A DNA stretch of 64,000 bases. It comes from Thermoleophilia bacterium (GTDB lineage Bacteria > Actinomycetota > Thermoleophilia > Miltoncostaeales > Miltoncostaeaceae). The translations under genes were made by a program, and so were the position numbers. The notes beneath the pieces are model-generated. The model was given only the letters and a program-made list of their open reading frames with translations. It was not told the DNA's origin and did no database searches. Positions 1 to 64,000 of this stretch are shown here, one piece after another. Numbering within the stretch: position 1 is the first letter of the stretch; every line of letters begins with the position of its first letter. The stretch spans positions 1-64,000 of the forward strand of contig JANQPH010000020.1 in the NCBI GenBank assembly GCA_028285405.1. The letters are read 5' to 3'.

Positions 1-96
1 ACGGTCCGGGTCATCCGGACCCGGCATGCGTCCTCTCGCTGAACACCTGCGAGGAGCGGGCACGAGGCGCCCCCTCCTCTCGGATTCAGCTCACAG
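1..96 (+). repeat. 95-bp structured repeat, copy 1
   Basis: First of three copies of an intergenic element (others at 32693-32787 and 36097-36191). It opens with a GGTCCGGGTC/GGACCCGG hairpin, continues with a conserved block reading GCGTCCTCTCGCTGAACACC, then a hairpin (about 50-79, arms GAGGAGCGGGC and GCCCCCTCCTC) whose sequence differs from the other copies, and closes with CTCACAG. It may be cut by the window edge. The remainder up to the gene at 226 shows nothing recognisable. Confidence 0.8.
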
Positions 97-225
97 GGGG
101 CATCCTTCCGCCACGCTGGCGCATTCGCGGCGCCGGTCTTTGGCCACCTGCACGTATTGCGCATGTGCGCCGGCGCAGATACTCGCCTCGTCGGGTGACA
201 GCACAAACGGGGTGGAGGTGGTGGC

Positions 226-1101
226 ATGAACCGAGTTTGCGTATCGGCCGTGGCGGCTCCGTTCAGCCGCGACCTGCACCATGCGGTCGCGCACATCGCG
301 TTCACGACCCGCTTGGCACGAGCCCGCGGCGCGCAGCTCGTGGTGTTTCCCGAGTGTGCGCTGGGCGGGTACATCGACCCCAACTCCCCCGGGGCGAACC
401 CGCCGTATCTGGATCTCGACGGGCCGGAGTTTCGGGCGCTGATCGAGATGGCCGGTCCCACCACGATCTGCGTCGGCTACTCGGAATGGGGCCCGCGGGG
501 CCCCCACTCGAGCGCCGTCTGCCTGAGCGGCGAGGGCATCCACGGGCACCACCGGAAGGTCCACCTGCCGCCGGGCGAGAAGGGCCGGTACGAGGCGGGG
601 GACACGTTCTCGGCATTCGACACGCCGGTCGGCCGGCTCGGCATGCTCATTTGCTACGACAAGGTCTTCCCCGAGGCCGCGCGAACCCTGGCGCTCGATG
701 GCGCCGAGATCATCGCGTCGCTGTCGGCATGGCCCGTCTCGCGTGAGCGTCCCGCCAAGCTGGTGGCCAAGGATCGCCAGACGCGACAGTTCAACGTGCT
801 CGACCAGGCCCGAGCGGTGGACAACCAGGTCGGCTGGGTCTCGAGCAACCAGACGGGCACCTTCGCCGGCCTTCGGTTCCTCGGGCACGCCAAGGTCGTC
901 GACCCCGAGGGCGGCGTGCTCTCGCGGACCGGATCCGACTCGGGGATCGCGACGGCGACGCTGGATCTCTCGGAGCTGCAGGGTTTGCGCGCTACCATCA
1001 GTCACCTGGATGACCGTCGCCCGGCCTCGTACCGGGAGGATCGGTCCCTCGCCCACGTACCGATGCCGGCTGCACCCCAGGCGGTTGTTGCCGAGTGCTG
1101 A
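226..1101 (+). CDS. carbon-nitrogen hydrolase (nitrilase superfamily)
   Basis: A 291-residue cytosolic amidase-type hydrolase that cleaves a C-N bond in a small amide, carbamoyl compound or nitrile; the substrate cannot be told from sequence. The nitrilase catalytic triad is visible: Glu43 in FPECALGGY, Lys111 in HHRKVHL and Cys143 in LICYDKVFPE. Length is normal for the family. The ATG has a GGAGG seven bases upstream (214-218). The asparagine synthetase starts 48 bases downstream on the same strand, so an amide-hydrolysing and an amide-forming enzyme are probably co-transcribed. N-carbamoylputrescine amidase or an omega-amidase are alternatives within the family. Confidence 0.9.
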   Translation: MNRVCVSAVAAPFSRDLHHAVAHIAFTTRLARARGAQLVVFPECALGGYIDPNSPGANPPYLDLDGPEFRALIEMAGPTTICVGYSEWGPRGPHSSAVCLSGEGIHGHHRKVHLPPGEKGRYEAGDTFSAFDTPVGRLGMLICYDKVFPEAARTLALDGAEIIASLSAWPVSRERPAKLVAKDRQTRQFNVLDQARAVDNQVGWVSSNQTGTFAGLRFLGHAKVVDPEGGVLSRTGSDSGIATATLDLSELQGLRATISHLDDRRPASYREDRSLAHVPMPAAPQAVVAEC

Positions 1102-1149
1102 ACGGCGCGTGTGCGGGTATTCGTAGGCCACTTGGAGGTCATGACACAC

Positions 1150-2673
1150 GTGTGCGGCATCGTTGCGGGATTCGGACGGGCGGATGAGACGGCAGGGCGA
1201 CGCATGCTCGCCAGGCTCGTCCACAGGGGGCCGGACGACGAGGGAACGATCCAGGTCGGAGACGCGTGGCTCGGCCACAGGCGCCTGTCGATCGTGGACC
1301 TCGGCGGAGGCCGCCAGCCACTGGTGAACGATGCCGGCGACCTCTGGTTCGTCGGGAACGGCGAGATCTACAACCACGGGGACGTCCGCCGCGAGCTGGA
1401 CGAGACGTTCACGACTCGCTCCGACAACGAGGCGGCGCTGCGCCTGGTCGAGACCCAGGGCCCGGACGCGCTCTCGAAGCTCGAGGGCATGTACGCCTTC
1501 GTGGCGGCGGGTGAGGACGGGCGCTTCATCGCCGCCCGCGACCCTGTCGGGATCAAGCCGCTCTACTGGGCTCGACGGGGCGACGACGTCGTCTTCGCCT
1601 CGGAGATGCGCGCGTTCGACCCGGAGTGGCGCGAGCACGTCGAGGTGTTCCCGCCCGGCCACTACTGGACGCCCGAGCGGGGGCTGCGCAAGTTCGCGAG
1701 CCCGGTGGTCGGACCGCCGGCGCCGCTGATCTCGGGTGGCTCGGGCGAGGAGGACGGCGTGCCCGAGGCGGTCCTCGTCGAGACCCGCGAGGTGCTCTGC
1801 GCCGCCGTCGAGTCGCAGATGATGGCCGACGTCCGCGTCGGCGTCTTCCTGAGCGGGGGCCTCGACAGCAGCATCGTCGCGGCGATCGCAGCGGACTATC
1901 TGCGTGCGCGCGGCGATCGGCTGATCACGTTCGCGGTCGGGACCGCGGACAGCCCGGACCTCGCCGCCGCGCGGCGCGTCGCCGAGTACCTCGGCACCGA
2001 GCACCACGAGCGGATCTACGATGCCGACGAGGCGCTCGCGCGCGTGCCTGAGGTCGTCCAGATCATCGAGCACTTCGATCCGTCGCTCGTCCGCAGCGCC
2101 GTGCCGAATCTGCTGGTCGCCGAGCTCGCCGCCGAGCACGTCAAGGTCGTGCTCACCGGGGAGGGCGCCGACGAGATCTACGCGGGGTACGAGTACCTGC
2201 AGGACATCGACGACCCCGGGCTGCTGCAGGCCGAGATCATCCGGATCATCGAGGGGCTGCACAACCTCAACCTGCAGCGGTGCGACCGGGTGACGATGGC
2301 CAACGGGCTCGAGGCGCGGGTTCCGTTCCTCGATCGCTCGGTCATCGCATCGGGCCTGAGGCTTCCGCCCGCGCTGAAGCTGTCCGGCCCCGGCCGGCCC
2401 GAGAAGCGCGTTCTCCGCGAGGCCTTTCGCGGGTGGCTGCCCGAGGACATCCTGTGGCGGGTCAAGGCCGAGTTCGGCGACGGCTCGGGTGCCGCGGACG
2501 TCCTGACCGCGCGCCTCGAGGCCGCGATCAGCGACGCGGAGTTCGAGGCGGAGCGGTTCGTCACCGAGGAGCCGCTGCGCACCAAGGAGGAGCTGGTGTA
2601 CCAGCGGCTCTGGCGCGAGCACCTCGGTGCCATCGACCCGGACACCACCCTGGGGCGTTTCGCGACCGCCTGA
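1150..2673 (+). CDS. asnB: asparagine synthetase, glutamine-hydrolysing
   Basis: Transfers ammonia from glutamine to a carboxylate activated by ATP, classically aspartate to asparagine. The N-terminal class II glutaminase begins CGIVAGFG and needs Cys at position 2 after removal of Met. Starting at GTG 1150 gives exactly Met-Cys-Gly; a GGAGG at 1134-1138 is 11 bases before it but only two bases before the ATG at 1141, so the GTG is preferred. The synthetase half carries the PP-loop FLSGGLDSS near residue 235. Length 507 residues, normal for AsnB. Because it follows a nitrilase-family gene, a non-aspartate substrate is possible, but nothing in the sequence proves this. Confidence 0.9.
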   Translation: MCGIVAGFGRADETAGRRMLARLVHRGPDDEGTIQVGDAWLGHRRLSIVDLGGGRQPLVNDAGDLWFVGNGEIYNHGDVRRELDETFTTRSDNEAALRLVETQGPDALSKLEGMYAFVAAGEDGRFIAARDPVGIKPLYWARRGDDVVFASEMRAFDPEWREHVEVFPPGHYWTPERGLRKFASPVVGPPAPLISGGSGEEDGVPEAVLVETREVLCAAVESQMMADVRVGVFLSGGLDSSIVAAIAADYLRARGDRLITFAVGTADSPDLAAARRVAEYLGTEHHERIYDADEALARVPEVVQIIEHFDPSLVRSAVPNLLVAELAAEHVKVVLTGEGADEIYAGYEYLQDIDDPGLLQAEIIRIIEGLHNLNLQRCDRVTMANGLEARVPFLDRSVIASGLRLPPALKLSGPGRPEKRVLREAFRGWLPEDILWRVKAEFGDGSGAADVLTARLEAAISDAEFEAERFVTEEPLRTKEELVYQRLWREHLGAIDPDTTLGRFATA

Positions 2674-2718
2674 GCGCGCATTAAGCCTCGGTCAAGGCCG
2701 GGCGGCTTGCGGGTTCGA

Positions 2719-2750
2719 CACCGACGGGAGGGCCTACCCTCCCGTCGGTG
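2719..2750. other. perfect 14-bp hairpin ending in a GTG start codon
   Basis: The arms CACCGACGGGAGGG (2719-2732) and CCCTCCCGTCGGTG (2737-2750) are exact inverse complements around the loop CCTA. The last three bases are the GTG start of the permease gene and the left arm contains a purine-rich GGGAGGG. There is no T-run after it, so it could be a T-less terminator for asnB, or a structure controlling initiation at 2748. Confidence 0.85.
2735..2740 (+). promoter_or_regulatory. -10 box TACCCT (leaderless) for the ABC permease
   Basis: TACCCT lies seven bases before GTG 2748, which places transcription initiation at or next to the start codon. It sits in the loop and right arm of the hairpin. 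No good -35 was recognised. Confidence 0.45.
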
Positions 2751-4217
2751 TTCTACCTCCGGTATCTCCTCGCTGAGACCCGCCGGCGCCGCGGCCGGAC
2801 GATCCTCGGCGCGCTGGGGCTCGCGGTCGGGGTGGCGCTGGTCGCCGCGGTCGGGGCGCTCTCGCAGGGCCTCGACGACGCGCAGGACGAGATCCTCGAG
2901 CCGCTCACGGGCCTCGGGACGGATCTGACGGTCACCCGTCCGCTCCGCCCGAGCGAGAGCGGCGAGGGGTTCAGCGCCGGACCCGCGCCGGCGGACCTCA
3001 CCCCGGCCGAGCAGGACCGGCTGCTCGAGGAGAACGACGCGGCACGCGTCGAGCTGGCCGAGCTTGGCGACCCGGGCGATCCGTTCGAGCGGGTCGTCTT
3101 CGTCACGTCGACCCGGCTGACGTTTCCCGAGGCCGAGACCGCGGACATCGCCGCGATCCCCGAGGTCGAGCGCGCCGCGCCCGGGCTCACGATGAGCGCG
3201 CTGCGGCTCGAGGGGACCGTGCCGGAGGCGACACCGGGCCCTGGGGGCGATCGGCTGGGGCCGGCCGCGGCGATCTCGGGCGATGTCGACTTCGAGCCGG
3301 CGGCGGTCGCCGGGGTGGACGTCGACGTCCCGGCGCTCGCGGCGGTGACGCCGGACCAGATCACCGAGGGGCGCTGGTTCTCGCCCGAGCCGCGTACGGC
3401 CCGGAGCGAGGTCGTGCTGACCGACGAGTACGCCGCTCGTCAGGGGATCGACGTGGGGGACGCGCTCGCGCTCGGCCAGGACGGCCGGCTCGAGGTCGTC
3501 GGCCTCTCGTCGTCGCCGCTCGGCGGTGAGGCCAGCGACGTCTACCTCGAGCTGGGCAGGCTGCAGGCGCTCGCCGAGCGCGAGGGGCGCGCGAACGTCG
3601 TCCGCGTCCGCGCGCGAGATGCCGGAGACGTCGAGGAGGTCGCCGCGGCGATCGAGGCGACGCTGCCAGGCGCGCAGGTCACGACCGCCGAGTCGCTCGG
3701 CGACAGCGTCGGCGGCTCGCTGCAGGATGCCGACGCGTTGGCGGAACGTCTCGGCTTGGCGCTGTCGGTGCTCGCGATGGTCGCCGCGGTGCTGATCGCC
3801 ACCCTCCTCACCCTGGCGAGCGTCACACGCCGCACGCGGGAGCTGGGGACGCTTCGCGCCATCGGCTGGACGCGTCGAGCGGTCGTTCGCCAGGTCAGCC
3901 TGGAGGCGGTCGGTCAGGGACTGATCGGCGGCGCGATCGGTGCTCTGCTCGGGATCGGCTTCTCCTGGGCGATCGGGGCGTCTGGCTTCACCCTGTCCGC
4001 GTCGGTGCCCGAGCCGGAGGGGCCCGGGGCGGGGCTCGGCTTCGGCGTCGGTCGCGTGGGCGGGACGGAGGAGGTCACGCTGAGCGCTCCGATCGACCTT
4101 CGGCTCGTGCTGCTGGCTGTCGCGCTCGCCGTCCTCGGAGGTGTGATCGCTGGCCTGCTCGGCGGGTTGCGCGCCGCGCGGCTGCGCCCGGCGGATGCGC
4201 TGAGGTCCGTCGAGTGA
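2748..4217 (+). CDS. ABC transporter permease, FtsX/MacB family
   Basis: A 489-residue membrane subunit of an export-type ABC transporter. An N-terminal membrane helix (about residues 15-45, GRTILGALGLAVGVALVAAV) is followed by a large extracytoplasmic domain (about 50-330, MacB periplasmic-core-like) and three C-terminal helices, the FtsX layout. Such proteins move lipoproteins, peptides or drugs, or act as mechanotransmitters. Its stop TGA overlaps the GTG of the ATPase gene at 4214, so the two are translationally coupled. The GTG start is embedded in a strong hairpin. The substrate cannot be inferred. Confidence 0.88.
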   Translation: MFYLRYLLAETRRRRGRTILGALGLAVGVALVAAVGALSQGLDDAQDEILEPLTGLGTDLTVTRPLRPSESGEGFSAGPAPADLTPAEQDRLLEENDAARVELAELGDPGDPFERVVFVTSTRLTFPEAETADIAAIPEVERAAPGLTMSALRLEGTVPEATPGPGGDRLGPAAAISGDVDFEPAAVAGVDVDVPALAAVTPDQITEGRWFSPEPRTARSEVVLTDEYAARQGIDVGDALALGQDGRLEVVGLSSSPLGGEASDVYLELGRLQALAEREGRANVVRVRARDAGDVEEVAAAIEATLPGAQVTTAESLGDSVGGSLQDADALAERLGLALSVLAMVAAVLIATLLTLASVTRRTRELGTLRAIGWTRRAVVRQVSLEAVGQGLIGGAIGALLGIGFSWAIGASGFTLSASVPEPEGPGAGLGFGVGRVGGTEEVTLSAPIDLRLVLLAVALAVLGGVIAGLLGGLRAARLRPADALRSVE

Positions 4218-5140
4218 GCGACGGCGCGAGCCACGTCGTCGAGGCCCGGGGTCTCGTCCGGATCTTCGGCGACGGACCGCGTGCCGTGGAGGCGCTCGCG
4301 GGTGTCGACCTGGCGGTGTCCGCCGGGGAGCTCGTCGCGGTCGTCGGTCCGAGCGGTTCCGGCAAGACCACGCTGCTGCAGGTGCTCGGCGCCCTCGAGC
4401 GGCCGACGAGAGGGATGCTCAGGATCGGTGGGTCGGCGGTCAGCGAGCTCAGCGAAGGGGGGCTGGCGAGACTGCGTCGCGAGACGATCGGGTTCGTGTT
4501 CCAGCAGTTCAACCTGATCCCGACGATGACCGCGGCCGAGAACGTCGAGGCGGCCATGGCGCCGACCTCGGCGTCGTCCCGTGCGCGGCGCGAGCGCGCG
4601 GCGGAGCTGCTGCGGAGCGTCGGGCTCCAGGAGCGGGCGAGACAGCTTCCCTCGCGGCTGTCGGGTGGCGAGCAGCAGCGCGTGGCGATCGCGCGGGCGC
4701 TCGCCAACGAGCCGCGCCTGGTGCTCGCGGACGAGCCGACCGGAAACCTCGACAGCGAGACGGGCGCCGGGGTCCTGGACCTGCTGCGCGGGGTCGCGAG
4801 CCAGGACGGGCGCGCGGTCGTGCTGGTGACGCACGACGCGTCGGTTGCCGACGCCGCGCCCCGGCGGGTCCGCATGCGCGACGGGCTGATCGTCGCCGAC
4901 GATGCCACCCTCGAGCAGGCGGAGCGCCGGATCGCCAACCTCGAGCGGATCGCCGAGCGCGGTGACGTGAGGGGGTGGACCACACCGCTGGCCGACGACG
5001 AGCTCGACGAGGTGCGAGCGGCGATGGCCGAGCAGGCGACGCTTCCCAGCCTCGTTCGCCGATCGCTCGAGACCGACGAGCCGCTCACCTACCGGGACGC
5101 CGCGGCCCTCGCGGCGCTTCTGGGAGAGGTCGGCCGCTAG
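4214..5140 (+). CDS. ABC transporter ATPase, LolD/MacB type
   Basis: Energises the permease encoded just upstream. Walker A GPSGSGKTT is near residues 45-53, the signature LSGGEQQR near 149-156 and Walker B LADEPTGNLD near 170-180. LolD-type ATPases usually end around residue 225-235; this one has about 75 extra residues rich in Asp, Glu and Arg, of unknown role. It starts at GTG 4214, overlapping the permease stop by four bases. Its TAG stop shares the bases CTAG (5137-5140) with the stop of the convergent glycosidase gene. Confidence 0.92.
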   Translation: MSDGASHVVEARGLVRIFGDGPRAVEALAGVDLAVSAGELVAVVGPSGSGKTTLLQVLGALERPTRGMLRIGGSAVSELSEGGLARLRRETIGFVFQQFNLIPTMTAAENVEAAMAPTSASSRARRERAAELLRSVGLQERARQLPSRLSGGEQQRVAIARALANEPRLVLADEPTGNLDSETGAGVLDLLRGVASQDGRAVVLVTHDASVADAAPRRVRMRDGLIVADDATLEQAERRIANLERIAERGDVRGWTTPLADDELDEVRAAMAEQATLPSLVRRSLETDEPLTYRDAAALAALLGEVGR

Positions 5141-6966
5141 GGGGCGAGGTCGCCGGCGCCGAGCGATCCGGGGCGAAAGTGCTCGGAGGTCAGGCCGATC
5201 TCGATCACACGCAGCAGCCGGTTGGTGCGAAGGACCGCCGCCTGGGCGATCCGCTGGTTGGTCAGCAGCTGCTCGGCGGAGAGCTTGACCGTTCCGCCAC
5301 CGCCGGTGGGACTCGGGGCCGACGGCGGGGGCTCGGGCGGCTGGCTCGTCGGAGTGCCGCGACCGGTGACTTGCAGCCCGCCGGCCAGCCGGTCCGCGCT
5401 GATCGTGCCGTCGGCGATGTCGGCCCCCGTGAGGCCGCGCTCGATCCGGGCGGCCAGGGCGTTCGCGCGGCGAACCGCGGCGGCCGAGACGCGCTGGTTG
5501 ATGCGGACCTGCCGGTCGCTCAGCTCGACCGCGCTCCGTGAGCCGGCTTTGGCGGCCTTCCCCGCGGGGCGGCTGACGCGGATCGAGCGCCGGAGCGGTC
5601 GTGTGGCCGACGCGGAGTCGTCGCCCGTGATCGAGACCGACGAGTCGAAGGTCTCCGCTCGCAGCCCGCCTGGCCTGATGTCGCGGCCGTCGAGCTCGTC
5701 CAGCGCCTTCTCGACCGCGTTGGCGCGGAGCACAGCGGCCTGTGAGACCCGCTGGTTGACGAGCAGCTGGTTGGCGCTGACCTTCACGCGGCGCGCCGGG
5801 GGGCGCGGCATCCGGTCGTTCCGCGCCGCCAGACCTCTGAACACGCTCCAGCTGGGACGCGCCGAGCCGTCCGAGCGGAGCAGCCCGCCCGGCCACTCCT
5901 GCTGGTCCTGGAGGTTGAACCACATCACGACCGGGACCCGATCGGAGCGGACGACCCGGTTCCGGAGGATCTGCCGGAGGTACTGGGCTTGCTCGGCCTC
6001 GGTGAACAGCACCGTCCGGCGGGGGGTCGGAAGGGTCGTGTACCCGGCCTCGGTGACGTAGTACGGCTTGCCGCGGTGCTTGGGGTAGCGGTCGAGCGCC
6101 TCGATGGCCTGGCCGATGGTGTGCCAGGCGGGAAACGCCCGGGTGCGAACCGTCGGGCCCTTGGCCGGGTAGTAGTGCTGCGAGTAGCCGTCGAAGTCGA
6201 CTCCGGACGCGAGGATGCGGTTCATCCACTCCCGTGAGCCCGTGCCGCGATCACTCGTCGAGCTGCGCGGCCCGCCGACACCCACGAGGACGATCGAGTC
6301 GGGGTGGACCTGCTTGATCCGCGGGTAGGCCAACCGGATCATCTGCAGGTAGCGGGTGAGCGCGAACCGCTTGCCGTTCAGGACCTGGGGAGCCAGGAAC
6401 GCCTGCAGGTTGGGCTCGTTCCAGAGCTCGAGGTGGCGCACCTGGGGCAGCCTGCGCCCGTCTTCGTCACGGTGGCGGCCCGAGTACCGCGCAGCCAGCG
6501 CGGCCATGAAGGCGGCGAAGTCCCTGGCCCGCGGCGCGATCGGATTGACCTCGCCACGCACCGCGTCCGGCGAGTTCGTCGCCCAGGCGGGAGCGGTGTA
6601 GGTGGTGATGATCGTCGTGATGTCGCGCAGCGCCAGGCCCCGGAGGACCGCGTCGAGGCGCTCCCAGCGGTACGCCGGGTCGTCGGGGTCCGCGGGATTG
6701 CGCGGCCGGGTCGGCGCGATGTTCCGCCAGAGCGCGTCGACTCGGGTGACCCGAGCGCGGCTCTGCTCGAGGAGATCGAGCCGCTTGGGGATCTCGTCCA
6801 TGGTCCCGGAGGACAGCTCGTCGTCCTGCACGCCGAGCGCCACGCGGCCGTCGGCCCGCTCGCCGGTGACGGCCAGGGCGGCTGCGCACGCGAGGCTCGC
6901 GGCGAGCGCCGGGGGCGCGATGCGACGCGCAGCGGCACGAGCCGCGTGTGGCAGGACGGGGCGGAT
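5137..6966 (-). CDS. secreted glycosidase (GH5/GH39-like) with three C-terminal NQR repeats
   Basis: A 609-residue exported TIM-barrel glycosidase. WNEPN (near residue 181) supplies the acid/base Glu and YVTEAGYTT (near 303) the nucleophile Glu of clan GH-A enzymes. The C-terminal third holds three copies of an approximately 35-residue unit, roughly V-x-L-S-x-x-Q-L-L-x-N-Q-R-V-S-x-A-A-V-x-R-A-N, near residues 390-425, 478-508 and 557-590, separated by Pro/Ser/Gly linkers. Start choice: the frame stays open to a GTG at 7134, but that would put 56 residues before a clear signal peptide. AAGGAG (6973-6978) lies six bases before ATC 6966, giving MRPVLPHAARAAARR plus a hydrophobic stretch, so an ATC start is proposed. 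Glycan target unknown. Confidence 0.75.
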   Translation of the reverse strand: MRPVLPHAARAAARRIAPPALAASLACAAALAVTGERADGRVALGVQDDELSSGTMDEIPKRLDLLEQSRARVTRVDALWRNIAPTRPRNPADPDDPAYRWERLDAVLRGLALRDITTIITTYTAPAWATNSPDAVRGEVNPIAPRARDFAAFMAALAARYSGRHRDEDGRRLPQVRHLELWNEPNLQAFLAPQVLNGKRFALTRYLQMIRLAYPRIKQVHPDSIVLVGVGGPRSSTSDRGTGSREWMNRILASGVDFDGYSQHYYPAKGPTVRTRAFPAWHTIGQAIEALDRYPKHRGKPYYVTEAGYTTLPTPRRTVLFTEAEQAQYLRQILRNRVVRSDRVPVVMWFNLQDQQEWPGGLLRSDGSARPSWSVFRGLAARNDRMPRPPARRVKVSANQLLVNQRVSQAAVLRANAVEKALDELDGRDIRPGGLRAETFDSSVSITGDDSASATRPLRRSIRVSRPAGKAAKAGSRSAVELSDRQVRINQRVSAAAVRRANALAARIERGLTGADIADGTISADRLAGGLQVTGRGTPTSQPPEPPPSAPSPTGGGGTVKLSAEQLLTNQRIAQAAVLRTNRLLRVIEIGLTSEHFRPGSLGAGDLAP

Positions 6967-7277
6967 TGGGCACTCCTTGGGCTGGGCACGTCGCCCGAGC
7001 AGGTGGCGCGGCGACCCGGGCAGATTGCCACGCCTGGTGGACGGAGGGCCCGGCGCCGGGTGGACGGAGGGCACGCCCCGAACCGGAAACCGCGACCGCG
7101 AGCGACGTTCGGCCCGCCGGTTGTGCATCTGCACAAGGCTGGCGGCGCAAGCCTCGCCCAGTGGCCAATGTCGGCTTCGGGGGCACGCTCGTAGCCTCGC
7201 GATTCGTTGGGCCCCGAGCGTTGCCCACGCGTACGTCTTCTCGAACGCTCACCATCGGATCCCACAAGGAGCGCCAC

Positions 7278-8714
7278 ATGCGTTTGAGGGCTTTCCGGCT
7301 GGTCCCGGTCTTCGCGGCGGCGATGCTGCTGCTCCTGCCGGCGCTGGCTGCAGCCCAAGAGGACAGCGAGCGATTGCTCGCGGTAGAGGTCGCCGCCGAC
7401 TCGATCTGGGTCGTCCTTGCAGCGACGCTCGTCCTCTTCATGCAGGCGGGATTCGCCATGCTCGAGACCGGTCTCTCGCGGATGAAGAACGCGGGAGCCG
7501 TCATGGCGAAGATCTTCGTCAACCTCGCTGTCGCCCTGATCGTGTTCTGGGCGGTTGGCTTTGCACTTGCCTTTGGTGACGGCAACGGCTTCATGGGCTG
7601 GACCGGCTTCGGTGTGCCGAACGGCAACGTCGCCGAGGACTTCCCGGGTTACGCGGAGTCACTCGTCCCGATCGAGGGCCAGTTCCTCTTCCAGGTCGTC
7701 TTCGCGGCCGTGTCCCTGGCCATCGTGTTCGGCTCGATGCTCGACCGGACGAAGTTCCAGGCGTACATCGTCTTCGGAATCGTCTACATCGGTCTGATCT
7801 ACCCGATCGTCGCCCACTGGACCTGGGGTGGCGGCTGGCTCGGCGAGGACGGGTTCCTCGACTTCGCCGGATCATCGATCGTCCACTTGCAGGGTGCACT
7901 CGCGGCCCTCGCCGGCGCGATCATCATCGGTCCGCGGATCGGCAAGTTCCGCAACGGCAAGGCGGTCCCGATCCCGGGTCACTCCATGCCGCTGGCGCTT
8001 CTCGGAGTCCTGATCCTGCTTCTGGGCTGGCAGGGCTTCAACGGTGGCTCGTCGCTTGCCGCGCTGGGCGCCAACTTCAGCGACGTGATCCTGAACACCA
8101 ACCTCGCCGCTGGCGCGGGTGTGCTCGGGGCGATCGTGGGCTCGCTGATCATGTTCAAGACGCTCGACGTCAGCCAGATCGGCAACGGCATGATCGCCGC
8201 GCTGGTCGCGATCACGGCGCCCTGTGCGTTCGTGGACGCATGGGCGGCGATCGTCATCGGTGCGATCGCGGGTCTGCTCGTGCCGCCGCTGGTCGTCGGT
8301 ATCGAGCGCCTGAAGCTCGATGACCCGGTCGGTGCGGTTCCGGTGCACGGAATCGCAGGTATCTGGGGAACGCTCGCGATCGGGTTCTTCGCCGTCGCAG
8401 GCAAAACCGACGGCGTGGACGGCCTCTTCTACGGAGGGGACGGCGAGCAGCTGTGGATTCAGTTCTACGGCGTGCTGGCGACGATCGGCTTCACGTTCGT
8501 GGCCTCGGCCATCCTGTTCTTGATCATCAAGTACACGGTCGGCCTGCGTGTGAGCGAGGAGCAGGAGCTGCGAGGCCTGGACATGGCCGAGCACGGCATG
8601 TTCGGTTACCCCGAGCGCTTCATCGAGGTGCCCGGTGCCGAGCCAGCCGACCTGCCACCCGAGCCAACGCCCGCTCCGGCGAGCGCCTCGGCATCATCCA
8701 CAGCGACAACCTGA
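7278..8714 (+). CDS. amt: ammonium transporter
   Basis: A 478-residue Amt/Mep/Rh-family channel for ammonium in the cytoplasmic membrane. An N-terminal signal-like segment (MRLRAFRLVPVFAAAM) precedes the usual eleven helices; the family stretch GFAMLETGLSRMKNAGAVM and both pore histidine contexts (HLQGALAALAGAI and PVHGIAGIWG) are present. ATG 7278 has AAGGAG at 7266-7271, six bases upstream. The glnK gene follows after 13 bases, the classic amtB-glnK pairing, in which GlnK plugs the channel when nitrogen is plentiful. The tail after the last helix is unusually Pro/Ala-rich. Confidence 0.96.
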   Translation: MRLRAFRLVPVFAAAMLLLLPALAAAQEDSERLLAVEVAADSIWVVLAATLVLFMQAGFAMLETGLSRMKNAGAVMAKIFVNLAVALIVFWAVGFALAFGDGNGFMGWTGFGVPNGNVAEDFPGYAESLVPIEGQFLFQVVFAAVSLAIVFGSMLDRTKFQAYIVFGIVYIGLIYPIVAHWTWGGGWLGEDGFLDFAGSSIVHLQGALAALAGAIIIGPRIGKFRNGKAVPIPGHSMPLALLGVLILLLGWQGFNGGSSLAALGANFSDVILNTNLAAGAGVLGAIVGSLIMFKTLDVSQIGNGMIAALVAITAPCAFVDAWAAIVIGAIAGLLVPPLVVGIERLKLDDPVGAVPVHGIAGIWGTLAIGFFAVAGKTDGVDGLFYGGDGEQLWIQFYGVLATIGFTFVASAILFLIIKYTVGLRVSEEQELRGLDMAEHGMFGYPERFIEVPGAEPADLPPEPTPAPASASASSTATT

Positions 8715-8727
8715 CGGAGGCCGAGAC

Positions 8728-9096
8728 GTGAAGAAGATCGAGGCGTTCATTCGCCACGAATCGCTGGACCTGATCCGCGACCAGCTGTCCAACATGGGCC
8801 TGCCGTCCATGTCGGTCAGCGAGGTCAAGGGTTCCGGGCGTCAGAAGGGCTACACCGAGAGCTACCGCGGCTCGAAGACCACGATCTTCCTGCGGCCGAA
8901 GGTGAAGCTCGAGATCGTCGTCGACGACGCTGACGTCGATCGCACCCTCGACACCATCCTCGAGCACGCCCACACGGGCGACCCCGGGGACGGCAAGATC
9001 TTCATCTTGAACGTCGAGGAGGCCATTCGGGTGCGGACCGGGGAGCGCGGGGCAACCGTGCTCGCCCCGCATCCGGAAGGAGCAAGCGCGGAGTAG
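8728..9096 (+). CDS. glnK: PII nitrogen regulatory protein
   Basis: A 122-residue PII signal transducer, expected to bind ATP/ADP and 2-oxoglutarate and gate the neighbouring Amt. The N-terminus MKKIEAFIR, the T-loop GRQKGYTESYRG and the C-terminal GDGKIFI and RTGE motifs align without gaps to GlnB/GlnK. Tyr46 is present, but position 51, the Tyr modified by uridylylation or adenylylation, is Thr. GTG 8728 has GGAGG at 8716-8720, seven bases upstream. Regulation by covalent modification at residue 51 is therefore unlikely, leaving effector binding as the probable control. A strong terminator follows at 9122-9153. Confidence 0.95.
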   Translation: MKKIEAFIRHESLDLIRDQLSNMGLPSMSVSEVKGSGRQKGYTESYRGSKTTIFLRPKVKLEIVVDDADVDRTLDTILEHAHTGDPGDGKIFILNVEEAIRVRTGERGATVLAPHPEGASAE

Positions 9097-9121
9097 CGAG
9101 CGCACAGCTCGGTGCTCGGTC

Positions 9122-9153
9122 ACGGGCCGGTCCCCTTCGGGGGGCCGGCCCGT
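9122..9153 (+). terminator. terminator of amt-glnK
   Basis: ACGGGCCGGTCCCC and GGGGGGCCGGCCCGT pair around a TTCG tetraloop, 26 bases after the glnK stop. No long T-run follows, which is common in high-GC actinobacteria. Confidence 0.8.
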
Positions 9154-9167
9154 CGTGTCTGTGGCCC

Positions 9168-10220
9168 GTGGCGAGATGTGTTTCGTCAGGTGACACGAGG
9201 TCGCTGATTGAATCGCCGCCGTTGACGCTGGGAGCGCGGGAGAGTTCCGACAACGGCGGGCCGGGGTCGTGGCGGCTCGCCCGCGCGGGAGAGCTGGTCG
9301 ATGTCGCCCTCGACGGCGAGGCGATCCGGCGGCTGAAGGACGAGCAGGACTTCGCCTGGCTCGACGTGACCCGTCCCAGCGAGGCCCAGATCCGCGAGCT
9401 CGGTGAGGCCCTCGGCCTGCACGCGCTGGCGACGCGCGCCGCGCTCCGGTTCGACCAGGAGGCGCGGCTGGACGACTTCGGCGAGTTCGAGATGCTCGTC
9501 GGCTACCTACCGTCGGACGAGGCCGCCGCCGCTCCTCAGGAGTTCCACGCGATCCTCCTCGAGCGTCTGCTGGTGACGATCCACCACGACGAGATCCAGG
9601 CGCTGGATCGACTCCTCACGCGCTTCTCGCACTCGCGCTGGATCGATCGTCCCGCTCGGGCGAGCTTTGCGATCTGCGAAGGCGTCGCGGAGGAGTTCGA
9701 CCGGGCGGTCGAGCAGATGGACACCCGCCTCGACCACATCGAGGAGGACATGTTCGAGGAGCCCTCCGACGGGCACCTCCTGGAGATCCAGCGGGTCCGC
9801 AAGCAGCTGCGGGCGCTGCGGAGGACCATCATTCCGCTGCGCGACGCCTTCGGGCCCCTCGGGAGCGGATGGGGCACCGCGGTCAGCAAGGACGACGAGC
9901 GCTATCTCCGTCGGGCGTACGCGGACCTGTCGAAGGCCGAGCGCCGAGTCGAGGCGCTGCGCGATCGCGCGACCGCGGCGATGGACACGTACCTCTCGCG
10001 CGTCTCCAACCGGATGAACGTGAGCATCGAGCGACTCACGATCGTGGGCACGATCTTCCTGCCGCTCACGTTCCTGGCGAGCTACTTCGGCCAGAACTTC
10101 GAGTGGCTGACCGATCGCATCGAGTCCGGCTGGTCGTTCGCCGTGCTCGCCGTCGTCCTGTACGGGCTACTGGTCGCCGGTGCGCTGCTCTACTTCAGGC
10201 GCGCCCGCTGGAGGGGCTAG
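9168..10220 (+). CDS. CorA-family divalent metal channel with GQN instead of GMN
   Basis: A CorA-like protein of up to 350 residues: a long charged cytoplasmic domain with helices, then two C-terminal membrane helices (FLPLTFLASYFGQNF and WSFAVLAVVLYGLLV). The pore signature between them reads FGQNF where Mg2+ channels have GMN, so ion selectivity may differ. The start is uncertain. GTG 9168 is only 14 bases past the glnK terminator and has no ribosome site; ATT at 9207, in frame and six bases after GAGG (9197-9200), is a possible alternative. The stop shares CTAG with the convergent HIT gene. Confidence 0.85.
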   Translation: MARCVSSGDTRSLIESPPLTLGARESSDNGGPGSWRLARAGELVDVALDGEAIRRLKDEQDFAWLDVTRPSEAQIRELGEALGLHALATRAALRFDQEARLDDFGEFEMLVGYLPSDEAAAAPQEFHAILLERLLVTIHHDEIQALDRLLTRFSHSRWIDRPARASFAICEGVAEEFDRAVEQMDTRLDHIEEDMFEEPSDGHLLEIQRVRKQLRALRRTIIPLRDAFGPLGSGWGTAVSKDDERYLRRAYADLSKAERRVEALRDRATAAMDTYLSRVSNRMNVSIERLTIVGTIFLPLTFLASYFGQNFEWLTDRIESGWSFAVLAVVLYGLLVAGALLYFRRARWRG

Positions 10221-10618
10221 GCGTCTGAGAGCGCGCCCCGGATGTCGGCCGCGACGCGATCGAGCACGTCGGGGTCGGGATCCGTGTCCGCCTGCTGGAA
10301 GCTCATGTCGCCCATCGAGTCGATCGGCACCAGGTGCACGTGGACGTGCGGCACCTCCAGCCCGGCGAGCATCATGCCGACCTTGGTCGGCCGGTAGACC
10401 CGGTCAAGCGCTCCGCCGATCGTCTTGGAGACCGCCATCAGGTGCGCGAGCAGATCGTCGTCGAGGTCGAGCCAGTGGTCGACCGCCTCGCGGGGCACGA
10501 CCAGGACGTGGCCGTCGCGGAGCGGGGCGATCGAGAGGAACGCGACGCAGCGCTCGTCCTCGTAGACGAACCTCGCCGGGAGCTCCCCGGCGATGATCCG
10601 CGAGAAGACGCTCGCCAC
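10217..10618 (-). CDS. HIT-family nucleotide hydrolase or transferase
   Basis: A 133-residue histidine-triad protein with the motif HVHVHLVP near residue 98, preceded by FSRIIAGELPARFVYED, typical of the HinT-like bacterial branch. Members hydrolyse nucleoside phosphoramidates or AMP-linked compounds in the cytosol; the exact substrate is not visible. The frame is open further upstream but conserved sequence begins at GTG 10618. The gene lies 14 bases downstream of metF on the same strand and probably shares its mRNA. Confidence 0.9.
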   Translation of the reverse strand: MASVFSRIIAGELPARFVYEDERCVAFLSIAPLRDGHVLVVPREAVDHWLDLDDDLLAHLMAVSKTIGGALDRVYRPTKVGMMLAGLEVPHVHVHLVPIDSMGDMSFQQADTDPDPDVLDRVAADIRGALSDA

Positions 10619-10632
10619 GGTGCGGCTGCGGC

Positions 10633-11553
10633 TCAGCCGCCGCGGGCGGCGAGCGCCGCCTCGCGGTAGCGGCTCCAGGGCCGCGACGCCTTGAGCGCGC
10701 CCATGATCGCCGTCACCGCGCGCGCGTCGTTCAGCGTGTAGAAGTGGATCCCTGGCGCGCCGCCCGCAAGCAGCTCGGCGCACTGCTGGCTGCCGTAGGC
10801 GATGCCCAGATCCTCGACGGCTGCCGCGTCGTCGCCGCACTCGCGCCGCGCCTCGTCGAGGGCCGCGGGAATGCTCGCTCCGCACAGGCCAGTGAAGCGA
10901 CGAAGCCGCTCGGTGTCGGTGACCGGAAGAATCCCCGGAATGATCGGGACGTCGATGCCCGCGGCACGGGCGCGCTCACAGAACGCGAAGTAGTCCGAGT
11001 TGTCGAAGAAGAGCTGGGTGATGAGGTACTGGACGCCCGCGTCCACCTTTGCCCGGAGGTTGCGGAGGTCGGTGTCCCCGTCCGGCGCCTCCTGGTGCAC
11101 CTCGGGGTAACACGCGCCGACGACGAAGAAGTCGTGGTCGGTCGACGAGACGAGGCTCGCCAGCTCCGACGCGAACTCGAGCCCGTTCGGGAGCGGCTCG
11201 AACGTGTCCTGACCTTGGGGAGGGTCGCCGCGGAGGGTGAGGACGTTCCGGATGCCGAGGCGCTCCATCTCGGCGAGCGCCGTTCGCAGCTCGGCCACGC
11301 TCGAGCCGACGCAGGTGAAGTGGGCCATTCCCGGAATGCCCGACTCCCGCTGGAGCTCCTCCACGAGCGAGATCGTCTTCGTGCGCGTCGATCCGCCGGC
11401 GCCCCAGGTGACCGAGAAGAAGTGCGGGTCCAGGCGACGGAGCTCCTCGAAGGACCGGCGCAGCTTGCGCTCTCCCTCCGGCGTCTTCGGCGGGAAGAAC
11501 TCGAACGAGAAGATCGGTCCGCTACGGGCCGAGATGACGTCGTCGATTCGCAC
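10633..11553 (-). CDS. metF: 5,10-methylenetetrahydrofolate reductase
   Basis: Reduces methylene-THF to methyl-THF using a flavin, feeding methionine synthesis. Family segments include FSFEFFPPKT near the N-terminus, VTWGAGGSTR, LTLRGDPP and ITQLFFDNSDYF. The 306-residue length matches MetF. GTG 11553 is chosen because GAGG lies five bases upstream and the protein family begins there; the open frame runs on to 11781 with no homologous sequence. It is the first gene of a metF-HIT operon with a leader of roughly 140 bases. Confidence 0.93.
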   Translation of the reverse strand: MRIDDVISARSGPIFSFEFFPPKTPEGERKLRRSFEELRRLDPHFFSVTWGAGGSTRTKTISLVEELQRESGIPGMAHFTCVGSSVAELRTALAEMERLGIRNVLTLRGDPPQGQDTFEPLPNGLEFASELASLVSSTDHDFFVVGACYPEVHQEAPDGDTDLRNLRAKVDAGVQYLITQLFFDNSDYFAFCERARAAGIDVPIIPGILPVTDTERLRRFTGLCGASIPAALDEARRECGDDAAAVEDLGIAYGSQQCAELLAGGAPGIHFYTLNDARAVTAIMGALKASRPWSRYREAALAARGG

Positions 11554-11704
11554 AGAATCCTCGTGGTGGTACGGGCCCCGCCTCGACGGGTACCTGGGCT
11601 CTCGGGGGCTCGGAGATATCCGACCCCGAGCGGTGATTGTCCTGCATCGCTGATCGCCAGGATGCCGAAGCCCGGGTGCTCGTCGCTCGAGCGCCCTTAG
11701 CGTA
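11554..11704 (-). promoter_or_regulatory. metF promoter and structured 5' leader
   Basis: A -10 box TACGCT (11699-11704, complement) predicts a leader of about 140 bases. The leader contains a strong hairpin at 11601-11630 (CTCGGGG-TCGGA against TCCGA-G-CCCCCGAG, loop TATC) about 50 bases before the start codon, and a weaker GCATC/GATGC pairing further upstream. I could not match it to SAM, SAH, THF or cobalamin riboswitch consensus by eye. From 11705 to the kinase stop at 11884 nothing recognisable is seen. Confidence 0.4.
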
Positions 11705-11883
11705 GCCCACGGCCCTCGAACGAAGGCGTTTCCCCTGGTGTTGTGACGAATCGGGCGTCGCCGCACCGGTGACTGGACCACGGTGCTGCGGCCCGGCAGA
11801 TCGCAGTTTCTTGCATGCTGACGCGAGGGAAGCGCTCGGAACGCCGCGATTGCGACCTGTCGCCGCGTTCGCCGCGCGGGTCG

Positions 11884-13389
11884 CTAGACGGTCGTCCGCG
11901 GGCGCGCGTCGCGCTCGCCGGCTGCGGGTGCGCCCTCGTCGATCTGGGCTCCGGTCAGCGGAAGGGTCAGCCGGAAGGTGCTCCCGGCGATCGGTCCCGG
12001 GTCGAGCTCGAGATCGCCGCCGAGCGCTCGGGCCAGCTGGCGGCTGATCGCAAGGCCGAGTCCGGTCCCACAGTGGCCGCGCGGCGTCTCGTGGGAGTAG
12101 AAGGGCTCGAAGATCTTGGCTCGATCGGCCTCGGGCACGCCGGGCCCGTCGTCGAGGACCTCGACGACCAGGCGGTGCCTGACCGACCGCGCCCAGAGCC
12201 GAACGGTTCCGTCCGGCGGTGACCAGCGCACGGCGTTCTCGAGCAGGTTGCACACGATCTGCCGGACGCGCACGACGTCGGTCTCGACCGGCGGCAGATC
12301 GTCGGGCACGTCGAGCTCGATGCGCACACTCGCGTCCTCGGCCCTGGCCTCGAGCGCGGCGACCGCGACGTCGAGGATCTCGAGGGGCTCCACCTCGGTC
12401 AGCTCGAGCCGGAACTGGTGCGCGTCCAGGCGAGCGAGGTCGAGCAGATCCGTCACGAGGGTCTCGAGCCGCTCGGCCTCGCCTTCGATCGCCGAGAGCG
12501 ACCGGCCGACCTGCTCCTCGGGGACGACGCCGTCAGCCAGCGCCGCGGCATGCCCGCGGATGGCCGTCAGCGGCGTGCGCAGGTCGTGCGTCACCCGCAT
12601 CAGGAAGTCTCGGGACTGGTCGTCCTTGTGGGCGAGCTCCGCCACCATCGAGTTGAACCCGCTCGCGACCTCGTCGAGCTCCTGGGTGCCCGCGGGCTCG
12701 AGCCGCGTCCCCAGGTCGCCGCCCGCCACCTGCCTGGTCGCGTCCTGGAAGCGCCGGAGCGGCCGCGTCACGCGGTCCGCCAGGTACAGCGACACCCCGA
12801 TCGCGACGATCAGCCCGATCACCGTGGCGATCATCACCCGCTGCCAGAGGTCTCCCCACGCCGCGCCGAACTGGCCGGGTGGGCGCGCGAGCACGATCGC
12901 CCCGACGGTCTCGCCGCCGACGCTGACGGGGGCCGCCGACGCTTCGGCGGGTGGCTCGCCCGGCTCCTCGAAGTCGATCCGCTGCACACCCGCCTGGGCC
13001 AGCTCCTCGTAGGAGATCTGCTCGGCTGCGACGGCGGGGAGCAGGTCGTTGGGTCGCTCGGCCCCGGGTGACAGCCCGAGCCCGGTGAAGTACAAGCGGC
13101 TGTCCGGCCCGACCAGCCGCTCGAGGTTGGCCGGCTTGAAGATCTGGAACTCCTGGCCGTTCTGCGCCGCCCGCTCGGCGCGGTCGCTCACGAGCGCGGC
13201 CATCGCCTCGGCCTGGCGGTCGAGCTCGCTTCGGGCCGATTCCTCGGTCTCGGAGCGGATCAGCCCCGACCCCACCGCCGCGAAGACCACCGCGGCGGTG
13301 AGGAGGCCGATCAGCGAGCCGAGCGCCACCCGGCCCCGCAGGGTCCGCCACGGGCGCATCCAGTTTCGCTCTACCGGTGCGCCGGCCAC
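11884..13389 (-). CDS. two-component sensor histidine kinase
   Basis: A 501-residue membrane kinase: first helix near residues 22-45, an extracytoplasmic sensor region of about 140 residues, second helix near 185-205, a HAMP linker (DRVTRPLRRFQDATRQ), then HisKA with the phospho-acceptor in THDLRTPLTAIRGH (near residue 266) and an HATPase with N-box CNLLENAVRW and GTGLGLAI. It follows the response regulator gene by 34 bases in the same direction and is presumably its partner. GTG 13389 has GGGAG four bases upstream; ATG 13359 is an alternative. The stimulus is unknown. Confidence 0.93.
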   Translation of the reverse strand: MAGAPVERNWMRPWRTLRGRVALGSLIGLLTAAVVFAAVGSGLIRSETEESARSELDRQAEAMAALVSDRAERAAQNGQEFQIFKPANLERLVGPDSRLYFTGLGLSPGAERPNDLLPAVAAEQISYEELAQAGVQRIDFEEPGEPPAEASAAPVSVGGETVGAIVLARPPGQFGAAWGDLWQRVMIATVIGLIVAIGVSLYLADRVTRPLRRFQDATRQVAGGDLGTRLEPAGTQELDEVASGFNSMVAELAHKDDQSRDFLMRVTHDLRTPLTAIRGHAAALADGVVPEEQVGRSLSAIEGEAERLETLVTDLLDLARLDAHQFRLELTEVEPLEILDVAVAALEARAEDASVRIELDVPDDLPPVETDVVRVRQIVCNLLENAVRWSPPDGTVRLWARSVRHRLVVEVLDDGPGVPEADRAKIFEPFYSHETPRGHCGTGLGLAISRQLARALGGDLELDPGPIAGSTFRLTLPLTGAQIDEGAPAAGERDARPRTTV

Positions 13390-13423
13390 CGTGCTCCCGT
13401 GGTCGGACTCGGTCGGTCCACCC

Positions 13424-14128
13424 CTAGCGGGTGGCGGTCACCTTGTAGCCGGTTCCCCAGACTGTCTGGATCGGGCACGCGTCTCCGAGCTTGCGGCGAA
13501 GCTGGCGCACATGGACGTCGATCGTGCGGCTGTCCCCCAAGAAGGTGTAGCCCCACACCTGCTCGAGAAGCGCTTCGCGTGTCATGACCAGACCCTGATT
13601 CTCCAGGAGCGCGACCAGCAAGTCGAACTCCTTCGGGGTCAGCGCCACCTGGTCCGGCCCGACGTGGACCTCCCTGCCGCCCACCTCGACCCGCAGCTCG
13701 CCATAGCTGAGCGTCGTGCCCGCCCCCGGCGGCTTCGCGCTGGGAACGGCATCGACCCGCCGCAGCACGGCGCGAACACGCGCCACGAGCTCACGGGGGT
13801 TGAAGGGCTTGGTGAGATAGTCGTCGGCGCCGAGCTCGAGGCCGACGACCCGGTCGACCGGGTCGTCCCGCGCGGTCAGCATGATGATCGGGACCTCGCC
13901 TTCGCCCCGTAGCCGGCGGGTGACCTCGTAGCCATCCATTCCGGGCAGCATCAGGTCGAGCACCACGAGATCCGGCGGGGACTGGCGAGCCATCTCGACG
14001 GCCGTGTCACCGCGCTCGGCGGTCTCGACCGAGAATCCGGCGGCCTCGAGGTACATGCGGGCGAACGAGGCGATGTTGGGCTCGTCCTCGACGACGAGCA
14101 CCCGCTGGCGCGACTCATCGCGGGTCAT
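13424..14128 (-). CDS. OmpR/PhoB-family response regulator
   Basis: A 234-residue transcription regulator. The receiver domain shows the acidic pair VVEDEP, the phospho-acceptor Asp in DLVVLDLMLPGMDG, and Lys in DDYLTKPF; the C-terminal winged helix has LTPKEFDLLVAL and DVHVRQLRRKL. ATG 14128 lies eight bases after a TAGCAT -10 box, so the message is probably leaderless. The cognate kinase gene follows 34 bases downstream. Targets cannot be inferred. Confidence 0.95.
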   Translation of the reverse strand: MTRDESRQRVLVVEDEPNIASFARMYLEAAGFSVETAERGDTAVEMARQSPPDLVVLDLMLPGMDGYEVTRRLRGEGEVPIIMLTARDDPVDRVVGLELGADDYLTKPFNPRELVARVRAVLRRVDAVPSAKPPGAGTTLSYGELRVEVGGREVHVGPDQVALTPKEFDLLVALLENQGLVMTREALLEQVWGYTFLGDSRTIDVHVRQLRRKLGDACPIQTVWGTGYKVTATR

Positions 14129-14136
14129 GCGGACCG

Positions 14137-14142
14137 ATGCTA
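14137..14142 (-). promoter_or_regulatory. -10 box TAGCAT, response regulator gene
   Basis: TAGCAT on the complement, eight bases before ATG 14128; predicts a leaderless mRNA. Confidence 0.5.
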
Positions 14143-14189
14143 GAGGCCGCTCCCGTCGCTTTCCATCGCGTACGCGTGCGCTGCGGCGG

Positions 14190-14759
14190 TCAGACCCCGG
14201 CAGGCTGGGCAGGCTCAGCGACGCGGCGGGGCGCTCGCTGCGTTGGGTTCGGCTTGCTCCCATCGGTCCGTCCTAGGTCGGATGGCGTGAGCGGATGTAT
14301 CCGAATCGCCTTGCGGTCCCACTCGAAGCTCGGTCCGTCGTTCAGCTTCAGCACTCCGACACCCCGTAGGAGTGCCCGGCCCCGTCCGGCCACCGACAGC
14401 GTCAGGTCCTTGCTCCGCGCCCTGATCACGAGGTTCCGGCCCGTGATGTAGATGCGGCCCTGTGCCCGCCGGATGCGCTTGGTCTTGCGCTTGCGGAGCG
14501 CGATCGGCTCGCCGTCCATCGTGAGCCGGGCGTCGCCGGCGCGATCGGTGACGACCAGAAGCGACCGCTTGGCCAGCACGCCGAAGACCACGAAGCGACC
14601 GCGGAGCAGGACGGTGCCGGTGCCGTCCACCTCCAGCCGGGCCGACATCGTCCGCGGGGTCGACTCCTTCGACTCCGTGGACGTCTGTGCCATCGCCTGG
14701 CTGGCGAGGAACGTGACCGCGACGGCGGCGACGATGGCGGCGATGAGGGCTCTGGTCAT
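14190..14759 (-). CDS. secreted protein of unknown function
   Basis: A 189-residue protein with a clear signal peptide (MTRALIAAIVAAVAVTFLASQAMAQ) and a mature part rich in beta-forming residues (ARLEVDGTGTVLLRGRFVVFG, then DARLTMDGEPIAL). The last 30 residues are Pro/Arg-rich and probably disordered. I recognise no family. ATG 14759 is chosen because it begins the signal peptide; 15 earlier codons are open but look non-coding. It lies 61 bases upstream of the response regulator on the same strand and might be linked to that signalling system. Confidence 0.75.
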   Translation of the reverse strand: MTRALIAAIVAAVAVTFLASQAMAQTSTESKESTPRTMSARLEVDGTGTVLLRGRFVVFGVLAKRSLLVVTDRAGDARLTMDGEPIALRKRKTKRIRRAQGRIYITGRNLVIRARSKDLTLSVAGRGRALLRGVGVLKLNDGPSFEWDRKAIRIHPLTPSDLGRTDGSKPNPTQRAPRRVAEPAQPAGV

Positions 14760-14937
14760 GGCGTGGTGCTGGACTCTCGAGACGTGCAACGCGATTCGGC
14801 ACAAGCGTGCCGATCGACGGTGCGAGAAGCGCGTTGAGTCTATGTGTGTGACCAGAGGATTCCGTTGGCGATACGTAAGACGTCAACGCCCGCCGAACGG
14901 TCTCCACTCGGGACCGAGGGTCCGGAGCACGGACGCC

Positions 14938-15327
14938 TCAGGGCTCGAGCTTCACGCCCTCCTCGACCTTGACCGGCGCGGAGGGCTCCTCGAGCTTCAC
15001 GCCCTCCTGCACGGTGGGCGCCGGCGCAGCCTGCTCCGGCGCGCGCGCCTGGTCCTCATCGCCCTCGGGCACGGGACGCTCACCACCGCCCATGTACGCC
15101 CAGACGAGCTCCCCGCACTGGGGGCATTGCGGAAGCGTGCCGCGGTTGTTGATCTGGAACTGATCGGCGACGCACCCGAAGAGCCCCTTCACCCGCTGGC
15201 CGGCGTAGAAGCACGGCAGGCCCAGCCGCTCCTCGGCAGCCGCGGCGGCCTCTTTCGGTGACGTCGGCGCGCGACCCGAGGGGCCTTGCGGGGCGCCGCC
15301 GCGCCGCTGGGGCGGGAGTGAGCTCAT
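14938..15327 (-). CDS. small Cys-containing protein with repeated EGVKLE tail
   Basis: A 129-residue protein of no family I recognise. The central part has four cysteines (GLPCFYAG, LFGCVAD and CPQCGELVW), suggesting a small zinc-binding fold; the N-terminus is Pro/Gly/Arg-rich. The acidic tail carries EGVKLE twice (QEGVKLEEP and EEGVKLEP), also visible as a DNA direct repeat at 14942-14960 and 14992-15009. ATG 15327 has GGAGG four bases upstream. It is transcribed divergently from nadE. Repeated short tail motifs often act as docking peptides, but no partner is visible. Confidence 0.75.
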   Translation of the reverse strand: MSSLPPQRRGGAPQGPSGRAPTSPKEAAAAAEERLGLPCFYAGQRVKGLFGCVADQFQINNRGTLPQCPQCGELVWAYMGGGERPVPEGDEDQARAPEQAAPAPTVQEGVKLEEPSAPVKVEEGVKLEP

Positions 15328-15441
15328 GATGCCTCCATCGTCAGCAGCCGAGTTCCCTTGGGGAGCCACCCGGGCCGGACTATCGTAACGCCGAGCCTAG
15401 CGCGGTCTGGCCGAACCGCACTCGGGCCGTCCATCACGAGG

Positions 15442-17166
15442 ATGGGGCACTTCACGTTGCGCGTCGCGCTCGCACAGCTGAACACCGTCGTCGGCGACAT
15501 CGCCGGCAACGCCGACAAGATCCGAGCGGCGATCCGGGACTCCGCCGAGCTCGGAACCGACGTCCTGCTGGTCCCCGAGCTCGCGCTGAGCGGCTACCCG
15601 CCCGAGGATCTCCTCCTGCGCCCGTCGTTCGCACGCGAGTCGCGCCAGGCGCTCGACGACCTCGCGGCCGAGGTGCGGCGGGGTGTCGCGATCATCGGAT
15701 TCGCCGAGTGGGACCGCGACTGCTTCAACTCCGTCGGCCTGGTCGCCGACGGGCGTGTTCAGTCCGTCTATCGGAAGCGGTTTCTCCCCAACTACGGGGT
15801 CTTCGACGAGGCCCGGTACTTCCAGGCGGGGCAGGAGACGGCGGTCATCGACGTCAACGGCTCGCGGGTCGCGCCGGCGGTCTGCGAGGACGTCTGGTAC
15901 CCCACGGCGGCCTCGCTCGACCTGGTCGCCGCTCGCCCCGATCTGGTGGCGGTCGCGTCGGCGTCGCCCTACTTCCAGGGCAAGGGCGACCGGCGGGAGG
16001 CCATGCTCGCCACCCGCGCCGCCGACGCGGGCGCGGCGCTGGCGTTCTGCAACCAGGTGGGGGGCCAGGACGAGCTGGTCTTCGATGGCCGCTCGGCGGT
16101 CTTCGACTCGGCCGGTGAGGTGATCGCCCGGGCCAGCGAGTTCGAGGAGGAGCTCCTGGTCGCCGATCTGGAGCCCGCGGCCGCCGAGCGACGGCGCCTG
16201 CGGGAGCCCTTGGTCAGGCGGCTTCCCGGCGACGGCCCGCGGCAGGCCGCCCCGCTCGAGGCGCTCGCCGCCGCGCCGGGCCCGCCGATCGAGCGGCGGA
16301 TCGCGCCGACGCTCGAGCCGGCGGCGCAGGTCTGGAACGCGCTTCGGGTCGGCCTGCGCGACTACGTCGACAAGAACGGCTTCCCGGGCGTGGTCGTCGG
16401 CCTCTCGGGCGGGATCGACAGCTCGCTCGCCGTCGCCATCGCGGCGGACGCGCTCGGGCCCGAGCGCACGCTCGGTGTCTCGCTGCCGTCGCGGTTCACG
16501 AGCGAGGAGAGCAAGGTCGGCGCGAGCGACCTCGCGGAGGCGCTCGGGATCCGGCTCGTCGAGGTGCCGATCTCGGGCTCGGTCGACGCGCTCGAGGCCG
16601 CGCTCGAGGACGTGCTGTCCGGTCACGAGCGAGACGTCACCGAGGAGAACCTGCAGGCACGGGCCCGCGGGACCCTGCTCATGGCGATCTCGAACAAGCT
16701 CGGCCATCTGGTGCTCGCCACCGGCAACAAGTCCGAGATGTCCGTGGGCTACTCCACGCTCTACGGCGACATGGTGGGCGGTTTCGCACCGTTACGAGAC
16801 GTCTCGAAGACTTGGGTCTACCGTTTGGCGCGCTGGCGCAACACCAGCGAGGGGCGTGAGGTGATCCCCTCCGCGGTGATCGAGCGCCCACCGACCGCCG
16901 AGCTGCGTCCCGGCCAGCTCGACACCGACTCGCTGCCCGCCTACGACGTACTCGATCCGATCCTGACGGACTACGTGGAGAACGATCTGACCCCTGAGGA
17001 GCTCGTCGCCGCCGGGCACGCGCCGGACGTCACCGAGCGCGTGGTCAGGATGGTCGATCGCGCCGAGTACAAGCGGCGGCAGGGCCCGATCGGGATAAAG
17101 ATCACGCCGCGGGCCTTTGGGAAAGACCGTCGGATGCCGATTACCAGTAGGCATGCCGAGAGCTAG
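15442..17166 (+). CDS. nadE: NAD+ synthetase, glutamine-hydrolysing
   Basis: Amidates nicotinic acid adenine dinucleotide to NAD+ with glutamine as nitrogen donor. The N-terminal nitrilase-type glutaminase has Glu in VPELALSGYPP, Lys in YRKRFLPNYGVFDE and Cys in PAVCEDVWYP; the C-terminal synthetase has the PP-loop GLSGGIDSSLA and the HLVLATGNKSE stretch. The 574-residue length fits the shorter two-domain form. ATG 15442 is used although TTG codons shortly after are possible. Its end overlaps the subtilase start by 14 bases. Confidence 0.95.
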   Translation: MGHFTLRVALAQLNTVVGDIAGNADKIRAAIRDSAELGTDVLLVPELALSGYPPEDLLLRPSFARESRQALDDLAAEVRRGVAIIGFAEWDRDCFNSVGLVADGRVQSVYRKRFLPNYGVFDEARYFQAGQETAVIDVNGSRVAPAVCEDVWYPTAASLDLVAARPDLVAVASASPYFQGKGDRREAMLATRAADAGAALAFCNQVGGQDELVFDGRSAVFDSAGEVIARASEFEEELLVADLEPAAAERRRLREPLVRRLPGDGPRQAAPLEALAAAPGPPIERRIAPTLEPAAQVWNALRVGLRDYVDKNGFPGVVVGLSGGIDSSLAVAIAADALGPERTLGVSLPSRFTSEESKVGASDLAEALGIRLVEVPISGSVDALEAALEDVLSGHERDVTEENLQARARGTLLMAISNKLGHLVLATGNKSEMSVGYSTLYGDMVGGFAPLRDVSKTWVYRLARWRNTSEGREVIPSAVIERPPTAELRPGQLDTDSLPAYDVLDPILTDYVENDLTPEELVAAGHAPDVTERVVRMVDRAEYKRRQGPIGIKITPRAFGKDRRMPITSRHAES

Positions 17167-18928
17167 TCACCTCGCCGCCGTCGCGGTCGCCGCCGGGCTC
17201 GCCATCGCGCCGGTGGCCGTCGCGGGTCCGGAGAAGCCTCCGCTGGACGATCCCGCGCCCGCGGCCGGCGAGGGTCGCCCGACCGGCAACCTGCTCGTGA
17301 CGTTCCGCGATCGGCCCGACGGTCCGACCGCAGCGGCGAGATTGCGCGCGATCGGCAAGGTCCGACCGATGGTGCCCGAGATCGGGATCTGGCAGCTGCG
17401 CCCTCGCTCGCGAGCGGGCGCGGTCGCGCGTGCCGAGCAGGCCCAGGCCGTCGCGGCCGTGGAGGTCGTCAGGTCGCGCAAGATCGATCAGCTGGTTCGG
17501 CCGTCACGGCCGTTCACCCTCACCGAGGGCGCCTCGGTCAACGATCCGCTCTACGACGAGTCGCGCCAGTGGGGGCTCTTTCGGACCGGCTGGTCGTCCT
17601 CGCTGTCGACTCGGCCCCGGCCGCCGATCGCGATCCTCGACGCCGGCCTCGACCTCAGCCACCCCGAGTGGTCGGCCAAGCCCCGCCCGATCCGGCGCCC
17701 GTTCAGCGCGTTCAGGGGCGGATCCGGGGTCAGCGACTGGAACGAGTTCGGCCACGGGACCCACGTGGCCGGCATCGCCGCCGCGCCCGTCAACGGCCTC
17801 GGCATCGTCGGCGTGGCCCCGGCAAAAAAGGGCTCCGGCGAGATCATCCCGGTGCAGATCGCCGACCGAGAGGGCTTCAGCAAGGACTCGACGCTGATCA
17901 AGGGCATCCGCCACGCGGTGCGTGCCGGCGCGAAGGTGATCAACATCTCGGCGAGCGGTGCCGGCAAGTCGCGCGCCCTCGGCGACACGATCCTATGGGC
18001 GGCCGACAGGGGGGCCCTCGTCGTGGCATCGGTGGGCAACGAGGGCCTGGGTCTCAACACCCTCAACTATCCGGCGGCGTACCCCCGGGTGCTCGGGGTC
18101 GGGGCGCAGTGCGACGGCGTGCGATCGGGGGACTGCCCGAGGCCGTACGGCGTGGCGAGGTTCAGCAACAGCAACGAGTCTGTCGATGTGATCGCGCCCG
18201 GGGTCGGGGTCGTGTCGAGCGTTCCGGTGGGGGTGAGCGAGGGCGCGGTTGCCGTCGGGTACGCGGCGAAGGACGGGACGTCGATGGCCAGCCCGTTCGT
18301 GAGCGGTGTCGCCTCGCTCGTCATGGCCAACAACCGCACCAAGCTCAGCCCGTACCAGGTGCGTCGGCACATCGAGAACACCGCGCGCGACGTGCGCCCC
18401 CGCGGCCGCGACGACCGCAGTGGGCACGGGGTCGTCAACCCGGTCGGCGCGGTCACGCTTCCCGCGCCCCCCGACGACGTGGACGAGGTGAACGACGACG
18501 TCAAATTCATCGCGCGCCGCAAGGGCATCCTCGAGCGGAAGCCGAAGACCCCGGTCACCGCGTTCATCGACGCGATGGAGGACCAGGACGACCTCTACGC
18601 CGTCCGCCTGAAGGGCGGCGAGCGCGTTCGGTTCACCCTCACCCACACGAAGGGGCGCGTCGAGCTCTACTTCTGGTCTCCGCGGACGCGGACGATCCGC
18701 CAGACCGGGCCCGCGAACCTGCAGCGAAACCTGCTCGCGTACGCGGGCAAGCGCCGGACCAGGACCCAGGTGATCGAGTTCGACGTTCCCAGGAACGGGC
18801 GGTACTTCGTGAACGTGTTCGCGCGGTCCGGCAAGGACAGGTACACGCTGACCATGGAGCGGGGCCTCCCGGTCGAGGCGCCCGTCAGCGCGCCGGCCGG
18901 AGACGACGAGGAGGGGGCGGACGAGTGA
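17153..18928 (+). CDS. secreted subtilisin-like serine protease (S8)
   Basis: A 591-residue exported protease. A signal peptide (MPRASHLAAVAVAAGLAIAPVAVAG) is followed by a pro-region, then the catalytic triad: Asp in IAILDAGLDLSHPEW (near 163), His in GHGTHVAGIAA (near 201) and Ser in DGTSMASPFVSG (near 376). After residue 450 a beta-rich C-terminal domain (DDLYAVRLKGGERVRFTL through RYFVNVFA) resembles bacterial pre-peptidase C-terminal domains. ATG 17153 lies inside the end of nadE, and the stop overlaps the next gene's GTG, so three genes are chained. Confidence 0.92.
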   Translation: MPRASHLAAVAVAAGLAIAPVAVAGPEKPPLDDPAPAAGEGRPTGNLLVTFRDRPDGPTAAARLRAIGKVRPMVPEIGIWQLRPRSRAGAVARAEQAQAVAAVEVVRSRKIDQLVRPSRPFTLTEGASVNDPLYDESRQWGLFRTGWSSSLSTRPRPPIAILDAGLDLSHPEWSAKPRPIRRPFSAFRGGSGVSDWNEFGHGTHVAGIAAAPVNGLGIVGVAPAKKGSGEIIPVQIADREGFSKDSTLIKGIRHAVRAGAKVINISASGAGKSRALGDTILWAADRGALVVASVGNEGLGLNTLNYPAAYPRVLGVGAQCDGVRSGDCPRPYGVARFSNSNESVDVIAPGVGVVSSVPVGVSEGAVAVGYAAKDGTSMASPFVSGVASLVMANNRTKLSPYQVRRHIENTARDVRPRGRDDRSGHGVVNPVGAVTLPAPPDDVDEVNDDVKFIARRKGILERKPKTPVTAFIDAMEDQDDLYAVRLKGGERVRFTLTHTKGRVELYFWSPRTRTIRQTGPANLQRNLLAYAGKRRTRTQVIEFDVPRNGRYFVNVFARSGKDRYTLTMERGLPVEAPVSAPAGDDEEGADE

Positions 18929-19224
18929 CGACGGTGCTCACGTACACGTACGTCCCCGACATCGTCGAGAAGCGGGGCCCGTTCCGGCCCGGGCACCTGG
19001 CGCTGATCGACGAGTGGGTCGCCGACGGACGCGTCCTCGCCGCCGGCGCGACGGGCGATCCGCCGACCGGCGGCCTGCTCGTCTTCGCCGGGGACGCCGC
19101 CAGCGCCGAGGAGTTCGTCGCCGCGGATCCGTACGTCAGCGGTGGGCTGGTCACCGAGCACCGGATCGAGCCGTGGAACGTGGTCGCCGGCGCCGGAGTC
19201 CCCGCGCCTCCCCCTCGGTCGTAG
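18925..19224 (+). CDS. YCII-family protein
   Basis: A 99-residue ferredoxin-fold protein of the YCII type. The family pattern of an N-terminal strand, RPGHLALIDEWVADGRVLAAG, then LLVFAGDAASAEEFVAADPYVSGGLV is clear. Most members are uncharacterised; some act with oxygenases or as small dehydrochlorinases. It begins at GTG 18925, overlapping the protease stop by four bases, with a GGAGGGGGCGG purine run just upstream. The Pro-rich last ten residues are atypical. Confidence 0.88.
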   Translation: MTTVLTYTYVPDIVEKRGPFRPGHLALIDEWVADGRVLAAGATGDPPTGGLLVFAGDAASAEEFVAADPYVSGGLVTEHRIEPWNVVAGAGVPAPPPRS

Positions 19225-19259
19225 CGCTCGGTCGCCGCGGCGGCCGGCGCCGCCTCATC

Positions 19260-19265
19260 TACATT
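19260..19265 (+). promoter_or_regulatory. -10 box TACATT, HDAC operon
   Basis: TACATT lies six bases before ATG 19272 of a 13-codon ORF, so the transcript should begin on that ATG. Confidence 0.5.
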
Positions 19266-19271
19266 GGGTGC

Positions 19272-19313
19272 ATGATCGCGCCCCGCCCCCGACGCATCGA
19301 CACGGTCGCGTGA
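19272..19313 (+). CDS. 13-residue leaderless leader peptide
   Basis: Reads MIAPRPRRIDTVA and stops at TGA 19311-19313, which overlaps the GTG start (19310) of the deacetylase as GTGA. With the -10 box only six bases upstream, ribosomes would enter here first and could reinitiate on the downstream gene. The peptide is Pro/Arg-rich; ribosome slowing at these codons is a possible regulatory use. The same arrangement recurs at 38947-38982. No homologue is known to me. Confidence 0.45.
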   Translation: MIAPRPRRIDTVA

Positions 19314-20467
19314 GCGATCCGGTCGTCGTGATCGAGGCGGAGGCCGCCGCGGCCTACGACCTCGGCCCGGAGCACCCGTTCACGCCGCTCCGCCGCGCGC
19401 TCGCCGCCGATCTGATCCGGGCCTACGGTGGGTTCGACGCCCCGCATGTCGATGTCCGCACGGCGGCGGCCGCGACCGACGACGAGCTCGCCCGCTCGCA
19501 CGCACCGGACTACATCGCCGCGGTCCGGCGCCTCTCCGAGGCCGACGATGGCGCGAGCGCGCCGGACGCTCTCCTGTGGGGACTCGGGAGCGCCGGGGAC
19601 ACGCCGGCATTCGGCGGGATGCACGATGCCGCGTCGGGTGTCGCCGGCGCGTCCGCCGCGGCCGCGAGGGCGGTCGCGTCCGGCGACGCACGGCGGGCGT
19701 TCACCGTGGGCGGCGGACTGCACCACGCGCTCGCCAATCGCGCCGCCGGGTTCTGCGTCTACAACGACTGCGCCGTCGCCGTCCATGCGCTGCTCGATGC
19801 CGGCGTCGAGCGGGTCGCGTACGTCGACATCGACGTGCACCACGGTGACGGGACGCAGTGGATCTTCTACGAGGACCCGCGCGTCCTGACGGCGTCCGTG
19901 CACGAGAGCGGTCGCTATCTCTTCCCCGGTACCGGAGGACTGGGCGAGCGCGGTCACGGCGCCGCCACGGGCACCGCGGTGAACGTCCCGCTCCCGCCGT
20001 TTGCCGGGGACGGCCCGTATCTGCGCGCGATCGAGGAGGTGATCGTCCCGGCGGTGACGGCATTCGGTCCCGACGTGATCGTCACCCAGGACGGGGCCGA
20101 TCCGCACCACGCCGATCCGCTGGCGCATCTGGCGATCACGATGGCGGCCTTCCCGCGGGCCTACGCGATGCTCCGCGAGCTCGCCGACGACACGGCCGGT
20201 GGGCGATGGGTCGCGCTCGGTGGGGGCGGCTACAACGACGACGTCGTGCCACGGGCCTGGGCGATGCTGTTCGCCGAGCTCTCCGACCAGGCCTTTCCGG
20301 ACGAGGTGCCGGCCGCCTGGCATGAGGACGCGCAGCAGCGGACCGGGCGGGCGCTCACGCGGAACCTCCTGGCCGACACCGAGCCCGATCTGACCGAGGA
20401 GGAGCTCGCCAACGGCAACCTGGCCGGCGAGCGAGCGGTCGCCGAGGCGCGCTCGGTGCTCACATGA
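19310..20467 (+). CDS. histone-deacetylase-family deacetylase (AcuC-like)
   Basis: A 385-residue zinc amidohydrolase of the arginase-deacetylase fold. Motifs: GGGLHHALANRAAGFCVYND (active-site His pair), VDIDVHHGDGTQ (zinc-binding Asp/His) and LGGGGYN near the C-terminus. Bacterial members remove acetyl groups from proteins (AcuC acts on acetyl-CoA synthetase) or from acetylpolyamines. It starts at GTG 19310, coupled to a 13-codon leader ORF, and its stop overlaps the next gene by ATGA. It heads a three-gene operon with an HD-like and a LOG-like protein. Confidence 0.92.
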   Translation: MSDPVVVIEAEAAAAYDLGPEHPFTPLRRALAADLIRAYGGFDAPHVDVRTAAAATDDELARSHAPDYIAAVRRLSEADDGASAPDALLWGLGSAGDTPAFGGMHDAASGVAGASAAAARAVASGDARRAFTVGGGLHHALANRAAGFCVYNDCAVAVHALLDAGVERVAYVDIDVHHGDGTQWIFYEDPRVLTASVHESGRYLFPGTGGLGERGHGAATGTAVNVPLPPFAGDGPYLRAIEEVIVPAVTAFGPDVIVTQDGADPHHADPLAHLAITMAAFPRAYAMLRELADDTAGGRWVALGGGGYNDDVVPRAWAMLFAELSDQAFPDEVPAAWHEDAQQRTGRALTRNLLADTEPDLTEEELANGNLAGERAVAEARSVLT

Positions 20468-21066
20468 GCTCGAGCGGGCGCACCGGCGGCACGCCGACGA
20501 GCGAGCTGTGGCGGCGCGCGCGCGAGCCCGCGGCGGCACATGACCTCGCCGAGCGCAGCCTGGCGCGGGACGAGTACGTCCGCACCAGGGGGGTCGCCCA
20601 GCAGGCCGCCCGGCTGGCGCGCCCGACCCACCTCGCTCGGCCCCTTCGGCAGGAGCTCCTGGCCGCGGCCTGGCTCCATCGGCTGGGGAGCGAGCCGCTG
20701 CCCGCCGTCGAGGCGGCGCGCGCCGTCCGGCGCTCGGGGCACGAGCGTCTCGCGCGCGTGATCGCCTGTGCCGGCCCCACGCCCGAGCTGGCCGCGTTGC
20801 TCGATGCCGAGCCCGTGGTACGCGAGTTCCCGTGGCCCGAGGCCGATGGCGCCGTGCTCGTCGCCCTGCTCGAGATCGCCGTCGTCACGACGGGTCTGGA
20901 CGGCGCGCGAACGACTCCGGCGGGCCACCTGCGCTCGCTCGTCGCCGCGACGGGATCCGGCGACCCCGCCGTCCGGGCGCTCGTGCGCGTCGTGTCCCGA
21001 ATCGCCGAGGACACGCCGGCCCGCTCGCTGCTCGAGCTCGTGTCCCCGCGCGGGGTCACCCCGTGA
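20464..21066 (+). CDS. degenerate HD-domain-like protein
   Basis: A 200-residue helical protein. The stretch around TRGVAQQAARLARP and ELLAAAWLHRLGSEPLP resembles an HD-domain core, but the metal-binding HD pair reads HR, so phosphohydrolase activity is doubtful; a binding or regulatory role is likelier. ATG 20464 overlaps the deacetylase stop (ATGA), and its own stop overlaps the LOG-like gene (GTGA), showing strict translational coupling. The family assignment is tentative. Confidence 0.7.
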   Translation: MSSSGRTGGTPTSELWRRAREPAAAHDLAERSLARDEYVRTRGVAQQAARLARPTHLARPLRQELLAAAWLHRLGSEPLPAVEAARAVRRSGHERLARVIACAGPTPELAALLDAEPVVREFPWPEADGAVLVALLEIAVVTTGLDGARTTPAGHLRSLVAATGSGDPAVRALVRVVSRIAEDTPARSLLELVSPRGVTP

Positions 21067-21644
21067 CGCGGACGATCGCCGGGGCGCCGGAGGTCGAGTC
21101 GTGGCCGAACGCGCGAACGGTTGCGGTGTTCGGGAGCGCCCGGGTGGAGCCGGACAGCCCTGAGTACGAGGAGGCCAGGGCGCTCGGCCGCTCGCTCGCC
21201 GCCGCCGGTTTCGTCGTCAAGACCGGCGGCTACTACGGCGCGATGGAGGCGGTCTCGGCCGGCGCGAGGGAGGGGGGAGCCCACGTCATCGGAGTGACGC
21301 TGCGCCCGTTCCGAGCTCGACGCCCACCCAACAGGCACGTGCTCGAGGAGCGGGAGGCGGAGGACCTCTTCGCCCGGGTCCGGGGCCTGGTCCACTCGGA
21401 TGCGTGGATCGCCCTCGCGGGCGGGATCGGCACGCTGGCCGAGGTCGCCCTCACGTGGAACCTGCTCCAGCACGAGGAGCGGCTGCGGCGGCCGCTCGTG
21501 CTCGTCGGCGAGCGGTGGAAGGCGCTCCTGCCGGAGCTGATGGCCCACCTGATCGTCAGTCCCGAGGACGCCGAGCTCGTGCAGGTCGTCGACGGTCCCA
21601 ACGATGCGCTCCACGCGCTCGTGGAGGCGCTCGCCGGGGAGTGA
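21063..21644 (+). CDS. LOG-family (TIGR00725-like) nucleotide-binding Rossmann protein
   Basis: A 193-residue protein of the LOG / lysine-decarboxylase-like superfamily. VAVFGSARVEPDSPEYEEA, KTGGYYGAMEAVSAGAREGG and LAGGIGTLAEV (the PGGxGTxxE equivalent) are present, though the initial Pro is Ala. LOG enzymes cleave nucleoside 5'-monophosphates such as cytokinin ribotides, and related proteins bind molybdopterin. Last gene of the HDAC operon, starting at GTG 21063 inside the previous stop. The catalytic Glu in GTLAE is kept, so activity is plausible. Confidence 0.85.
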   Translation: MTRTIAGAPEVESWPNARTVAVFGSARVEPDSPEYEEARALGRSLAAAGFVVKTGGYYGAMEAVSAGAREGGAHVIGVTLRPFRARRPPNRHVLEEREAEDLFARVRGLVHSDAWIALAGGIGTLAEVALTWNLLQHEERLRRPLVLVGERWKALLPELMAHLIVSPEDAELVQVVDGPNDALHALVEALAGE

Positions 21645-21658
21645 GACGCGCGCGCGGC

Positions 21659-22363
21659 CTAGAGCTGGGCCGCGACGACCTCGGTGACGAGGAAGTGGAG
21701 CTCTCCCGCCGGCTGGATCCGTCCCGACGGCAGCGCCGGGTCGTGCGCGAGGGCGCGCGGCAGCATTGGCGCCTTGTCCGCGCCGTCGATCAGGAACATC
21801 ACCCGCTTGGCCGCGTTCAGGACCGGAAGGGTGAACGACACGCGCCATGGCTGGGGCAGGTCCGGCCGGTGCACGGGCACCGTGAGCCCTTCGGTGACGT
21901 CGACCTCCGCGGATCCGGGAAAGAGCGATGCCGTGTGGCCGTCCGGGCCCATCCCGAGCAGGATCAGATCCAGCGAGGGCACACCGTCTCCGAAGACCGC
22001 GACGAGATCCCGCGCCGCCGCGGCCGCGGCATCCGGTGGCGCCAGCTCCCCAGGGATGCGATGGATCTGGCGCTCCGGGATCGAGACGGCGTCGAAGAGC
22101 GCCTCCTTGGCCATCTTGTAGTTCGATCCGTCGACGTCGGGCGGGACGCATCGCTCGTCGCCGAAGAAGACCTCGAGCTGCCCCCACGGAATCGGCCTAC
22201 CCGCCAGGCCCTCGTAGGTGGCCCGTGGCGTGTGGCCGCCGGACAGCGCGATCGAGCAGTGTTCCCCCGACGGGGTGCTCGTCGTGATCTCCTCGATCTT
22301 CGTCGTGGCGAGATCCGCAAGGGCAGCGCCGTCCTTGACGACCTCGAGGTTGTATTCGCTCAT
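21659..22363 (-). CDS. pgl: 6-phosphogluconolactonase
   Basis: Hydrolyses 6-phosphogluconolactone in the oxidative pentose-phosphate pathway. Typical segments are IALSGGHTPRATYEGL, VFFGDERCVPPD, SNYKMAKEALFD and LLGMGPDGHTASLFPG. The 234-residue length is standard. ATG 22363 has AGGAGG at good spacing. It is the last gene of tkt-zwf-pgl; an 85-base gap separates it from zwf. Confidence 0.95.
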   Translation of the reverse strand: MSEYNLEVVKDGAALADLATTKIEEITTSTPSGEHCSIALSGGHTPRATYEGLAGRPIPWGQLEVFFGDERCVPPDVDGSNYKMAKEALFDAVSIPERQIHRIPGELAPPDAAAAAARDLVAVFGDGVPSLDLILLGMGPDGHTASLFPGSAEVDVTEGLTVPVHRPDLPQPWRVSFTLPVLNAAKRVMFLIDGADKAPMLPRALAHDPALPSGRIQPAGELHFLVTEVVAAQL

Positions 22364-22448
22364 CTGGCACCTCCTGCGGGTGGCACAGTCTCACGGTCGA
22401 GTTGACGTTGAGATACGTTCGATCCAGCCATGGGGCGGTGCATGTGGG

Positions 22449-23954
22449 TCACAGGCGCCGCCATTCCCGCCCGTCGCGGGCGATCATCTCGTCGGCTGCC
22501 ACGGGTCCCCAGCTGCCGGCGTGGTAGTTGGGGAACGGTCCCGGAGCCGTGGCCCACGCCTCGAGCAGCGGGTCGATGATCTCCCAGGCGCGCTCCACCT
22601 CGTCCCAGCGGGTGAAGAGGGTGGAGTCGCCGAGGAGGCAGTCGAGCAGCAGCCGCTCGTACGCGTCCGGCACGCGCTTGACGAACGAGCTCCCGTAGGC
22701 GAAGTCCATGCTGACGGTGCGCAGCTCGATCTTCGGCCCCGGCGCCTTTGCGATGAACTGCAGCGACGAGCCCTCGTCTGGCTGGATCCGGAGGTTGAGC
22801 ACGTTGGGGTCGATCGCGTCGACGGCGTTGCTCGTGAACGGGAGGTGGGGCGCCGCGCGGAACTGCAGCGAGATCTCCGTCGCGCGCGTGGGCAGGTGCT
22901 TTCCGGTGCGCAGGTAGAACGGGGTCCGGGACCAGCGCCAGTTGTCGATGGCGACCTTCAGTGCCACGAAGGTCTCGGTGTTCGAGTCGGGGTCGGTTCC
23001 GTCGACCTCGCGGTAGCCCGGGACGTCCTCGGTCCCGACGCGTCCCCCCTCGTACTGTCCGCGGACGGCCACGGACTTCAGGTCGCGCGGATCGAACGGC
23101 ACGATGGCGCGGAGCACCTTGATCTTCTCGTCCCTGACGTCCCTGCTGTCGAATCGGGCGGGCGCCTCCATCGCGACGATCGCGAGGAGCTGCAGGAGGT
23201 GGTTCTGCACGATGTCCCGAAGCGCCCCGCTCTTGTCGTAGTACCCGCCGCGCGTGCCCACCCCGAGGTCCTCGGCGACGGTGATCTGCACGTGGTCGAT
23301 GTAGCGCCGGTTCCAGATCGGCTCGAAGATCGCGTTGCCGAAGCGCAGCACCATCAGGTTCTGGACCGTCTCCTTGCCCAGGTAGTGGTCGATCCGGTAG
23401 ACCTGCCGCTCCTGGAAGACCGCGCTGACGTGCTCATTCAGCGCGCGAGCGGACGCCAGGTCCTCGCCGAACGGCTTCTCGATGATGATTCGAGAGAAGG
23501 CGTCCCCGGAGTCATCGGGCCCTTCGTCGTTCAGGCCGACACGGCCGAGGCCTGCGACGATCGGGACGAACAGGCTCGGCGCGGTCGACAGGTAGAAGAG
23601 GTATCGACCCCCGGTGCCGGCGTCCGCGTCGAGGCTCGCGAGCAGGTCCCGGAGCTGCTCGAAGGTCGCCGGCTCGTCCGTCGATCCGGCCATGTAGCGC
23701 AGGCGCGGCGCGAAGCTCGCCCACTCGGCCTCGTCGAACTGCTGGCCCGCCAGATCGGCGACTCCGTCTCGCGAGCGCTCCCGGAACTCGTCGTCGGTGA
23801 ACCGCGAGCGCGAGACGCCGACGATCGTCGTCTCGGGCGCGAGCAGCCCCTGCCGGAACAGGCTGAAGAGGGCCGGGATGAGCTTGCGCCGCGTCAGGTC
23901 ACCCGACGCGCCGAAGATGACGATCGCGGCGGGTGGGGCGGCGCCGGTGCTCAT
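22449..23954 (-). CDS. zwf: glucose-6-phosphate 1-dehydrogenase
   Basis: Oxidises glucose 6-phosphate, giving NADPH. The Rossmann motif is GASGDLTRRKLIPAL near residue 15; the active-site signature is RIDHYLGKE. Length 501 residues, normal. ATG 23954 overlaps the transketolase stop by ATGA, so the two are translationally coupled in the order tkt-zwf. Confidence 0.97.
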   Translation of the reverse strand: MSTGAAPPAAIVIFGASGDLTRRKLIPALFSLFRQGLLAPETTIVGVSRSRFTDDEFRERSRDGVADLAGQQFDEAEWASFAPRLRYMAGSTDEPATFEQLRDLLASLDADAGTGGRYLFYLSTAPSLFVPIVAGLGRVGLNDEGPDDSGDAFSRIIIEKPFGEDLASARALNEHVSAVFQERQVYRIDHYLGKETVQNLMVLRFGNAIFEPIWNRRYIDHVQITVAEDLGVGTRGGYYDKSGALRDIVQNHLLQLLAIVAMEAPARFDSRDVRDEKIKVLRAIVPFDPRDLKSVAVRGQYEGGRVGTEDVPGYREVDGTDPDSNTETFVALKVAIDNWRWSRTPFYLRTGKHLPTRATEISLQFRAAPHLPFTSNAVDAIDPNVLNLRIQPDEGSSLQFIAKAPGPKIELRTVSMDFAYGSSFVKRVPDAYERLLLDCLLGDSTLFTRWDEVERAWEIIDPLLEAWATAPGPFPNYHAGSWGPVAADEMIARDGREWRRL

Positions 23955-25936
23955 GCGGCGAGGCCGCGCGCCGCCTCGGCCACCCGCTCCGGAGTGATCC
24001 CCAGATCCGTCATGACGTCGGCCGCCGGGGCGGACTCCCCGAACCGGTCGAGGCCGACGATCGCGCCGCGATCACCGACCCACTCGTGCCATCCGAAGCT
24101 CGACGCGGCCTCGACCGAGACGCGCCTGGAGATGTCCGGCGGGAGCACCGAGTCGCGGTAGGCCTGATCCTGGGCACGGAAGAGCTCGAAGCTGGGCATG
24201 CTCACGACCCGCGCGCCGATCCCGTTGCCGGCGAGCAGGTCCCTGGCGCCGAGCGCGACCTGCACCTCGGAGCCGGTCGCGAGCAGAACCGCGTCGTTGC
24301 CGTCGGCGACGACGTACGCGCCTCGGCTCACGTCGGCGGACCCGCCGACGTTCGGCATGCTCTGACGCGACAGGACGAGGGCGGTCGGGCCCTCGGTGCG
24401 CTCCAGCGCGACCCGCCAGGCGCCCGCGACCTCGTTGCCGTCGGCCGGCCGGAACGTCACGCAGTTCGGCACGGCGCGAAGCGCGGCGAGGTTCTCGACC
24501 TGCTGGTGGGTCGGGCCGTCCTCGCCGAGCCCGATCGAGTCGTGGGTGTAGACGAAGATCGTGCCGAGCTGCATCAGCGCGGCGAGGCGCACGGTGTTCT
24601 TCATGTAGTCGTAGAACTGGAAGAACGTGCTGCAGGCCACCCGCAGGCCGCCGTGCGCCGTCATCCCGTTCGCGATCGCGCCCATCCCGTGCTCGCGGAC
24701 ACCGAAGTAGATGTTGCGACCCGAGAAGTCCCCGGCGGCGACGTCCCCGCCGTCCTTGATCGTCGTCTTCGTGCTGCCCGACAGATCGGCCGCGCCCTGG
24801 ACGAACTCGGGAACCGACGGCGCGAAGGCATTGATGACCTCGCCGCCCCAGGCGCGCGTGGCCTCGGCCTTGTCGTCGGTCGTGTAGGTGGGAAGCGACT
24901 CCTCCCAGTCGGCCGGCAGCTGCCCCGACAGCACCCGCTCGAGCTCGGCGGCCTCGGTCGGGAACGCCTGTGCGTAGGCGGCGAGGGCGTCCTGCCATTC
25001 CCGCTCGAGCTGCCGGCCGCGCTCGACCAGCTCGGCCTTCCACAGATCGACCTCGGGCGGCACGAGGAACGTCGGCTCGATCGGCCACCCGTAGAACTCC
25101 TTGACCAGCTCGACCTCGTCCTCGCCGAGCGGGTTCCCGTGGGACTTGGGCGAGTCCTGCTTGTGTGGCGAGCCGTAGCCGATGTGCGTCGGCGCGATGA
25201 TGAGCGTCGGGCGCCCGTCCGAGTCCTGGGCCTCGTCCATCACCCGGTCGATCTCGTCCAGGTCGGTGTTCGGGTCCTCGATGTGCAGCACCCGCCACCC
25301 GTACGCCTCGAACCGCATCGGGACGTCGTCGCTGTAGCTCTTGGCCGTCATCGCATCCAGGCTGACCTTGTTGTCGTCGTAGATGCCGATGAGCTTGCCG
25401 AGCTGCAGGTGGCCGGCGAGCGAGGCCGCCTCGTGCGAGATGCCCTCCATGAAGCAGCCGTCGCCTGCGATGAACCACGTCCGGTGATCGACGATGTCGT
25501 GGCCGGGGCGGTTGTACCGGGCGGCCAGCATCTCCTCGGCCAGCGCCAGCCCGACGGCATTCGACATGCCCTGCCCGAGCGGGCCGGTCGTGACCTCCAC
25601 ACCGGGGGTCTCGATGCGCTCAGGGTGGCCCGGGGTGATGCTGTGCAGCTGACGGAAGCGCTTGATCTCCTCCATCGGCAGGTCGTAGCCGGTCAGGTGG
25701 AGCAGCGAGTAGAGGAGCATCGACGCGTGCCCGTTCGAGAGCACGAATCGATCCCGGTTCGGCCACTCGGGCTGGGACGGGGAGTGGCGCAGGTGGCGAG
25801 AGAAGAGCTGCCATCCGACCGGCGCGAGCCCCATCGGGGCACCCGGATGACCGGAGTTGGCCTTCTGGACGCCATCGATGCTCAGCGTTCTGACGGTCAT
25901 CACGCACTGCATCGGGGAGGCCAGGGTGGTGGACAT
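23951..25936 (-). CDS. tkt: transketolase
   Basis: A thiamine-diphosphate enzyme moving two-carbon units between sugar phosphates. Motifs: SGHPGAPMGLAPVGWQLF, GPLGQGMSNAVG, GDGCFMEGISHEAASLAGH (ThDP-binding), and in the pyrimidine domain THDSIGLGEDGPTHQ. 661 residues from ATG 25936, which has GAGG five bases upstream; a GTG two codons earlier is open but without a site. First gene of the pentose-phosphate operon. Confidence 0.97.
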   Translation of the reverse strand: MSTTLASPMQCVMTVRTLSIDGVQKANSGHPGAPMGLAPVGWQLFSRHLRHSPSQPEWPNRDRFVLSNGHASMLLYSLLHLTGYDLPMEEIKRFRQLHSITPGHPERIETPGVEVTTGPLGQGMSNAVGLALAEEMLAARYNRPGHDIVDHRTWFIAGDGCFMEGISHEAASLAGHLQLGKLIGIYDDNKVSLDAMTAKSYSDDVPMRFEAYGWRVLHIEDPNTDLDEIDRVMDEAQDSDGRPTLIIAPTHIGYGSPHKQDSPKSHGNPLGEDEVELVKEFYGWPIEPTFLVPPEVDLWKAELVERGRQLEREWQDALAAYAQAFPTEAAELERVLSGQLPADWEESLPTYTTDDKAEATRAWGGEVINAFAPSVPEFVQGAADLSGSTKTTIKDGGDVAAGDFSGRNIYFGVREHGMGAIANGMTAHGGLRVACSTFFQFYDYMKNTVRLAALMQLGTIFVYTHDSIGLGEDGPTHQQVENLAALRAVPNCVTFRPADGNEVAGAWRVALERTEGPTALVLSRQSMPNVGGSADVSRGAYVVADGNDAVLLATGSEVQVALGARDLLAGNGIGARVVSMPSFELFRAQDQAYRDSVLPPDISRRVSVEAASSFGWHEWVGDRGAIVGLDRFGESAPAADVMTDLGITPERVAEAARGLAA

Positions 25937-26012
25937 GCTCACCTCGCGCGGCTCGAGTCTGCGTTCGCGCGAACCTTATCGGCAGGTATGGCGGCGCCAT
26001 TGAGGCATCGCG

Positions 26013-27455
26013 TCACCGATAGCTCACGCCGTGAGGGTGGCTCTCGCGCAGCCCGGCGGGCGTGATCCTCACGAAACGCGCCTTCTCGTTCATCTCCCTG
26101 ATGGTGTGAGCGTTGCTGTAGCTCATGCCCGAACGCAGCCCCCCGACCAGGTCGGCCACGATGCGGCGCGCGGCGTCCTTGAGCGGGACCACCGCCTCCA
26201 CGCCCTCCGGCACGACCGGGAAGAACTCGGTCTCGTCCTCGCGCTCGGCGGCCCGCCGGGCGGCCGCCGCGGGCCCCGACGCCATGCCGCGAAACACCTT
26301 GACCTGCATCCCGTCCCGGGTGACGACCTCGCCCGGGCTCTCCGGGGTGCCGGCCAGCAGGTTGCCGATCATCACCGTCTCGGCGCCGGCGCCCACGGCC
26401 TTGGCCACGTCGCCGCCCGCGCGCACGCCGCCGTCGGCGATCACGGGAACGTCGAGCGGGCGGCACGCCTCCGCGCAGTCCATCACCGCGCTGAACTGGG
26501 GCACGCCGACCCCTGCGACGACCCGGGTGGCGCAGACCGATCCGGGGCCGACTCCCACCTTGATCGCGTCCGCACCCGCGCGCGCCAGGTCGAGGGCGCC
26601 TTCGGGCGTCGCGACGTTGCCCGCCACCAGATCGACGCGGTCGCCCACCGTCCGGCGCACCGCCTCGAGCGCGGCGATCGCGTGGTTGGAGTGTCCATGC
26701 GCGATGTCGAGCACGAGGGCATCGGCTCTGGCATCGATCAGCGCCTCGGCGCGCGCGAGGAAGTCGCCGCGCACCCCGATCGCGGCGGCCACCGCCAGGT
26801 GCCCCTTCGCGTCGAGCGTCGCGCCGGGTCGGTCCATCCGCGCGGTCAGGTCGCGGATCGTGACGAGGCCGGCCACGCGCCCGTCGTCGTGCACGAGCGG
26901 GAGCTTCTCGACCCGCGCCTCGCGCAGCAGCTCGAGGGCCTCCGACGAGGTCGTCTCCGGGCGCCCGACCACCAGGCGCTCGCGTGGGGTCATCACGTCG
27001 GTGACCCGCGTGCCGCCGTCCGGCTGCAGCGCCATGTCCCTGCTCGTGACGATTCCGAGCAGCCGGTTCGCGTCGTCGACGACCAGCAGCCCGGTGACCC
27101 CGTGGCGCTCGGCCTCGGCCTGGACCTTCGTCAGGGTCGCGTCCGGGCCGACCGAGTGCGGGTCCTCGATCACGAGCGCCTCGGCCCGCTTGACGCGCTG
27201 GACCTGCGCGACCTGCTCGTCGACCGAGAGAAAGCGGTGGATGACCCCGATCCCGCCAGCTCGAGCCATGGCGATCGCCATGTTCGAGTCGGTGATCGTG
27301 TCCATGTTCGCCGACACGATCGGAACGGCGATCTCGAGACCCCGGCTGAACCTGGTCCTGGTCTCGACGTCCGCGCGCGACCCGATTCCGCTGCGCTGCG
27401 GGATCAGCATCACGTCGTCGTACGAGAGCGCAACGCGGATCTCGGCGCTTCTCAC
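26013..27455 (-). CDS. IMP dehydrogenase/GMP reductase family protein (GuaB-like) with CBS pair
   Basis: A 480-residue TIM-barrel purine enzyme. The N-terminus ([13 protein letters not shown]) and a CBS-domain pair (about 95-210) match IMP dehydrogenase; the catalytic loop reads [18 protein letters not shown] with Cys. The [12 protein letters not shown] and ESHPHGV ends also fit IMPDH. However the flap that should contain the catalytic Arg-Tyr dyad reads [13 protein letters not shown] with no Arg-Tyr, and [10 protein letters not shown] resembles actinobacterial GuaB1 (a GMP reductase). IMPDH is the default, GMP reductase a real alternative. GTG 27455 is six bases from a TATCCT -10 box. Confidence 0.85.
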
Positions 27456-27461
27456 GGGCTG

Positions 27462-27467
27462 AGGATA
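27462..27467 (-). promoter_or_regulatory. -10 box TATCCT, guaB-like gene
   Basis: TATCCT on the complement, six bases before GTG 27455; predicts a leaderless transcript and decides that start over the longer open frame to 27500. Confidence 0.5.
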
Positions 27468-27540
27468 GCTCGGGTCGCTCCGGGGGGCCGCGCCCCGCAC
27501 CGGCGAGACCTCCCGATGCGTGCAAGTCGGGGGGCACGAC

Positions 27541-27546
27541 TAGGAT
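27541..27546 (+). promoter_or_regulatory. -10 box TAGGAT, lipoprotein gene
   Basis: TAGGAT lies seven bases before GTG 27554; a leaderless start is likely. Confidence 0.5.
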
Positions 27547-27553
27547 CGACCAG

Positions 27554-28120
27554 GTGATCGAGCCCCGCCGTGCTCCTGCACGCCCGCGTCGCCGGCCGGG
27601 TCGGGGGCCTGCGGGTACGGGCCGGGCCGTCCGCGGGACGTCGCTGGGTCTGGTCGCGGTGCTCGCGACGCTCGCGGTCGCCTCGGCCTGCGGGGGCGGA
27701 TCGCTCGACTCGTCGACTGTTCAGCTCCAGGACGGCACGGAGATCTCGGCGCAGCAGTACCTGGCCGACACGTCGGCCGCCGTCGTCGCCATGGGCGAGT
27801 TCGCCGCGACCCTCGACGCGCTCGGTGCCGAGCCGAACCCGCAGCAGATGCGCGCCGCGGCGAACGCCCTCGCGGGGCCGCTCGCCGACGCCGAGGTCGC
27901 GGCTCAGCGCCTGGAGGCGGCGAGGCTCGCGGACAGCCGGCTCGAGGCGCAGCGGGCCGAGTCCTCTCGCTGGATGAACATCACCGTGGTGCGGATGGCG
28001 GCCGTCACGGTCGCGGCCGAGGAGGCCGACCTCGACGAGCTCAGGCCCGCATCGGCCGCGTTCGCCGAGGCGCTCGACGGGCTGCGCGCCGCTGGCCGAG
28101 GGTCGATCGGCAGTGCATGA
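27554..28120 (+). CDS. putative lipoprotein, unknown function
   Basis: A 188-residue protein with an Arg-rich N-terminus, a hydrophobic stretch (SLGLVAVLATLAVASAC, near 30-46) ending in a lipobox-like ASAC followed by GGGS, so probably a lipoprotein. The rest is Ala-rich and helical (QQYLADTSAAVVAMGEFAATL), consistent with an extracytoplasmic coiled bundle. No family recognised. The stop TGA lies inside the bidirectional hairpin 28116-28155 shared with the convergent Crp-family gene. Confidence 0.75.
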   Translation: MIEPRRAPARPRRRPGRGPAGTGRAVRGTSLGLVAVLATLAVASACGGGSLDSSTVQLQDGTEISAQQYLADTSAAVVAMGEFAATLDALGAEPNPQQMRAAANALAGPLADAEVAAQRLEAARLADSRLEAQRAESSRWMNITVVRMAAVTVAAEEADLDELRPASAAFAEALDGLRAAGRGSIGSA

Positions 28121-28155
28121 GCGCGTCGCGGCCGCATGCCCACGACGCGCTCATG
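28116..28155. terminator. bidirectional terminator-like hairpin
   Basis: CATGAGCGCGTCG (28116-28128) and CGACGCGCTCATG (28143-28155) are exact 13-bp inverse repeats around 14 bases. It sits between two convergent genes and includes the first one's stop codon. Confidence 0.8.
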
Positions 28156-28156
28156 G

Positions 28157-28906
28157 CTACTCCTCGGTCTTTGCGTCCGCGAGCGCTTCCTCGCGGGCCT
28201 TCACGACGTCCCACGGGATCGTGATCGATCGACCGTGAACGCTGACCGAGCCGCTCGACTTCAGCTTGCTGAAGGCGGTCGTCACGGCCTCGCGCGACGC
28301 CCCGACGAGGCTCGCCCACTGCGCGTGGGTGAGCTCCAGTCGAAGCTCGACACCGGCTCTGGTCGCGATGCCGAAGCGATCCGCGAGCTGATGCAGTCGG
28401 GCCCGCAACCGGTCCTCGACCCGCATCTCGCTCACCAGCGCAACCGTCTCGCGCAGCATGGCGATCCGGTCCGAGAGCAGCTCGGCCAGGTTGCGGCCGA
28501 GGCGTGGATAGCGCGCCACGAGCCCTTCGATCGCCCGGCCCGACAGCGGCGTGATGGCCGAGTCGTCGAGGGCGGTGACCGTGGCGGTCGGCGCCGACCC
28601 GAGGGTCGAGTAGATCGCGCCGGCCTCGAGGATCGAGATCATGATCTCGTGCCCGGGCGCCGTCTGCTCGAACAGCGCCAGGCGTCCCTCTCGAACGAGA
28701 TAGAGGTGGTCTGGGCGGCACAGCGGCTCAGGCGTGCTCGCGTCCTTCGGCCAGCGAACGACCGGGAGGCGGCTGTCGAGGAGCTGAAGATCGCGCTCCG
28801 GCAGGCCTGAGAAGAGCTCCATCTGGGCGAGGCGTGGACGGCCTCGCGTCACCGTGGTCGGAAGAGGCAACCGCGGGGTTTGGACTTCCTGAATCAGCGT
28901 AGCCAT
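28157..28906 (-). CDS. Crp/Fnr-family transcription regulator
   Basis: A 249-residue regulator: an N-terminal cyclic-nucleotide-binding-like beta domain (PDHLYLVREGRLALFEQ, GAIYSTLGS) and a C-terminal winged helix with the recognition region LTHAQWASLVGASREAVTTAFSKLKSSG. No Cys cluster for an Fe-S sensor is seen, and the cAMP phosphate-binding cassette (RxSA-like) is not obvious, so the ligand is unknown. ATG 28906 is chosen over 17 earlier codons that look non-coding. It diverges from the DtxR-family gene. Confidence 0.9.
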   Translation of the reverse strand: MATLIQEVQTPRLPLPTTVTRGRPRLAQMELFSGLPERDLQLLDSRLPVVRWPKDASTPEPLCRPDHLYLVREGRLALFEQTAPGHEIMISILEAGAIYSTLGSAPTATVTALDDSAITPLSGRAIEGLVARYPRLGRNLAELLSDRIAMLRETVALVSEMRVEDRLRARLHQLADRFGIATRAGVELRLELTHAQWASLVGASREAVTTAFSKLKSSGSVSVHGRSITIPWDVVKAREEALADAKTEE

Positions 28907-29050
28907 GGGTGTCGATGCTGACAGCGCAGTGTTAGGAGCCCATAAGAGCCTCTGCAAGATCGTGGTAGAGCGGCCGTGTCACGCCGGCCGGCGAGCCGAG
29001 GCGCGATCGTGGCCACCGGTACCATCAGCCCCCCACCGGAGAGGGTGCCG

Positions 29051-29716
29051 TTGTCCCGTCCGAGTCCAGCCGTCCAGGACTACCTCAAGGCGATCTACAT
29101 GCTGCTCGAGTCCGAGGAGGACCCGGACGCGGTGGCGACGACGTCGCAGGTCGCCGACGCTCTCGGCGTCACCGCGGCATCGGCGAGCAACATGCTGAAG
29201 CGCATGGACCAGCTCGGCTACGTCGACCTCGCCAAGCGCCAGGGGGTCGGGCTGACGGTCGAGGGGCGGTCGGCGGCGCTCGAGGTGGTGCGCCACCACC
29301 GGCTCCTGGAGACGTACTTGGTCGACCGCTTGGGCGTGCCGTGGGACGAGGTGCACCGCGAGGCCGAGGTGCTCGAGCACCACATCTCGCCCGCGCTCGG
29401 AGCGCGGATCGATGCCGCGCTCGGACATCCGGACCGGGATCCGCACGGCCACCCGATCCCCCGGCCGCAGGGCGAGGTCGTGGCGGTCGAGGACGAGCCG
29501 CTGTCACTCCTGGCCGACGGCGCGAGCGGCGTCGTGCGGCAGGTCAGTGACCACGACGGGCAGCTGCTCCGGTACCTCGGCGAGCTGGGGCTCGTGCCGG
29601 ACGCGGAGATCGTGGTGATCGGCCGAAAGCCCTTCGGGGGTCCGATCCTCGTCGCGGTCGGCGGGCGGGAGGTCGAGGTGCCGCCCGAGGCCGCCGCCGC
29701 CGTACGGGTCGGGTAG
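29051..29716 (+). CDS. DtxR/IdeR/MntR-family metal-dependent repressor
   Basis: A 221-residue three-domain regulator: an N-terminal winged helix (AVQDYLKAIYML, TSQVADALGVTAASASNMLKRM), a dimerisation and metal domain (HHRLLETYLVDRLGV, EAEVLEHHIS), and a C-terminal FeoA/SH3-like domain (GELGLVPDAEIVVIG). Senses Fe2+ or Mn2+. TTG 29051 is preferred because GGAGAGG (29038-29044) lies six bases upstream, with a TACCAT -10 at 29020-29025; GTG 29045 is an alternative. No obvious metal-uptake gene lies nearby. Confidence 0.9.
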   Translation: MSRPSPAVQDYLKAIYMLLESEEDPDAVATTSQVADALGVTAASASNMLKRMDQLGYVDLAKRQGVGLTVEGRSAALEVVRHHRLLETYLVDRLGVPWDEVHREAEVLEHHISPALGARIDAALGHPDRDPHGHPIPRPQGEVVAVEDEPLSLLADGASGVVRQVSDHDGQLLRYLGELGLVPDAEIVVIGRKPFGGPILVAVGGREVEVPPEAAAAVRVG

Positions 29717-29731
29717 GCCCCGGCCTGGGCG

Positions 29732-29760
29732 GCGACTGAGCGCAGGTGGCGCTCAGTCGC
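29732..29760. terminator. bidirectional terminator-like hairpin
   Basis: GCGACTGAGCGC and GCGCTCAGTCGC form a perfect 12-bp stem with the loop AGGTG between the DtxR gene and the convergent gene. The right arm contains that gene's stop codon. Confidence 0.8.
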
Positions 29761-30169
29761 GAAAGGGCTCGGCCTCGTCGAGGAGGTCGTCCAGCGTGAC
29801 CCCGGTCCGCTGCATGAAGAAGGGCGTCAACATGTTCAGCACGTGCCGGCAGGCCGGGCAGATCGGCATCGGCGGCGGGGGCGGCAGGTCGCCGTCCTCG
29901 GCCAGCGAGTAGGCCTTGCCGCAGTAGCGGACGCACACCGAGCAGCTCCCCGACTTGCAGTCGAATCGGACCAGGTCGACGCCGGACGCGCGCAGCTGCT
30001 CGACGTACGCGGCGCTCTCGCGCTCCAGGGTCTGGGCCGACTCGGCCAGCGCCTCGCGCTCACCGTCCCGCCACCCGTCCGTGAGGGCGCGCGCGAACGG
30101 CTCGGGCGGCTGCGCCTCGTCGCGGAAGCGCTCGAGCCAGCGATCCACCTCTGCCAGCCACTCGCGCAC
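29753..30169 (-). CDS. cysteine-rich protein of unknown function
   Basis: A 138-residue protein with a helical N-terminal half (EWLAEVDRWLERFRDEAQ) and a Cys-rich centre: FDCKSGSCSVCVRYCGKAY, then CPACRHVLN after a run of prolines. Six cysteines suggest a metal centre, zinc or Fe-S. No family recognised. GTG 30169 lies 10 bases after the mqnD stop, so it is probably co-transcribed with mqnD; a redox or assembly role beside menaquinone synthesis is only a guess. Confidence 0.75.
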   Translation of the reverse strand: MREWLAEVDRWLERFRDEAQPPEPFARALTDGWRDGEREALAESAQTLERESAAYVEQLRASGVDLVRFDCKSGSCSVCVRYCGKAYSLAEDGDLPPPPPMPICPACRHVLNMLTPFFMQRTGVTLDDLLDEAEPFRD

Positions 30170-30179
30170 GCGGCCGGCC

Positions 30180-31043
30180 TCAGTCGCGGACGAAGTCGAC
30201 CGGCACGCGCGCGGGCACGAGGCCCGCCAGGAATGCCCGGTCGAGCAGCTCGGCCACCGCCTGGCGGCCGTCGTCGCGGTAGTCGAGCGTGCGGTCGTTC
30301 ACGTACATGCCGACGAAGCGGTCGGTCAGGTCCCGGTCGAGCCCGCGTCCGAACCCCTCGGCATAGGCGAGCGCGTCGTCCCGATCCCGCAGGCCGATCT
30401 CGATGCTCGTTCGGAGCGCGTGCGACACCGCCTCCGCGGTGGAGCCGTCGTCGAGGTCGCGGCGGATGGCGTTGGCGCCGAGCGGGAGGGGGAGCCCACC
30501 CGTCAGATCGTGCCACCACAGCCCGAGATCCAGCACGAGCTCGAGGCCCTCGCGCTCGTAGGTGAGCTGACCCTCGTGGATGACCAGGCCGGCGTCGGCG
30601 TCGCCGCGTGCGACGGTCTCGAGGATCTCGTCGAAGGGGACGACCACGGGATGCGCGAGCCGGCCCACCGCGAGCTCCAGCTCCAGGAACGCGCTGGTGA
30701 GCTTGCCCGGGATCGCCACCCGCAGCGCGGGGAGCTGCGACGGGTCCATCGGCGCCCTGGCGACCACGATGGGGCCGTACTGCTCGCCCATCGACGCGCC
30801 GTGGGGGAGGAGGCGATACCGATCCGACAGGTAGGCGTACGCGTGCACCGACAGCGCGGTGACCTCGAGCCTGCCCTCGTGCGCCCACTCGTTCAGCGAC
30901 TGGATGTCGGCCAGCACGTCCTCGAAGCGCAGGCCGTCGGCGGTGACCAGCCCCGACTTCAGCCCGTAGAACATGAACGCGTCGTCGGGGTCGGGGCTGT
31001 GGCCGACCCGGATCAGGCGGGTGTCGACTGCGTCGGTGCTCAT
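30180..31043 (-). CDS. mqnD: 1,4-dihydroxy-6-naphthoate synthase (futalosine pathway)
   Basis: A 287-residue protein of the MqnA/MqnD solute-binding-like fold. The signature HSPDPDDAFMFYGL at the N-terminus and EDVLADIQSLNEWA fit MqnD, which converts cyclic dehypoxanthine futalosine to 1,4-dihydroxy-6-naphthoate on the menaquinone route. ATG 31043 overlaps the upstream cupin stop by ATGA. No other mqn gene is in the window. MqnA is the only close alternative, but the SPDPDDAF form is the MqnD type. Confidence 0.88.
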   Translation of the reverse strand: MSTDAVDTRLIRVGHSPDPDDAFMFYGLKSGLVTADGLRFEDVLADIQSLNEWAHEGRLEVTALSVHAYAYLSDRYRLLPHGASMGEQYGPIVVARAPMDPSQLPALRVAIPGKLTSAFLELELAVGRLAHPVVVPFDEILETVARGDADAGLVIHEGQLTYEREGLELVLDLGLWWHDLTGGLPLPLGANAIRRDLDDGSTAEAVSHALRTSIEIGLRDRDDALAYAEGFGRGLDRDLTDRFVGMYVNDRTLDYRDDGRQAVAELLDRAFLAGLVPARVPVDFVRD

Positions 31044-31399
31044 TCGAAGTACGTGTCCTCGTCGCGGTACGGGGGTGCGCAGCAGCAGAGGATCTTGATC
31101 TCGCCGTCCGCGCTCGCGCGCAGCTGGTGCCACGCGCCGGGTGGGATCAGGATGGCATCGCCGGGGCCGACGGGGCGGCGCTCGCCGTCCACCTCCATGT
31201 CTCCGTGGCCCGCGACGACGTAGTACAGCTCCTCGAGAACGCCGTGGTAGTGCCGCTGGGTCGCCTCGCCCGGCGCGATCGTCGCCTCGGCCAGGCTCTG
31301 GTTGGCGACGTCGGAGTTCGTCCGGTCGAGCAGCGAGCGGATCACGCTGCCGTCAGCGGTGACGAACGGGGTCGCGGCGTCGAGCGAGCGGACTTCCAC
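31040..31399 (-). CDS. cupin-domain protein
   Basis: A 119-residue single-cupin protein. Motif 1 is visible as ATQRHYHGVLEELYYVVAGHG and motif 2 as PGDAILIPPGAWHQLRA, with metal-ligand His and Glu retained. The tail ends KILCCCAPPYRDEDTYFE with three adjacent cysteines, common in this subgroup. GTG 31399 is seven bases from a TATCGT -10 box, so it is preferred to the ATG at 31423. It overlaps mqnD. A role in sugar-nucleotide or quinone metabolism cannot be decided. Confidence 0.88.
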   Translation of the reverse strand: MEVRSLDAATPFVTADGSVIRSLLDRTNSDVANQSLAEATIAPGEATQRHYHGVLEELYYVVAGHGDMEVDGERRPVGPGDAILIPPGAWHQLRASADGEIKILCCCAPPYRDEDTYFE

Positions 31400-31406
31400 G
31401 ACGGCA

Positions 31407-31412
31407 ACGATA
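31407..31412 (-). promoter_or_regulatory. -10 box TATCGT, cupin-mqnD
   Basis: TATCGT on the complement, seven bases before GTG 31399; predicts leaderless initiation and moves the start downstream of ATG 31423. Confidence 0.5.
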
Positions 31413-31465
31413 CCGACGGGCATCGTCCCGCCCCCGCCTGCGCACCGTGCGGGGCGCAATCCGAG

Positions 31466-31933
31466 TCAATGGTCCCCGCCCACGAGTCCTGCCGGCGGGT
31501 CGGGCAGGAGGATGCACGTGCCGCTGCCTTCTGCGACCAGCTCGCCGTCGACGAGCAGCTCGACCGATGCCCGGTAGCCCTGCGATCGCTTCGAGTCGAC
31601 CCTGCTGCGGAGCTCGATCTCCGCGTCGAGCGGTGTTGGCCTTCGGAGCCGGTAGCTGACGCTTGCGGTCATGCCGACGAGCCCCTGGGCCAGGCCCGCG
31701 TACACGAGCATCTCGTCGACGAGCAGGCCGACCAGGCCGCCGTGGAAGCGCCCCGGGTAGCCCTGGTGGAGGTCCCTGGGCGAGAAGCGGGCGAGCGCCT
31801 CCTCGCCGTCGCGGTGGACGACCAGGTGGAGCCCCTCGGGGTTCGCCGAGCCGCAGACGAAGCAGTCCGGGTAGTCGGGCGGGTTGAGAACGGGCAGCGC
31901 GATCCCCGGATCATCCAGGCTCGGATGCGCCAC
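31466..31933 (-). CDS. hotdog-fold thioesterase (PaaI-like)
   Basis: A 155-residue acyl-CoA thioesterase-like protein. An N-terminal CFVCGSANPEGLHL motif, then GRFHGGLVGLLVDEMLVYAG (catalytic region) and TASVSYRLRRPTPLDAEIEL are typical of this hotdog subgroup. It starts at GTG 31933 and is divergent from secG. Substrate unknown; it lies upstream of the cupin and mqnD, but the cupin has its own promoter. Confidence 0.88.
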   Translation of the reverse strand: MAHPSLDDPGIALPVLNPPDYPDCFVCGSANPEGLHLVVHRDGEEALARFSPRDLHQGYPGRFHGGLVGLLVDEMLVYAGLAQGLVGMTASVSYRLRRPTPLDAEIELRSRVDSKRSQGYRASVELLVDGELVAEGSGTCILLPDPPAGLVGGDH

Positions 31934-31966
31934 CGCCAGGGCGCGAGTCGGCTCGGGCGCCCGTGC

Positions 31967-31972
31967 TACCGT
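31967..31972 (+). promoter_or_regulatory. -10 box TACCGT, secG
   Basis: TACCGT lies eight bases before GTG 31981; leaderless start predicted. Confidence 0.5.
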
Positions 31973-31980
31973 GGCCGGCC

Positions 31981-32211
31981 GTGACCGCGGTCCTCGTCGT
32001 CCTGCACTCGCTCTTCTGCGTCGGGCTGATCTTTCTCGTGCTGCTCCACAGCGGCCGGGACACGGGTCTGTCCGGTGCCTTCGGGGTGAGCGGGGCGAGC
32101 TCCTCGTACGGGGGCTCCACCGCGATCGTCGAGCGCAACCTCGATCGCATCACCGTCGTCGCGGCCATCCTCTTCTTCGTGACGACATACCTGCTCTCTC
32201 GAGAGTTCTGA
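31981..32211 (+). CDS. secG: preprotein translocase subunit SecG
   Basis: A 76-residue two-helix membrane protein of the Sec translocon. Helix 1 is VLVVLHSLFCVGLIFLVLL, followed by the family signature HSGRDTGLSGAFGVSG and a second helix (ITVVAAILFFVTTYLL). Length is typical. GTG 31981 follows a -10 box by eight bases. A hairpin follows at 32231-32247. Confidence 0.95.
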   Translation: MTAVLVVLHSLFCVGLIFLVLLHSGRDTGLSGAFGVSGASSSYGGSTAIVERNLDRITVVAAILFFVTTYLLSREF

Positions 32212-32230
32212 GAGCAAGGAGTCGCTGACC

Positions 32231-32247
32231 GCGCCCCTTGAGGGCGC
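32231..32247 (+). terminator. secG terminator-like hairpin
   Basis: GCGCCC and GGGCGC pair around CTTGA, 19 bases after the secG stop. Confidence 0.6.
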
Positions 32248-32950
32248 TGTCAGTCGACGACGCGCAGGCCGCAGTGCCGGCGTGCTCCCGGCACGATCAA
32301 CTCAGCGCGCGAATCGCGCGCTGAGGGCAAATCGCGCCTGGATGGCGCGAGTCCATTCAGCCGGGAGGGCTGGTGTGGTCGAGTCGTGCCGTGCGGAGTG
32401 CGCCGGTGACCGGCCGAAGCTGGCGCAAGGAGGGCACAGAGCCCCCGGCCTTTTGTCGCTGACGACCTCTGGTCGTCGCCTCAGTCCCTCCGGGGCTGGT
32501 TGCCCGACGCGCAGGCCGCAGCGCTTCGCCCTGAGGGCAGTCTGTCCGTTTGGTGATGCCCCATTGGGCGTGCCCTCAGGGTGAAGTGACCGGCCGAAGT
32601 TGGCGCAAGGAGGGCACATAGCCCCGGCCCTGTGCCGCCGACGACCTCTGGTCGTCGCCTCAGTCTCTCCGGGGCTGGTTGGCCCAAACCGGACGGTCCG
32701 GGTCATCCAGACCCGGCTGCGTCCTCTCGCTGAACACCTGCGACCGACCGATGCGGGGCATCGCTCGTTCTTGGGTTCGCCTCACAGCCGACGCGCAGGC
32801 CGCAGCGCTTCGCCCTGAGGGCAGTCTGTCCGTCTGGTGATGCCCCTGGGGCGTGCCGTCAGGGTGAAGTGACCGGCCGAAGCTGTGGCCAAGTCGGAGG
32901 ACTCGCGCGTGGAACGGCCCGACGTCTCAGGGTCGGTTGTCTCATCCCGC
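32248..32950. repeat. hairpin-rich repeat mosaic without genes
   Basis: About 700 bases with no convincing gene, built from reiterated modules. Module A (GTGACCGGCCGAAG onward) is at 32406, 32586 and, shortened, 32869. Module B, a perfect GACGACC-TCT-GGTCGTC hairpin with flanks, is at 32461 and 32639. Module C (CGACGCGCAGGCCGCAGCGC onward, about 95 bases) is at 32505 and 32790; inside its first copy CCCTGAGGGC pairs with GCCCTCAGGG. Single hairpins are at 32274-32294 (GTGCCGG/CCGGCAC) and 32301-32325 (CTCAGCGCGCG/CGCGCGCTGAG). The 95-bp repeat copy 2 lies inside it. Confidence 0.8.
32693..32787 (+). repeat. 95-bp structured repeat, copy 2
   Basis: Same element as at 1-96. The first hairpin is GGTCCGGGTC-ATCC-AGACCCGG, then the conserved CTCTCGCTGAACACCTGCGA block, a second hairpin CGATGC-GGG-GCATCG unlike the other copies in sequence, and the end CTCACAG. 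Confidence 0.85.
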
Positions 32951-32982
32951 GCCGGCCGCCGTTGACGACCGAGCCGAGCAGG

Positions 32983-32988
32983 TAGGCT
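32983..32988 (+). promoter_or_regulatory. promoter TTGACG / TAGGCT, small membrane protein
   Basis: TAGGCT is six bases before GTG 32995; TTGACG at 32962-32967 is a plausible -35 with a 15-base spacer. Confidence 0.55.
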
Positions 32989-32994
32989 GCAGAC

Positions 32995-33147
32995 GTGAAG
33001 ACGAACGAGTACGTGCTCTGGACCGGCAAGTACGTCGGCGCGGCCATCTTCGTGCTGGTCGCCGCGATCCTGATCTATCTCTTCGGCGTTCTGAACGTCT
33101 ACGTGATCGCCTGGATCGTCGAGCTGATCGGGATCATCTTCAAGTAG
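32995..33147 (+). CDS. 50-residue membrane protein, unknown
   Basis: Short gene with a leaderless promoter. The product begins MKTNEYVLWTGKYVGAA, has one long or two short hydrophobic segments (IFVLVAAILIYLFGVL and VYVIAWIVELIGIIF) and ends in Lys. Codon third positions are strongly C/G, as in real genes here. No family recognised; small single-span proteins like this often accompany membrane complexes. Confidence 0.7.
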   Translation: MKTNEYVLWTGKYVGAAIFVLVAAILIYLFGVLNVYVIAWIVELIGIIFK

Positions 33148-33300
33148 GCCCCGCGGCCGGGCCCTGGCGGCCGGCCTGCTGCCCCTCGTTCGACCCCCGC
33201 CCGCGGCCGCCTCCGGCCCCGGTGGTCGCCGGCGATGCTCACGCGAGCACCTCGTCGCGCCCGCCGTTCACCACCTGCCGCGGGCGTGCCCACAACGAGA

Positions 33301-33325
33301 GAAGCCCCGCGAGGTGCGGGGCTTC
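33301..33325 (-). terminator. tRNA-Leu terminator
   Basis: GAAGCCCCGC and GCGGGGCTTC pair around GAGGT just beyond the 3' end of the tRNA on the complement strand. The interval 33148-33300 shows nothing else. Confidence 0.8.
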
Positions 33326-33330
33326 CAGAG

Positions 33331-33415
<85 letters not shown>

Positions 33416-33511
33416 GCAGCCCGGGAGTGTAGCGCGGCCGGGCCCGCCTCCGCGCCGCTGGATCGGGGGCGGGATGCGGTGCTCGGCCGTGATGTCTGAT
33501 ACGTTCGAACT

Positions 33512-33525
33512 GGAACACCTGTTCG
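33512..33525 (+). promoter_or_regulatory. SOS box of lexA
   Basis: GGAACACCTGTTCG matches the Firmicute/Actinobacterial LexA operator CGAACRNRYGTTCG except at two positions. It lies 44 bases before the lexA ATG, indicating autoregulation. A GTTCGAAC palindrome is adjacent at 33503-33510. Confidence 0.75.
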
Positions 33526-33569
33526 TGTCGTGGTCACGGCCGCGCCGGGCGGTCAGGGGGAGGGGGGAC

Positions 33570-34181
33570 ATGGAAGGCCTGAGCAAACGCCAGACGGAGA
33601 TCCTGGGGTTCATCTCGCGTCACTGTGCCGAGACGGGCTACCCACCGACGGTACGAGAGATCGGTGCCGCGGTCGGCCTCGCCTCGCCGTCGACCGTGCA
33701 CGCGCACCTGGCCAAGCTCGAGGCCGCCGGCGTGCTGGTGCGCGACCCGACCAAGCCGCGGGCCATGCTCGTCCAGCTCCCCGGCTCCGACGAGGCATCG
33801 CCGCTGCCGCCGGACGAGGCCCGGGTGGAGCCGCTGCCGCTCGTCGGTGCCGTCGCGGCCGGCGAGCCGGTGCTCGCCGAGGAGCACGTGGAGGAATGGG
33901 TCCACACGCCGTTCGCCGCGGACTACCTGCTGACGGTCCGGGGTGACTCGATGATCAACGCCGGGATCTTCGAGGGCGATCTCGTCGCAGTGAAGGTCGA
34001 TCCGTCTCCTGACGAGGGCCAGATCGTCGTTGCGCTGATCGGCGAGGAAGCCACCGTCAAGCGCCTGCGCCGATCGTCGGGCCGGGTCGAGCTCCATCCC
34101 GAGAACGACAGCTACGAGCCGATCATTCCCGATGAGGTCTCGATCCTCGGTCGCGTGGTCGGGGTGCTGCGCTCGCTCTGA
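33570..34181 (+). CDS. lexA: LexA repressor
   Basis: A 203-residue SOS repressor. The N-terminal winged helix (LSKRQTEILGFISRHCAETGYPPTVREIG) is followed by the self-cleavage site Ala-Gly in VGAVAAGEPV (near residue 97) and the S24 protease dyad: Ser in RGDSMINAGI (near 127) and Lys in ATVKRL (near 162). ATG 33570 has a strong AGGGGGG purine run upstream. An SOS box lies in its promoter. Confidence 0.97.
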   Translation: MEGLSKRQTEILGFISRHCAETGYPPTVREIGAAVGLASPSTVHAHLAKLEAAGVLVRDPTKPRAMLVQLPGSDEASPLPPDEARVEPLPLVGAVAAGEPVLAEEHVEEWVHTPFAADYLLTVRGDSMINAGIFEGDLVAVKVDPSPDEGQIVVALIGEEATVKRLRRSSGRVELHPENDSYEPIIPDEVSILGRVVGVLRSL

Positions 34182-34190
34182 GCCGCGTCC

Positions 34191-34862
34191 TCAGCCGCCG
34201 CGCGCGGCGATGCGGTCGGCGAGATCCACGAGGTCGTCCGCCGACAGCTCGGGGCGCTCGTCGGGGGGACTGAAGCCGATCCCGGGTCGCTCGACGTAGG
34301 CCACCCGCAACCCCGCGGCGCCGGCTCCCTGGAGGTCCCAGTCGTGGGCCGCGACCATCGTGAGCTCGGCTAGTGCCGACGACAGCTCTCGGGCGGCGTG
34401 CTCGTACACCTCGCGGGCGGGCTTGAACCGCCTGACGGGATCGACCGAGAGCACGTGGTCGAAGTGCTCACGGATTCCGGCGGCCCGAAGCTGCCGCTCG
34501 GCGACGACCGGCGCGGAGTTCGTCAGCGTCGCCAGCCGAAACCCGTCGCCGCGCAGGCGCTCCAGCGCGGGCTCGACGTCCGGATGTGCCGGCAGCGTCG
34601 CCATTGCCGCGACGATGCGCTCGACGCCATCGGCGTCGAGCGGCCTTCCGCGGGCGGCTGCGAGGCCCCTGAGCACGTCGCGGGCCAGGTCGCCGAAGGG
34701 TCGGTACCGGTCGGTGATGGTCGCGGTGAACGCCGCGCGCAGCAGCATCGCGAACCACTCCCGGCGAGCGCCGGCGTCGCCGAGCTCGTCCGCAAAGAGC
34801 GGGTCCAGCGACGACAGATCGAGAAGCGTCTCGTTGACGTCGAAGACGATCGTGCGGGGCAT
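34191..34862 (-). CDS. haloacid dehalogenase type II (HAD superfamily)
   Basis: A 223-residue HAD hydrolase. Motif I FDVNETLLDL carries the nucleophile Asp; Asn-Ser in LTNSAPVV is motif II; KPAREVYEHA motif III; AAHDWDLQGAGAAGLRVAYVER motif IV. The FDVNETLLD form is typical of L-2-haloacid dehalogenases, though many such enzymes act on phosphate esters. It lies 19 bases downstream of the acetyltransferase gene on the same strand. Confidence 0.9.
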   Translation of the reverse strand: MPRTIVFDVNETLLDLSSLDPLFADELGDAGARREWFAMLLRAAFTATITDRYRPFGDLARDVLRGLAAARGRPLDADGVERIVAAMATLPAHPDVEPALERLRGDGFRLATLTNSAPVVAERQLRAAGIREHFDHVLSVDPVRRFKPAREVYEHAARELSSALAELTMVAAHDWDLQGAGAAGLRVAYVERPGIGFSPPDERPELSADDLVDLADRIAARGG

Positions 34863-34881
34863 CAGCGGAGCCGCTGCCGGT

Positions 34882-35616
34882 TCAGCCGGTGGTCAGGTCC
34901 TCGTACTCCGGATGGCGCCGGATGTAGGCGGCGACGAACGGGCACAGCGGAAGGACGTTGAGGCCTTCGCTCCGGGCGAACTCGAGCGCGGCGCGCGCCA
35001 GCTGGCCACCGAGGCCCTTGCCTTCGTGCTCGGCCTCGATCTCGGTGTGCACGAGCACGATGGTCTCGCTGTTCAGTCGATAGTCGAGCAACCCCGCCCT
35101 CGTGCCGTCCACCAGCACCTCGAAGCGCTCGAGCGCCTCCTGCTGGACGACGTCAGCGTCTGCCATTGCGCGCCCTCCCGCTCGCCGGCGACCGAAGCCG
35201 TGGTCGCTCATGATGCCGCCCGGCGTGCGCGAGGTCACCTCGGCGAGGCGCAGGACGGCTCCCGCCCGAGCGGCCGCCGCCCGCGGGAAGTCCTCCTCGA
35301 CGAGCTCGTCCATCCGGGCTCGCAGCTCGCGCCCGCGGCGCCGGAGACCGTCGACGTCTCCCGAGAGCCAGGCGGCGTTCAGGCGCATCGCCGCGAGGAC
35401 GACTCCGTCGCTCGCCGGCGGCCGCTCGGGGCGACCGCGGAGCTCGGCTCGGTCGCGCATGTAGCGCTTCACCCGCCGGGCGATCTCGGACTGTGCCCAG
35501 CTGATCGCGACGTTTCGGTCCTCGTCGGGCATCTCGCACGCGGCGCACGCCTCGGTCAGGAGGTAGGCGCCCTCGAGCGCCTCGAGCTCGCTTCGCGTCA
35601 ACTGATCGTGGCCCAC
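34882..35616 (-). CDS. unknown helical domain fused in frame to a GNAT acetyltransferase
   Basis: One uninterrupted frame of 244 residues from GTG 35616. Residues about 1-150 are helical (SELEALEGAYLLTEACAACE, IARRVKRYMRDRAEL) and match no family I know. Residues 151-244 are a complete short GNAT of the YjdJ-like type: VLVHTEIEAEHEGKGLGGQLARAALEFAR and PLCPFVAAYIRRHPEY. The GNAT part has its own ATG (35166) preceded by GGGAGG at five bases, so a free 94-residue enzyme may also be made. Either a true fusion or two genes whose separating stop was lost. Confidence 0.7.
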   Translation of the reverse strand: MGHDQLTRSELEALEGAYLLTEACAACEMPDEDRNVAISWAQSEIARRVKRYMRDRAELRGRPERPPASDGVVLAAMRLNAAWLSGDVDGLRRRGRELRARMDELVEEDFPRAAAARAGAVLRLAEVTSRTPGGIMSDHGFGRRRAGGRAMADADVVQQEALERFEVLVDGTRAGLLDYRLNSETIVLVHTEIEAEHEGKGLGGQLARAALEFARSEGLNVLPLCPFVAAYIRRHPEYEDLTTG

Positions 35617-35710
35617 CGCGCCTCCCGAATCGGCGGGTCGATTCAAGCGGCGAGCGCGGACGGAATTCGCCGGGCCGCGCATGAGCACGGGCGAATCGGA
35701 GACGGGCGGC

Positions 35711-35716
35711 TACGAT
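35711..35716 (+). promoter_or_regulatory. -10 box TACGAT, rnpB
   Basis: TACGAT lies six bases before the predicted 5' end of RNase P RNA. The -35 is unclear. Confidence 0.5.
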
Positions 35717-35720
35717 CTGG

Positions 35721-36058
35721 GTGCAGGCGAGGCAGTCGCGGGCCGAATACCACGGTCCGAGGAAAGTCCGGACACCAACGAGCAAGGGTGCTGGCTAACG
35801 GCCAGCGAGGGAAACCTCAGGGAAAGTGCCACAGAAACGAAACAGCCTCCGGGCGACCGGCGGCAACGGTGAAAAGGTGCGGTAAGAGCGCACCAGCGGC
35901 CTGGTGACAGGTCGGCTGGGCAAACCCCACCCGGTGCAAGGCCAAGCGTGAGCGCGACGGGCTGCTCGCCCAGCTCCAGGTAGGCCGCACGAGGCGCTCG
36001 GCAACGAGCGTCCCAGATGGATGACTGCCCACGACAGAATCCGGCTTATCGCCTGCTA
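35721..36058 (+). ncRNA. rnpB: RNase P RNA (bacterial A type)
   Basis: Catalytic RNA that matures tRNA 5' ends. Universal segments are present in order: GAGGAAAGTCCGGAC (35759-35773), GGTGCGGTAAGAGCGCACC, AACCCCACCCGGTGCAAGGCC, GATGACTGCCCACGACAGAA and CCGGCTTATC. The ends pair as helix P1 (GCAGGCGA at 35723-35730 with TCGCCTGC at 36049-36056), which sets the boundaries. A terminator follows immediately. Confidence 0.96.
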
Positions 36059-36060
36059 AC

Positions 36061-36090
36061 CCCGGCGCCCGAGAGGGCGCCGGGCATTTA
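36061..36090 (+). terminator. rnpB terminator
   Basis: CCCGGCGCCC and GGGCGCCGGG pair around GAGA (36061-36084), followed by CATTTA. Confidence 0.9.
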
Positions 36091-36096
36091 AGTCAT

Positions 36097-36191
36097 CTGT
36101 GAGGTGAACCCGAGAGCGATCGGTTCCCCGGACCGATCGATCACAGGTGTTCAGCGAGAGGACGCAGCCGGGTCCGGAAGACCCGGACCGT
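36097..36191 (-). repeat. 95-bp structured repeat, copy 3
   Basis: Complement-strand copy of the element at 1-96 and 32693-32787. Hairpin 1 is GGTCCGGGTC-TTCC-GGACCCGG, the conserved CTCTCGCTGAACACCTG block follows, and the variable hairpin here is CGATCGGT/ACCGATCG. It directly follows the rnpB terminator. Confidence 0.85.
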
Positions 36192-36204
36192 CCGGTTGTC
36201 CCGG

Positions 36205-36244
36205 TGAGGTGAACCCGAGAGCGATCGGTTCCCCGGACCGATCA
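36205..36244 (-). repeat. second copy of the repeat's 3' half
   Basis: The stretch beginning GTGAGGTGAACCCGAGAGCG and ending CGGACCGATC repeats 36101-36140 in the same orientation, so the variable hairpin and tail of copy 3 occur twice, 104 bases apart. Confidence 0.85.
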
Positions 36245-36255
36245 GCGTGAGTCGG

Positions 36256-36969
36256 CTAGTCCTTGCCCTCGGACTCGCGGACGTACTCGGTGCCGCGGAC
36301 CACCGCCGCCTGCGCCTCGTCGATGACCGCGTGCACCGTCGCCAGGGCGAGCGCGTTGTCCTCGGTCGGGTACTCCTGGAGCAGCAGCTCGGCCTCGCGG
36401 AGGGTCGCCGCGGCGATCCGTGTGTGCTCGGCGACGATCGCGCCGCCGCCGTCGCGCTCCAGCGCACCCCGCGCGCCGGCGACCTCGATGCGACCGGTCG
36501 CGTTCTCGGGATGGCCGGTCTCGAGCGCGCCGGCGACCGCCTGCACGAACCGGATCGTGGCGCGCTGGAGCGCTGCCTCGGTTCGCCACGCGATCGGGGC
36601 GGGTACGTCCGGGTGGTAGCCGGCGAGGGTCCGGTCGACGATCGCGTCGATCCGCTCGTTCAGGCGCCTCGCGAGCTCCGGCATCGGCGTGAGCTCTCCC
36701 GTCCCCGCGCGGCGGCGGGTTCGGGCTCCGATCGGGGCACCCCGGTCTTTCAGCCATGCCTTCAGCTCGTCGGGATCGAACCGTCGGTGGCCTCCGACCG
36801 TCCGATGCGAGGGGATCGAGCCCTCATCCGACCAGCCGCGAACCGTGGCGATGCTGACGCCGATCAGCGCGGCGGCTTCGCTCGCGGTCAGCGAGCGCTC
36901 ACTCCGCCCTTGCCGTCGACGCTTCGGGGCGCTTGTTCCTTCGGACTCCGTGGATACCTCTCGAGGCAT
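36256..36969 (-). CDS. MerR/excisionase-type HTH regulator with C-terminal domain
   Basis: A 237-residue DNA-binding protein. After a basic N-terminus the HTH reads TASEAAALIGVSIATVRGWSDEG followed by the wing motif SHRTVGGHRRFDPDELKAWL, the MerR-like pattern of BldC and excisionases. A C-terminal domain of about 150 mostly helical residues (RIDAIVDRTLAGYHPDVPAP) could be a ligand or oligomerisation domain. ATG 36969 is eight bases from a TAAGAT -10 box, so leaderless. Confidence 0.88.
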   Translation of the reverse strand: MPREVSTESEGTSAPKRRRQGRSERSLTASEAAALIGVSIATVRGWSDEGSIPSHRTVGGHRRFDPDELKAWLKDRGAPIGARTRRRAGTGELTPMPELARRLNERIDAIVDRTLAGYHPDVPAPIAWRTEAALQRATIRFVQAVAGALETGHPENATGRIEVAGARGALERDGGGAIVAEHTRIAAATLREAELLLQEYPTEDNALALATVHAVIDEAQAAVVRGTEYVRESEGKD

Positions 36970-36977
36970 GTAGAGAA

Positions 36978-36983
36978 ATCTTA
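36978..36983 (-). promoter_or_regulatory. -10 box TAAGAT overlapping the upstream stop codon
   Basis: TAAGAT on the complement, eight bases before ATG 36969. Its first three bases are the TAA stop of the GNAT gene at 36981. Confidence 0.5.
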
Positions 36984-37664
36984 CTGCCGCGCCGGACGGC
37001 CAGCGCCATTCGCTGCCCCGTCCCGAACGCCGCGATCGAGCGCGAGCTCCATCTTGAGGGCGCCTCTGGCGCCGAACAGGAGCCGGCCGGTCGGCCACCG
37101 GCGGCGGCGCACCACCTCGAACCCCGCGGTCAGGTACAGCGCCTGTGCCCCGATGTTGTCGCCGGTCACCCACAGTCCCAGCCGGCTGCGACCCGCCTCG
37201 CCGGCGCGCCGGGCGCATTCCTCGATCAGCGCCGTGCCGATTCCTCGGCGCCTGAAGTCGTCCGCGACGGCGAGCTCGTCGAGGGTCGCCTCGTCGCGCG
37301 CGGGGACTCCCTTGGCGAACGCCGCGAGCACCAGCGTGGCCCGAGCTGCCCGCAGCGGACCGAGCGCCGAGATCAGCGGTCGGATGACTGGCGCTCCCTG
37401 GCCGTCCGTTCCGAGGTACGCGACACCGGCGCACACCTCGTCGCAGATGGCGACGAGGTAGCTGCCCTCGCGAGCCGGGTCGGCCGCTGCGCGCGCGATG
37501 GCGGTGATCGCCTCGACGGACTTGCCGCCGTACGCCGGGCCGTACTTGTCGGCGAGTCCCGCCGCGAGCAGCCGGCCGACCTCCTCGGCGTCGGCGGCCG
37601 TGGCCTCGCGGATGGTGACGCCCGGCGGCAGCCGCGGGTCGCGGGCCTGTGCGGCCGTGCTCAT
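36981..37664 (-). CDS. GNAT-family N-acetyltransferase
   Basis: A 227-residue acetyltransferase. VTIREATAADAEEVGRLLAAG starts the fold; the acetyl-CoA loop is ELAVADDFRRRGIGTALIEECARRAGEAG, and GDNIGAQALYLTAGFEVVRRR closes it. Acceptor substrate unknown. ATG 37664 overlaps the SnoaL-like gene's stop by ATGA. The C-terminal 20 residues are Gly/Ala/Arg-rich. Confidence 0.9.
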   Translation of the reverse strand: MSTAAQARDPRLPPGVTIREATAADAEEVGRLLAAGLADKYGPAYGGKSVEAITAIARAAADPAREGSYLVAICDEVCAGVAYLGTDGQGAPVIRPLISALGPLRAARATLVLAAFAKGVPARDEATLDELAVADDFRRRGIGTALIEECARRAGEAGRSRLGLWVTGDNIGAQALYLTAGFEVVRRRRWPTGRLLFGARGALKMELALDRGVRDGAANGAGRPARQ

Positions 37665-38062
37665 GGCTGCGCCCAGAACTCGTCACTCTCGGCCGGGAGG
37701 GCATCGACCATCCAGAGCTCGCCGATGCGACCGTCGCGGACCCGCGCGAGCTGGCCGGAGTGGTTGTGAAGACTCCGCCCTCCGCGCTCGGCGCGGACCT
37801 CGACGAGGAACAGCACGAGCCCCGGCTCGACGAGCACCGAGTCGGGGACCGTGAGGCGCAGCGAGGCGCTCCCGACGTCCATCTGGCGGACCGAGTCCAG
37901 ATACCGCTCGCGATCGACGCGCTTCGAGCCGCCGTCGGCGGTGGTGACCCAGGCGACGAAGTCCTCCGCCATCAGGTCGCGCATGTCCTCGATGGCTCCG
38001 GCCTCGGCCGCCTGCACGAAGCTCGTGGCGACGTCGACGACGTCTCGGGAGTGCTCAGGCAT
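37661..38062 (-). CDS. SnoaL-like/NTF2-fold protein
   Basis: A 133-residue cone-shaped alpha+beta protein. VVDVATSFVQAAEAGAIEDMRDLMAEDFVAW and the Trp-containing C-terminus (RIGELWMVDALPAESDEFW) fit the SnoaL-like family, which contains isomerases, cyclases and proteins of unknown function. It overlaps the methyltransferase end by eight bases and the GNAT start by four, so the three genes form one operon. Confidence 0.85.
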   Translation of the reverse strand: MPEHSRDVVDVATSFVQAAEAGAIEDMRDLMAEDFVAWVTTADGGSKRVDRERYLDSVRQMDVGSASLRLTVPDSVLVEPGLVLFLVEVRAERGGRSLHNHSGQLARVRDGRIGELWMVDALPAESDEFWAQP

Positions 38063-38891
38063 GGGCGCGGACGTACAGGACGGTTGCGTCGGCCAGGACG
38101 CCGGAGTCGCCCGCGAGCCGGGTGTAGTGCTCGTGGAGGGCGACCTCCGCGGCGGCCAGCGCGGACGGCGAGGCGTCCTGGGCCGCGGCGGAGACCCGCC
38201 CGATCCCGCGGAGCGAGAAGTCCGTTGCGTCGCTGGCGTCGTGCCCGACCCGCACCATTCCTCGGTGCTCCTCCACCCGGCGTTCGGCGAAGCCTGCGGC
38301 CTCGAGTACCTGGAGGATCTCGTCGGGGTCGGACAGCGCGAACGGGCCCTTGCCGTCGGGGTGGGTCGGCGCGACGTCCATGACGTCCGCGACGACGGCC
38401 GGTGGGTCCGTCATCCAGGGGTTGTGGGACGCCTCCGCCCAGACGGCCGCGAGCAGACCACCGCCCGGCAACAGCGCTCGCCTGAGGTTCGAGAACCCGG
38501 CGACCGGATCCGAGAAGAACATCACCCCGAGTCGGGAGAACACGAGGTCCACCTCGGGCAGCGCGGCCGTCTGGGCGTCGGCCTCGAGGAATCGGACGTT
38601 GTCGAGCCCCCTCTCGCGCGCCCGTGCCCGTGCTCTACGCAGCATCGGCCGCGAGACATCGATGCCGGTGACCGAGCCGGACGGTCCCACCAGGTCCGCA
38701 AGGTCGAGCGTCGACCCGCCGCAACCGCAGCCGACGTCGAGAACCCGCATTCCGGGCCGGACGGCATCACCGGTGAGCAGCGGACGCACGAGGGGCTGGA
38801 CCATCTCGTCGAACCGCTTCTGGGCACGCACCCAGCGCGCGCCGGCGACGCCGTTCCAGTACTCGATCTCGAAGTCGTTGGTCGTCGCCAT
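38055..38891 (-). CDS. SAM-dependent methyltransferase, class I
   Basis: A 278-residue methyltransferase. Motif I is MRVLDVGCGCGGSTLDLADL, motif II follows in SVTGIDVSRPMLRRA, and FLEADAQ then DLVFSRLGVMFFSDP complete the Rossmann core, a UbiE/ArsM-like class. ATG 38891 begins a typical WNGVAGARWV N-terminus; 14 earlier codons look non-coding. A TAGCAT -10 at 38906-38911 gives a leader of about seven bases. Substrate unknown. Confidence 0.9.
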   Translation of the reverse strand: MATTNDFEIEYWNGVAGARWVRAQKRFDEMVQPLVRPLLTGDAVRPGMRVLDVGCGCGGSTLDLADLVGPSGSVTGIDVSRPMLRRARARARERGLDNVRFLEADAQTAALPEVDLVFSRLGVMFFSDPVAGFSNLRRALLPGGGLLAAVWAEASHNPWMTDPPAVVADVMDVAPTHPDGKGPFALSDPDEILQVLEAAGFAERRVEEHRGMVRVGHDASDATDFSLRGIGRVSAAAQDASPSALAAAEVALHEHYTRLAGDSGVLADATVLYVRAHA

Positions 38892-38934
38892 GGGGTATCG
38901 GTTCGATGCTAGACGGGCGTCGGCACGCGGCACG

Positions 38935-38940
38935 TACGAT
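38935..38940 (+). promoter_or_regulatory. -10 box TACGAT, leader ORF and GGCT-like gene
   Basis: TACGAT ends six bases before ATG 38947, predicting transcription from the A of that ATG. Confidence 0.5.
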
Positions 38941-38946
38941 CCAGGG

Positions 38947-38982
38947 ATGACGTGTGTGAACCGCTCACGCGGACCGTCGTGA
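38947..38982 (+). CDS. 11-residue leaderless leader peptide with Cys
   Basis: Reads MTCVNRSRGPS; its TGA overlaps the GTG start at 38979 as GTGA, the same layout as 19272-19313. In mycobacteria leaderless Cys-rich micro-ORFs are known attenuators; this one has a single Cys, so a cysteine-sensing role is only a suggestion, though the downstream enzyme resembles glutathione-related gamma-glutamyl cyclotransferases. Confidence 0.45.
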   Translation: MTCVNRSRGPS

Positions 38983-39566
38983 CGTCGCCGGCCTCAGGCG
39001 TCACCTCCACCCGTCGGCTCGCGGTGATGGCATACGGCTCGCTGATCGTCGAGCCGGGGCCCGAGCTCGAGTCGTTGATTCGAGCTCGCCGCCCGGCCCG
39101 CACCCCGTTTCGTGTCGAGTACGGTCGTGCGTCGGCGCGGTGGGGCGGAGGGCCGGTGCTCGTGCCGCATCCGGAGGGATCGAACGTCGACGGCGTTCTG
39201 CTGCTGCTGCGCGATGAGGTCACGCTCGGCGAGGCCGTGGACGTGCTCGCGCGGCGCGAGGCGACCGACCCGAAGCACATCGTCGAGGCGATGCTCGGGG
39301 TGGGCGTCACGGCGCTCGTCGCCGACCTGCCGCGGAACCTGAACGACCGCGAGATGGAGCCGGCGGCGCTCGCCCGCCGGGCGATCGAGAGCGGAGCCGC
39401 GGGGGAGCGCAACGGCGTCGCCTATCTGCGCGGCGCGCTCCGGGCGGGAATCCGCACCCCGCGCACGCCCGAGTACGCGCGCGAGGTCTGCGCCCAGCTC
39501 GGTGCGGGAACCCTCGAGCAGGCCGAGCGCCGGCTGGCATCGTTGGTAGCGTCCGCCGACCACTGA
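38979..39566 (+). CDS. gamma-glutamylcyclotransferase-like protein
   Basis: A 195-residue protein. MAYGSLIVEPGPEL near residue 17 is the substrate-loop signature (YGSL) of the GGCT/BtrG fold, and NGVAYLRGALRAGIRTPRTPEYA near the C-terminus is the matching conserved tail. Members cyclise gamma-glutamyl amides to 5-oxoproline. GTG 38979 is suggested by the leader ORF overlap; ATG 39027, just before YGSL, is an alternative. The rhodanese gene follows after 13 bases. Confidence 0.78.
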   Translation: MTSPASGVTSTRRLAVMAYGSLIVEPGPELESLIRARRPARTPFRVEYGRASARWGGGPVLVPHPEGSNVDGVLLLLRDEVTLGEAVDVLARREATDPKHIVEAMLGVGVTALVADLPRNLNDREMEPAALARRAIESGAAGERNGVAYLRGALRAGIRTPRTPEYAREVCAQLGAGTLEQAERRLASLVASADH

Positions 39567-39579
39567 CGGGGAGAAAGCG

Positions 39580-39924
39580 ATGGCATGGGACGACGTCACT
39601 CGGTGGCAGCCGGTCGACCTGTTCGCGTCGTTCCGCATGGGCGACGCCGTGCTTCCCATCGATGTGCGCGACCTCACGTATCGCGAGTCGACGGAGAAGA
39701 TCAAGGGCGCCGTGCGGATCGATCCGTTCGAGTTCGAGGGAGCAATCGGCGGCCTGCCTGATGACGTCGAGCTGATCTTCTACTGCGACCGGCCCGGCGA
39801 GGCGACCAGCCTCAAGGTCGCGATGTACGCGTTCGACCACGGCAAGCCGCGGGTCGGCGTGGTCGTGGGTGGCTTCCCGGCGTGGACCGAGGCCGGATAC
39901 CCCGTCGAGCCGAAGGACGGGTGA
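39580..39924 (+). CDS. rhodanese-domain protein
   Basis: A 114-residue single-domain sulfurtransferase-like protein. The aspartate strand LPIDVRDLTYRES and the active-site loop YCDRPGEATSLKVA with Cys near residue 69 are clear, followed by GVVVGGFPAWTEAGYPV. Transfers sulfane sulfur between small thiols. ATG 39580 has GGGGAG six bases upstream. Likely co-transcribed with the GGCT-like gene, hinting at thiol metabolism. Confidence 0.93.
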   Translation: MAWDDVTRWQPVDLFASFRMGDAVLPIDVRDLTYRESTEKIKGAVRIDPFEFEGAIGGLPDDVELIFYCDRPGEATSLKVAMYAFDHGKPRVGVVVGGFPAWTEAGYPVEPKDG

Positions 39925-39953
39925 GCGTGCGGCCCGCGCTCAGCGGGCCGGGA

Positions 39954-40286
39954 TCACTCGGCGGTCTCGAGGTCCTTCGGGACCAGCCCGTAGGTCTGCT
40001 CGAGCCAGCGCGGCAGCTCGGCCGCGATCGCGCGGCAGAGCAGCTCGCGCTCGGCGATCGACACCCGCGCGGCCGTCTCCAGGACCACCTTGAGGTCGTG
40101 GTCGCGAACGCCGCTCGCGCCCTCCACGGTGTCCGCGGCCTCCTTGCGCGCGTAGACCATGCCGCGAGCGGCCATCGACCAGTGCGCCCTCGTCCACTCG
40201 ATCAGCGCGTCCTCCAACGGATGCGCTTCATAGCCCAGCAACGCCTTCTGCAGCTCGTTGGGCGTCGGGTCCGCGTCCCGCTCCAC
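39954..40286 (-). CDS. conserved-looking small protein, unknown
   Basis: A 110-residue, mainly helical protein (NELQKALLGYEAHPLEDALIEWT; SIAERELLCRAIAAELPRWLEQT). No family recognised and no membrane segment. GTG 40286 has GAGGGG seven bases upstream. Third-position GC supports coding. Convergent with the rhodanese gene and divergent from the gene at 40331. Confidence 0.75.
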   Translation of the reverse strand: MERDADPTPNELQKALLGYEAHPLEDALIEWTRAHWSMAARGMVYARKEAADTVEGASGVRDHDLKVVLETAARVSIAERELLCRAIAAELPRWLEQTYGLVPKDLETAE

Positions 40287-40330
40287 GTTCAGTCCCCTCG
40301 ATCGCGATCAGAGCGGGCCGGAGTCTAGCT

Positions 40331-41248
40331 GTGCCGAGCCGGCGCATCGGCGGGACGCCGGTCTCGGGTCGACCCACGGCGCCACGCGTGGTCTCGCTGG
40401 TCCCCGGCGCGACCGAGATGCTCCTCGCGCTCGACGCGCCGGCCACGTTGGTCGGCCGCTCGCACGAGTGCGATCACCCCGCGCGAGCCGCGAGCGCGCC
40501 CGCCCTGACGAGCGCGCCGAGCGTGGTCGGGACCAGCGCCGACATCGACGCGGCCGTCTCGAGCGGTCAGGCGCAACCGGGCCTGGACCAGGACCTCCTG
40601 CGGCGGCTCGACCCGGACGTGGTGATCACGCAGGATCTCTGCAGCGCCTGTGCGCCGGGTGCGTCCGAGGTCGCCGAGGCGTGTGGGCCGCGCACCGAGC
40701 TCGTCGTGCTGTCGCCGATGCGCCTCGACGATGTCGTCGACTCGGCCGCCACGATCGGGGCGGCGATCGGCGCACCCGAGGCAGGCCGGCGCCTGGCTGC
40801 GAGCCTGCGTGAGCGCCTCGACACGTGTCGGGAGGCGGCCCGGATGGCGGCGCCGGTCGTGACGGTGTGCCTCGAGTGGCTGTCACCGCTGTATCGGGCC
40901 GGCCACTGGATCCCCGACCAGGTCGAGGCCGCCGGGGGAGTGGATCCGCTCGGGGTCGCCGGCACGCTCGCGCGGCCGATCGCCCTGCGCGACGTGGCGA
41001 GCGCGGCGCCCGAGGTCGTCGTGCTGATGCCCTGCGGATGGGGATCGCAGGAGGCGTGGGAGCGGGCCGAGGGCGAGGGTGTGATCGACGACCTCGCGGC
41101 ACTGCCGCGCCAACCGCGCGTGCTCGCCGCCGACGCGGACGCGCACTTCAGCCGGCCTGGGCCTCGGCTCGTCGACGGGGTCGAGTGGCTCTCGGCCGCG
41201 CTCGGCGAGGGGCGGCGGGTTCGATCGATGGCGCGGACGCTCCGCTAG
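40331..41248 (+). CDS. cobalamin-binding-type (BtuF-like) protein without signal peptide
   Basis: A 305-residue two-lobed substrate-binding fold. RVVSLVPGATEMLLALDA and LVGRSHECDHPARA near the start, LDPDVVITQDLCSACAP, and VVTVCLEWLSPLYRAGHWIPDQVEAAGG fit the group often annotated as cobalamin-binding. There is no signal peptide, so it would act in the cytosol. GTG 40331 is used. Its stop TAG is also the first half of the next gene's -10 box (TAGGCT, 41246-41251). Confidence 0.82.
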   Translation: MPSRRIGGTPVSGRPTAPRVVSLVPGATEMLLALDAPATLVGRSHECDHPARAASAPALTSAPSVVGTSADIDAAVSSGQAQPGLDQDLLRRLDPDVVITQDLCSACAPGASEVAEACGPRTELVVLSPMRLDDVVDSAATIGAAIGAPEAGRRLAASLRERLDTCREAARMAAPVVTVCLEWLSPLYRAGHWIPDQVEAAGGVDPLGVAGTLARPIALRDVASAAPEVVVLMPCGWGSQEAWERAEGEGVIDDLAALPRQPRVLAADADAHFSRPGPRLVDGVEWLSAALGEGRRVRSMARTLR

Positions 41249-41274
41249 GCTCGGACGACGACCGGGAGCGACTC

Positions 41275-41577
41275 GTGCCGACCTACGTCCTACTCGCAAC
41301 GCTCAGCCCGCAGGGCGCCTACAACCTCAGCCTCGCCCCCGAGCGCCTGATCGAGGTGAATCGGGAGGTCGAGGCGCTGGGTGGCCGCGTGCTGCGCCAG
41401 TGGGGCCTGATCGGGCAGTTCGACTTCCTCAGCATCCTCGAGGCGCCGGACTCGGAGGCCGTCAGCCGGATCTCGGCCGAGCTCTCCGCGCGAGGGAGCT
41501 CGCACATCGAGGCGTACACCGCGATCCCCGTCGAGGAGCTGATCGCCGAGACCGGGTTCGGGCCCGGCATCGGCTAG
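41275..41577 (+). CDS. GYD-domain protein
   Basis: A 100-residue ferredoxin-like protein: PTYVLLATLSPQGAYNL, then EVEALGGRVLRQWGLIGQFDFLSILEAPD with the characteristic Gly-x-Phe-Asp in place of GYD. Function of the family is unknown. GTG 41275 has GGGAG six bases upstream; the probable -10 TAGGCT overlaps the previous stop codon. Confidence 0.88.
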   Translation: MPTYVLLATLSPQGAYNLSLAPERLIEVNREVEALGGRVLRQWGLIGQFDFLSILEAPDSEAVSRISAELSARGSSHIEAYTAIPVEELIAETGFGPGIG

Positions 41578-41586
41578 CGCGCTCGG

Positions 41587-41787
41587 CTAGTCCGCGCCCC
41601 CGACCCGGCGCCACTCGGTGCTGCCGCAGAGCGCGCAGACCGGCAGGACCAGGATCCCGTCGTTCTCCTTCGGGGAGGTGATGTAGAGGTCGCACTCGGC
41701 GCAGCGAAAACTGCCGCGAACCTCGTCGCCCACCTCGAGCATGTCGTTCGTGCGCGATTGCGCGCCGGTCACGCTGACGTTCCGCAT
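41587..41787 (-). CDS. small zinc-ribbon protein
   Basis: A 66-residue protein with two CxxC pairs (FRCAECDLY and VCALCGSTEW) separated by a loop, the zinc-ribbon pattern. ATG 41787 is six bases from a TAGTCT -10 box, so leaderless. Unknown role. It follows another zinc-ribbon gene (41797-42138) with its promoter inside that gene's stop. Confidence 0.82.
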   Translation of the reverse strand: MRNVSVTGAQSRTNDMLEVGDEVRGSFRCAECDLYITSPKENDGILVLPVCALCGSTEWRRVGGAD

Positions 41788-41793
41788 CCGCTC

Positions 41794-41799
41794 AGACTA
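41794..41799 (-). promoter_or_regulatory. -10 box TAGTCT overlapping the upstream stop codon
   Basis: TAGTCT on the complement, six bases before ATG 41787; its TAG is the stop of the preceding zinc-ribbon/TM gene. Confidence 0.5.
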
Positions 41800-42138
41800 G
41801 GTCAGTACGACCGCGACGACGCTTGCTGCGGCGACGATGGTGAACACCGCGACGCCAGCGGCGAGCAGCATTCGCTCGGACAGCCCGGCGAACCGGCGGG
41901 TACCCTCGCGACTGCGGGTCGTGAGGACCCGGGGAACCCCCGAGTCGTCCTGCCAGCGCTCGCAGTATGGGCAGAAGTCGGCCTCTCCGAGCAGTGGTAG
42001 CCCGCAGTGCTCGCAATCATGCGTTTGCGAGCGTCGTGGCCCCCGATCGGGGCCTTCGAGGTCGGACTCGGCCCTCACTTGCACTTCCAACTTGGATCTT
42101 GCCTGCGACGCCGACAGAGACCGGCGGACAGCGATCAT
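41797..42138 (-). CDS. zinc-ribbon protein with C-terminal membrane anchor
   Basis: Open for 113 residues. The middle has CEHCGLPLLGEADFCPYCERW, a double CxxC zinc ribbon; the last 25 residues (RMLLAAGVAVFTIVAAASVVAVVL) form a tail anchor, so the ribbon faces the cytoplasm. The start is uncertain: the ATG at 42138 lies inside a good -10 box (TATGAT, 42134-42139), so initiation is probably further in, perhaps GTG 42078. Family unknown. Confidence 0.65.
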   Translation of the reverse strand: MIAVRRSLSASQARSKLEVQVRAESDLEGPDRGPRRSQTHDCEHCGLPLLGEADFCPYCERWQDDSGVPRVLTTRSREGTRRFAGLSERMLLAAGVAVFTIVAAASVVAVVLT

Positions 42139-42216
42139 ACATCGGGTCCGTGATCATCGGTACCGGCCCTCGGGGCGTGGGAACGCCGGCCGGGGCGCTC
42201 GCCGCTCGGGCGTCCG

Positions 42217-42627
42217 TCAGGAGCTCTTGAAGAAGCGCTCCGCGGCGTCCCATCCGGGCCCGGGGCCGTCGCTCGGCGAGTCCTTCGAGTCCACCATCGG
42301 GAACGCCGTGCGGGATGGGTCCTCCGGCGGCTCGGGCGCCGCCTCGCCGGACTCCTCGTCGGATCGCACGCTCTCGATCTCGACGACCTTGGCCTCGATC
42401 TCGAGCAGCTTCGCCTCGACCTCCGACAGCTCGGGGCCGAGGTTGGACTCCTCGAGGCGGCCGGCCTTGACGAGCTCGTAGGTCCGCTCGCCGAGCGCCT
42501 CGAGCGCCGAGCGATGCTGGCGCTGCAGCACGCGACGCTCCCCCTCGAGACGGGCGCGCTTCAGCGAGCCCTGAACATCGCCGACCAGCCGGCTTGCCTG
42601 GCTGGTGATGCTGTCGATGACCGACAT
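42217..42627 (-). CDS. coiled-coil protein, unknown
   Basis: A 136-residue acidic protein. Residues about 1-85 are strongly helical with heptad-like spacing (LVGDVQGSLKRARLEGERRVLQ, SEVEAKLLEIEAKVVEIE); the last 45 are Pro/Glu/Asp-rich and disordered. ATG 42627 has GGGGAG seven bases upstream and a TAGAAT -10 at 42655-42660. A phasin- or scaffold-like role is possible but unsupported. Confidence 0.75.
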   Translation of the reverse strand: MSVIDSITSQASRLVGDVQGSLKRARLEGERRVLQRQHRSALEALGERTYELVKAGRLEESNLGPELSEVEAKLLEIEAKVVEIESVRSDEESGEAAPEPPEDPSRTAFPMVDSKDSPSDGPGPGWDAAERFFKSS

Positions 42628-42746
42628 CGAACGCTCCCCGCTCGTGGCCGGTCCATTCTACCCGCGGGGGCGGCCGATTCCGAAACCGTGACGGTGGTGT
42701 GCGCGAGTCGTCACGAGTGCGCGCTCTGGTGCCGAGAGCGCGAACC

Positions 42747-42752
42747 TACGGT
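42747..42752 (+). promoter_or_regulatory. -10 box TACGGT, TadE-like gene
   Basis: TACGGT lies eight bases before GTG 42761; leaderless start. Confidence 0.45.
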
Positions 42753-42760
42753 GGGCAGAA

Positions 42761-43480
42761 GTGGCCCGGCGACCGCACCAACGGGGGGCGGCAACGACCG
42801 AGCTCGTCGGCATCGTCGCGATCGTCGCGGCACTCCTCGGCGCGCTCGGTCCGCTCCTCGCCGGGTCCGTCAGCCTCGACGAGCGGCCTCCGCCGGTGGT
42901 CGCGCGCCTGGCCGCGCCGGTCGCTCCGATCGAGGGCGCGCCGTACGTGAACCTGGAGCAGCGCCTGCCCCCCTGGCCGAGGTACGCCGAGAGCTCGGGG
43001 GACCTGGCCATGCTCGGCGCCGAGGTCTGGGCGCAGGCGATCTACGGGTACCGGATCGCGCGCGGAAACACGGTCGCGTTCACCGACGGCTTTCGGAGCT
43101 GCTTCGTGGCGGACGTGCGCGCGCTCTCGGAGGATCCGCTCGGCGAGATCCACGTGCTGCTCGCGACCCGGGGTACCCGCGATCGCCCGGGCCCGCGCGG
43201 TGGCGAGCGGTCGCCGGAGCGCGACGCGTCGCGCCTCCTCCAGATCGTCGTCGAGGAGGCCGGGGACCTCGGTCCGGCGGCGAGGCGTCTCTACGCGGAC
43301 GGTGCCGCGCAGGTCCGCCGCGGCGACATCGCGGGCGCCGGCCGGGCCCTCAACCGCGAGGCCGGGTGCCTCGCCTGGGACGTCGGGGTGACGCGGGCGC
43401 TCGGCCGCGGCCGGAAGTACCTCGAGGACCGGGCACGGGATCGCGTCGAGCGCTCGCTGGGCGCGGACCGGTCGCGATGA
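42761..43480 (+). CDS. TadE-like protein with class III prepilin-type N-terminus
   Basis: A 239-residue protein. The N-terminus MARRPHQRGAATTELVGIVAIVAALL has a basic head, Gly followed five residues on by Glu, and a hydrophobic segment, the class III prepilin signal of TadE/Flp proteins. The rest is a soluble extracellular domain of no known family. An Flp pilin gene follows about 100 bases later, so it may be a minor pilin; no tad assembly genes are in the window. Confidence 0.7.
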   Translation: MARRPHQRGAATTELVGIVAIVAALLGALGPLLAGSVSLDERPPPVVARLAAPVAPIEGAPYVNLEQRLPPWPRYAESSGDLAMLGAEVWAQAIYGYRIARGNTVAFTDGFRSCFVADVRALSEDPLGEIHVLLATRGTRDRPGPRGGERSPERDASRLLQIVVEEAGDLGPAARRLYADGAAQVRRGDIAGAGRALNREAGCLAWDVGVTRALGRGRKYLEDRARDRVERSLGADRSR

Positions 43481-43580
43481 CCCGGCGCGATCGCGTGACG
43501 GTTTCGAGCCTCCTCGGGGCACTCGGGCGAGGACTTCCCTCCGAGCATGCGGGCGACCCACGATCCGGAGGGGAATTGCA

Positions 43581-43817
43581 ATGCACTATCGAGTTGCGGC
43601 AAACGCGCAGGCGCTCCTGGATGCGACGCTCACGCGGCTGTCCGATCGGCGCGGGCAGGGCACGGTGGAGTACGTCGGCGTCGTCGTGATGGTGACGCTG
43701 CTGGTCGCCGCGATCGGAGCGGCCGCGACCAAATGGGCCGTCCCGGTGGGCAAGGAGCTGCGGGAGGCCCTGCAGGACTCGATCAACCACGCGACCAAGG
43801 GCATCCAGCAGTCGTAG
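43581..43817 (+). CDS. Flp-family type IVb pilin
   Basis: A 78-residue pilin. RGQGTVEYVGVVVMVTLLVAAIG near residue 24 is the Flp motif: cleavage after Gly, Glu at +5 and adjacent Tyr, then the hydrophobic helix that packs the pilus core. A 24-residue leader precedes it. ATG 43581 has GGAGGGG upstream. Prepilin peptidase and assembly ATPase are not nearby. Confidence 0.93.
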   Translation: MHYRVAANAQALLDATLTRLSDRRGQGTVEYVGVVVMVTLLVAAIGAAATKWAVPVGKELREALQDSINHATKGIQQS

Positions 43818-43843
43818 CCCCACGCGGGCCGGCACCGGGCGCC

Positions 43844-43849
43844 TACCCT
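43844..43849 (+). promoter_or_regulatory. -10 box TACCCT, gene at 43857
   Basis: TACCCT lies seven bases before ATG 43857; leaderless start. Confidence 0.5.
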
Positions 43850-43856
43850 GTGCCCG

Positions 43857-44441
43857 ATGACGGGGACGGCACCACGCGGTGGGGAAGACGACGACGTGAG
43901 CGCCGGGGGGCTCGAGGTGGTGACGGCGACCTCGGGCCTCACGGCTGGCGACCCCACCCGCAACCGCGGCATTCGGTCGGGCTCGGGCGGCGACGTGCGC
44001 TTCGCGGGCCTGACCGCCGGCGAAGCCGATCGCGCGGTTCGCGCGATCGAGGGCACCGGCGACGACGCTGGGGGCTCGCCGCTCTCCGAGCTGCCCCACC
44101 TCGAGCGATTCCTCGTCAAGGTCGACCTCGCGGCGATCCTGACCGACGGCGCGGGACCCCACCTGCTCGACGACCGGGGGCACCTCGCGATCGTGGTCGC
44201 GGACCATCCGCAGTTGGCCGGGACGATGATCGTGATGGGAGAGCCGCATCCCGAGCACACGATCGGCCTGGTCGCGCCCGACTCGGGCTCCGACCGCTCT
44301 GCGTTCGTGTGGCGGTGGATCGGACGACGGGACGTCGCTCCCGCGGACAGGATCCGGGCGCTCGACGACCTCGACGGGCTGGAGGCGGTCGAGGAGGTCG
44401 CGGCCTGGGTCGAGGGCGGGCCAGCAGGCGCGACGCGGTAG
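43857..44441 (+). CDS. protein of unknown function
   Basis: A 194-residue soluble protein. The N-terminal 50 residues are Gly/Asp/Ser-rich and probably disordered; the rest (FLVKVDLAAILTDGAGPHLLDDRGHLAIVV, GTMIVMGEPHPEHTIGLVAPD) looks like a compact alpha/beta domain. No family recognised. Leaderless ATG. Its TAG stop doubles as the start of the next gene's -10 box. Confidence 0.75.
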   Translation: MTGTAPRGGEDDDVSAGGLEVVTATSGLTAGDPTRNRGIRSGSGGDVRFAGLTAGEADRAVRAIEGTGDDAGGSPLSELPHLERFLVKVDLAAILTDGAGPHLLDDRGHLAIVVADHPQLAGTMIVMGEPHPEHTIGLVAPDSGSDRSAFVWRWIGRRDVAPADRIRALDDLDGLEAVEEVAAWVEGGPAGATR

Positions 44442-44444
44442 TCT
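44439..44444 (+). promoter_or_regulatory. -10 box TAGTCT overlapping a stop codon
   Basis: TAGTCT ends 12 bases before GTG 44457; its TAG is the stop of the upstream gene. The 5' leader would be about five bases. Confidence 0.4.
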
Positions 44445-44456
44445 CAGTCGGACGCC

Positions 44457-44747
44457 GTGACGACGTACCGAATCCGCTTTCGTGCGCGCTCTTCCGAACC
44501 CCTCCCCGCCGACGTCGCAGGGCGGCTGACCCAAGCGGTCGGCGACATGCCGAGCGCCGAGTCGCTCGAGGTCGCATACTCGGACCTCGAGGCCGGCACG
44601 GTCGAAAGCGCGTTCGTGATCGACGTCGCGACCGACAAGATGGTCGACGCCGCGCGAGATGGCAGCCGGCTCGCCAAGGAGTCACTCTGGTCCGCGGGGA
44701 TCGACGCCAAGCTCATCGAGCTGAGCGTCATCCGCTCCGGCAGCTAG
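44457..44747 (+). CDS. small alpha/beta protein, unknown
   Basis: A 96-residue protein of a two-strand, two-helix pattern (TTYRIRFRARSS; VAGRLTQAVGDMP; GTVESAFVIDVATDKMVDAARDGSRLAKESL), similar in layout to small ferredoxin-like folds. No family recognised. GTG start close behind a -10 box. Confidence 0.72.
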   Translation: MTTYRIRFRARSSEPLPADVAGRLTQAVGDMPSAESLEVAYSDLEAGTVESAFVIDVATDKMVDAARDGSRLAKESLWSAGIDAKLIELSVIRSGS

Positions 44748-44852
44748 CGGACCGATCTTCGCTCGGGTGCGTACCTCGCGATCAACGTGCGACCCTGTCA
44801 GCTTGCGCAAACGCGTCGAAGCCCGAACATCCGACGAGGCACCGAGCCGCGC

Positions 44853-45860
44853 ATGAGCGATCGATCACACGAGGACACCGAGCCGACGATGGTCGGGGGC
44901 TCAGCGCTCCCCGGTGGCGTGATGATGCGTACGAAGACCCGCGTCGGCGTCGCCGTTCGCCACGAGGAGACCGGCGAGATCCTCACCGACTCGTTCGAGG
45001 TCGCCCAGCCGAAGGGCCGGTGGCTGCGTTGGCCGCTGGCGCGTGGCGTGTGGGCGATGCACACAGCCGTCGGCACCGGCAAGCGCGCGATGGGCATCAG
45101 CGAGAAGCTGCGGTGGGGGGAGGAGCCGGGCGAGCAGCTCGATGTCGGCTTCTGGGGCAAGGTCGCGATCGGCGCGGCCGCGCTGGTCGGCGCCGCCGTC
45201 CAGATCGCCGCCTTCCGGATCGGGCCCGTGGTCGTCGCGAAGGAGGCCGGGCTCACCGGCGCCGCGTTCATCGTCGCGGACGCCTTCATCCGCCTCGGGT
45301 TCCTGATCGGCACGCTCCTCGTGATCAGCTACCTGCCGCCGTTCCGGCGGCTGCTCGCCTACCACGGCGCCGAGCACAAGACGATCGCTGCCTTCGAGTC
45401 GGGTGCGGGCATCACGCCGTTCGCCGCCGCCGGCAAGAGCAGGTTCCATCCCCGGTGCGGGACCTCGTTCCTGGTCGTCTCGGCGCTGGTCTCGATCGGC
45501 GTCTACGGAGCGGTGCTGGCGGTGACCGGCATCTTCACGTACCCGGCGCTGATCCTGACCCGGATCCTCGGCGCGCCCATCGTCACCGCGATCACGTTCG
45601 AGATCCAGCGCCAGGCCGCCAAGCGTGCGCACGGACGGCTGCGGTTCCTCTCCTGGCCCGGGATGGCCGCGCAGGGGCTGACGACCAGGGAGCCCCGCCA
45701 CGAGGAGCTCGAGGTCGCCTGCCGGGCGCTCGACGTCGCCCTGGAGGAGCCCGCGACCGCGACGGAGCCCGCCACCGCGGACAGGCCGGCCACCCGCACG
45801 CCCCAGGTGGGCGAGCCCCAGCCGGCCCACTCGACCACGGCGGCGACCGAAGCCACCTGA
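44853..45860 (+). CDS. YqhQ-like DUF1385 membrane protein
   Basis: A 335-residue protein with several membrane helices (FWGKVAIGAAALVGAAVQ, FLIGTLLVISYLPPF, FLVVSALVSIGVYGAVLAV). The DUF1385 hallmarks YHGAEHKTIAAFESG and RFHPRCGTSFL, with conserved His, Glu, Cys, are intact. Proteins of this family are of unknown function, suspected membrane metalloproteins. ATG 44853 is preferred; 22 earlier codons look non-coding. The C-terminus is a 50-residue Ala/Thr/Pro tail. Confidence 0.9.
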   Translation: MSDRSHEDTEPTMVGGSALPGGVMMRTKTRVGVAVRHEETGEILTDSFEVAQPKGRWLRWPLARGVWAMHTAVGTGKRAMGISEKLRWGEEPGEQLDVGFWGKVAIGAAALVGAAVQIAAFRIGPVVVAKEAGLTGAAFIVADAFIRLGFLIGTLLVISYLPPFRRLLAYHGAEHKTIAAFESGAGITPFAAAGKSRFHPRCGTSFLVVSALVSIGVYGAVLAVTGIFTYPALILTRILGAPIVTAITFEIQRQAAKRAHGRLRFLSWPGMAAQGLTTREPRHEELEVACRALDVALEEPATATEPATADRPATRTPQVGEPQPAHSTTAATEAT

Positions 45861-45876
45861 GCCGGGCCGGGGCTTC

Positions 45877-46359
45877 CTAGAGTCGCTCGGTCGGCACGAT
45901 CCTGAGGCCGACGCTCGTCTCGAACATCTCGTTGCCCGCTCGCCGGCGCGCGCCGTAGACCTGCTCGGCGATCCTCGCCTGCCAGCCGTACTTGGCCCTG
46001 ATCGCGGCGAAGATCTCGTCCGAGTCCTCGTCCCTGACGATGCGCGCGACCCCGGTGACGTGCTCGGCGTCCTCGTCGACCTTGCCGCGCATGTCGCACG
46101 GCGCGACCTCGACCCTCGGGTCCGCGGCGATCTGGGCGACCTTGCCCGTGCGCTCCGGGGTCGTGATCTCGATCACGCCGTCACGCTCGACGAACCACAC
46201 CGGGCGCGAGACCTCCGTGCCGTCCGACTGATTCGTGGTGAGGCGCAGGTATCGGGCGCCGTCGATCGTCAGCGGCCGATCGCCCTCCCTGCGCATGAGC
46301 GCAACGGCGCCGCCGACCACGGCCGCTCCGGCGAGGATCAGTCCAATGCGCCCCTTCAT
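45877..46359 (-). CDS. membrane-anchored PNPOx-like flavin/F420 protein
   Basis: A 160-residue protein with an N-terminal anchor (GRIGLILAGAAVVGGAVALM) and a split-beta-barrel domain of the pyridoxamine 5'-phosphate oxidase/F420 superfamily: YLRLTTNQSDGTEVSRPVWFVERDGVIEITT, then KVAQIAADPRVEVAPCD. Cofactor (FMN or F420) and substrate unknown. ATG 46359 is seven bases from a TAGGGT -10 box. Confidence 0.85.
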   Translation of the reverse strand: MKGRIGLILAGAAVVGGAVALMRREGDRPLTIDGARYLRLTTNQSDGTEVSRPVWFVERDGVIEITTPERTGKVAQIAADPRVEVAPCDMRGKVDEDAEHVTGVARIVRDEDSDEIFAAIRAKYGWQARIAEQVYGARRRAGNEMFETSVGLRIVPTERL

Positions 46360-46366
46360 GGGCCGA

Positions 46367-46372
46367 ACCCTA
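46367..46372 (-). promoter_or_regulatory. -10 box TAGGGT, PNPOx-like gene
   Basis: TAGGGT on the complement, seven bases before ATG 46359; leaderless start. Confidence 0.5.
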
Positions 46373-46440
46373 TCGGCTCGGGGCGGAGCACCCCTGCCGC
46401 CGGTGCCGCAGCTCCAGCTCCGCGACCTATCGGTGCCGCG

Positions 46441-46614
46441 TCAGAAGTCCAGGCTGGTGGTCAACGCCCACGCCCAGAGGACCATCACCGCCAGCGATAC
46501 GGCGGCAAAGGTGAGGAAGAAGGCGATCACGACCTTGGTGTCCCGGCGCGTCCACCGAACCTGGTCGGGTTCGCGTGCCGCTTTGCGCTCATCGGTGACG
46601 TCCCGATCGGGCAC
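46441..46614 (-). CDS. 57-residue single-span membrane protein
   Basis: Short gene with a charged N-terminus (PDRDVTDERKAAREPDQVRW), one membrane helix (VVIAFFLTFAAVSLAVMVLWAW) and a short polar end (ALTTSLDF). GTG 46614 follows a TACTCT -10 box by six bases. Codon third positions are GC-rich as in neighbours. No family recognised. Confidence 0.7.
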   Translation of the reverse strand: MPDRDVTDERKAAREPDQVRWTRRDTKVVIAFFLTFAAVSLAVMVLWAWALTTSLDF

Positions 46615-46620
46615 GCACCA

Positions 46621-46626
46621 AGAGTA
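46621..46626 (-). promoter_or_regulatory. -10 box TACTCT, 57-residue membrane protein
   Basis: TACTCT on the complement, six bases before GTG 46614; this supports the short gene. Confidence 0.5.
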
Positions 46627-46696
46627 GCGAGGGGCTTCGTGCTGCCGGGCTGAGTCTTGCGACTACCGAAAGGTGCGGGCCGCGACCCTCGCGCCG

Positions 46697-48541
46697 CTAC
46701 CGGGTGAACGCGAGGAGCGTGGACCCGGCCTCGATGGTCGTGTCGCCGGGTGGTGCGAGCAGTGGCCGCCCATCGACGACCGCGCCCACGATGCTGCGGT
46801 CCGGCGCCCAGAGTTGGCGTCGCGCGTCGGCGAAGCTCGTCGGCGTGCCGCGAGCGACGGCGATCTCGACGGGGCGCCGCTGGTCGTTCGCGATCAGCGC
46901 ATCGAGGACCGGGTCGAGCTCGGGCTGCTCCAGCAGGCGCGCCAGGATGCGCGACTGGATCGCCGCGATGGGGACGACCCGGGCAAGCCCGGCGTTCGTG
47001 GCACTGCTCGCATCGTCGCCGGGCGCTTGGCCGATCGGTCCTGCACTGTCGGGCAAGAAGAGATCCGCGAGCACCAGGTGCGGGGGGCGTGGCATCTGGG
47101 TGATTCCGACGAGGTTGAAGACGGCTGCAGCATCCGCCGCCTGCAGGGCCTCGTAGCCACCGGGGGAAGCGATCGTGCTGGTGACGATCACGGCGTCGGT
47201 GGGCTGCTCGGCGAGTGCGCGCTGCAGCGCATCGATGTCGTCGGCGGGCACGCGTGTGAGCGAGACCGCGGTCGGATCGACGCCGTCCGCCCGCAGTGCA
47301 CCGACTCGCGTGTCCTCGGGGAGCGGCGCGATGCTGCGGATCGTGAACCTCACGTCGCCCATCGCGAGGAGTTCCGCGATGAGCGTGCTGACCTTCCGAT
47401 TCCATCCGACCACCGCGATCGAGATCTCGCGAGGTGCCGGCGCTGCCGCCACGATGTCGGCGGCACTCCCGACCGCCGGTCCGGGGTGACCCCACCGAAG
47501 CGTGACGATCCGGTCGCCGGACCTGATGGCCCGATCGGGGTCGAGATCGACCGCTCCGTTCACGGACAGCGTCGCAACTGCCAATCCGTCGATCTCGTGG
47601 TCCGCCGAGCGGAGCGACCGACCCGCCCATTCCGCGCCCTCTGTGATCCTGAGGCCCGAGACCTCGCCGAGCAGCTCCACCATGATGCGAGCCCAGTTCG
47701 GCTCCAGCACCGAGAGCTTGAGGATGGCCGAGGCCATGCGGTCGCCGACGATCGCCTCGAAGTCGTCGGGAACGAGATCGGCTGCCGCGTCGGCGTTGCG
47801 GGCCCGGGCCAGCTCGTAGAAGACGGCCGGCCGGCCGGCGCTCGAGCCGTCGAGGAACCGCCCGAGGGCCACCGCTCGCTTGATCACGTCGAGATCGACA
47901 GCCATCACATCGTGGACCCGTTCCTCGCTGCGCACCGCCACGATGCTCCTGGCCCGCTGCGCGCTCGCCCTGTGGAACCGGTCAGCGTCGCTTGGATCGC
48001 CGAAGAGCAGATCGACCCTCGGACTGCCTCGCCGACGGATGGCCGATCGGATCGCCAGGCGATCCTCGTACAGGTCCGTCGGCGCGACGATGACGACCCG
48101 GTCGACCGGGTCGGCCACCACGACGGCCATCTCCTCGACGACATCCGGCAGGCTCCAGCGCCAGCCGTCGACGACCACATGGCCCGAGAGGGCAACCGAC
48201 GCTCCCGTCTCGTCGAGACGGCTGAGGGAGCGATCGACGACCTGGGCCAGGACCTCGAACAGGATGCCGAGGAGCAGGACCACGCCGCAGACCACGAGGA
48301 TCGCTCCGAGAACACGCAGTTCCCAGGTCTCGTCCTCGAGTGCCGCGCCGGGCTCGAGGAGGTGGACGAAGGCCCACCACGCGCCCTCTGCGTAGCTCTC
48401 GAACTCGCCGAAGGCGTACGTCGCGATCAGGCCGCCGACGATCGTCAGCACCGCGACGGCGGCCACGAGCAGGGCGAGCTTGCCCCACAGGGTCTGATAG
48501 AGCCGCCCGAGCGCGGTCGCCATCGAGTAGCGGGTCGCCAT
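46697..48541 (-). CDS. CASTOR/POLLUX-like ion channel with RCK-type domains
   Basis: A 614-residue membrane protein. Two helices (WGKLALLVAAVAVLTIVGGLIA and LGAILVVCGVVLLLGILFEVLA) flank a short pore-like region (GAWWAFVHLLEPGAA), followed by two Rossmann-like regulatory regions (HVVVDGWRWSLPDVVEEM, AVVGWNRKVSTLIAELL) as in the plant CASTOR/POLLUX calcium channels and their bacterial relatives. The canonical K+ filter GYG is absent. Probably gated by ligand binding to the cytosolic ring. ATG 48541 is seven bases from a TAGGTT -10 box. Confidence 0.82.
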   Translation of the reverse strand: MATRYSMATALGRLYQTLWGKLALLVAAVAVLTIVGGLIATYAFGEFESYAEGAWWAFVHLLEPGAALEDETWELRVLGAILVVCGVVLLLGILFEVLAQVVDRSLSRLDETGASVALSGHVVVDGWRWSLPDVVEEMAVVVADPVDRVVIVAPTDLYEDRLAIRSAIRRRGSPRVDLLFGDPSDADRFHRASAQRARSIVAVRSEERVHDVMAVDLDVIKRAVALGRFLDGSSAGRPAVFYELARARNADAAADLVPDDFEAIVGDRMASAILKLSVLEPNWARIMVELLGEVSGLRITEGAEWAGRSLRSADHEIDGLAVATLSVNGAVDLDPDRAIRSGDRIVTLRWGHPGPAVGSAADIVAAAPAPREISIAVVGWNRKVSTLIAELLAMGDVRFTIRSIAPLPEDTRVGALRADGVDPTAVSLTRVPADDIDALQRALAEQPTDAVIVTSTIASPGGYEALQAADAAAVFNLVGITQMPRPPHLVLADLFLPDSAGPIGQAPGDDASSATNAGLARVVPIAAIQSRILARLLEQPELDPVLDALIANDQRRPVEIAVARGTPTSFADARRQLWAPDRSIVGAVVDGRPLLAPPGDTTIEAGSTLLAFTR

Positions 48542-48548
48542 CAGCCGA

Positions 48549-48554
48549 AACCTA
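48549..48554 (-). promoter_or_regulatory. -10 box TAGGTT, channel gene
   Basis: TAGGTT on the complement, seven bases before ATG 48541; selects this start over a longer frame to 48586. Confidence 0.5.
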
Positions 48555-48614
48555 GCCCTGGGGCATGAGGCGAGAGCACTGGCCACGAGGGGGGTGCGGC
48601 GCTCGAGAGATGCA

Positions 48615-48654
48615 TGGGCGCGCCAGGATTCGAACCTGGGTCACTGGGATTATG
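48615..48654 (-). repeat. attachment-site copy of the tRNA-Met 3' part
   Basis: Forty bases identical, in the same orientation, to 51572-51611, the 3' part of the intact tRNA-Met: discriminator, 3' acceptor strand, T-arm, variable loop and part of the anticodon arm. The sequences diverge at 48655 against 51612. There is no 5' half here, so it is not a tRNA gene but an att-type direct repeat. Confidence 0.92.
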
Positions 48655-48837
48655 GGAACGCCCCGGTCACCCGGCTGACGCCGACCAGCGCGAGAGATCG
48701 CGCTTCCGGCGCTGCTGAGCTCCGCTGGCGCCGACAGCACCGAGGCGTCCCGATTCGGGCCCAACAGCAACGGATGCTGCCCCTCGCTCACGACCGTTTC
48801 GGAGGGGGCTTGGTGGGCAGGGTCGAATCCGTCTCGC

Positions 48838-49443
48838 GTGACCCTTCAAGAGATCAACGTCCTCGTCCAGGCCATCGTCGCCGCAGTCACGCTCGTCGCG
48901 GTGGTCGTCGCTATCGTGGGGACGATTCTTGCGCGGAACGCGGCCAAGGAGGCGGGCGACGCGGCCGAACGTGCGAACCGCATTGCCCAGCGCGACCTGG
49001 GAGCCCTGCTCGGCGTCGACGCCCCCTCGGTGCACCTCTACGAGGCTGACAAGGGCCGAGGGCTTGTCATCGTCAGCATGGTCAACCTCGGGAAAGCGTG
49101 GGCGCAAGCGATCCACGTCCGCGTGGTTGTAGGAGGCGAGGTGCTGGGCGCGAACTCCGTGCTCTCGCTTGCGCCGGGGCCGGAGCCGCGCCGTGTGCCG
49201 ATCAGCGTCCCTCTTGAGGCGTACAGCCGTGAGTACCGCGACACGATCGAGAGCCTGGGGCCGCCCCCGGAGATAAGCACGCCAGGGGCGATCCAGTACC
49301 GCCAGAGCCTTCCCAAAGCCGAACTCGGCTACCCCTGGGAAGTTGTTGTGGGCTACTCGGACGACTTCGGCGACCATGTGGCGCGTTACTGCCCTTCGAG
49401 ACGATCGCTCGATGACATCGCTTCGGAGGGGGCAGCGCTCTAG
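48838..49443 (+). CDS. membrane-anchored protein of unknown function (island)
   Basis: A 201-residue protein. One membrane helix near residues 7-31 (LVQAIVAAVTLVAVVVAIVGTI) is followed by a basic helical linker (ARNAAKEAGDAAERANRIAQRD), so the C-terminal domain is probably cytoplasmic. That domain is beta-rich (VHLYEADKGRGLVIVSMVNLG, AIHVRVVVGGEVLG) and may be an immunoglobulin-like sandwich. No family recognised. GTG 48838 lacks a clear ribosome site. Its place in the island hints at a sensor or effector role; this is inference. Confidence 0.7.
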   Translation: MTLQEINVLVQAIVAAVTLVAVVVAIVGTILARNAAKEAGDAAERANRIAQRDLGALLGVDAPSVHLYEADKGRGLVIVSMVNLGKAWAQAIHVRVVVGGEVLGANSVLSLAPGPEPRRVPISVPLEAYSREYRDTIESLGPPPEISTPGAIQYRQSLPKAELGYPWEVVVGYSDDFGDHVARYCPSRRSLDDIASEGAAL

Positions 49444-49448
49444 CTTCT

Positions 49449-49760
49449 TCACCCAGGCGTGAACGACGACTTCTCGTCTCCATCGACGCCGGTTGTCTCA
49501 ATCGCCTCGGTCAGCTCGAACGCGAGGGCCTAGGCGCAGTCCCCACAGAAGGTCGTGACGACCCGCTCGCCCGGGGCGGCTAGTCGGGCCGCCTCGATTC
49601 AAGGAAGTCGGCCATCCTGCGCCAGCCGTTGGAGGCGAAGGTGGCCTGGTCGATCACCTCATCGGCCTGGGCGAGCGGGTCCCGGGTCGCGCCGCTGCTG
49701 CAGTAACGCCGCCCCCGCCGAACTCGATCTCCGTCACCTGCCGACGGCTCGCGCGCTGCC
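49449..49760 (-). pseudogene. decayed gene remnant
   Basis: The only stretch over 300 bases without a gene in the island (49444-49883) holds protein-like fragments on the complement. One frame reads RRYCSSGATRDPLAQADEV and FASNGWRRMADFLESRRPD, then stops at 49580; a shifted frame continues with APGERVVTTFCGDCA, a TAG at 49530, and after it ALAFELTEAIETTG to TGA 49449. One frameshift plus one in-frame stop would join them. Third positions are GC-rich throughout. Original function unknown; the cysteines suggest metal binding. Confidence 0.5.
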
Positions 49761-49845
49761 GCTCGAATCGAGCGCGCGCTTGGTGGACGCTAGGCGAGAG
49801 TTCATGCGGGCCCCACTTCCGCCGCCGATGGCCGCCGCGGCCTGT

Positions 49846-49864
49846 GGGAAGATTCGAACCTCCC
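49846..49864 (-). other. isolated tRNA T-arm-like sequence
   Basis: On the complement GGGAGGTTCGAATCTTCCC can form a T-arm (5-bp stem, TTCGAAT loop) with no other tRNA parts around it. It shares 11 bases (GATTCGAACCT) with the tRNA-Met att repeats and may be the scar of another attachment site. Confidence 0.4.
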
Positions 49865-49883
49865 CGACGCCAGGAGGCACGCG

Positions 49884-50114
49884 ATGACCACTTCCGAGGA
49901 ACTGGAGCGAGCCAGCGAGATTGCCGTCTTGATCTTGCAATCGCGCGGTGAGGGGCTGCTAATGAGCGACCTGACAGGCGAGATCGAGGAGGAGACCGGG
50001 TTCCAGGTATCCAGTGAGATGGCCCAGTTCGCGGTCTTGAGCCTTGTCGATGAGGGAGTGCTTGAGTTGGACGCTAAGACCTACGTCCTAAGGCCAGCCC
50101 TGGCTGCTAGGTGA
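49884..50114 (+). CDS. 76-residue winged-helix-like protein (island)
   Basis: A small protein with helix-helix-helix-strand content: EELERASEIAVLILQSRG, SDLTGEIEEETGFQVSSEMAQFAVLSLVDEG, then VLELDAKTYVLRP as a possible wing. ATG 49884 has a perfect AGGAGG six bases upstream. Its TGA overlaps the dGTPase GTG as GTGA, so it is made together with that enzyme and could be its regulator or partner. Homology is not recognised. Confidence 0.75.
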   Translation: MTTSEELERASEIAVLILQSRGEGLLMSDLTGEIEEETGFQVSSEMAQFAVLSLVDEGVLELDAKTYVLRPALAAR

Positions 50115-51484
50115 CCAAGCGCCAGGGTCCCCTTGCGTCGCTCTGGGAGGTCCATAGTGACGGTAGGTGTGCACGCAGGCTGCCGCTCGGGCCGCCCGCG
50201 CACCGAACGGATGCGCAGCGGGACCGGGATCGCGTCCTCTATTGCGAGGCTTTTCAAAGACTGGGTGCGGTTACGCAGGTCACTGCACCCGAACCTGGGC
50301 TTTCGTTTCACTCCCGGCTGACGCACAGCCTGAAGGTTGCGCAGCTCTCCCGAAGGCTCGCGGAACGCCTCAAGGCAGAGGCAGAGAACCGAACGGGTGC
50401 CCTCAAGCTGTCTCTTGAGGCGCTCGACGTGGACGCTTGCGAAGCGGCGGCGCTCGCGCACGACCTTGGGCATCCGCCGTTCGGCCATATCGGGGAAGAG
50501 GAGCTGAACGAGCTCGCGTCTGACATTGGCGGGTTCGAGGGGAACGCCCAGAGCTTTCGGATCGTCGCCCATCTCGCGACGCCGTCGAGACGGAAAGAGG
50601 CCGGACTGAACCTGAGCCGGCAAACCCTCCTGGCGCTAATGAAGTACCCCTGGGCGAGGGACAAGAACGACCCCAAGCGCTCCGAGAAGTGGGGCTACTA
50701 CCAGGAGGACGCGAAGGACGCCGAGGCGTTTGAGTGGGCGTGGAACGGGGTGAACCGCGCTTCGGACGAGCATCGGACGCTCGAGGCGGAAGTGATGGAC
50801 TACGCCGACGATGTCACATACGCCGTACACGACCTGGACGATTTCTACAGGGCAGGCTTGATCCCGCTCGAGCTCCTCGTTGCTTCGCGGCGTCAGCGGC
50901 GGCGCTTCTATGGCCAACTCGCGAACCGCCGCAAGGGTGGGACCCTCGCGACGAACCTCAAGGAGATCGAGGAGACCGGCGAGGACGGGCTCTTTCAGGA
51001 GCGGCTTCGGGTTAGTCGTGCCTTCGACGGCGGCATCGACCAGAGAATGCTCCTTGCTCGCGTCGCTTCTCGTCTCATTACGGACCTCGTCGACGAGTTC
51101 CATGTCTACCCGACGCCCGCCCCCGAGGTTCGGGTCGCGGGGGACGTCGAGACAAAGATCGAGATCTTGAAGGGCCTGACACGTGTCTACGTCATTGGTA
51201 GGCCAGCTTTTGGCATGACGCAGGCGGGCCAACGCCAGTTGGTCCGCGACCTGTACGACTTCTTTGAGGATGTCGTCTTGGAGAAGGGGGCACGCAAGCG
51301 CGACCGACACGCCCTTGGCCCTCTCCACGAGTCGAGACTGCGCGCGGCGAAGGATGATGAGGTCGCCCGAAAGCGCGTAGCCATCGACTTGATTGCGGGC
51401 CTGAGCGAGCCGGCGGCGATCAAGCTCCACAGGCAGTTGTTTGGAGGCCTGCCGCCCCCCATCCAAAGCAACGCACTGGTCTAG
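50111..51484 (+). CDS. dGTP triphosphohydrolase-family protein (island)
   Basis: A 457-residue HD-domain dNTPase. Family motifs are intact in order: RVLYCEAFQRLGAVTQV, SRLTHSLKVAQLSRRLAERL (near 70), ALAHDLGHPPFGHIGEEEL with the metal-binding HD (near 118), GGFEGNAQSFRIV, and EVMDYADDVTYAVHDLDDF. Such enzymes release triphosphate from dGTP or other dNTPs; some bacterial homologues block phage by depleting dNTPs. GTG 50111 overlaps the previous stop. Location in a tRNA island and A/T-richer codons point to recent acquisition, so a defence role is more likely than housekeeping. Confidence 0.92.
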   Translation: MTKRQGPLASLWEVHSDGRCARRLPLGPPAHRTDAQRDRDRVLYCEAFQRLGAVTQVTAPEPGLSFHSRLTHSLKVAQLSRRLAERLKAEAENRTGALKLSLEALDVDACEAAALAHDLGHPPFGHIGEEELNELASDIGGFEGNAQSFRIVAHLATPSRRKEAGLNLSRQTLLALMKYPWARDKNDPKRSEKWGYYQEDAKDAEAFEWAWNGVNRASDEHRTLEAEVMDYADDVTYAVHDLDDFYRAGLIPLELLVASRRQRRRFYGQLANRRKGGTLATNLKEIEETGEDGLFQERLRVSRAFDGGIDQRMLLARVASRLITDLVDEFHVYPTPAPEVRVAGDVETKIEILKGLTRVYVIGRPAFGMTQAGQRQLVRDLYDFFEDVVLEKGARKRDRHALGPLHESRLRAAKDDEVARKRVAIDLIAGLSEPAAIKLHRQLFGGLPPPIQSNALV

Positions 51485-51571
51485 AGCCTGGCCGCGGCAA
51501 ATGCGTCAGCATCGGATCGGATATGGCGGGGGTGCCCCCCAGCAGATCAATGATGCTTGCAGGGAAAATGG

Positions 51572-51645
51572 TGGGCGCGCCAGGATTCGAACCTGGGTCA
51601 CTGGGATTATGAGTCCCGTGCTCTGACCAACTGAGCTACGCGCCC
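51572..51645 (-). tRNA. tRNA-Met (CAT), elongator type
   Basis: On the complement the acceptor is GGGCGCG/CGCGCCC, the D-arm GCTCAGTTGGTCAGAGC, the anticodon loop CTCATAA with CAT, and the T-arm CCAGGTTCGAATCCTGG. The discriminator is A; CCA is not encoded. The loop context fits elongator Met; tRNA-Ile2 cannot be wholly excluded. Its last 40 bases recur at 48615. Confidence 0.93.
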
Positions 51646-51712
51646 TGTGTGCCCGTTCGACGCGGACGGGTCGCATGAGCCTAGCCCGCAGGATGGCGTC
51701 ACGATTCCCAGC

Positions 51713-52297
51713 ATGGACCCGACGGTCGCGTGGATCCCGGAGGCCGAAGAGGGGCGGGTTCGCCTCGTGCCTCTCGGTGCCGAGGCGCTGGTTGCGCTCG
51801 ACCGGCTCGAGGGGGGTCGGCTCGCCGCGCTGACGCGGCTGGTCTGGCCGCAACCGGTCGAGGCCCCCCCGCTCGTCGCTGAGCACCTCGACTTCCTCGC
51901 CGACCGGGTCAGGACCGAGGGCGCCGCCGGGGGGTGGTGGAACTGGGCGATCGCGACCGGGCGCCACGCCGCCGGGGTGCTGGGGTGCTCGGGGCCGTTG
52001 ACCGACGGGGGCGTCGCCGAGGTGGGCTACAGCCTGTACCCGGGGTTCCGTGGGCAGGGCCTGGCGAGCGGGGCGCTGCGTCTGGCGATCCCGCTCATCC
52101 TGGCACGGCCGGGCGTCACGCGAATCCGTGCCACCGTGCCGGTCGCCAACGAGGCGTCGCAGTGGGTCGCCCATCGCGCCGGCCTGTCGATCGTCCGACG
52201 CGGGAGCTCGGCCGAGGACGGCGAGACGCTGGTCTTCGAGGGTCCGGCCGGGACCTCGGACGACGCGACGGACGGTCGGTCGCCGACGGAGCGCTGA
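51713..52297 (+). CDS. GNAT-family acetyltransferase (RimJ/RimL-like)
   Basis: A 194-residue acetyltransferase. An N-terminal strand (VRLVPLGAEALVALDRLEGG), then GVAEVGYSLYPGFRGQGLASGALRLAIPLIL (acetyl-CoA loop) and VPVANEASQWVAHRAGLSIVRRG match the RimJ/RimL-like class that acetylates protein N-termini or antibiotics. ATG 51713 starts the homologous part; the frame is open to 51647 across the tRNA flank. Confidence 0.87.
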   Translation: MDPTVAWIPEAEEGRVRLVPLGAEALVALDRLEGGRLAALTRLVWPQPVEAPPLVAEHLDFLADRVRTEGAAGGWWNWAIATGRHAAGVLGCSGPLTDGGVAEVGYSLYPGFRGQGLASGALRLAIPLILARPGVTRIRATVPVANEASQWVAHRAGLSIVRRGSSAEDGETLVFEGPAGTSDDATDGRSPTER

Positions 52298-52362
52298 CGT
52301 CGTGTGAGGGCCCGCTCCGTCGCGGAGCGACCTCGATCGGCTTGGTGGTCTGCGGCGCGGGA

Positions 52363-52368
52363 TAGTGT
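52363..52368 (+). promoter_or_regulatory. -10 box TAGTGT, gene at 52379
   Basis: TAGTGT ends 10 bases before ATG 52379; at most a few untranslated bases. Confidence 0.4.
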
Positions 52369-52378
52369 GCCCGCCCTG

Positions 52379-53566
52379 ATGGCGAAGACGCTCCCGGCCC
52401 TCGGACTGATCGGGACGGCTGCTGCGCTCGGCGTGATCGGCGCGACCGCGCCGTCGTCGGCGAGCGCGGAGCCCGTCGAGCTGGCTCGTCAGCCCGGGGT
52501 CGTGAAGGACGTCGTGCGGGGAGACCGCTGGACCGCGTGGACGCGCTGCCTCGGCGCGAACGGTCCGAGCGACGTGTGGGTGACCCGCTCGGCGAAGAGC
52601 CCGAACATGCGGGTGAAGGGTCTGCGTCGGCGCGGGGCCTGCTCACCCCACGATCTCCTGGGCGTGTTCCGGAACAGGCTCGTCGTCCAGCTCGGCCAGC
52701 CCGGCACGCGGCGCATCATCGAGGTCGACGTGCGCACCGGCCGCCAGCGTCAGGTCGTGGCCGAGACACCGGGCGACAGCGGCGTCGAGATCGTCGACGC
52801 CGACGTCGCGGGGCGACGCATCGCCTGGGTCCAGGTCGTTGGTCCGCCGGAGGCCCGCGAGGCGCAGGTCGTGCGCGGGACCGTCGGCAGTCGGGCCACT
52901 CGGGTGCTCCACCGGCGGACCCTCTTCGGCGGGGCGGTCGAGCTGGTCGGCGTGTGGGTGAACCCGCGCGGCGAGGTGGCCTACCGCGAGGTGCTGCGGG
53001 GCGCGCTCTACGGCTACAGCGCCCGCGAGGAGCGGGTCGAGCGGATCGACCGCGCGGGCCGCACGACGACGCTCGCCAGCCCGGCGCCGGGCACGTCGAT
53101 CGTCGCCGCCGACCTCGGCAACAGGCGGTTCTCGTACTCGCTCGCCCGGGACGACTCTCGGCGGATATGGATCTTCACGCGCGATCTCGAGAGCGGCGCG
53201 AAGCGGCGCGTCCGCGTCGTGCTCGGCGCGCCGCTGCGCCTGCCGCGCATCCCGCCCGCCGTGCCCGCGCCGCAGGTCGACGGCCGGCTGACCGTGTGGC
53301 GCGAGCGGATCCCCGTCAAGCGCTCCTTCAACGACGCGATCCGGATGGCGCGCGGGCTCGCCCTGGTCAAGAGGCCCATCGAGAAGCGTCGCGACGTCCG
53401 GTCGCAGCGGTGGTTCGTGGCCCCGCCGAGCATCAGCCGGAACGTGATCGCCTGGGCCGAGGTTCGCCTCCCCGCCGCCGGCGGGTGGCGAGGCGGCTAC
53501 TTCGGCGTCCCGCGGGGCAAGGGGCGCGGGACGTCGACCGTCTACACCCTCAGGGTTCGCCGCTGA
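52379..53566 (+). CDS. secreted protein with propeller-like repeats, unknown
   Basis: A 395-residue exported protein. The signal peptide is MAKTLPALGLIGTAAALGVIG, ending at ASA. The mature part has repeated blocks of about 45 residues with short strands and a recurring pattern of a hydrophobic strand, Asp or Gly, then Trp or Tyr (DRWTAWTRCLG; GRRIAWVQVVG; NRRFSYSLAR; NVIAWAEVRL), suggesting a WD40/TolB-like propeller. No enzyme motif. Function unknown. Confidence 0.78.
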   Translation: MAKTLPALGLIGTAAALGVIGATAPSSASAEPVELARQPGVVKDVVRGDRWTAWTRCLGANGPSDVWVTRSAKSPNMRVKGLRRRGACSPHDLLGVFRNRLVVQLGQPGTRRIIEVDVRTGRQRQVVAETPGDSGVEIVDADVAGRRIAWVQVVGPPEAREAQVVRGTVGSRATRVLHRRTLFGGAVELVGVWVNPRGEVAYREVLRGALYGYSAREERVERIDRAGRTTTLASPAPGTSIVAADLGNRRFSYSLARDDSRRIWIFTRDLESGAKRRVRVVLGAPLRLPRIPPAVPAPQVDGRLTVWRERIPVKRSFNDAIRMARGLALVKRPIEKRRDVRSQRWFVAPPSISRNVIAWAEVRLPAAGGWRGGYFGVPRGKGRGTSTVYTLRVRR

Positions 53567-53591
53567 GGCACAGGGAGGCCGCCGGCTCCTC

Positions 53592-53597
53592 TAGTGT
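53592..53597 (+). promoter_or_regulatory. -10 box TAGTGT, flavin reductase gene
   Basis: TAGTGT lies seven bases before GTG 53605; leaderless start. Confidence 0.5.
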
Positions 53598-53604
53598 CGC
53601 CCAG

Positions 53605-54129
53605 GTGAGTTCGGAACCGGCTGCCGGGGCGTCGAGCGGCCAGGACGGCGAGGCGGCCGTCTCGGCCGACGACTTCCGCGACGCGATGTCGCGCTGGGCC
53701 AGCGGGGTCACGATCGTGACCGCGACCGGGCCGTCCGGTGAGCCGGTGGGGATGACCGCGTCGTCGTTCACCGCGGTCTCGCTCGCGCCCCCGCTCGTCC
53801 TCGTCTGCGTCTCGGTCGAGGCCCAGTCGCACGACCCGCTGGTCGGCGCGCCCGGTTTCTACGTGCACGTGCTCTCGCGCGAGCAGGAGCACCTCTCCCG
53901 CTCGTTCGCCACGCCCGGCCCGGAGAAGTTCGCCGAGCTCGAGCGACCCGAGGTCGGGCGGTTCGACGCGCCGCTCCTTCCCGTCGGCGTCGCGCGACTG
54001 GCCTGCGCGCACCACGCGGCCCATCGGCTCGGGGACCACACGGTCCTCGCCGGTCGGGTCGTGCGCACCGAGGTGCGGGACGAGCCGCCCCTGCTCTACG
54101 CCGCCCGCGACTACCACGGGCTCGGCTGA
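53605..54129 (+). CDS. flavin reductase domain protein
   Basis: A 174-residue FMN-binding split-barrel protein. FRDAMSRWASGVTIVTATGPSGEPVGMTASSFTAVSLAPPLVLVCV is the family signature, followed by GFYVHVLSREQEHLSRSFA. Supplies reduced flavin to a monooxygenase or acts as a stand-alone reductase. No monooxygenase gene is adjacent. The first 20 residues are disordered. Confidence 0.93.
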   Translation: MSSEPAAGASSGQDGEAAVSADDFRDAMSRWASGVTIVTATGPSGEPVGMTASSFTAVSLAPPLVLVCVSVEAQSHDPLVGAPGFYVHVLSREQEHLSRSFATPGPEKFAELERPEVGRFDAPLLPVGVARLACAHHAAHRLGDHTVLAGRVVRTEVRDEPPLLYAARDYHGLG

Positions 54130-54156
54130 GCGGCCGCGGCGGTCAGCCGCCGCCCG

Positions 54157-54684
54157 TCACCGCCGCCACTTGATCGTGCAGCCCACCGCCGCGGTGTCCG
54201 TCACCTCGGGCGCGCCGCCCGTGAGGACGGCGTCGAGTGCGTCTCGTAGATACGACGCGCGCACCGCGTCGGCGTCTCGTGAGTCGTCGATCGCCCCGTG
54301 GTACGCCAGCCCCGTGCCCGGGCCGAACACGAACAGCTCGGGCGTCCGCTCGGCCCCGTAGGCCCGCGGGACGTCCTGCGACTCGTCGAAGGCGTAGGTG
54401 AAGGCAAAGGCCTTCTCGCGCGCATGCTCCACCATCGCCTCGAACGAGTCGGCGGGGTACGACTCCGGGTCGTTGGCATTGATCGCAACGAACCGGGCGC
54501 GGCCGCCGTACTCGCGGGCGACGTCGTTGAACCGGTCCTCCCAGGCGCGCACGTAGGGGCAGTGATTGCACCAGAACGCGACCACGAGCGGCTGCTCGGC
54601 GCCCTCGGAGCGGGCGGTCGCGGTTGCCCCGTCGGTGGTCGGAAGGGCGAAGTCCGGTGCCGGGTCCCCGCTCGTCAACGTCAT
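54157..54684 (-). CDS. AhpC/TSA-Redoxin family thioredoxin-like protein
   Basis: A 175-residue redoxin. The N-terminal GDPAPDFALPTTDG, active site VVAFWCNHCPYVRAWEDRF with a Cys-x-x-Cys pair, and AINANDPESYPADSFEAM fit the group of cytosolic redoxins with CxxC. ATG 54684 overlaps the upstream gene's stop. Probably reduces thiols or peroxides. Confidence 0.92.
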   Translation of the reverse strand: MTLTSGDPAPDFALPTTDGATATARSEGAEQPLVVAFWCNHCPYVRAWEDRFNDVAREYGGRARFVAINANDPESYPADSFEAMVEHAREKAFAFTYAFDESQDVPRAYGAERTPELFVFGPGTGLAYHGAIDDSRDADAVRASYLRDALDAVLTGGAPEVTDTAAVGCTIKWRR

Positions 54685-55061
54685 GTCTCGACCTCCTGGG
54701 TGGGGGAGCGTCTCGCGTTCGCCTCGCTGAGGGCGGTCGCGAGCTGGGTCAGTGCCGGGAGCGGGCCGATGCGCCCGTCCGGGAGCTCGTAGGCCCTACA
54801 GACATCCATTCGATGGGGCACGAGCGGGTCGGGTGCCGCCAGGTCGTCGCCGTCCACCAGGTAGGTGGGGGAGCCCGCAAACCGCAGCTCCTGCGCCTGG
54901 GCGTCGGTCGTGACCTCCACCGGCTGTACGGCGACCGGAACACCCGAGGCGCGGGACGCGGCGTCGATCAGCTCACGCCCTTCCTCGTGCGACGGGCACT
55001 CGCGGCTGAAGAGGTAGACGACCTCGACCGGAGGGGTCTCGGCGGGGGTTGGCCGCTGCAC
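54681..55061 (-). CDS. thioredoxin-fold protein with single active-site Cys
   Basis: A 126-residue protein of a thioredoxin-like shape: VEVVYLFSRECPSHEEGRELIDAA has Cys at the first active-site position and Ser in place of the second, then LRFAGSPTYLVDGDDL with the cis-Pro. Seen often beside redoxins; it may relay thiols. GTG 55061 is seven bases from a TACGAT -10 box, which overrides the ATG at 55082. It overlaps the redoxin gene by ATGA. Confidence 0.83.
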   Translation of the reverse strand: MQRPTPAETPPVEVVYLFSRECPSHEEGRELIDAASRASGVPVAVQPVEVTTDAQAQELRFAGSPTYLVDGDDLAAPDPLVPHRMDVCRAYELPDGRIGPLPALTQLATALSEANARRSPTQEVET

Positions 55062-55068
55062 ACGAGCT

Positions 55069-55074
55069 ATCGTA
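55069..55074 (-). promoter_or_regulatory. -10 box TACGAT, thioredoxin-fold and redoxin operon
   Basis: TACGAT on the complement, seven bases before GTG 55061; leaderless start. Confidence 0.5.
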
Positions 55075-55125
55075 GGCGCCATCTCGCGCCCTGATCATGG
55101 AACCGACGACGGCCGCCGGCTCGCC

Positions 55126-55932
55126 GTGGAAGGCCCTGTGGGCATCTTCGACTCGGGCGTCGGGGGCCTGACGGTCCTCAGGAGCTGCCTCGCGGCGCTC
55201 TCGGCCGAGGACTTCGTGTACTTCGGCGACACCGACAAGTTCCCGTACGGCGATCGCGCGGACGACGACCTGCGCGAGCGCGCGCGGCTGGTCGGTGGCT
55301 GGCTGACCGAGGCCGGCGCCAAGCTCATCGTCGTCGCGTGCAACACGGCCTCCGCCGCGGCGCTCGGCACGCTCCAGCAGGAGCTGTCGATCCCGGTGAT
55401 CGGCGTGATGGCGCCGGAGGCTCGCGCGGCCGTCCAGTCGACGCGCAACGGCCGGGTTGGGCTGATGGCCACCGAGGCCACCGTTCGCTCCGGCTCCTAC
55501 GAGCGGCTCATCCTCGACAACGACGCCGGGGTCGACGTCACGAGCGTCGCCTGCCCCGCGCTCGCGCCGGCGATCCAGCGCGTGGAGCCGTACGACGACG
55601 AGATCGTCCGGCTCGTCGACGAGTACACGGCGCCGCTGCGCGAGGCGGGGGTCGACACGGTCATCCTGGGCTGCACGCACTACCCCCTCGTCGAGCACCT
55701 GCTGCGGCGGATGCTCCCCGGGGTCACGCTCATCTCGAGCGGCGAGGAGATCGCGCGCGAGGTGACCGAGAACCTGACGCGGCGCGAGCTCGATCGGGTG
55801 GACCGTCTGGGCACGTACCGGTTCGCCTGCAGCGGTGACGCCGAGTCGTTCCGCGCCTTCGGGGCGACCTTCCTCCAGATGCCGCTCGGCCGCATCGACG
55901 AGGTGGATCCCTCGGGCCTCCTGGCGCGCTAG
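55126..55932 (+). CDS. murI: glutamate racemase
   Basis: Makes D-glutamate for peptidoglycan. The family begins VGIFDSGVGGLTVLR; the two catalytic Cys lie in VVACNTASAAALG and ILGCTHYPLVEH. The 268-residue length is normal. GTG 55126 is used; the next GTG (55138) would also fit. Confidence 0.96.
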   Translation: MEGPVGIFDSGVGGLTVLRSCLAALSAEDFVYFGDTDKFPYGDRADDDLRERARLVGGWLTEAGAKLIVVACNTASAAALGTLQQELSIPVIGVMAPEARAAVQSTRNGRVGLMATEATVRSGSYERLILDNDAGVDVTSVACPALAPAIQRVEPYDDEIVRLVDEYTAPLREAGVDTVILGCTHYPLVEHLLRRMLPGVTLISSGEEIAREVTENLTRRELDRVDRLGTYRFACSGDAESFRAFGATFLQMPLGRIDEVDPSGLLAR

Positions 55933-55945
55933 CGCTCCGCGACCG

Positions 55946-56842
55946 GTGCCCGTCGATCGTCACCTGGTGACCCTCACCGCGAGCGACGGTGAGGTCCACG
56001 ACGCCCTGCTCGAGATCGATGAGCGCGCCGCGCGCAGCCGTCAGCGGGCGAGCGGTCGGCGCACCGCGATCGTCCACAGCCACGGCATCATGGGCAACTT
56101 CCTCGTCGGGACGCTTCGGTTCCTGCCCGGTCCGCTGGCACGCGCGGGATTCCCGGTGCTGGTGCTCGAGACGCGCATGAGCAACGTCGGGCAGCTCTTC
56201 GGCCAGGCCATCCTCGCCGAGGCCGCCCGCGACATCGACGCGGGCGTCCAGTGGCTCCGCGAGGAGGGCTTCGACCACATCGTCCTGTCGGGCTACTCGA
56301 GCGGGGCGACGCTCGCGATCAGGTACGCGGCCACCCATCACCTGCCCTGGCTGCGTGGGGTGATCTCGCTGGCGGGCCCGTGGGGCCTGCCGCAGTCGCT
56401 CGAGAACCGCTCAGGCCGGTACGGCGCGGATCCGTCCTACGACGAGGTCGTGCTGATGGCCCGCCGCGCGATCGGTGACGACCCCGACGATCCCACCGCG
56501 GACCGCCTGTTCGTCGTCGAGCGCAGTCGCGGGCCGACGCGCGAGCCCCGCGACAGCGAGGTCTACACCTACCGGACCTGGTGGCACTCGCGCGGCCCCG
56601 GCGCCGTGGCCGGCATGGCGTTCCGCCAGATCGGCTCGGTGTGGGCGCCGCTGCTGCTCGTGCAGGGCAACGACGACGAGCACGTGAGCATGCACGAGGC
56701 GCACGCGCTTGCGTCGGTCGCGCGCAACGCGGGGAACCGCGACGTCGAGGTCGCCGAGATCCCCGGGGCGGACCACGCGTTCACCGGCACCGAGATCACG
56801 ACTCTCGACGCCGTGATCCCGTGGCTGCGGGAGCGCGCGTGA
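55946..56842 (+). CDS. alpha/beta hydrolase, paralogue 1
   Basis: A 298-residue hydrolase. The nucleophile elbow is LSGYSSGATLAIRYA, the acid lies in LLLVQGNDDEHVSMHEA, and His in IPGADHAFTG. GTG 55946. The gene after it encodes a similar protein and overlaps by GTGA; both share YTYRTWWHSRGPGA-type sequence before the Asp loop, so they arose by tandem duplication. The substrate may be an ester or lactone. Confidence 0.87.
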   Translation: MPVDRHLVTLTASDGEVHDALLEIDERAARSRQRASGRRTAIVHSHGIMGNFLVGTLRFLPGPLARAGFPVLVLETRMSNVGQLFGQAILAEAARDIDAGVQWLREEGFDHIVLSGYSSGATLAIRYAATHHLPWLRGVISLAGPWGLPQSLENRSGRYGADPSYDEVVLMARRAIGDDPDDPTADRLFVVERSRGPTREPRDSEVYTYRTWWHSRGPGAVAGMAFRQIGSVWAPLLLVQGNDDEHVSMHEAHALASVARNAGNRDVEVAEIPGADHAFTGTEITTLDAVIPWLRERA

Positions 56843-57816
56843 GCACCCGACCGCAGCGACGTCGCATGCCCCACGGGCCGATCGCGCCGCGGGCGCCCGG
56901 TCGGAGGGTGCGCTTCGGTCGGGACGACCGCGCGATCGTGACCCGCCTGCTGACCTTCGACACGCAGGACGGGCGCAGATGGGACGCGCTGCTCTACCGG
57001 CCTCGTCGCGGTGAGCCGAGCCGCCGGCGCCTGGCCGTGGTGGTGGTGCACGGCTCCGTCGGCAACTACCTGACCGGCGTGCCCAGGAAGGTCTCGTTCG
57101 GCCTCGCCGGTGCGGGCTTCACGGTCCTGTCGATCAACACGCGGATGGCGAACTACGGCGTCTTCTTCGGTGCGGGCCTTATGCACAAGACCCCCTTGGA
57201 CATCGACGCCGCCGTCGATCTGGTGCGCCGCCTGGGGTACCGGCGGATCGCGCTCTGCGGCTTCTCGATGGGGGCCACGATGGTGACCAACTATCAGGCT
57301 CAAGTTCACCCTGAGAATGTGGTCGGAGTGTGCACGATGGCCCATCCCGCCTCGCTTCCGATCTCGCTTCGCCGTCGCTGGGAGCGGCTCGGAGCGACGC
57401 CGTCCTACGAGCAGGTGACCGAGCAGGCTCGCGAGAAGCTCATGCCGGACCCCGAGTCGTCGCCGAACGATCGGATCTTCGTCGTGCGGCGGGCGGTGGG
57501 CCCGAGCGATGCCCCGCTCGACGCCGAGATCTGGACCTACCGCACCTGGTGGTTCTCGCGAGGGCCCGACGCCCCGCACGCCGAGTCGCGCCAGCAAATC
57601 GGCGGCGTCAGCGTGCCGATCGCGATCATCCAGGCCGGGCACGACGAGCTGATGGATGCCTCGGAGGGCCCGGAGCTCGCCGGCCTCGCGCGGATGGGTG
57701 GCGCGCCGGCCGTCCTCCTCGACTCGATCCCCGGCGCAAGCCACGTCTTCGACGGCTACGACGGGCAGCTGATCGACGCCGCCGTCGGGTGGCTCGACAC
57801 GCTCGTCGAGAGCTAG
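56839..57816 (+). CDS. alpha/beta hydrolase, paralogue 2
   Basis: A 325-residue paralogue of the upstream gene. The elbow is IALCGFSMGATMVTNYQ, the acid in IIQAGHDELMDASEG, His in IPGASHVFDGYDG; WTYRTWWFSRGPDA parallels the first copy. VVVVHGSVGNYLTG forms the oxyanion region. It begins at GTG 56839 inside the upstream stop. The TAG stop shares CTAG with the convergent sirtuin gene. Confidence 0.87.
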   Translation: MSTRPQRRRMPHGPIAPRAPGRRVRFGRDDRAIVTRLLTFDTQDGRRWDALLYRPRRGEPSRRRLAVVVVHGSVGNYLTGVPRKVSFGLAGAGFTVLSINTRMANYGVFFGAGLMHKTPLDIDAAVDLVRRLGYRRIALCGFSMGATMVTNYQAQVHPENVVGVCTMAHPASLPISLRRRWERLGATPSYEQVTEQAREKLMPDPESSPNDRIFVVRRAVGPSDAPLDAEIWTYRTWWFSRGPDAPHAESRQQIGGVSVPIAIIQAGHDELMDASEGPELAGLARMGGAPAVLLDSIPGASHVFDGYDGQLIDAAVGWLDTLVES

Positions 57817-58565
57817 CCCGGGAGCTCCTCCAGCACCTGCTGCATCTGGACGGCGGCCCGTCCGCGCAGACGGATCTGGGCGCTGCCGTCGTAGGGCGTG
57901 TCGCCCTCGGTCATGATCGCGAGCGTTCCACCCCGGCCCAGCACCATCCCGGGCAGCTCGCTCACCGGCGAGACCTGCAGCGACGACCCGACGACGAGCA
58001 TGACGTCGGCGCTCGCCGCCTCCTCGTAAGCGCGGTCGATCTCGGCTGCGGGCATCGCCTCCCCGAAGAGGACCACGCCGCTCTTCATCTGGAAGCCACA
58101 GGACGAGCACCGGGGCACGCCGTCCTCGGCGGCGTCCGCCCTGGCGACGAGCTCGTCGAGCGAGACGCGCTGATCGCAGCGGATGCAGAGGCCGCGATCG
58201 AGCGAGCCGTGGACCTCGATCGGGTCGTGGCTGCCGGCTCTGGCGTGCAGCCGGTCGATGTTCTGGGTCACGAGCGCCTTCACGAGGCCCCTGCCCTCGA
58301 GCGCCGCGATCGCGCGGTGCGCCGCGTTCGGCTCGACGCTCGAGAGCATGTCGATCCGCGGTCGGTGGAACGCCCAGAAGCGCTCGGGCTCGCTCACGAA
58401 GGTCGCCATCGACGCGACCTCGAACGGGTCGTACTTCTCCCAGAGGCCGCCCTTGGAGCGAAAGTCGGGGATGCCGCTCTCGGTCGAGATCCCCGCTCCG
58501 GTGAGCACGACGGCGTGCTCCGCGGCCGACAGTGCCGCCGCGAGGTCCGCGATGTCGTCGTCCAC
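57813..58565 (-). CDS. Sir2-family NAD-dependent protein deacylase
   Basis: A 250-residue sirtuin. Motifs in order: VVLTGAGISTESGIPDFRSKGGLWE, VTQNIDRLHARAG, the catalytic His in IEVHGSL, zinc Cys pairs LCIRCD and RCSSCGF, and VVGSSLQVSPVSELPG. Removes acyl groups from lysine in proteins using NAD+. GTG 58565 is six bases from a TAGGCT -10 box. Confidence 0.96.
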   Translation of the reverse strand: MDDDIADLAAALSAAEHAVVLTGAGISTESGIPDFRSKGGLWEKYDPFEVASMATFVSEPERFWAFHRPRIDMLSSVEPNAAHRAIAALEGRGLVKALVTQNIDRLHARAGSHDPIEVHGSLDRGLCIRCDQRVSLDELVARADAAEDGVPRCSSCGFQMKSGVVLFGEAMPAAEIDRAYEEAASADVMLVVGSSLQVSPVSELPGMVLGRGGTLAIMTEGDTPYDGSAQIRLRGRAAVQMQQVLEELPG

Positions 58566-58571
58566 GGCGTG

Positions 58572-58577
58572 AGCCTA
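58572..58577 (-). promoter_or_regulatory. -10 box TAGGCT, sirtuin gene
   Basis: TAGGCT on the complement, six bases before GTG 58565; leaderless start. Confidence 0.5.
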
Positions 58578-58612
58578 TCCCGGCGGTGCGGCTCGCCGGC
58601 GGCGGACACGTC

Positions 58613-58618
58613 TATGCT
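58613..58618 (+). promoter_or_regulatory. -10 box TATGCT, rph operon
   Basis: TATGCT lies seven bases before GTG 58626; leaderless start. The ATG inside it (58614) is therefore not the start. Confidence 0.55.
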
Positions 58619-58625
58619 GCTGCCG

Positions 58626-59345
58626 GTGCGGGCTGATGGACGGCAGCCGGGCGAGCTACGCCCGGTCGAGATCACGCCGGGCTACGTCGCCTCCGCTCTC
58701 GGCTCGGCCCTCATCTCGGTCGGCGGAACGCGCGTGATCTGCACGGCGTCCGTCGACGAGGACGTTCCGCGCTGGCGGCGGGGGAGCGGGGCCGGATGGC
58801 TGACGGCCGAATACGGAATGCTGCCCGCCTCGACTGGGTCTCGGCGTCCGCGCGACGTGACGCGAGGGCGACCCGACGGCAGGACGACGGAGATCCAGCG
58901 ACTGATCGGACGCTCCATTCGAGCCGTCGTCGACCTGTCGGCGCTCGGCGAGCGAACCGTCTGGATCGACTGCGACGTGCTCGAGGCCGACGGGGGGACC
59001 CGTTGCGCCTCGATCTGCGGGGCGTGGGTCGCGCTCGCGCGTGCCATGGACCGCCTCGCCGCGGACGGGGCGCTCGAGCGCTCGCCGCTGCGCGGCCCGG
59101 TCTCGGCGGTGAGCGTCGGGATCAAGGACGGGACCGTCCTGCTCGACCTCCCGTACGTCGAGGACTCCACGGCCGACGTCGACGTCAACGTCGTGATGGA
59201 CGCCGACGACCGGCTGATCGAGGTCCAGGCCAGCGCCGAGGGGCAGGTGTTCTCGCGGGACGAGCTCGGCCGGATGCTCGATCTTGCGGGTGCGGGCATC
59301 GCCCGCCTGCGCGAGGCGCAGCTGCAGGCGGCGGGGGCGGCATGA
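58626..59345 (+). CDS. rph: RNase PH
   Basis: A phosphorolytic 3'-5' exonuclease that trims tRNA ends. RADGRQPGELRPVEITPGYV is the classic start; TRVICTASVDEDVPRW, GWLTAEYGMLPASTGSR and DVDVNVVMDADDRLIEVQASAEG are all present. 239 residues. It overlaps rdgB by ATGA. Confidence 0.97.
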   Translation: MRADGRQPGELRPVEITPGYVASALGSALISVGGTRVICTASVDEDVPRWRRGSGAGWLTAEYGMLPASTGSRRPRDVTRGRPDGRTTEIQRLIGRSIRAVVDLSALGERTVWIDCDVLEADGGTRCASICGAWVALARAMDRLAADGALERSPLRGPVSAVSVGIKDGTVLLDLPYVEDSTADVDVNVVMDADDRLIEVQASAEGQVFSRDELGRMLDLAGAGIARLREAQLQAAGAA

Positions 59346-59926
59346 GGCTGCTGCTGGCGACCGGCAACACCGACAAGGCGGCTGAGCTCGAGCGGCTCCT
59401 CGCGGGGGCCGATGTCGGCGTCGCGCCGGAGGGCTTCGACCCGGAGGAGACCGGAGCCACCCTCTTCCAGAACGCGCTCATCAAGGCCGAGGCGCTCCGC
59501 GAGCTGGCGCCCGACGCGGCGGTGCTCGCCGACGACACCGGGCTCGTGGTCCACGCCCTCGATGGTCGGCCGGGCGTCTACAGCTCGCGCTACGCGGGCC
59601 CGGGCGCCACGTACGAGGACAACTGCAACAAGCTCCTCGGCGAGCTGGAGGGCAAGACGGATCGCTCGGCGGCGTTCGTCAGCGTGCTCGTCGCGCTGGT
59701 CGGCGACAGCATGCTCGTCGGCGAGGGCAGCTGTCCGGGCGTCATCTCCGAGGCCGCGCGGGGCGAGGGTGGCTTCGGGTACGACCCCGTGTTCGTGCCG
59801 CTCGGCGAGCGCAAGTCGATGGCCGAGATGACGCGTGACGAGAAGGGGGCGATCTCGCATCGCGGCCGTGCGGCCCGTCGCATCGCCGCGCTGCTCGGCA
59901 TCGACGGGGACCGCACGAGCTCGTGA
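59342..59926 (+). CDS. rdgB: XTP/dITP pyrophosphatase (RdgB/HAM1)
   Basis: Removes non-canonical purine triphosphates. Motifs: LLLATGNTDKAAEL, ATLFQNALIKAEAL, VLADDTGLVVHALDG, RGEGGFGYDPVFVP and KGAISHRGRA. 194 residues. The gene is coupled to rph upstream and by GTGA to the membrane protein downstream; rph-rdgB linkage is widespread in bacteria. Confidence 0.97.
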   Translation: MRLLLATGNTDKAAELERLLAGADVGVAPEGFDPEETGATLFQNALIKAEALRELAPDAAVLADDTGLVVHALDGRPGVYSSRYAGPGATYEDNCNKLLGELEGKTDRSAAFVSVLVALVGDSMLVGEGSCPGVISEAARGEGGFGYDPVFVPLGERKSMAEMTRDEKGAISHRGRAARRIAALLGIDGDRTSS

Positions 59927-60609
59927 GCGAGGTGGATCTCTCGCGGGTCGCCGGTCGGGGCCTTGCGGCCGTCCTCGTCGGCTGGCTGGTCGTCTACGCC
60001 GTGTTCCGCATCGGCGGCGACTCGCCGTCCTCGGCCGCGTGGGTCTCGCTCGGCGTCGGCGCGGTGATCGGCCTCGTGATCTACGGCATCGTCCTGATCC
60101 TCCAGCGGCGGCGCGAGGGTGCCATGCCGGACGGCGACCCCGAGGCCAGCTTCGCCGCGGCGAGCGCGGAGCAAGCCGACGCGATTCGGATCGTCGCCGT
60201 CATTCTCGGCGCCTTCGCGCTCGTGGCGGCGGTGATGGCGCTGGCCTCGGCGGCGGACTGGTTCGCCGCCGAGGCGGGCAGCCGTCCGTGGACGCCGGCG
60301 GTGCTGACGCTCTGGTACGCCGTGGCCGCCGCGTGGAGCGCAGATCAGGCGATCAGAGGGTGGCGGGGGGACGCCCACGACCTCGACTCGATGCCGCTGG
60401 TCGCGACGCTGACCGCGATCCTGGCCGCGCTCGCCTACGCACGCGGGGTGCTCGAGCCCGGTCAGCTGATCCTGATCGTCGTGTCGATCATCGCCGGTTG
60501 CGCGGCGGGGGTCATGGGTTGGCGCCTCGCCGGCTCCCGGGGGGTGCCGCTCGCCGCGATCGGCGTCGTCGTGGTGTCCGGCCTGGCCGCGGCGCTTGCG
60601 CTCTTCTAG
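59923..60609 (+). CDS. polytopic membrane protein, unknown
   Basis: A 228-residue protein with about six helices, for example GLAAVLVGWLVVYAVF, VGAVIGLVIYGIVLIL, IVAVILGAFALVAAVMAL and ILIVVSIIAGCAAGVMG. No family recognised; a charged cytosolic loop (QRRREGAMPDGDPEASF) lies between helices two and three. Starts at GTG 59923 in the rdgB stop. Possibly unrelated in function to rph-rdgB. Confidence 0.8.
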   Translation: MSEVDLSRVAGRGLAAVLVGWLVVYAVFRIGGDSPSSAAWVSLGVGAVIGLVIYGIVLILQRRREGAMPDGDPEASFAAASAEQADAIRIVAVILGAFALVAAVMALASAADWFAAEAGSRPWTPAVLTLWYAVAAAWSADQAIRGWRGDAHDLDSMPLVATLTAILAALAYARGVLEPGQLILIVVSIIAGCAAGVMGWRLAGSRGVPLAAIGVVVVSGLAAALALF

Positions 60610-60621
60610 GCGTCGTCGACG

Positions 60622-60978
60622 GTGATACGGCTCGTCTGCCCGCTCTGCTCGACGACCATCGCCGACGGTCGCGAGCCCGAGGTCGGCGAGGCGTGCCCCG
60701 GCTGCAGCGCAATCGTGCTGGGCGGCGGCAACGACCCGATCTCGGGCGTCGCCGCGGCGCTCGATCAAAACGGGGACGTGGAGCTCCCGGTCGACGAGGT
60801 CGCCCGAGCGCTCTTCGCCCTCGCCGCGCCCGACCCGAGGGCGCGCCTGGCGGGCATCACCTCGGACGAGCGCGACGGCTTCTATCGGTGGTGGGTACTC
60901 GTGCGCAACGACGAGGGCGACGTGCTCGAGTCGCTGCTCGACCCGGCGGACTCCTCGGACGACACGAGGTCGGGGTAG
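60622..60978 (+). CDS. zinc-ribbon protein, unknown
   Basis: A 118-residue protein beginning with two CxxC pairs (RLVCPLCSTTI and EACPGCSAIVL), a zinc ribbon, followed by an acidic helical domain (ELPVDEVARALFALAAPDPRARL). GTG 60622. Its TAG stop forms the first half of a TAGGGT -10 box for the next gene. Confidence 0.8.
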   Translation: MIRLVCPLCSTTIADGREPEVGEACPGCSAIVLGGGNDPISGVAAALDQNGDVELPVDEVARALFALAAPDPRARLAGITSDERDGFYRWWVLVRNDEGDVLESLLDPADSSDDTRSG

Positions 60979-60981
60979 GGT
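60976..60981 (+). promoter_or_regulatory. -10 box TAGGGT overlapping a stop codon
   Basis: TAGGGT starts with the stop of the zinc-ribbon gene and lies 37 bases before the proposed ATC start of the cytochrome gene, leaving room for the Shine-Dalgarno at 61008-61012. Confidence 0.4.
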
Positions 60982-61007
60982 CGGCTCACCCCGAGGCGTC
61001 GTCCGCC

Positions 61008-61021
61008 AGGAGCGTCCCATC
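61008..61021 (+). promoter_or_regulatory. Shine-Dalgarno AGGAG and ATC start codon
   Basis: AGGAG (61008-61012) is followed after six bases by ATC 61019-61021. No ATG, GTG, TTG or CTG in this frame lies at a suitable distance, and the ATC begins an excellent signal peptide. Confidence 0.55.
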
Positions 61022-61732
61022 CGCTGGGTTCTCGCCACTCTCGCCGGGCTCGTCGCGCTCTCGCTGGCGGGAGTCGCGATCGCGGCCACGCTGAACGGCT
61101 CCGCCCGGACGGAGCGCATCGTCGGCACGTCCTCGGCTGACGTGATCCGCGGCAAGGGCGGCAACGACAACCTCGTCGGCGGGCGCGGCAACGACCGCCT
61201 CCTGGGCGGTCCCGGCAACGATCGGGCCTCCGGTGGCCCGGGCAACGACCGACTCGTCGGCGGGCGCGGGAGAGACCGCCTGATCGGAGGTCCGGGGAAC
61301 GACGTGATCGTGGGCGGTCCCGGCCAGGACGTCCTCGCCGGCGGTCAGGGCAATGACCGGATCAACGGCCGCGACGGCGTGGTCGAGACGGCGAGATGTG
61401 GCGCCGGGGCCAGGGACATCGCGACGGTCGACCCGGGCGACCGCACCATCGGCTGCGAGACGGTGCGCCGACCCGGCGGGGCCAAGCCCGCGCTCGGGGA
61501 TCCGGCGCCCCCGACCCCGCCACAGCGCGGCCTCGTGGTGTTCAACCGCAACTGCTCGGGCTGCCACGGCACGGGAGCGGTCGGCGCAGGCGCGCCGCGC
61601 CTGGTGCGGCGCGGTCTGACCGAGGAGCGGATTCGCGGTCCGATCGTGAACGGCCGCGGCGGGATGCCGGGCGGGCTCGTGAGCGGTCAGGCCCTCGAGG
61701 ACGTCATCGCCTACCTGCGGGCGCTGCAGTAG
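61019..61732 (+). CDS. secreted RTX-repeat / cytochrome c fusion
   Basis: A 237-residue exported protein. From the proposed ATC start it opens with MRWVLATLAGLVALSLAGVA, a signal peptide. Residues about 40-110 are seven or eight glycine-rich nonapeptides of the type GGxGNDxL (GGNDNLVGG, GGPGNDVIVGG), the Ca2+-binding RTX roll. After a Pro-rich linker comes a cytochrome c domain with heme motif NCSGCHGTG and a distal Met in RGGMPGG. So a Ca2+-binding module carries a heme electron carrier. If GTG 61142 were used instead, the signal peptide would be lost. Its 3' end overlaps the convergent gene by 29 bases. Confidence 0.8.
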   Translation: MRWVLATLAGLVALSLAGVAIAATLNGSARTERIVGTSSADVIRGKGGNDNLVGGRGNDRLLGGPGNDRASGGPGNDRLVGGRGRDRLIGGPGNDVIVGGPGQDVLAGGQGNDRINGRDGVVETARCGAGARDIATVDPGDRTIGCETVRRPGGAKPALGDPAPPTPPQRGLVVFNRNCSGCHGTGAVGAGAPRLVRRGLTEERIRGPIVNGRGGMPGGLVSGQALEDVIAYLRALQ

Positions 61733-64000
61733 ACCAACCCATCGCGGGCCGCGAGGGGTCGGGCTCGGCGGGGCTTCGACGTCGGGCCTTGCGGATCAGC
61801 GAGACGGCGGCTTGGACGAGCAGCCAGGCCGCGACTCCGGCGGCCATCGTCAGCGCGAAGGCGACGGTGGTAGGCATCAGCGGCAGCAGCTCCGGGAAGA
61901 CCTGCCAGTGGGTGAGGTAGATCGCCAGTGAGGCGGCGGCGATGACGGCCACCCCCTTCACGAGCGGTCGCGGCATCGAGACGCTCGGCAGCCACAGGAG
62001 CACGAGCACTCCCGCGAGCACCACCGCTCCGCGCAGGACGTCGTCGAAGAAGCCGACGAGGCTGACCGCGGCGAGCGCGGTCACCGCGCTCCGCTGCAGG
62101 AGCGACCGGGCCCGCTGGACGGCCCACCCGAGGGCGAAGACCCAGGCGACGACCCACGTGAGGAAGAAGACGCTCGGGCGATCAGTCAGCGCGACCGTCG
62201 TGATCGCCGGAATCAGGAGCACCGCCGCCAGCCCGAGCGCGAAGCCGAACGGCGCGCGCCGCTCCAGGCGCCGGACTGCCGGGATCGAGAACAGCACCGT
62301 CGCGACGATCAGGATCTGCACGAGGGCCTCGACGAACCAGTAGTGCCACCGGGCGCCGGTGAGCGCCGCCTCGCCGACGATGTTGTTGACGAGCAGCACC
62401 GAGCCGAGGCTGAAGCCGCCGACCGTGACCGCCAGGAACGCGATCCAGGCCATGCTGGGGATCGCGATCCGGCCGATCGACGTCAGCCATCGTCGCGTCC
62501 GTCCCGGCAGATCGGCGCCGGTGAGCATGAAGCGGGCGAAGCTGTACCCGGCGATCGCCAGGAGGAGGTGGGCACCGCCGGCGGGCCAGAAGTCGGTCAT
62601 GTGGGATGCGACGACCAGGGCGATGGCGCCGGCGCGGAGCGCGACATCCGTCTCGACGTGGCGCATGAGCCGCCGCCGCTCGCGCGCGCCGTCCCGCAGC
62701 GTGGAGAGCTCGGCCACGGTCATCTGCGGCCACTCGGGTGGCAGCTCGCCGAGCAGCTCCTCGAGGCCGACGGACACCTCGACGTACGACAGCGAGTCGC
62801 CGCCCAGACTGGAGAAGCTGTCGTCGTCGGTGACCGGCCGGCCGAGGGCGGCGGAGAGGACGGCCGCGACCCCGTCGGCTCGAGCGCCCGGTGCCGGCTG
62901 CGCGGCGGCCAGGATCGCCGGATAGTCCGGCTTTCCGGCTGATGTGCGCGGGATCTCGGCGAACCGCTGGGCCACCACGAGCCGACCGGGGATCCCGATC
63001 CGCTCCGATATCAGCGAGGAGACGTGGCCGGACTCGGTGTCGCCGACGACGGCAACCACGAGCCGCTCGTCCGTGCCGGCGCACACGGCATCGATGTCGT
63101 GGTCGGCGAGCAGCCGCTCGACCTGCCCGAGGTCGACGCGCAGCCCGAACAGCTTCACGAACCGGCTGCGGCGCCCGACGATCTCGTAGAGCCCCCGCCG
63201 GTTTCGCCGAGCCAGGTCCCCGGTGCGGAGCTCGGCGATGTCCCGGCCCCGCTCGAGGTCCTCCGGCGCCTCGGCGTAGCCCATCATCACGTTCGGGCCC
63301 CGGTAGACCAGCTCACCGACCTCGGGATCGGCGACCTCGGCGACCTCGGCGATCTCGAGCGTGCCCCCCGGGATCGCCACGCCGATCGACTGCGGCTCGA
63401 TCGTGGCCAGCTCCGGCGGCAGGTACGCCATGCGGGCCGTGGCCTCGGTCTGCCCGTACATGACGTAGAAGCTCCACCCGCGGGCCCGCCCGAGCTGCGC
63501 GTAGCGGCTGACCCGCTCCGGAGCGAGCCTGCCCCCGGCCTGCGTCACGTACCGCAGGTCGGGCAGCTCCATCCCGTCGAAGCCGACCCGATCGAGCAGC
63601 TCGAACGTATGCGGCACCCCGGCGAAGCTCGTCGCCCGCCCGGTCCTCGCAAGCGCCCAGAACGCGTCGTCGCTCACCGAGCGCTCGGTCAGCAGCAGGC
63701 ACGCCCCCGCGAGCAGGTGTGAGCCGACGACCGAGAGCCCGTAGCAGTAGTGCATGGGCAGCGACGTCAGCGCGCGATCCTCGGCGGTGATCCCCAGGTA
63801 CTCGGCGATCGCCTCGGCGTTCGAGGTGATGTTCCGGTGCGAGAGGCGCACCAGACGCGGAGCGCCGGTCGTGCCCGAGGTGCTGAGCAGCAGCGCCAGG
63901 TCGGGGTGGAGTTGGTGTCCGGGCTCCTCGCTCAGCCGGGTGACTCGCGTGGCGCCGTCCTCGACCGAGACGATCGTGTCGGGCCGGATGGGGGAGCGGG
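61704..64000 (-). CDS. AMP-binding / carrier protein / membrane acyltransferase fusion (partial)
   Basis: The frame runs off the window, so the N-terminus is missing; at least 765 residues. Order: an adenylation domain with LLLSTSGTTGAPRL (A3), YVMYGQTEATARMAYLP, YRTGD-equivalent ELRTGDLARRNRRG and TSAGKPDY; a carrier domain with DDSFSSLGGDSLSYVEVS (phosphopantetheine Ser); then about ten membrane helices resembling acyltransferase-3/OafA proteins (VASHMTDFWPAGGAHLLLAIAGYSFARF; YLTHWQVFPELLPLM). It may activate an acid, load it on the carrier and transfer it to a surface acceptor. Confidence 0.88.
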   Translation of the reverse strand, partial: RSPIRPDTIVSVEDGATRVTRLSEEPGHQLHPDLALLLSTSGTTGAPRLVRLSHRNITSNAEAIAEYLGITAEDRALTSLPMHYCYGLSVVGSHLLAGACLLLTERSVSDDAFWALARTGRATSFAGVPHTFELLDRVGFDGMELPDLRYVTQAGGRLAPERVSRYAQLGRARGWSFYVMYGQTEATARMAYLPPELATIEPQSIGVAIPGGTLEIAEVAEVADPEVGELVYRGPNVMMGYAEAPEDLERGRDIAELRTGDLARRNRRGLYEIVGRRSRFVKLFGLRVDLGQVERLLADHDIDAVCAGTDERLVVAVVGDTESGHVSSLISERIGIPGRLVVAQRFAEIPRTSAGKPDYPAILAAAQPAPGARADGVAAVLSAALGRPVTDDDSFSSLGGDSLSYVEVSVGLEELLGELPPEWPQMTVAELSTLRDGARERRRLMRHVETDVALRAGAIALVVASHMTDFWPAGGAHLLLAIAGYSFARFMLTGADLPGRTRRWLTSIGRIAIPSMAWIAFLAVTVGGFSLGSVLLVNNIVGEAALTGARWHYWFVEALVQILIVATVLFSIPAVRRLERRAPFGFALGLAAVLLIPAITTVALTDRPSVFFLTWVVAWVFALGWAVQRARSLLQRSAVTALAAVSLVGFFDDVLRGAVVLAGVLVLLWLPSVSMPRPLVKGVAVIAAASLAIYLTHWQVFPELLPLMPTTVAFALTMAAGVAAWLLVQAAVSLIRKARRRSPAEPDPSRPAMGWSTAAPAGRR

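Follow-up and report, generated by a model that had tools for sequence, protein, structure and literature searches.

A putative leaderless micro-ORF coupled to a gamma-glutamylcyclotransferase-like gene in a Thermoleophilia bacterium, and its possible origin in the loss of bcp

Organization of the locus

The window, that is, the whole stretch of 64,000 nucleotides that was analysed, belongs to contig C1; the genome, which is from the Miltoncostaeaceae lineage (Thermoleophilia), measures 2.41 Mb and is assembled in 57 contigs. On its plus strand, a putative −10 hexamer of the TANNNT type, TACGAT (38935-38940), is separated by the six bases CCAGGG from the ATG at 38947 of a putative leaderless micro-ORF of eleven codons and a TGA stop (MTCVNRSRGPS, 38947-38982), which has counterparts in three relatives (L005 in G013, L008 in G004 and L102 in G002). 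The stop codon (38980-38982) overlaps the GTG start (38979) of the next gene within the tetramer GTGA (38979-38982), a type of tetramer common to the three relatives. This next gene (38979-39566, plus strand) encodes a GGCT/AIG2-like protein of 195 aa, is without a clear Shine-Dalgarno (SD) sequence, and is followed by a rhodanese-like gene at 39580-39924 (plus strand; Pfam PF00581, E 6e-7). The first-pass annotation had described exactly this arrangement, from the hexamer to the stop/start overlap, with a rhodanese behind the second gene; every coordinate was re-found in the sequence, and the Pfam match agrees with the rhodanese. A further match of the rhodanese, to the NCBIfam model 'rhodanese-related (seleno)protein', scores 62 bits and stays under the cut-off of 115.

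On the minus strand lie a divergent methyltransferase gene (38055-38891; Pfam Methyltransf_31 and others), a SnoaL-like gene (37661-38062; PF12680) and a GNAT acetyltransferase gene (36981-37664; PF00583), the last being the usual divergent neighbour. The methyltransferase and SnoaL-like genes, which separate the GNAT gene from the micro-ORF, are absent from the 10 other GGCT-like loci examined. Since the locus has been rearranged, with these two genes now beside the promoter, that promoter may differ from the one present in the ancestor. Elsewhere in the window, a class A RNase P RNA (35723-36060, 263.9 bits) and two tRNA genes on the minus strand (33331-33415 and 51572-51645) are found.

The name 'gamma-glutamylcyclotransferase-like', given to the product of the downstream gene in the first-pass annotation, is weakly supported. 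The protein scores 12.9 bits against Pfam GGACT (PF06094), below the gathering cut-off of 22.8, and any match to this profile is seen in two of nine members. The top Foldseek matches of the predicted model (pLDDT 74) are YkqA (2qik, E 0.037) and an AIG2-like protein (1vkb, E 0.2), which point weakly in the direction of the name, their TM-scores being low. The start codon at 38979 is independently supported, as the N-termini of the relatives are similarly placed ahead of the motif LAYGSL: the distance from protein start to motif is 12-15 residues in the relatives, 16 in the window and 18 in G009 if a CTG is used there. The anti-SD duplex before the GGCT-like start amounts to −3.2 kcal/mol in the window, −1.7 in G004, 0.7 in G002 and −7.8 in G013, the medians being −3.2 kcal/mol at random positions and −4.9 kcal/mol at called starts.

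Leaderless starts and coupled micro-ORFs in the genome

The frequency of such signals was determined in a sample of 1,105,828 bases (46% of the genome), in which 1076 genes were called with a simple codon model. TANNNT precedes an in-frame RTG of 53, 58 and 32 genes at spacings of 6, 7 and 8, respectively, and the other spacings average about four genes each, with shoulders at 9 (17 genes) and 11 (13 genes). The 143 gene counts at spacing 6-8 per 798 occurrences of TANNNT correspond to a rate of 0.179, as against 0.0028 per occurrence for the 63 remaining motifs of this shape, a 64-fold difference. TANNNT at this spacing is the dominant signal before gene starts in the sample, and its frequent presence ahead of an in-frame RTG suggests that leaderless starts are common in this genome. 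Of the RTG codons at spacing 6-8 in the vicinity of a gene, 148 share the reading frame of that gene and 20 open an out-of-frame micro-ORF.

The first-pass annotation had called for a genome-wide scan for micro-ORFs of this kind and, from two identical layouts in the window, had supposed a device common in the genome. The scan bears out an enrichment: nine micro-ORFs coupled by NTGA onto a called gene occur at spacing 6-8 in the 46% sample, as compared to 3.3 expected from the 24 found in total at 22 other spacings (Poisson p 0.007). In the window itself, scanned at TANNNT spacings of 0-20 for micro-ORFs that overlap by NTGA with an ORF of 80 aa or more, two cases were recorded at spacing 6 (micro-ORFs at 38947 and 19272), one each at spacings 15 and 17, and none at all the remaining spacings. 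The two layouts are thus present as described and are a local excess within the 64 kb; 'common' overstates a count of nine against about 3.3, and the coupled leaderless device appears to be real but not abundant. Smaller samples of relatives gave no coupled candidate at spacing 6-8 in G013 and G004 together, and two in G011 and G025 together.

GTGA overlaps come cheap in GC-rich genomes. When a coupling rule slightly wider than that behind the nine candidates was applied, the coupled share of out-of-frame micro-ORFs was 10 of 20 at spacing 6-8 and 24 of 71 at spacings 0-4 and 10-24, a difference that is not significant (p 0.14). Since 24 of the 71 at wrong spacings end in the same manner, the NTGA overlap alone is weak evidence for any single locus.

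Conservation of the layout among relatives

A GGCT-like gene is present in 11 of the 42 genomes of the order, all 42 from one family; no second genome of the window's own genus was among those compared. A contig search with the single protein yielded no locus, and one with an alignment yielded seven. All four GGCT-like loci that lack the peroxiredoxin gene bcp carry a TANNNT hexamer, an RTG micro-ORF 6-8 bases behind it and an overlapping start. Besides the window (TACGAT-6-ATG, 11 aa, GTGA), these are G013 (TAGGGT-6-GTG, MGEGSRA of 7 aa, GTGA), G004 (TAGCCT-8-ATG, MSPHAARRAAAGG of 13 aa, GTGA) and G002 (TAGGCT-6-GTG, MAEASRLAEGDRAPEVIFVGGDARPAVTKGHAARVLRAPG of 40 aa, ATGA). The four peptides are mutually unrelated, and Cys is confined to the window's copy.

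The layout, as judged by comparison of these loci, appears to be conserved and the peptide not, and a layout kept without its peptide most likely represents a leaderless mini-cistron by which the SD-poor start of the next gene is supplied with ribosomes. The proposal, already made in the first-pass annotation, of a leaderless micro-ORF coupled directly to the next start gains from this conservation and from the frequency of leaderless starts in the genome.

An ordinary short 5' leader in which the ATG is read by accident, with the GGCT-like start found otherwise, has to be weighed against this. The ease with which micro-ORFs end on NTGA in a GC-rich genome would allow it, and the window taken alone is a modest case: when promoter and start were fixed and the bases between them shuffled, the layout arose with a probability of 0.023. 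The corresponding values are 0.039 for G013, 0.011 for G004 and 0.016 for G002, and the three relatives keep the layout despite differing promoter-to-start lengths and differing peptides, with a probability product of about 7e-6. It is this conservation in three relatives that places the window layout above chance. The weak SD in the window, G004 and G002 also speaks against a start found otherwise, and coincidence is thus considered unlikely.

The GGCT-like protein might also carry a near-leaderless N-terminal extension, starting at the GTG at 38952 (MCEPLTRTVV...), five bases past the presumed transcription start, with the ATG frame being incidental. This GTG is in frame and lies 11 bases after TACGAT, a spacing that is mildly raised among in-frame starts. 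It has no counterpart in G013 and G004, whose only nearby upstream in-frame start is the one in GTGA, and the relatives' proteins begin 12-18 residues ahead of LAYGSL. The start at 38952 was rejected as the relatives have no equivalent, and the extension is held to be quite improbable.

Proposed loss of bcp and possible origin of the micro-ORF

The GGCT-like loci share the order divergent GNAT, bcp where present, GGCT-like and rhodanese. A complete bcp gene lies directly upstream of the GGCT-like gene in seven of the 11 (G007, G009, G011, G017, G019, G022 and G025). The divergent GNAT gene is found upstream in 10 of 11, being missing in G002, and the rhodanese gene follows in 10 of 11, the contig of the eleventh (G002) ending inside the GGCT-like gene. 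A histidine-kinase-like frame stands directly before the micro-ORF in G002 and, by a likeness judged by eye, such a frame stands beyond the GNAT gene in G013. In G004 (L008/L105), the GGCT-like and rhodanese genes form a single open frame without an intervening stop, which may be a fusion.

In three of the bcp-bearing relatives, the bcp stop and the GGCT-like start share a 4-nt overlap, as GTGA in G007, ATGA in G017 and CTGA in G009. At the G009 junction (L103), the CTG within the overlap with the bcp stop is the sole nearby start of the GGCT-like gene. A separate observation concerns G025 (L006), where bcp itself is preceded by TAGCCT, six bases and the short frame GTG CCC CCA CGA CGG AGG TGA, which runs over an SD sequence and whose TGA overlaps a GTG two codons ahead of the bcp ATG.

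In a midpoint-rooted tree of AcuC-like and MurJ-like proteins, with AcuC alone standing for G002, the four micro-ORF genomes group as a single clade (FastTree support 0.966) that lies within the bcp-bearing genomes. No Bcp was found at E<=1e-15 in G002, G013 and G004, an absence weakened in G002 and G013 by their completeness of 73 and 80%; the window's genome carries a bcp gene elsewhere (C10).

The micro-ORF of G002 bears the sequence SRLAEGDRAP near its start, which resembles the N-terminus of Bcp, and KGHAARVL near its end, which resembles the Bcp C-terminus KGHAASVL. The anchored N- and C-terminal blocks score 33 and 34, values reached by 12 and 4 of 4000 shuffles, respectively, and their sum was reached by none of the 4000. 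Free local alignments with six Bcp proteins gave scores that were reached by between 0 and 14 of 500 shuffles. Against a HMMER profile of Bcp, this micro-ORF scores only 3 bits, below several shuffles, and since the profile is weak the case for a relic is built on the anchored two-block test together with position and synteny. On these grounds the micro-ORF of G002 can be taken, at sequence level, as a demonstrated relic of bcp.

The peptides of the window, G013 and G004 gave Bcp scores reached by at least 28% of 2000 shuffles, and the idea that all four micro-peptides are bcp remnants was dropped, the two-block test supporting G002 only. The likeness of MSPHAARRAAAGG to the Bcp C-terminus was rejected likewise, as 1347 of 2000 shuffles score equally well.

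A single loss of bcp in the ancestor of the clade, with a translatable remnant that was kept and then shortened, is the simplest account of these loci, and descent of the window micro-ORF from bcp is plausible. Put in its fullest form, this account would treat the micro-ORF as a fossil cistron: after the loss of bcp, the promoter, the leaderless start and the stop/start overlap would have been retained because the downstream gene had no independent start, and the former gene would have been worn down to ribosome loading, with G002 at a middle stage (40 codons that include both ends of bcp) and the window close to completion (11 codons). The odds of this fuller version are put at slightly less than even. 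If it holds, operon shrinkage would be one source of coupled leaderless small ORFs with meaningless-looking peptides. It offers a concrete and testable origin for leaderless mini-ORFs, as the leftover of an operon's deleted first gene.

Proposed function of the micro-ORF

Direct observation covers the promoter spacing, the layout, the persistence of that layout in four diverged genomes, the unconserved peptide and the ends of bcp in G002. The reading that best combines them, and that has good support from the comparison of genomes, is that a leaderless mini-cistron probably loads ribosomes for the GGCT-like start by termination-reinitiation, the copy in this clade being most plausibly what the loss of bcp left behind. 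The transcript would begin at the ATG at 38947, TACGAT placing the presumed transcription start on or beside this codon; a ribosome would start there without a leader, read eleven codons and terminate at the TGA at 38980; and re-initiation at the overlapping GTG at 38979 would then be by this ribosome or by its small subunit. The peptide itself would be unimportant, the reading frame being what counts. In this clade the micro-ORF stands at the place of bcp in the relatives; what the loss left would be the promoter, an initial frame that can be translated, and a stop codon overlapping the start behind it. Reinitiation is favoured by the weak SD before the GGCT-like start in the window, G004 and G002. 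It is also favoured by the 188 of 633 neighbouring same-strand pairs of called genes that offer a start codon in a 4-nt overlap, and by the bcp/GGCT-like overlaps of the three bcp-bearing relatives; the murJ-like gene described below provides an independent example of the layout. The fair SD of G013, at −7.8 kcal/mol, speaks against coupling as the sole route in that genome.

Translation of the micro-ORF could alternatively serve mainly to cover the nascent RNA against Rho-dependent termination rather than to supply reinitiating ribosomes, a role that the cited part of a study of M. tuberculosis uORFs considers (PMC11260477). In the same account, the ppe2 case needed the tight stop/start overlap itself (PMC11260477); the window frame spans just 36 bases and the overlap is exact in all four copies, which makes protection a very unlikely main function. 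Control by cysteine, which the first-pass annotation had suggested and by which a ribosome stalling at the Cys codon would tune the downstream thiol genes, could appeal to the one Cys codon, to the downstream rhodanese and to the peroxiredoxin gene in the relatives' GGCT-like unit, but it is hardly credible, as the Cys is absent from all three relatives that keep the layout, the peptide is unconserved, the lone Cys forms no tract, the frames adjoin without a gap and leave no room for alternative RNA structures, and the mycobacterial attenuators are conserved and Cys-rich in the portions of the sources cited (PMC4633059, PMC9094748). In a leaderless micro-ORF, the presence of one isolated Cys codon does not amount to evidence for attenuation.

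Comparison with known systems

The mechanism favoured here, delivery of ribosomes by a leaderless mini-cistron, is already known in kind. Translational coupling of neighbouring genes by a 4-nt overlap was reportedly treated by Huber in 2019, and Cys-rich leaderless sORF attenuators of mycobacteria are said to have been described by Canestrari in 2020. The window shares the stop/start overlap with such coupled genes, those studies being mostly of full-length gene pairs. With the attenuators it shares a short ORF, putatively leaderless in the window, ahead of possible thiol metabolism genes, and it differs from their conserved Cys-rich peptides in having one Cys, which is unconserved and is found in none of the three relatives' micro-ORFs.

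The closest parallel is provided by the 'coupled' leaderless small ORFs of Mycobacterium in the part of Shell et al. 2015 used here (PMC4633059). A small ORF of 5-50 aa and an RTGA overlap are common to both: the window has 11 aa with GTGA, and the relatives have 7, 13 and 40 aa. An RTG at the transcription start, as in those small ORFs, is presumed here; the distance from TANNNT to RTG is 6 in the window, G013 and G002 and 8 in G004, inside the leaderless spacing peak of the genome. A conserved layout with an unconserved peptide, found in four of four bcp-less loci, is likewise reported there (PMC4633059, Fig 6B legend). The present case differs from that of Shell et al. in belonging to Thermoleophilia and not to mycobacteria, in being known from sequence alone, and in that the small ORF of one relative preserves both termini of an upstream gene that has been lost.

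In M. tuberculosis, NUGA coupling between uPPE2 and ppe2 was shown by mutation, according to the sections drawn upon (PMC11260477). That system also has a short uORF, an AUGA overlap and an SD-less start driven by termination-reinitiation; its uORF, as described there, differs in being leadered with an SD and in forming part of a B12 riboswitch leader. A 2025 review (PMC12548453), in the part consulted, speaks of short ORFs whose sole job may be ribosome delivery. No prior account of leaderless coupled ORFs in Thermoleophilia, or of their derivation from a former gene, was found among open PMC papers with limited search wording. The mycobacterial idea of a leaderless mini-ORF that delivers ribosomes is hereby extended to a deep actinobacterial lineage, by conservation and not by a single case.

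The same layout at other genes

The first sample of the window's genome gave six candidates at spacing 6-8 (the GGCT-like gene, a murJ-like gene, L041, acuC, L015 and L042), for the first five of which relatives were sought; the larger sample added L220, L221 and L222. At L047:3750, whose product we take to be MurJ-like, the layout is found in 21 of the best 30 family loci, across six genera, and 20 of them have a micro-ORF of 8 codons. The micro-ORF peptides differ between genera, and wrong spacings gave one match among these 30 loci. Outside the family, none of 30 loci from 40 genomes searched shows the layout at spacing 6-8.

The second layout in the window consists of TACATT (19260-19265), a micro-ORF MIAPRPRRIDTVA from 19272 and a GTGA overlap onto a gene at 19310, presumably AcuC-like (19260-19313 in all, plus strand). 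Among the best 30 acuC loci it is seen in the window only, that is, in none of the 29 from relatives, in 14 of which an in-frame start instead follows TANNNT at a spacing of 5-9. At L041:4878, four of 29 loci, the genome's own included, have the layout, and in 22 of the 25 others TANNNT precedes an in-frame start by 5-9 bases. L015 has no relative at E<=1e-40. The counts for the murJ-like gene, L041 and acuC suggest that the layout is gained and lost, and that some genes retain it firmly.

The murJ-like locus (L047:3699-3750, on contig C23 of the same genome, and L161-L190), with a putative leaderless micro-ORF of 8-13 codons coupled by NTGA and a promoter element, TATCGTA, that looks symmetrical, would lend itself to experiment better than the locus in the window.
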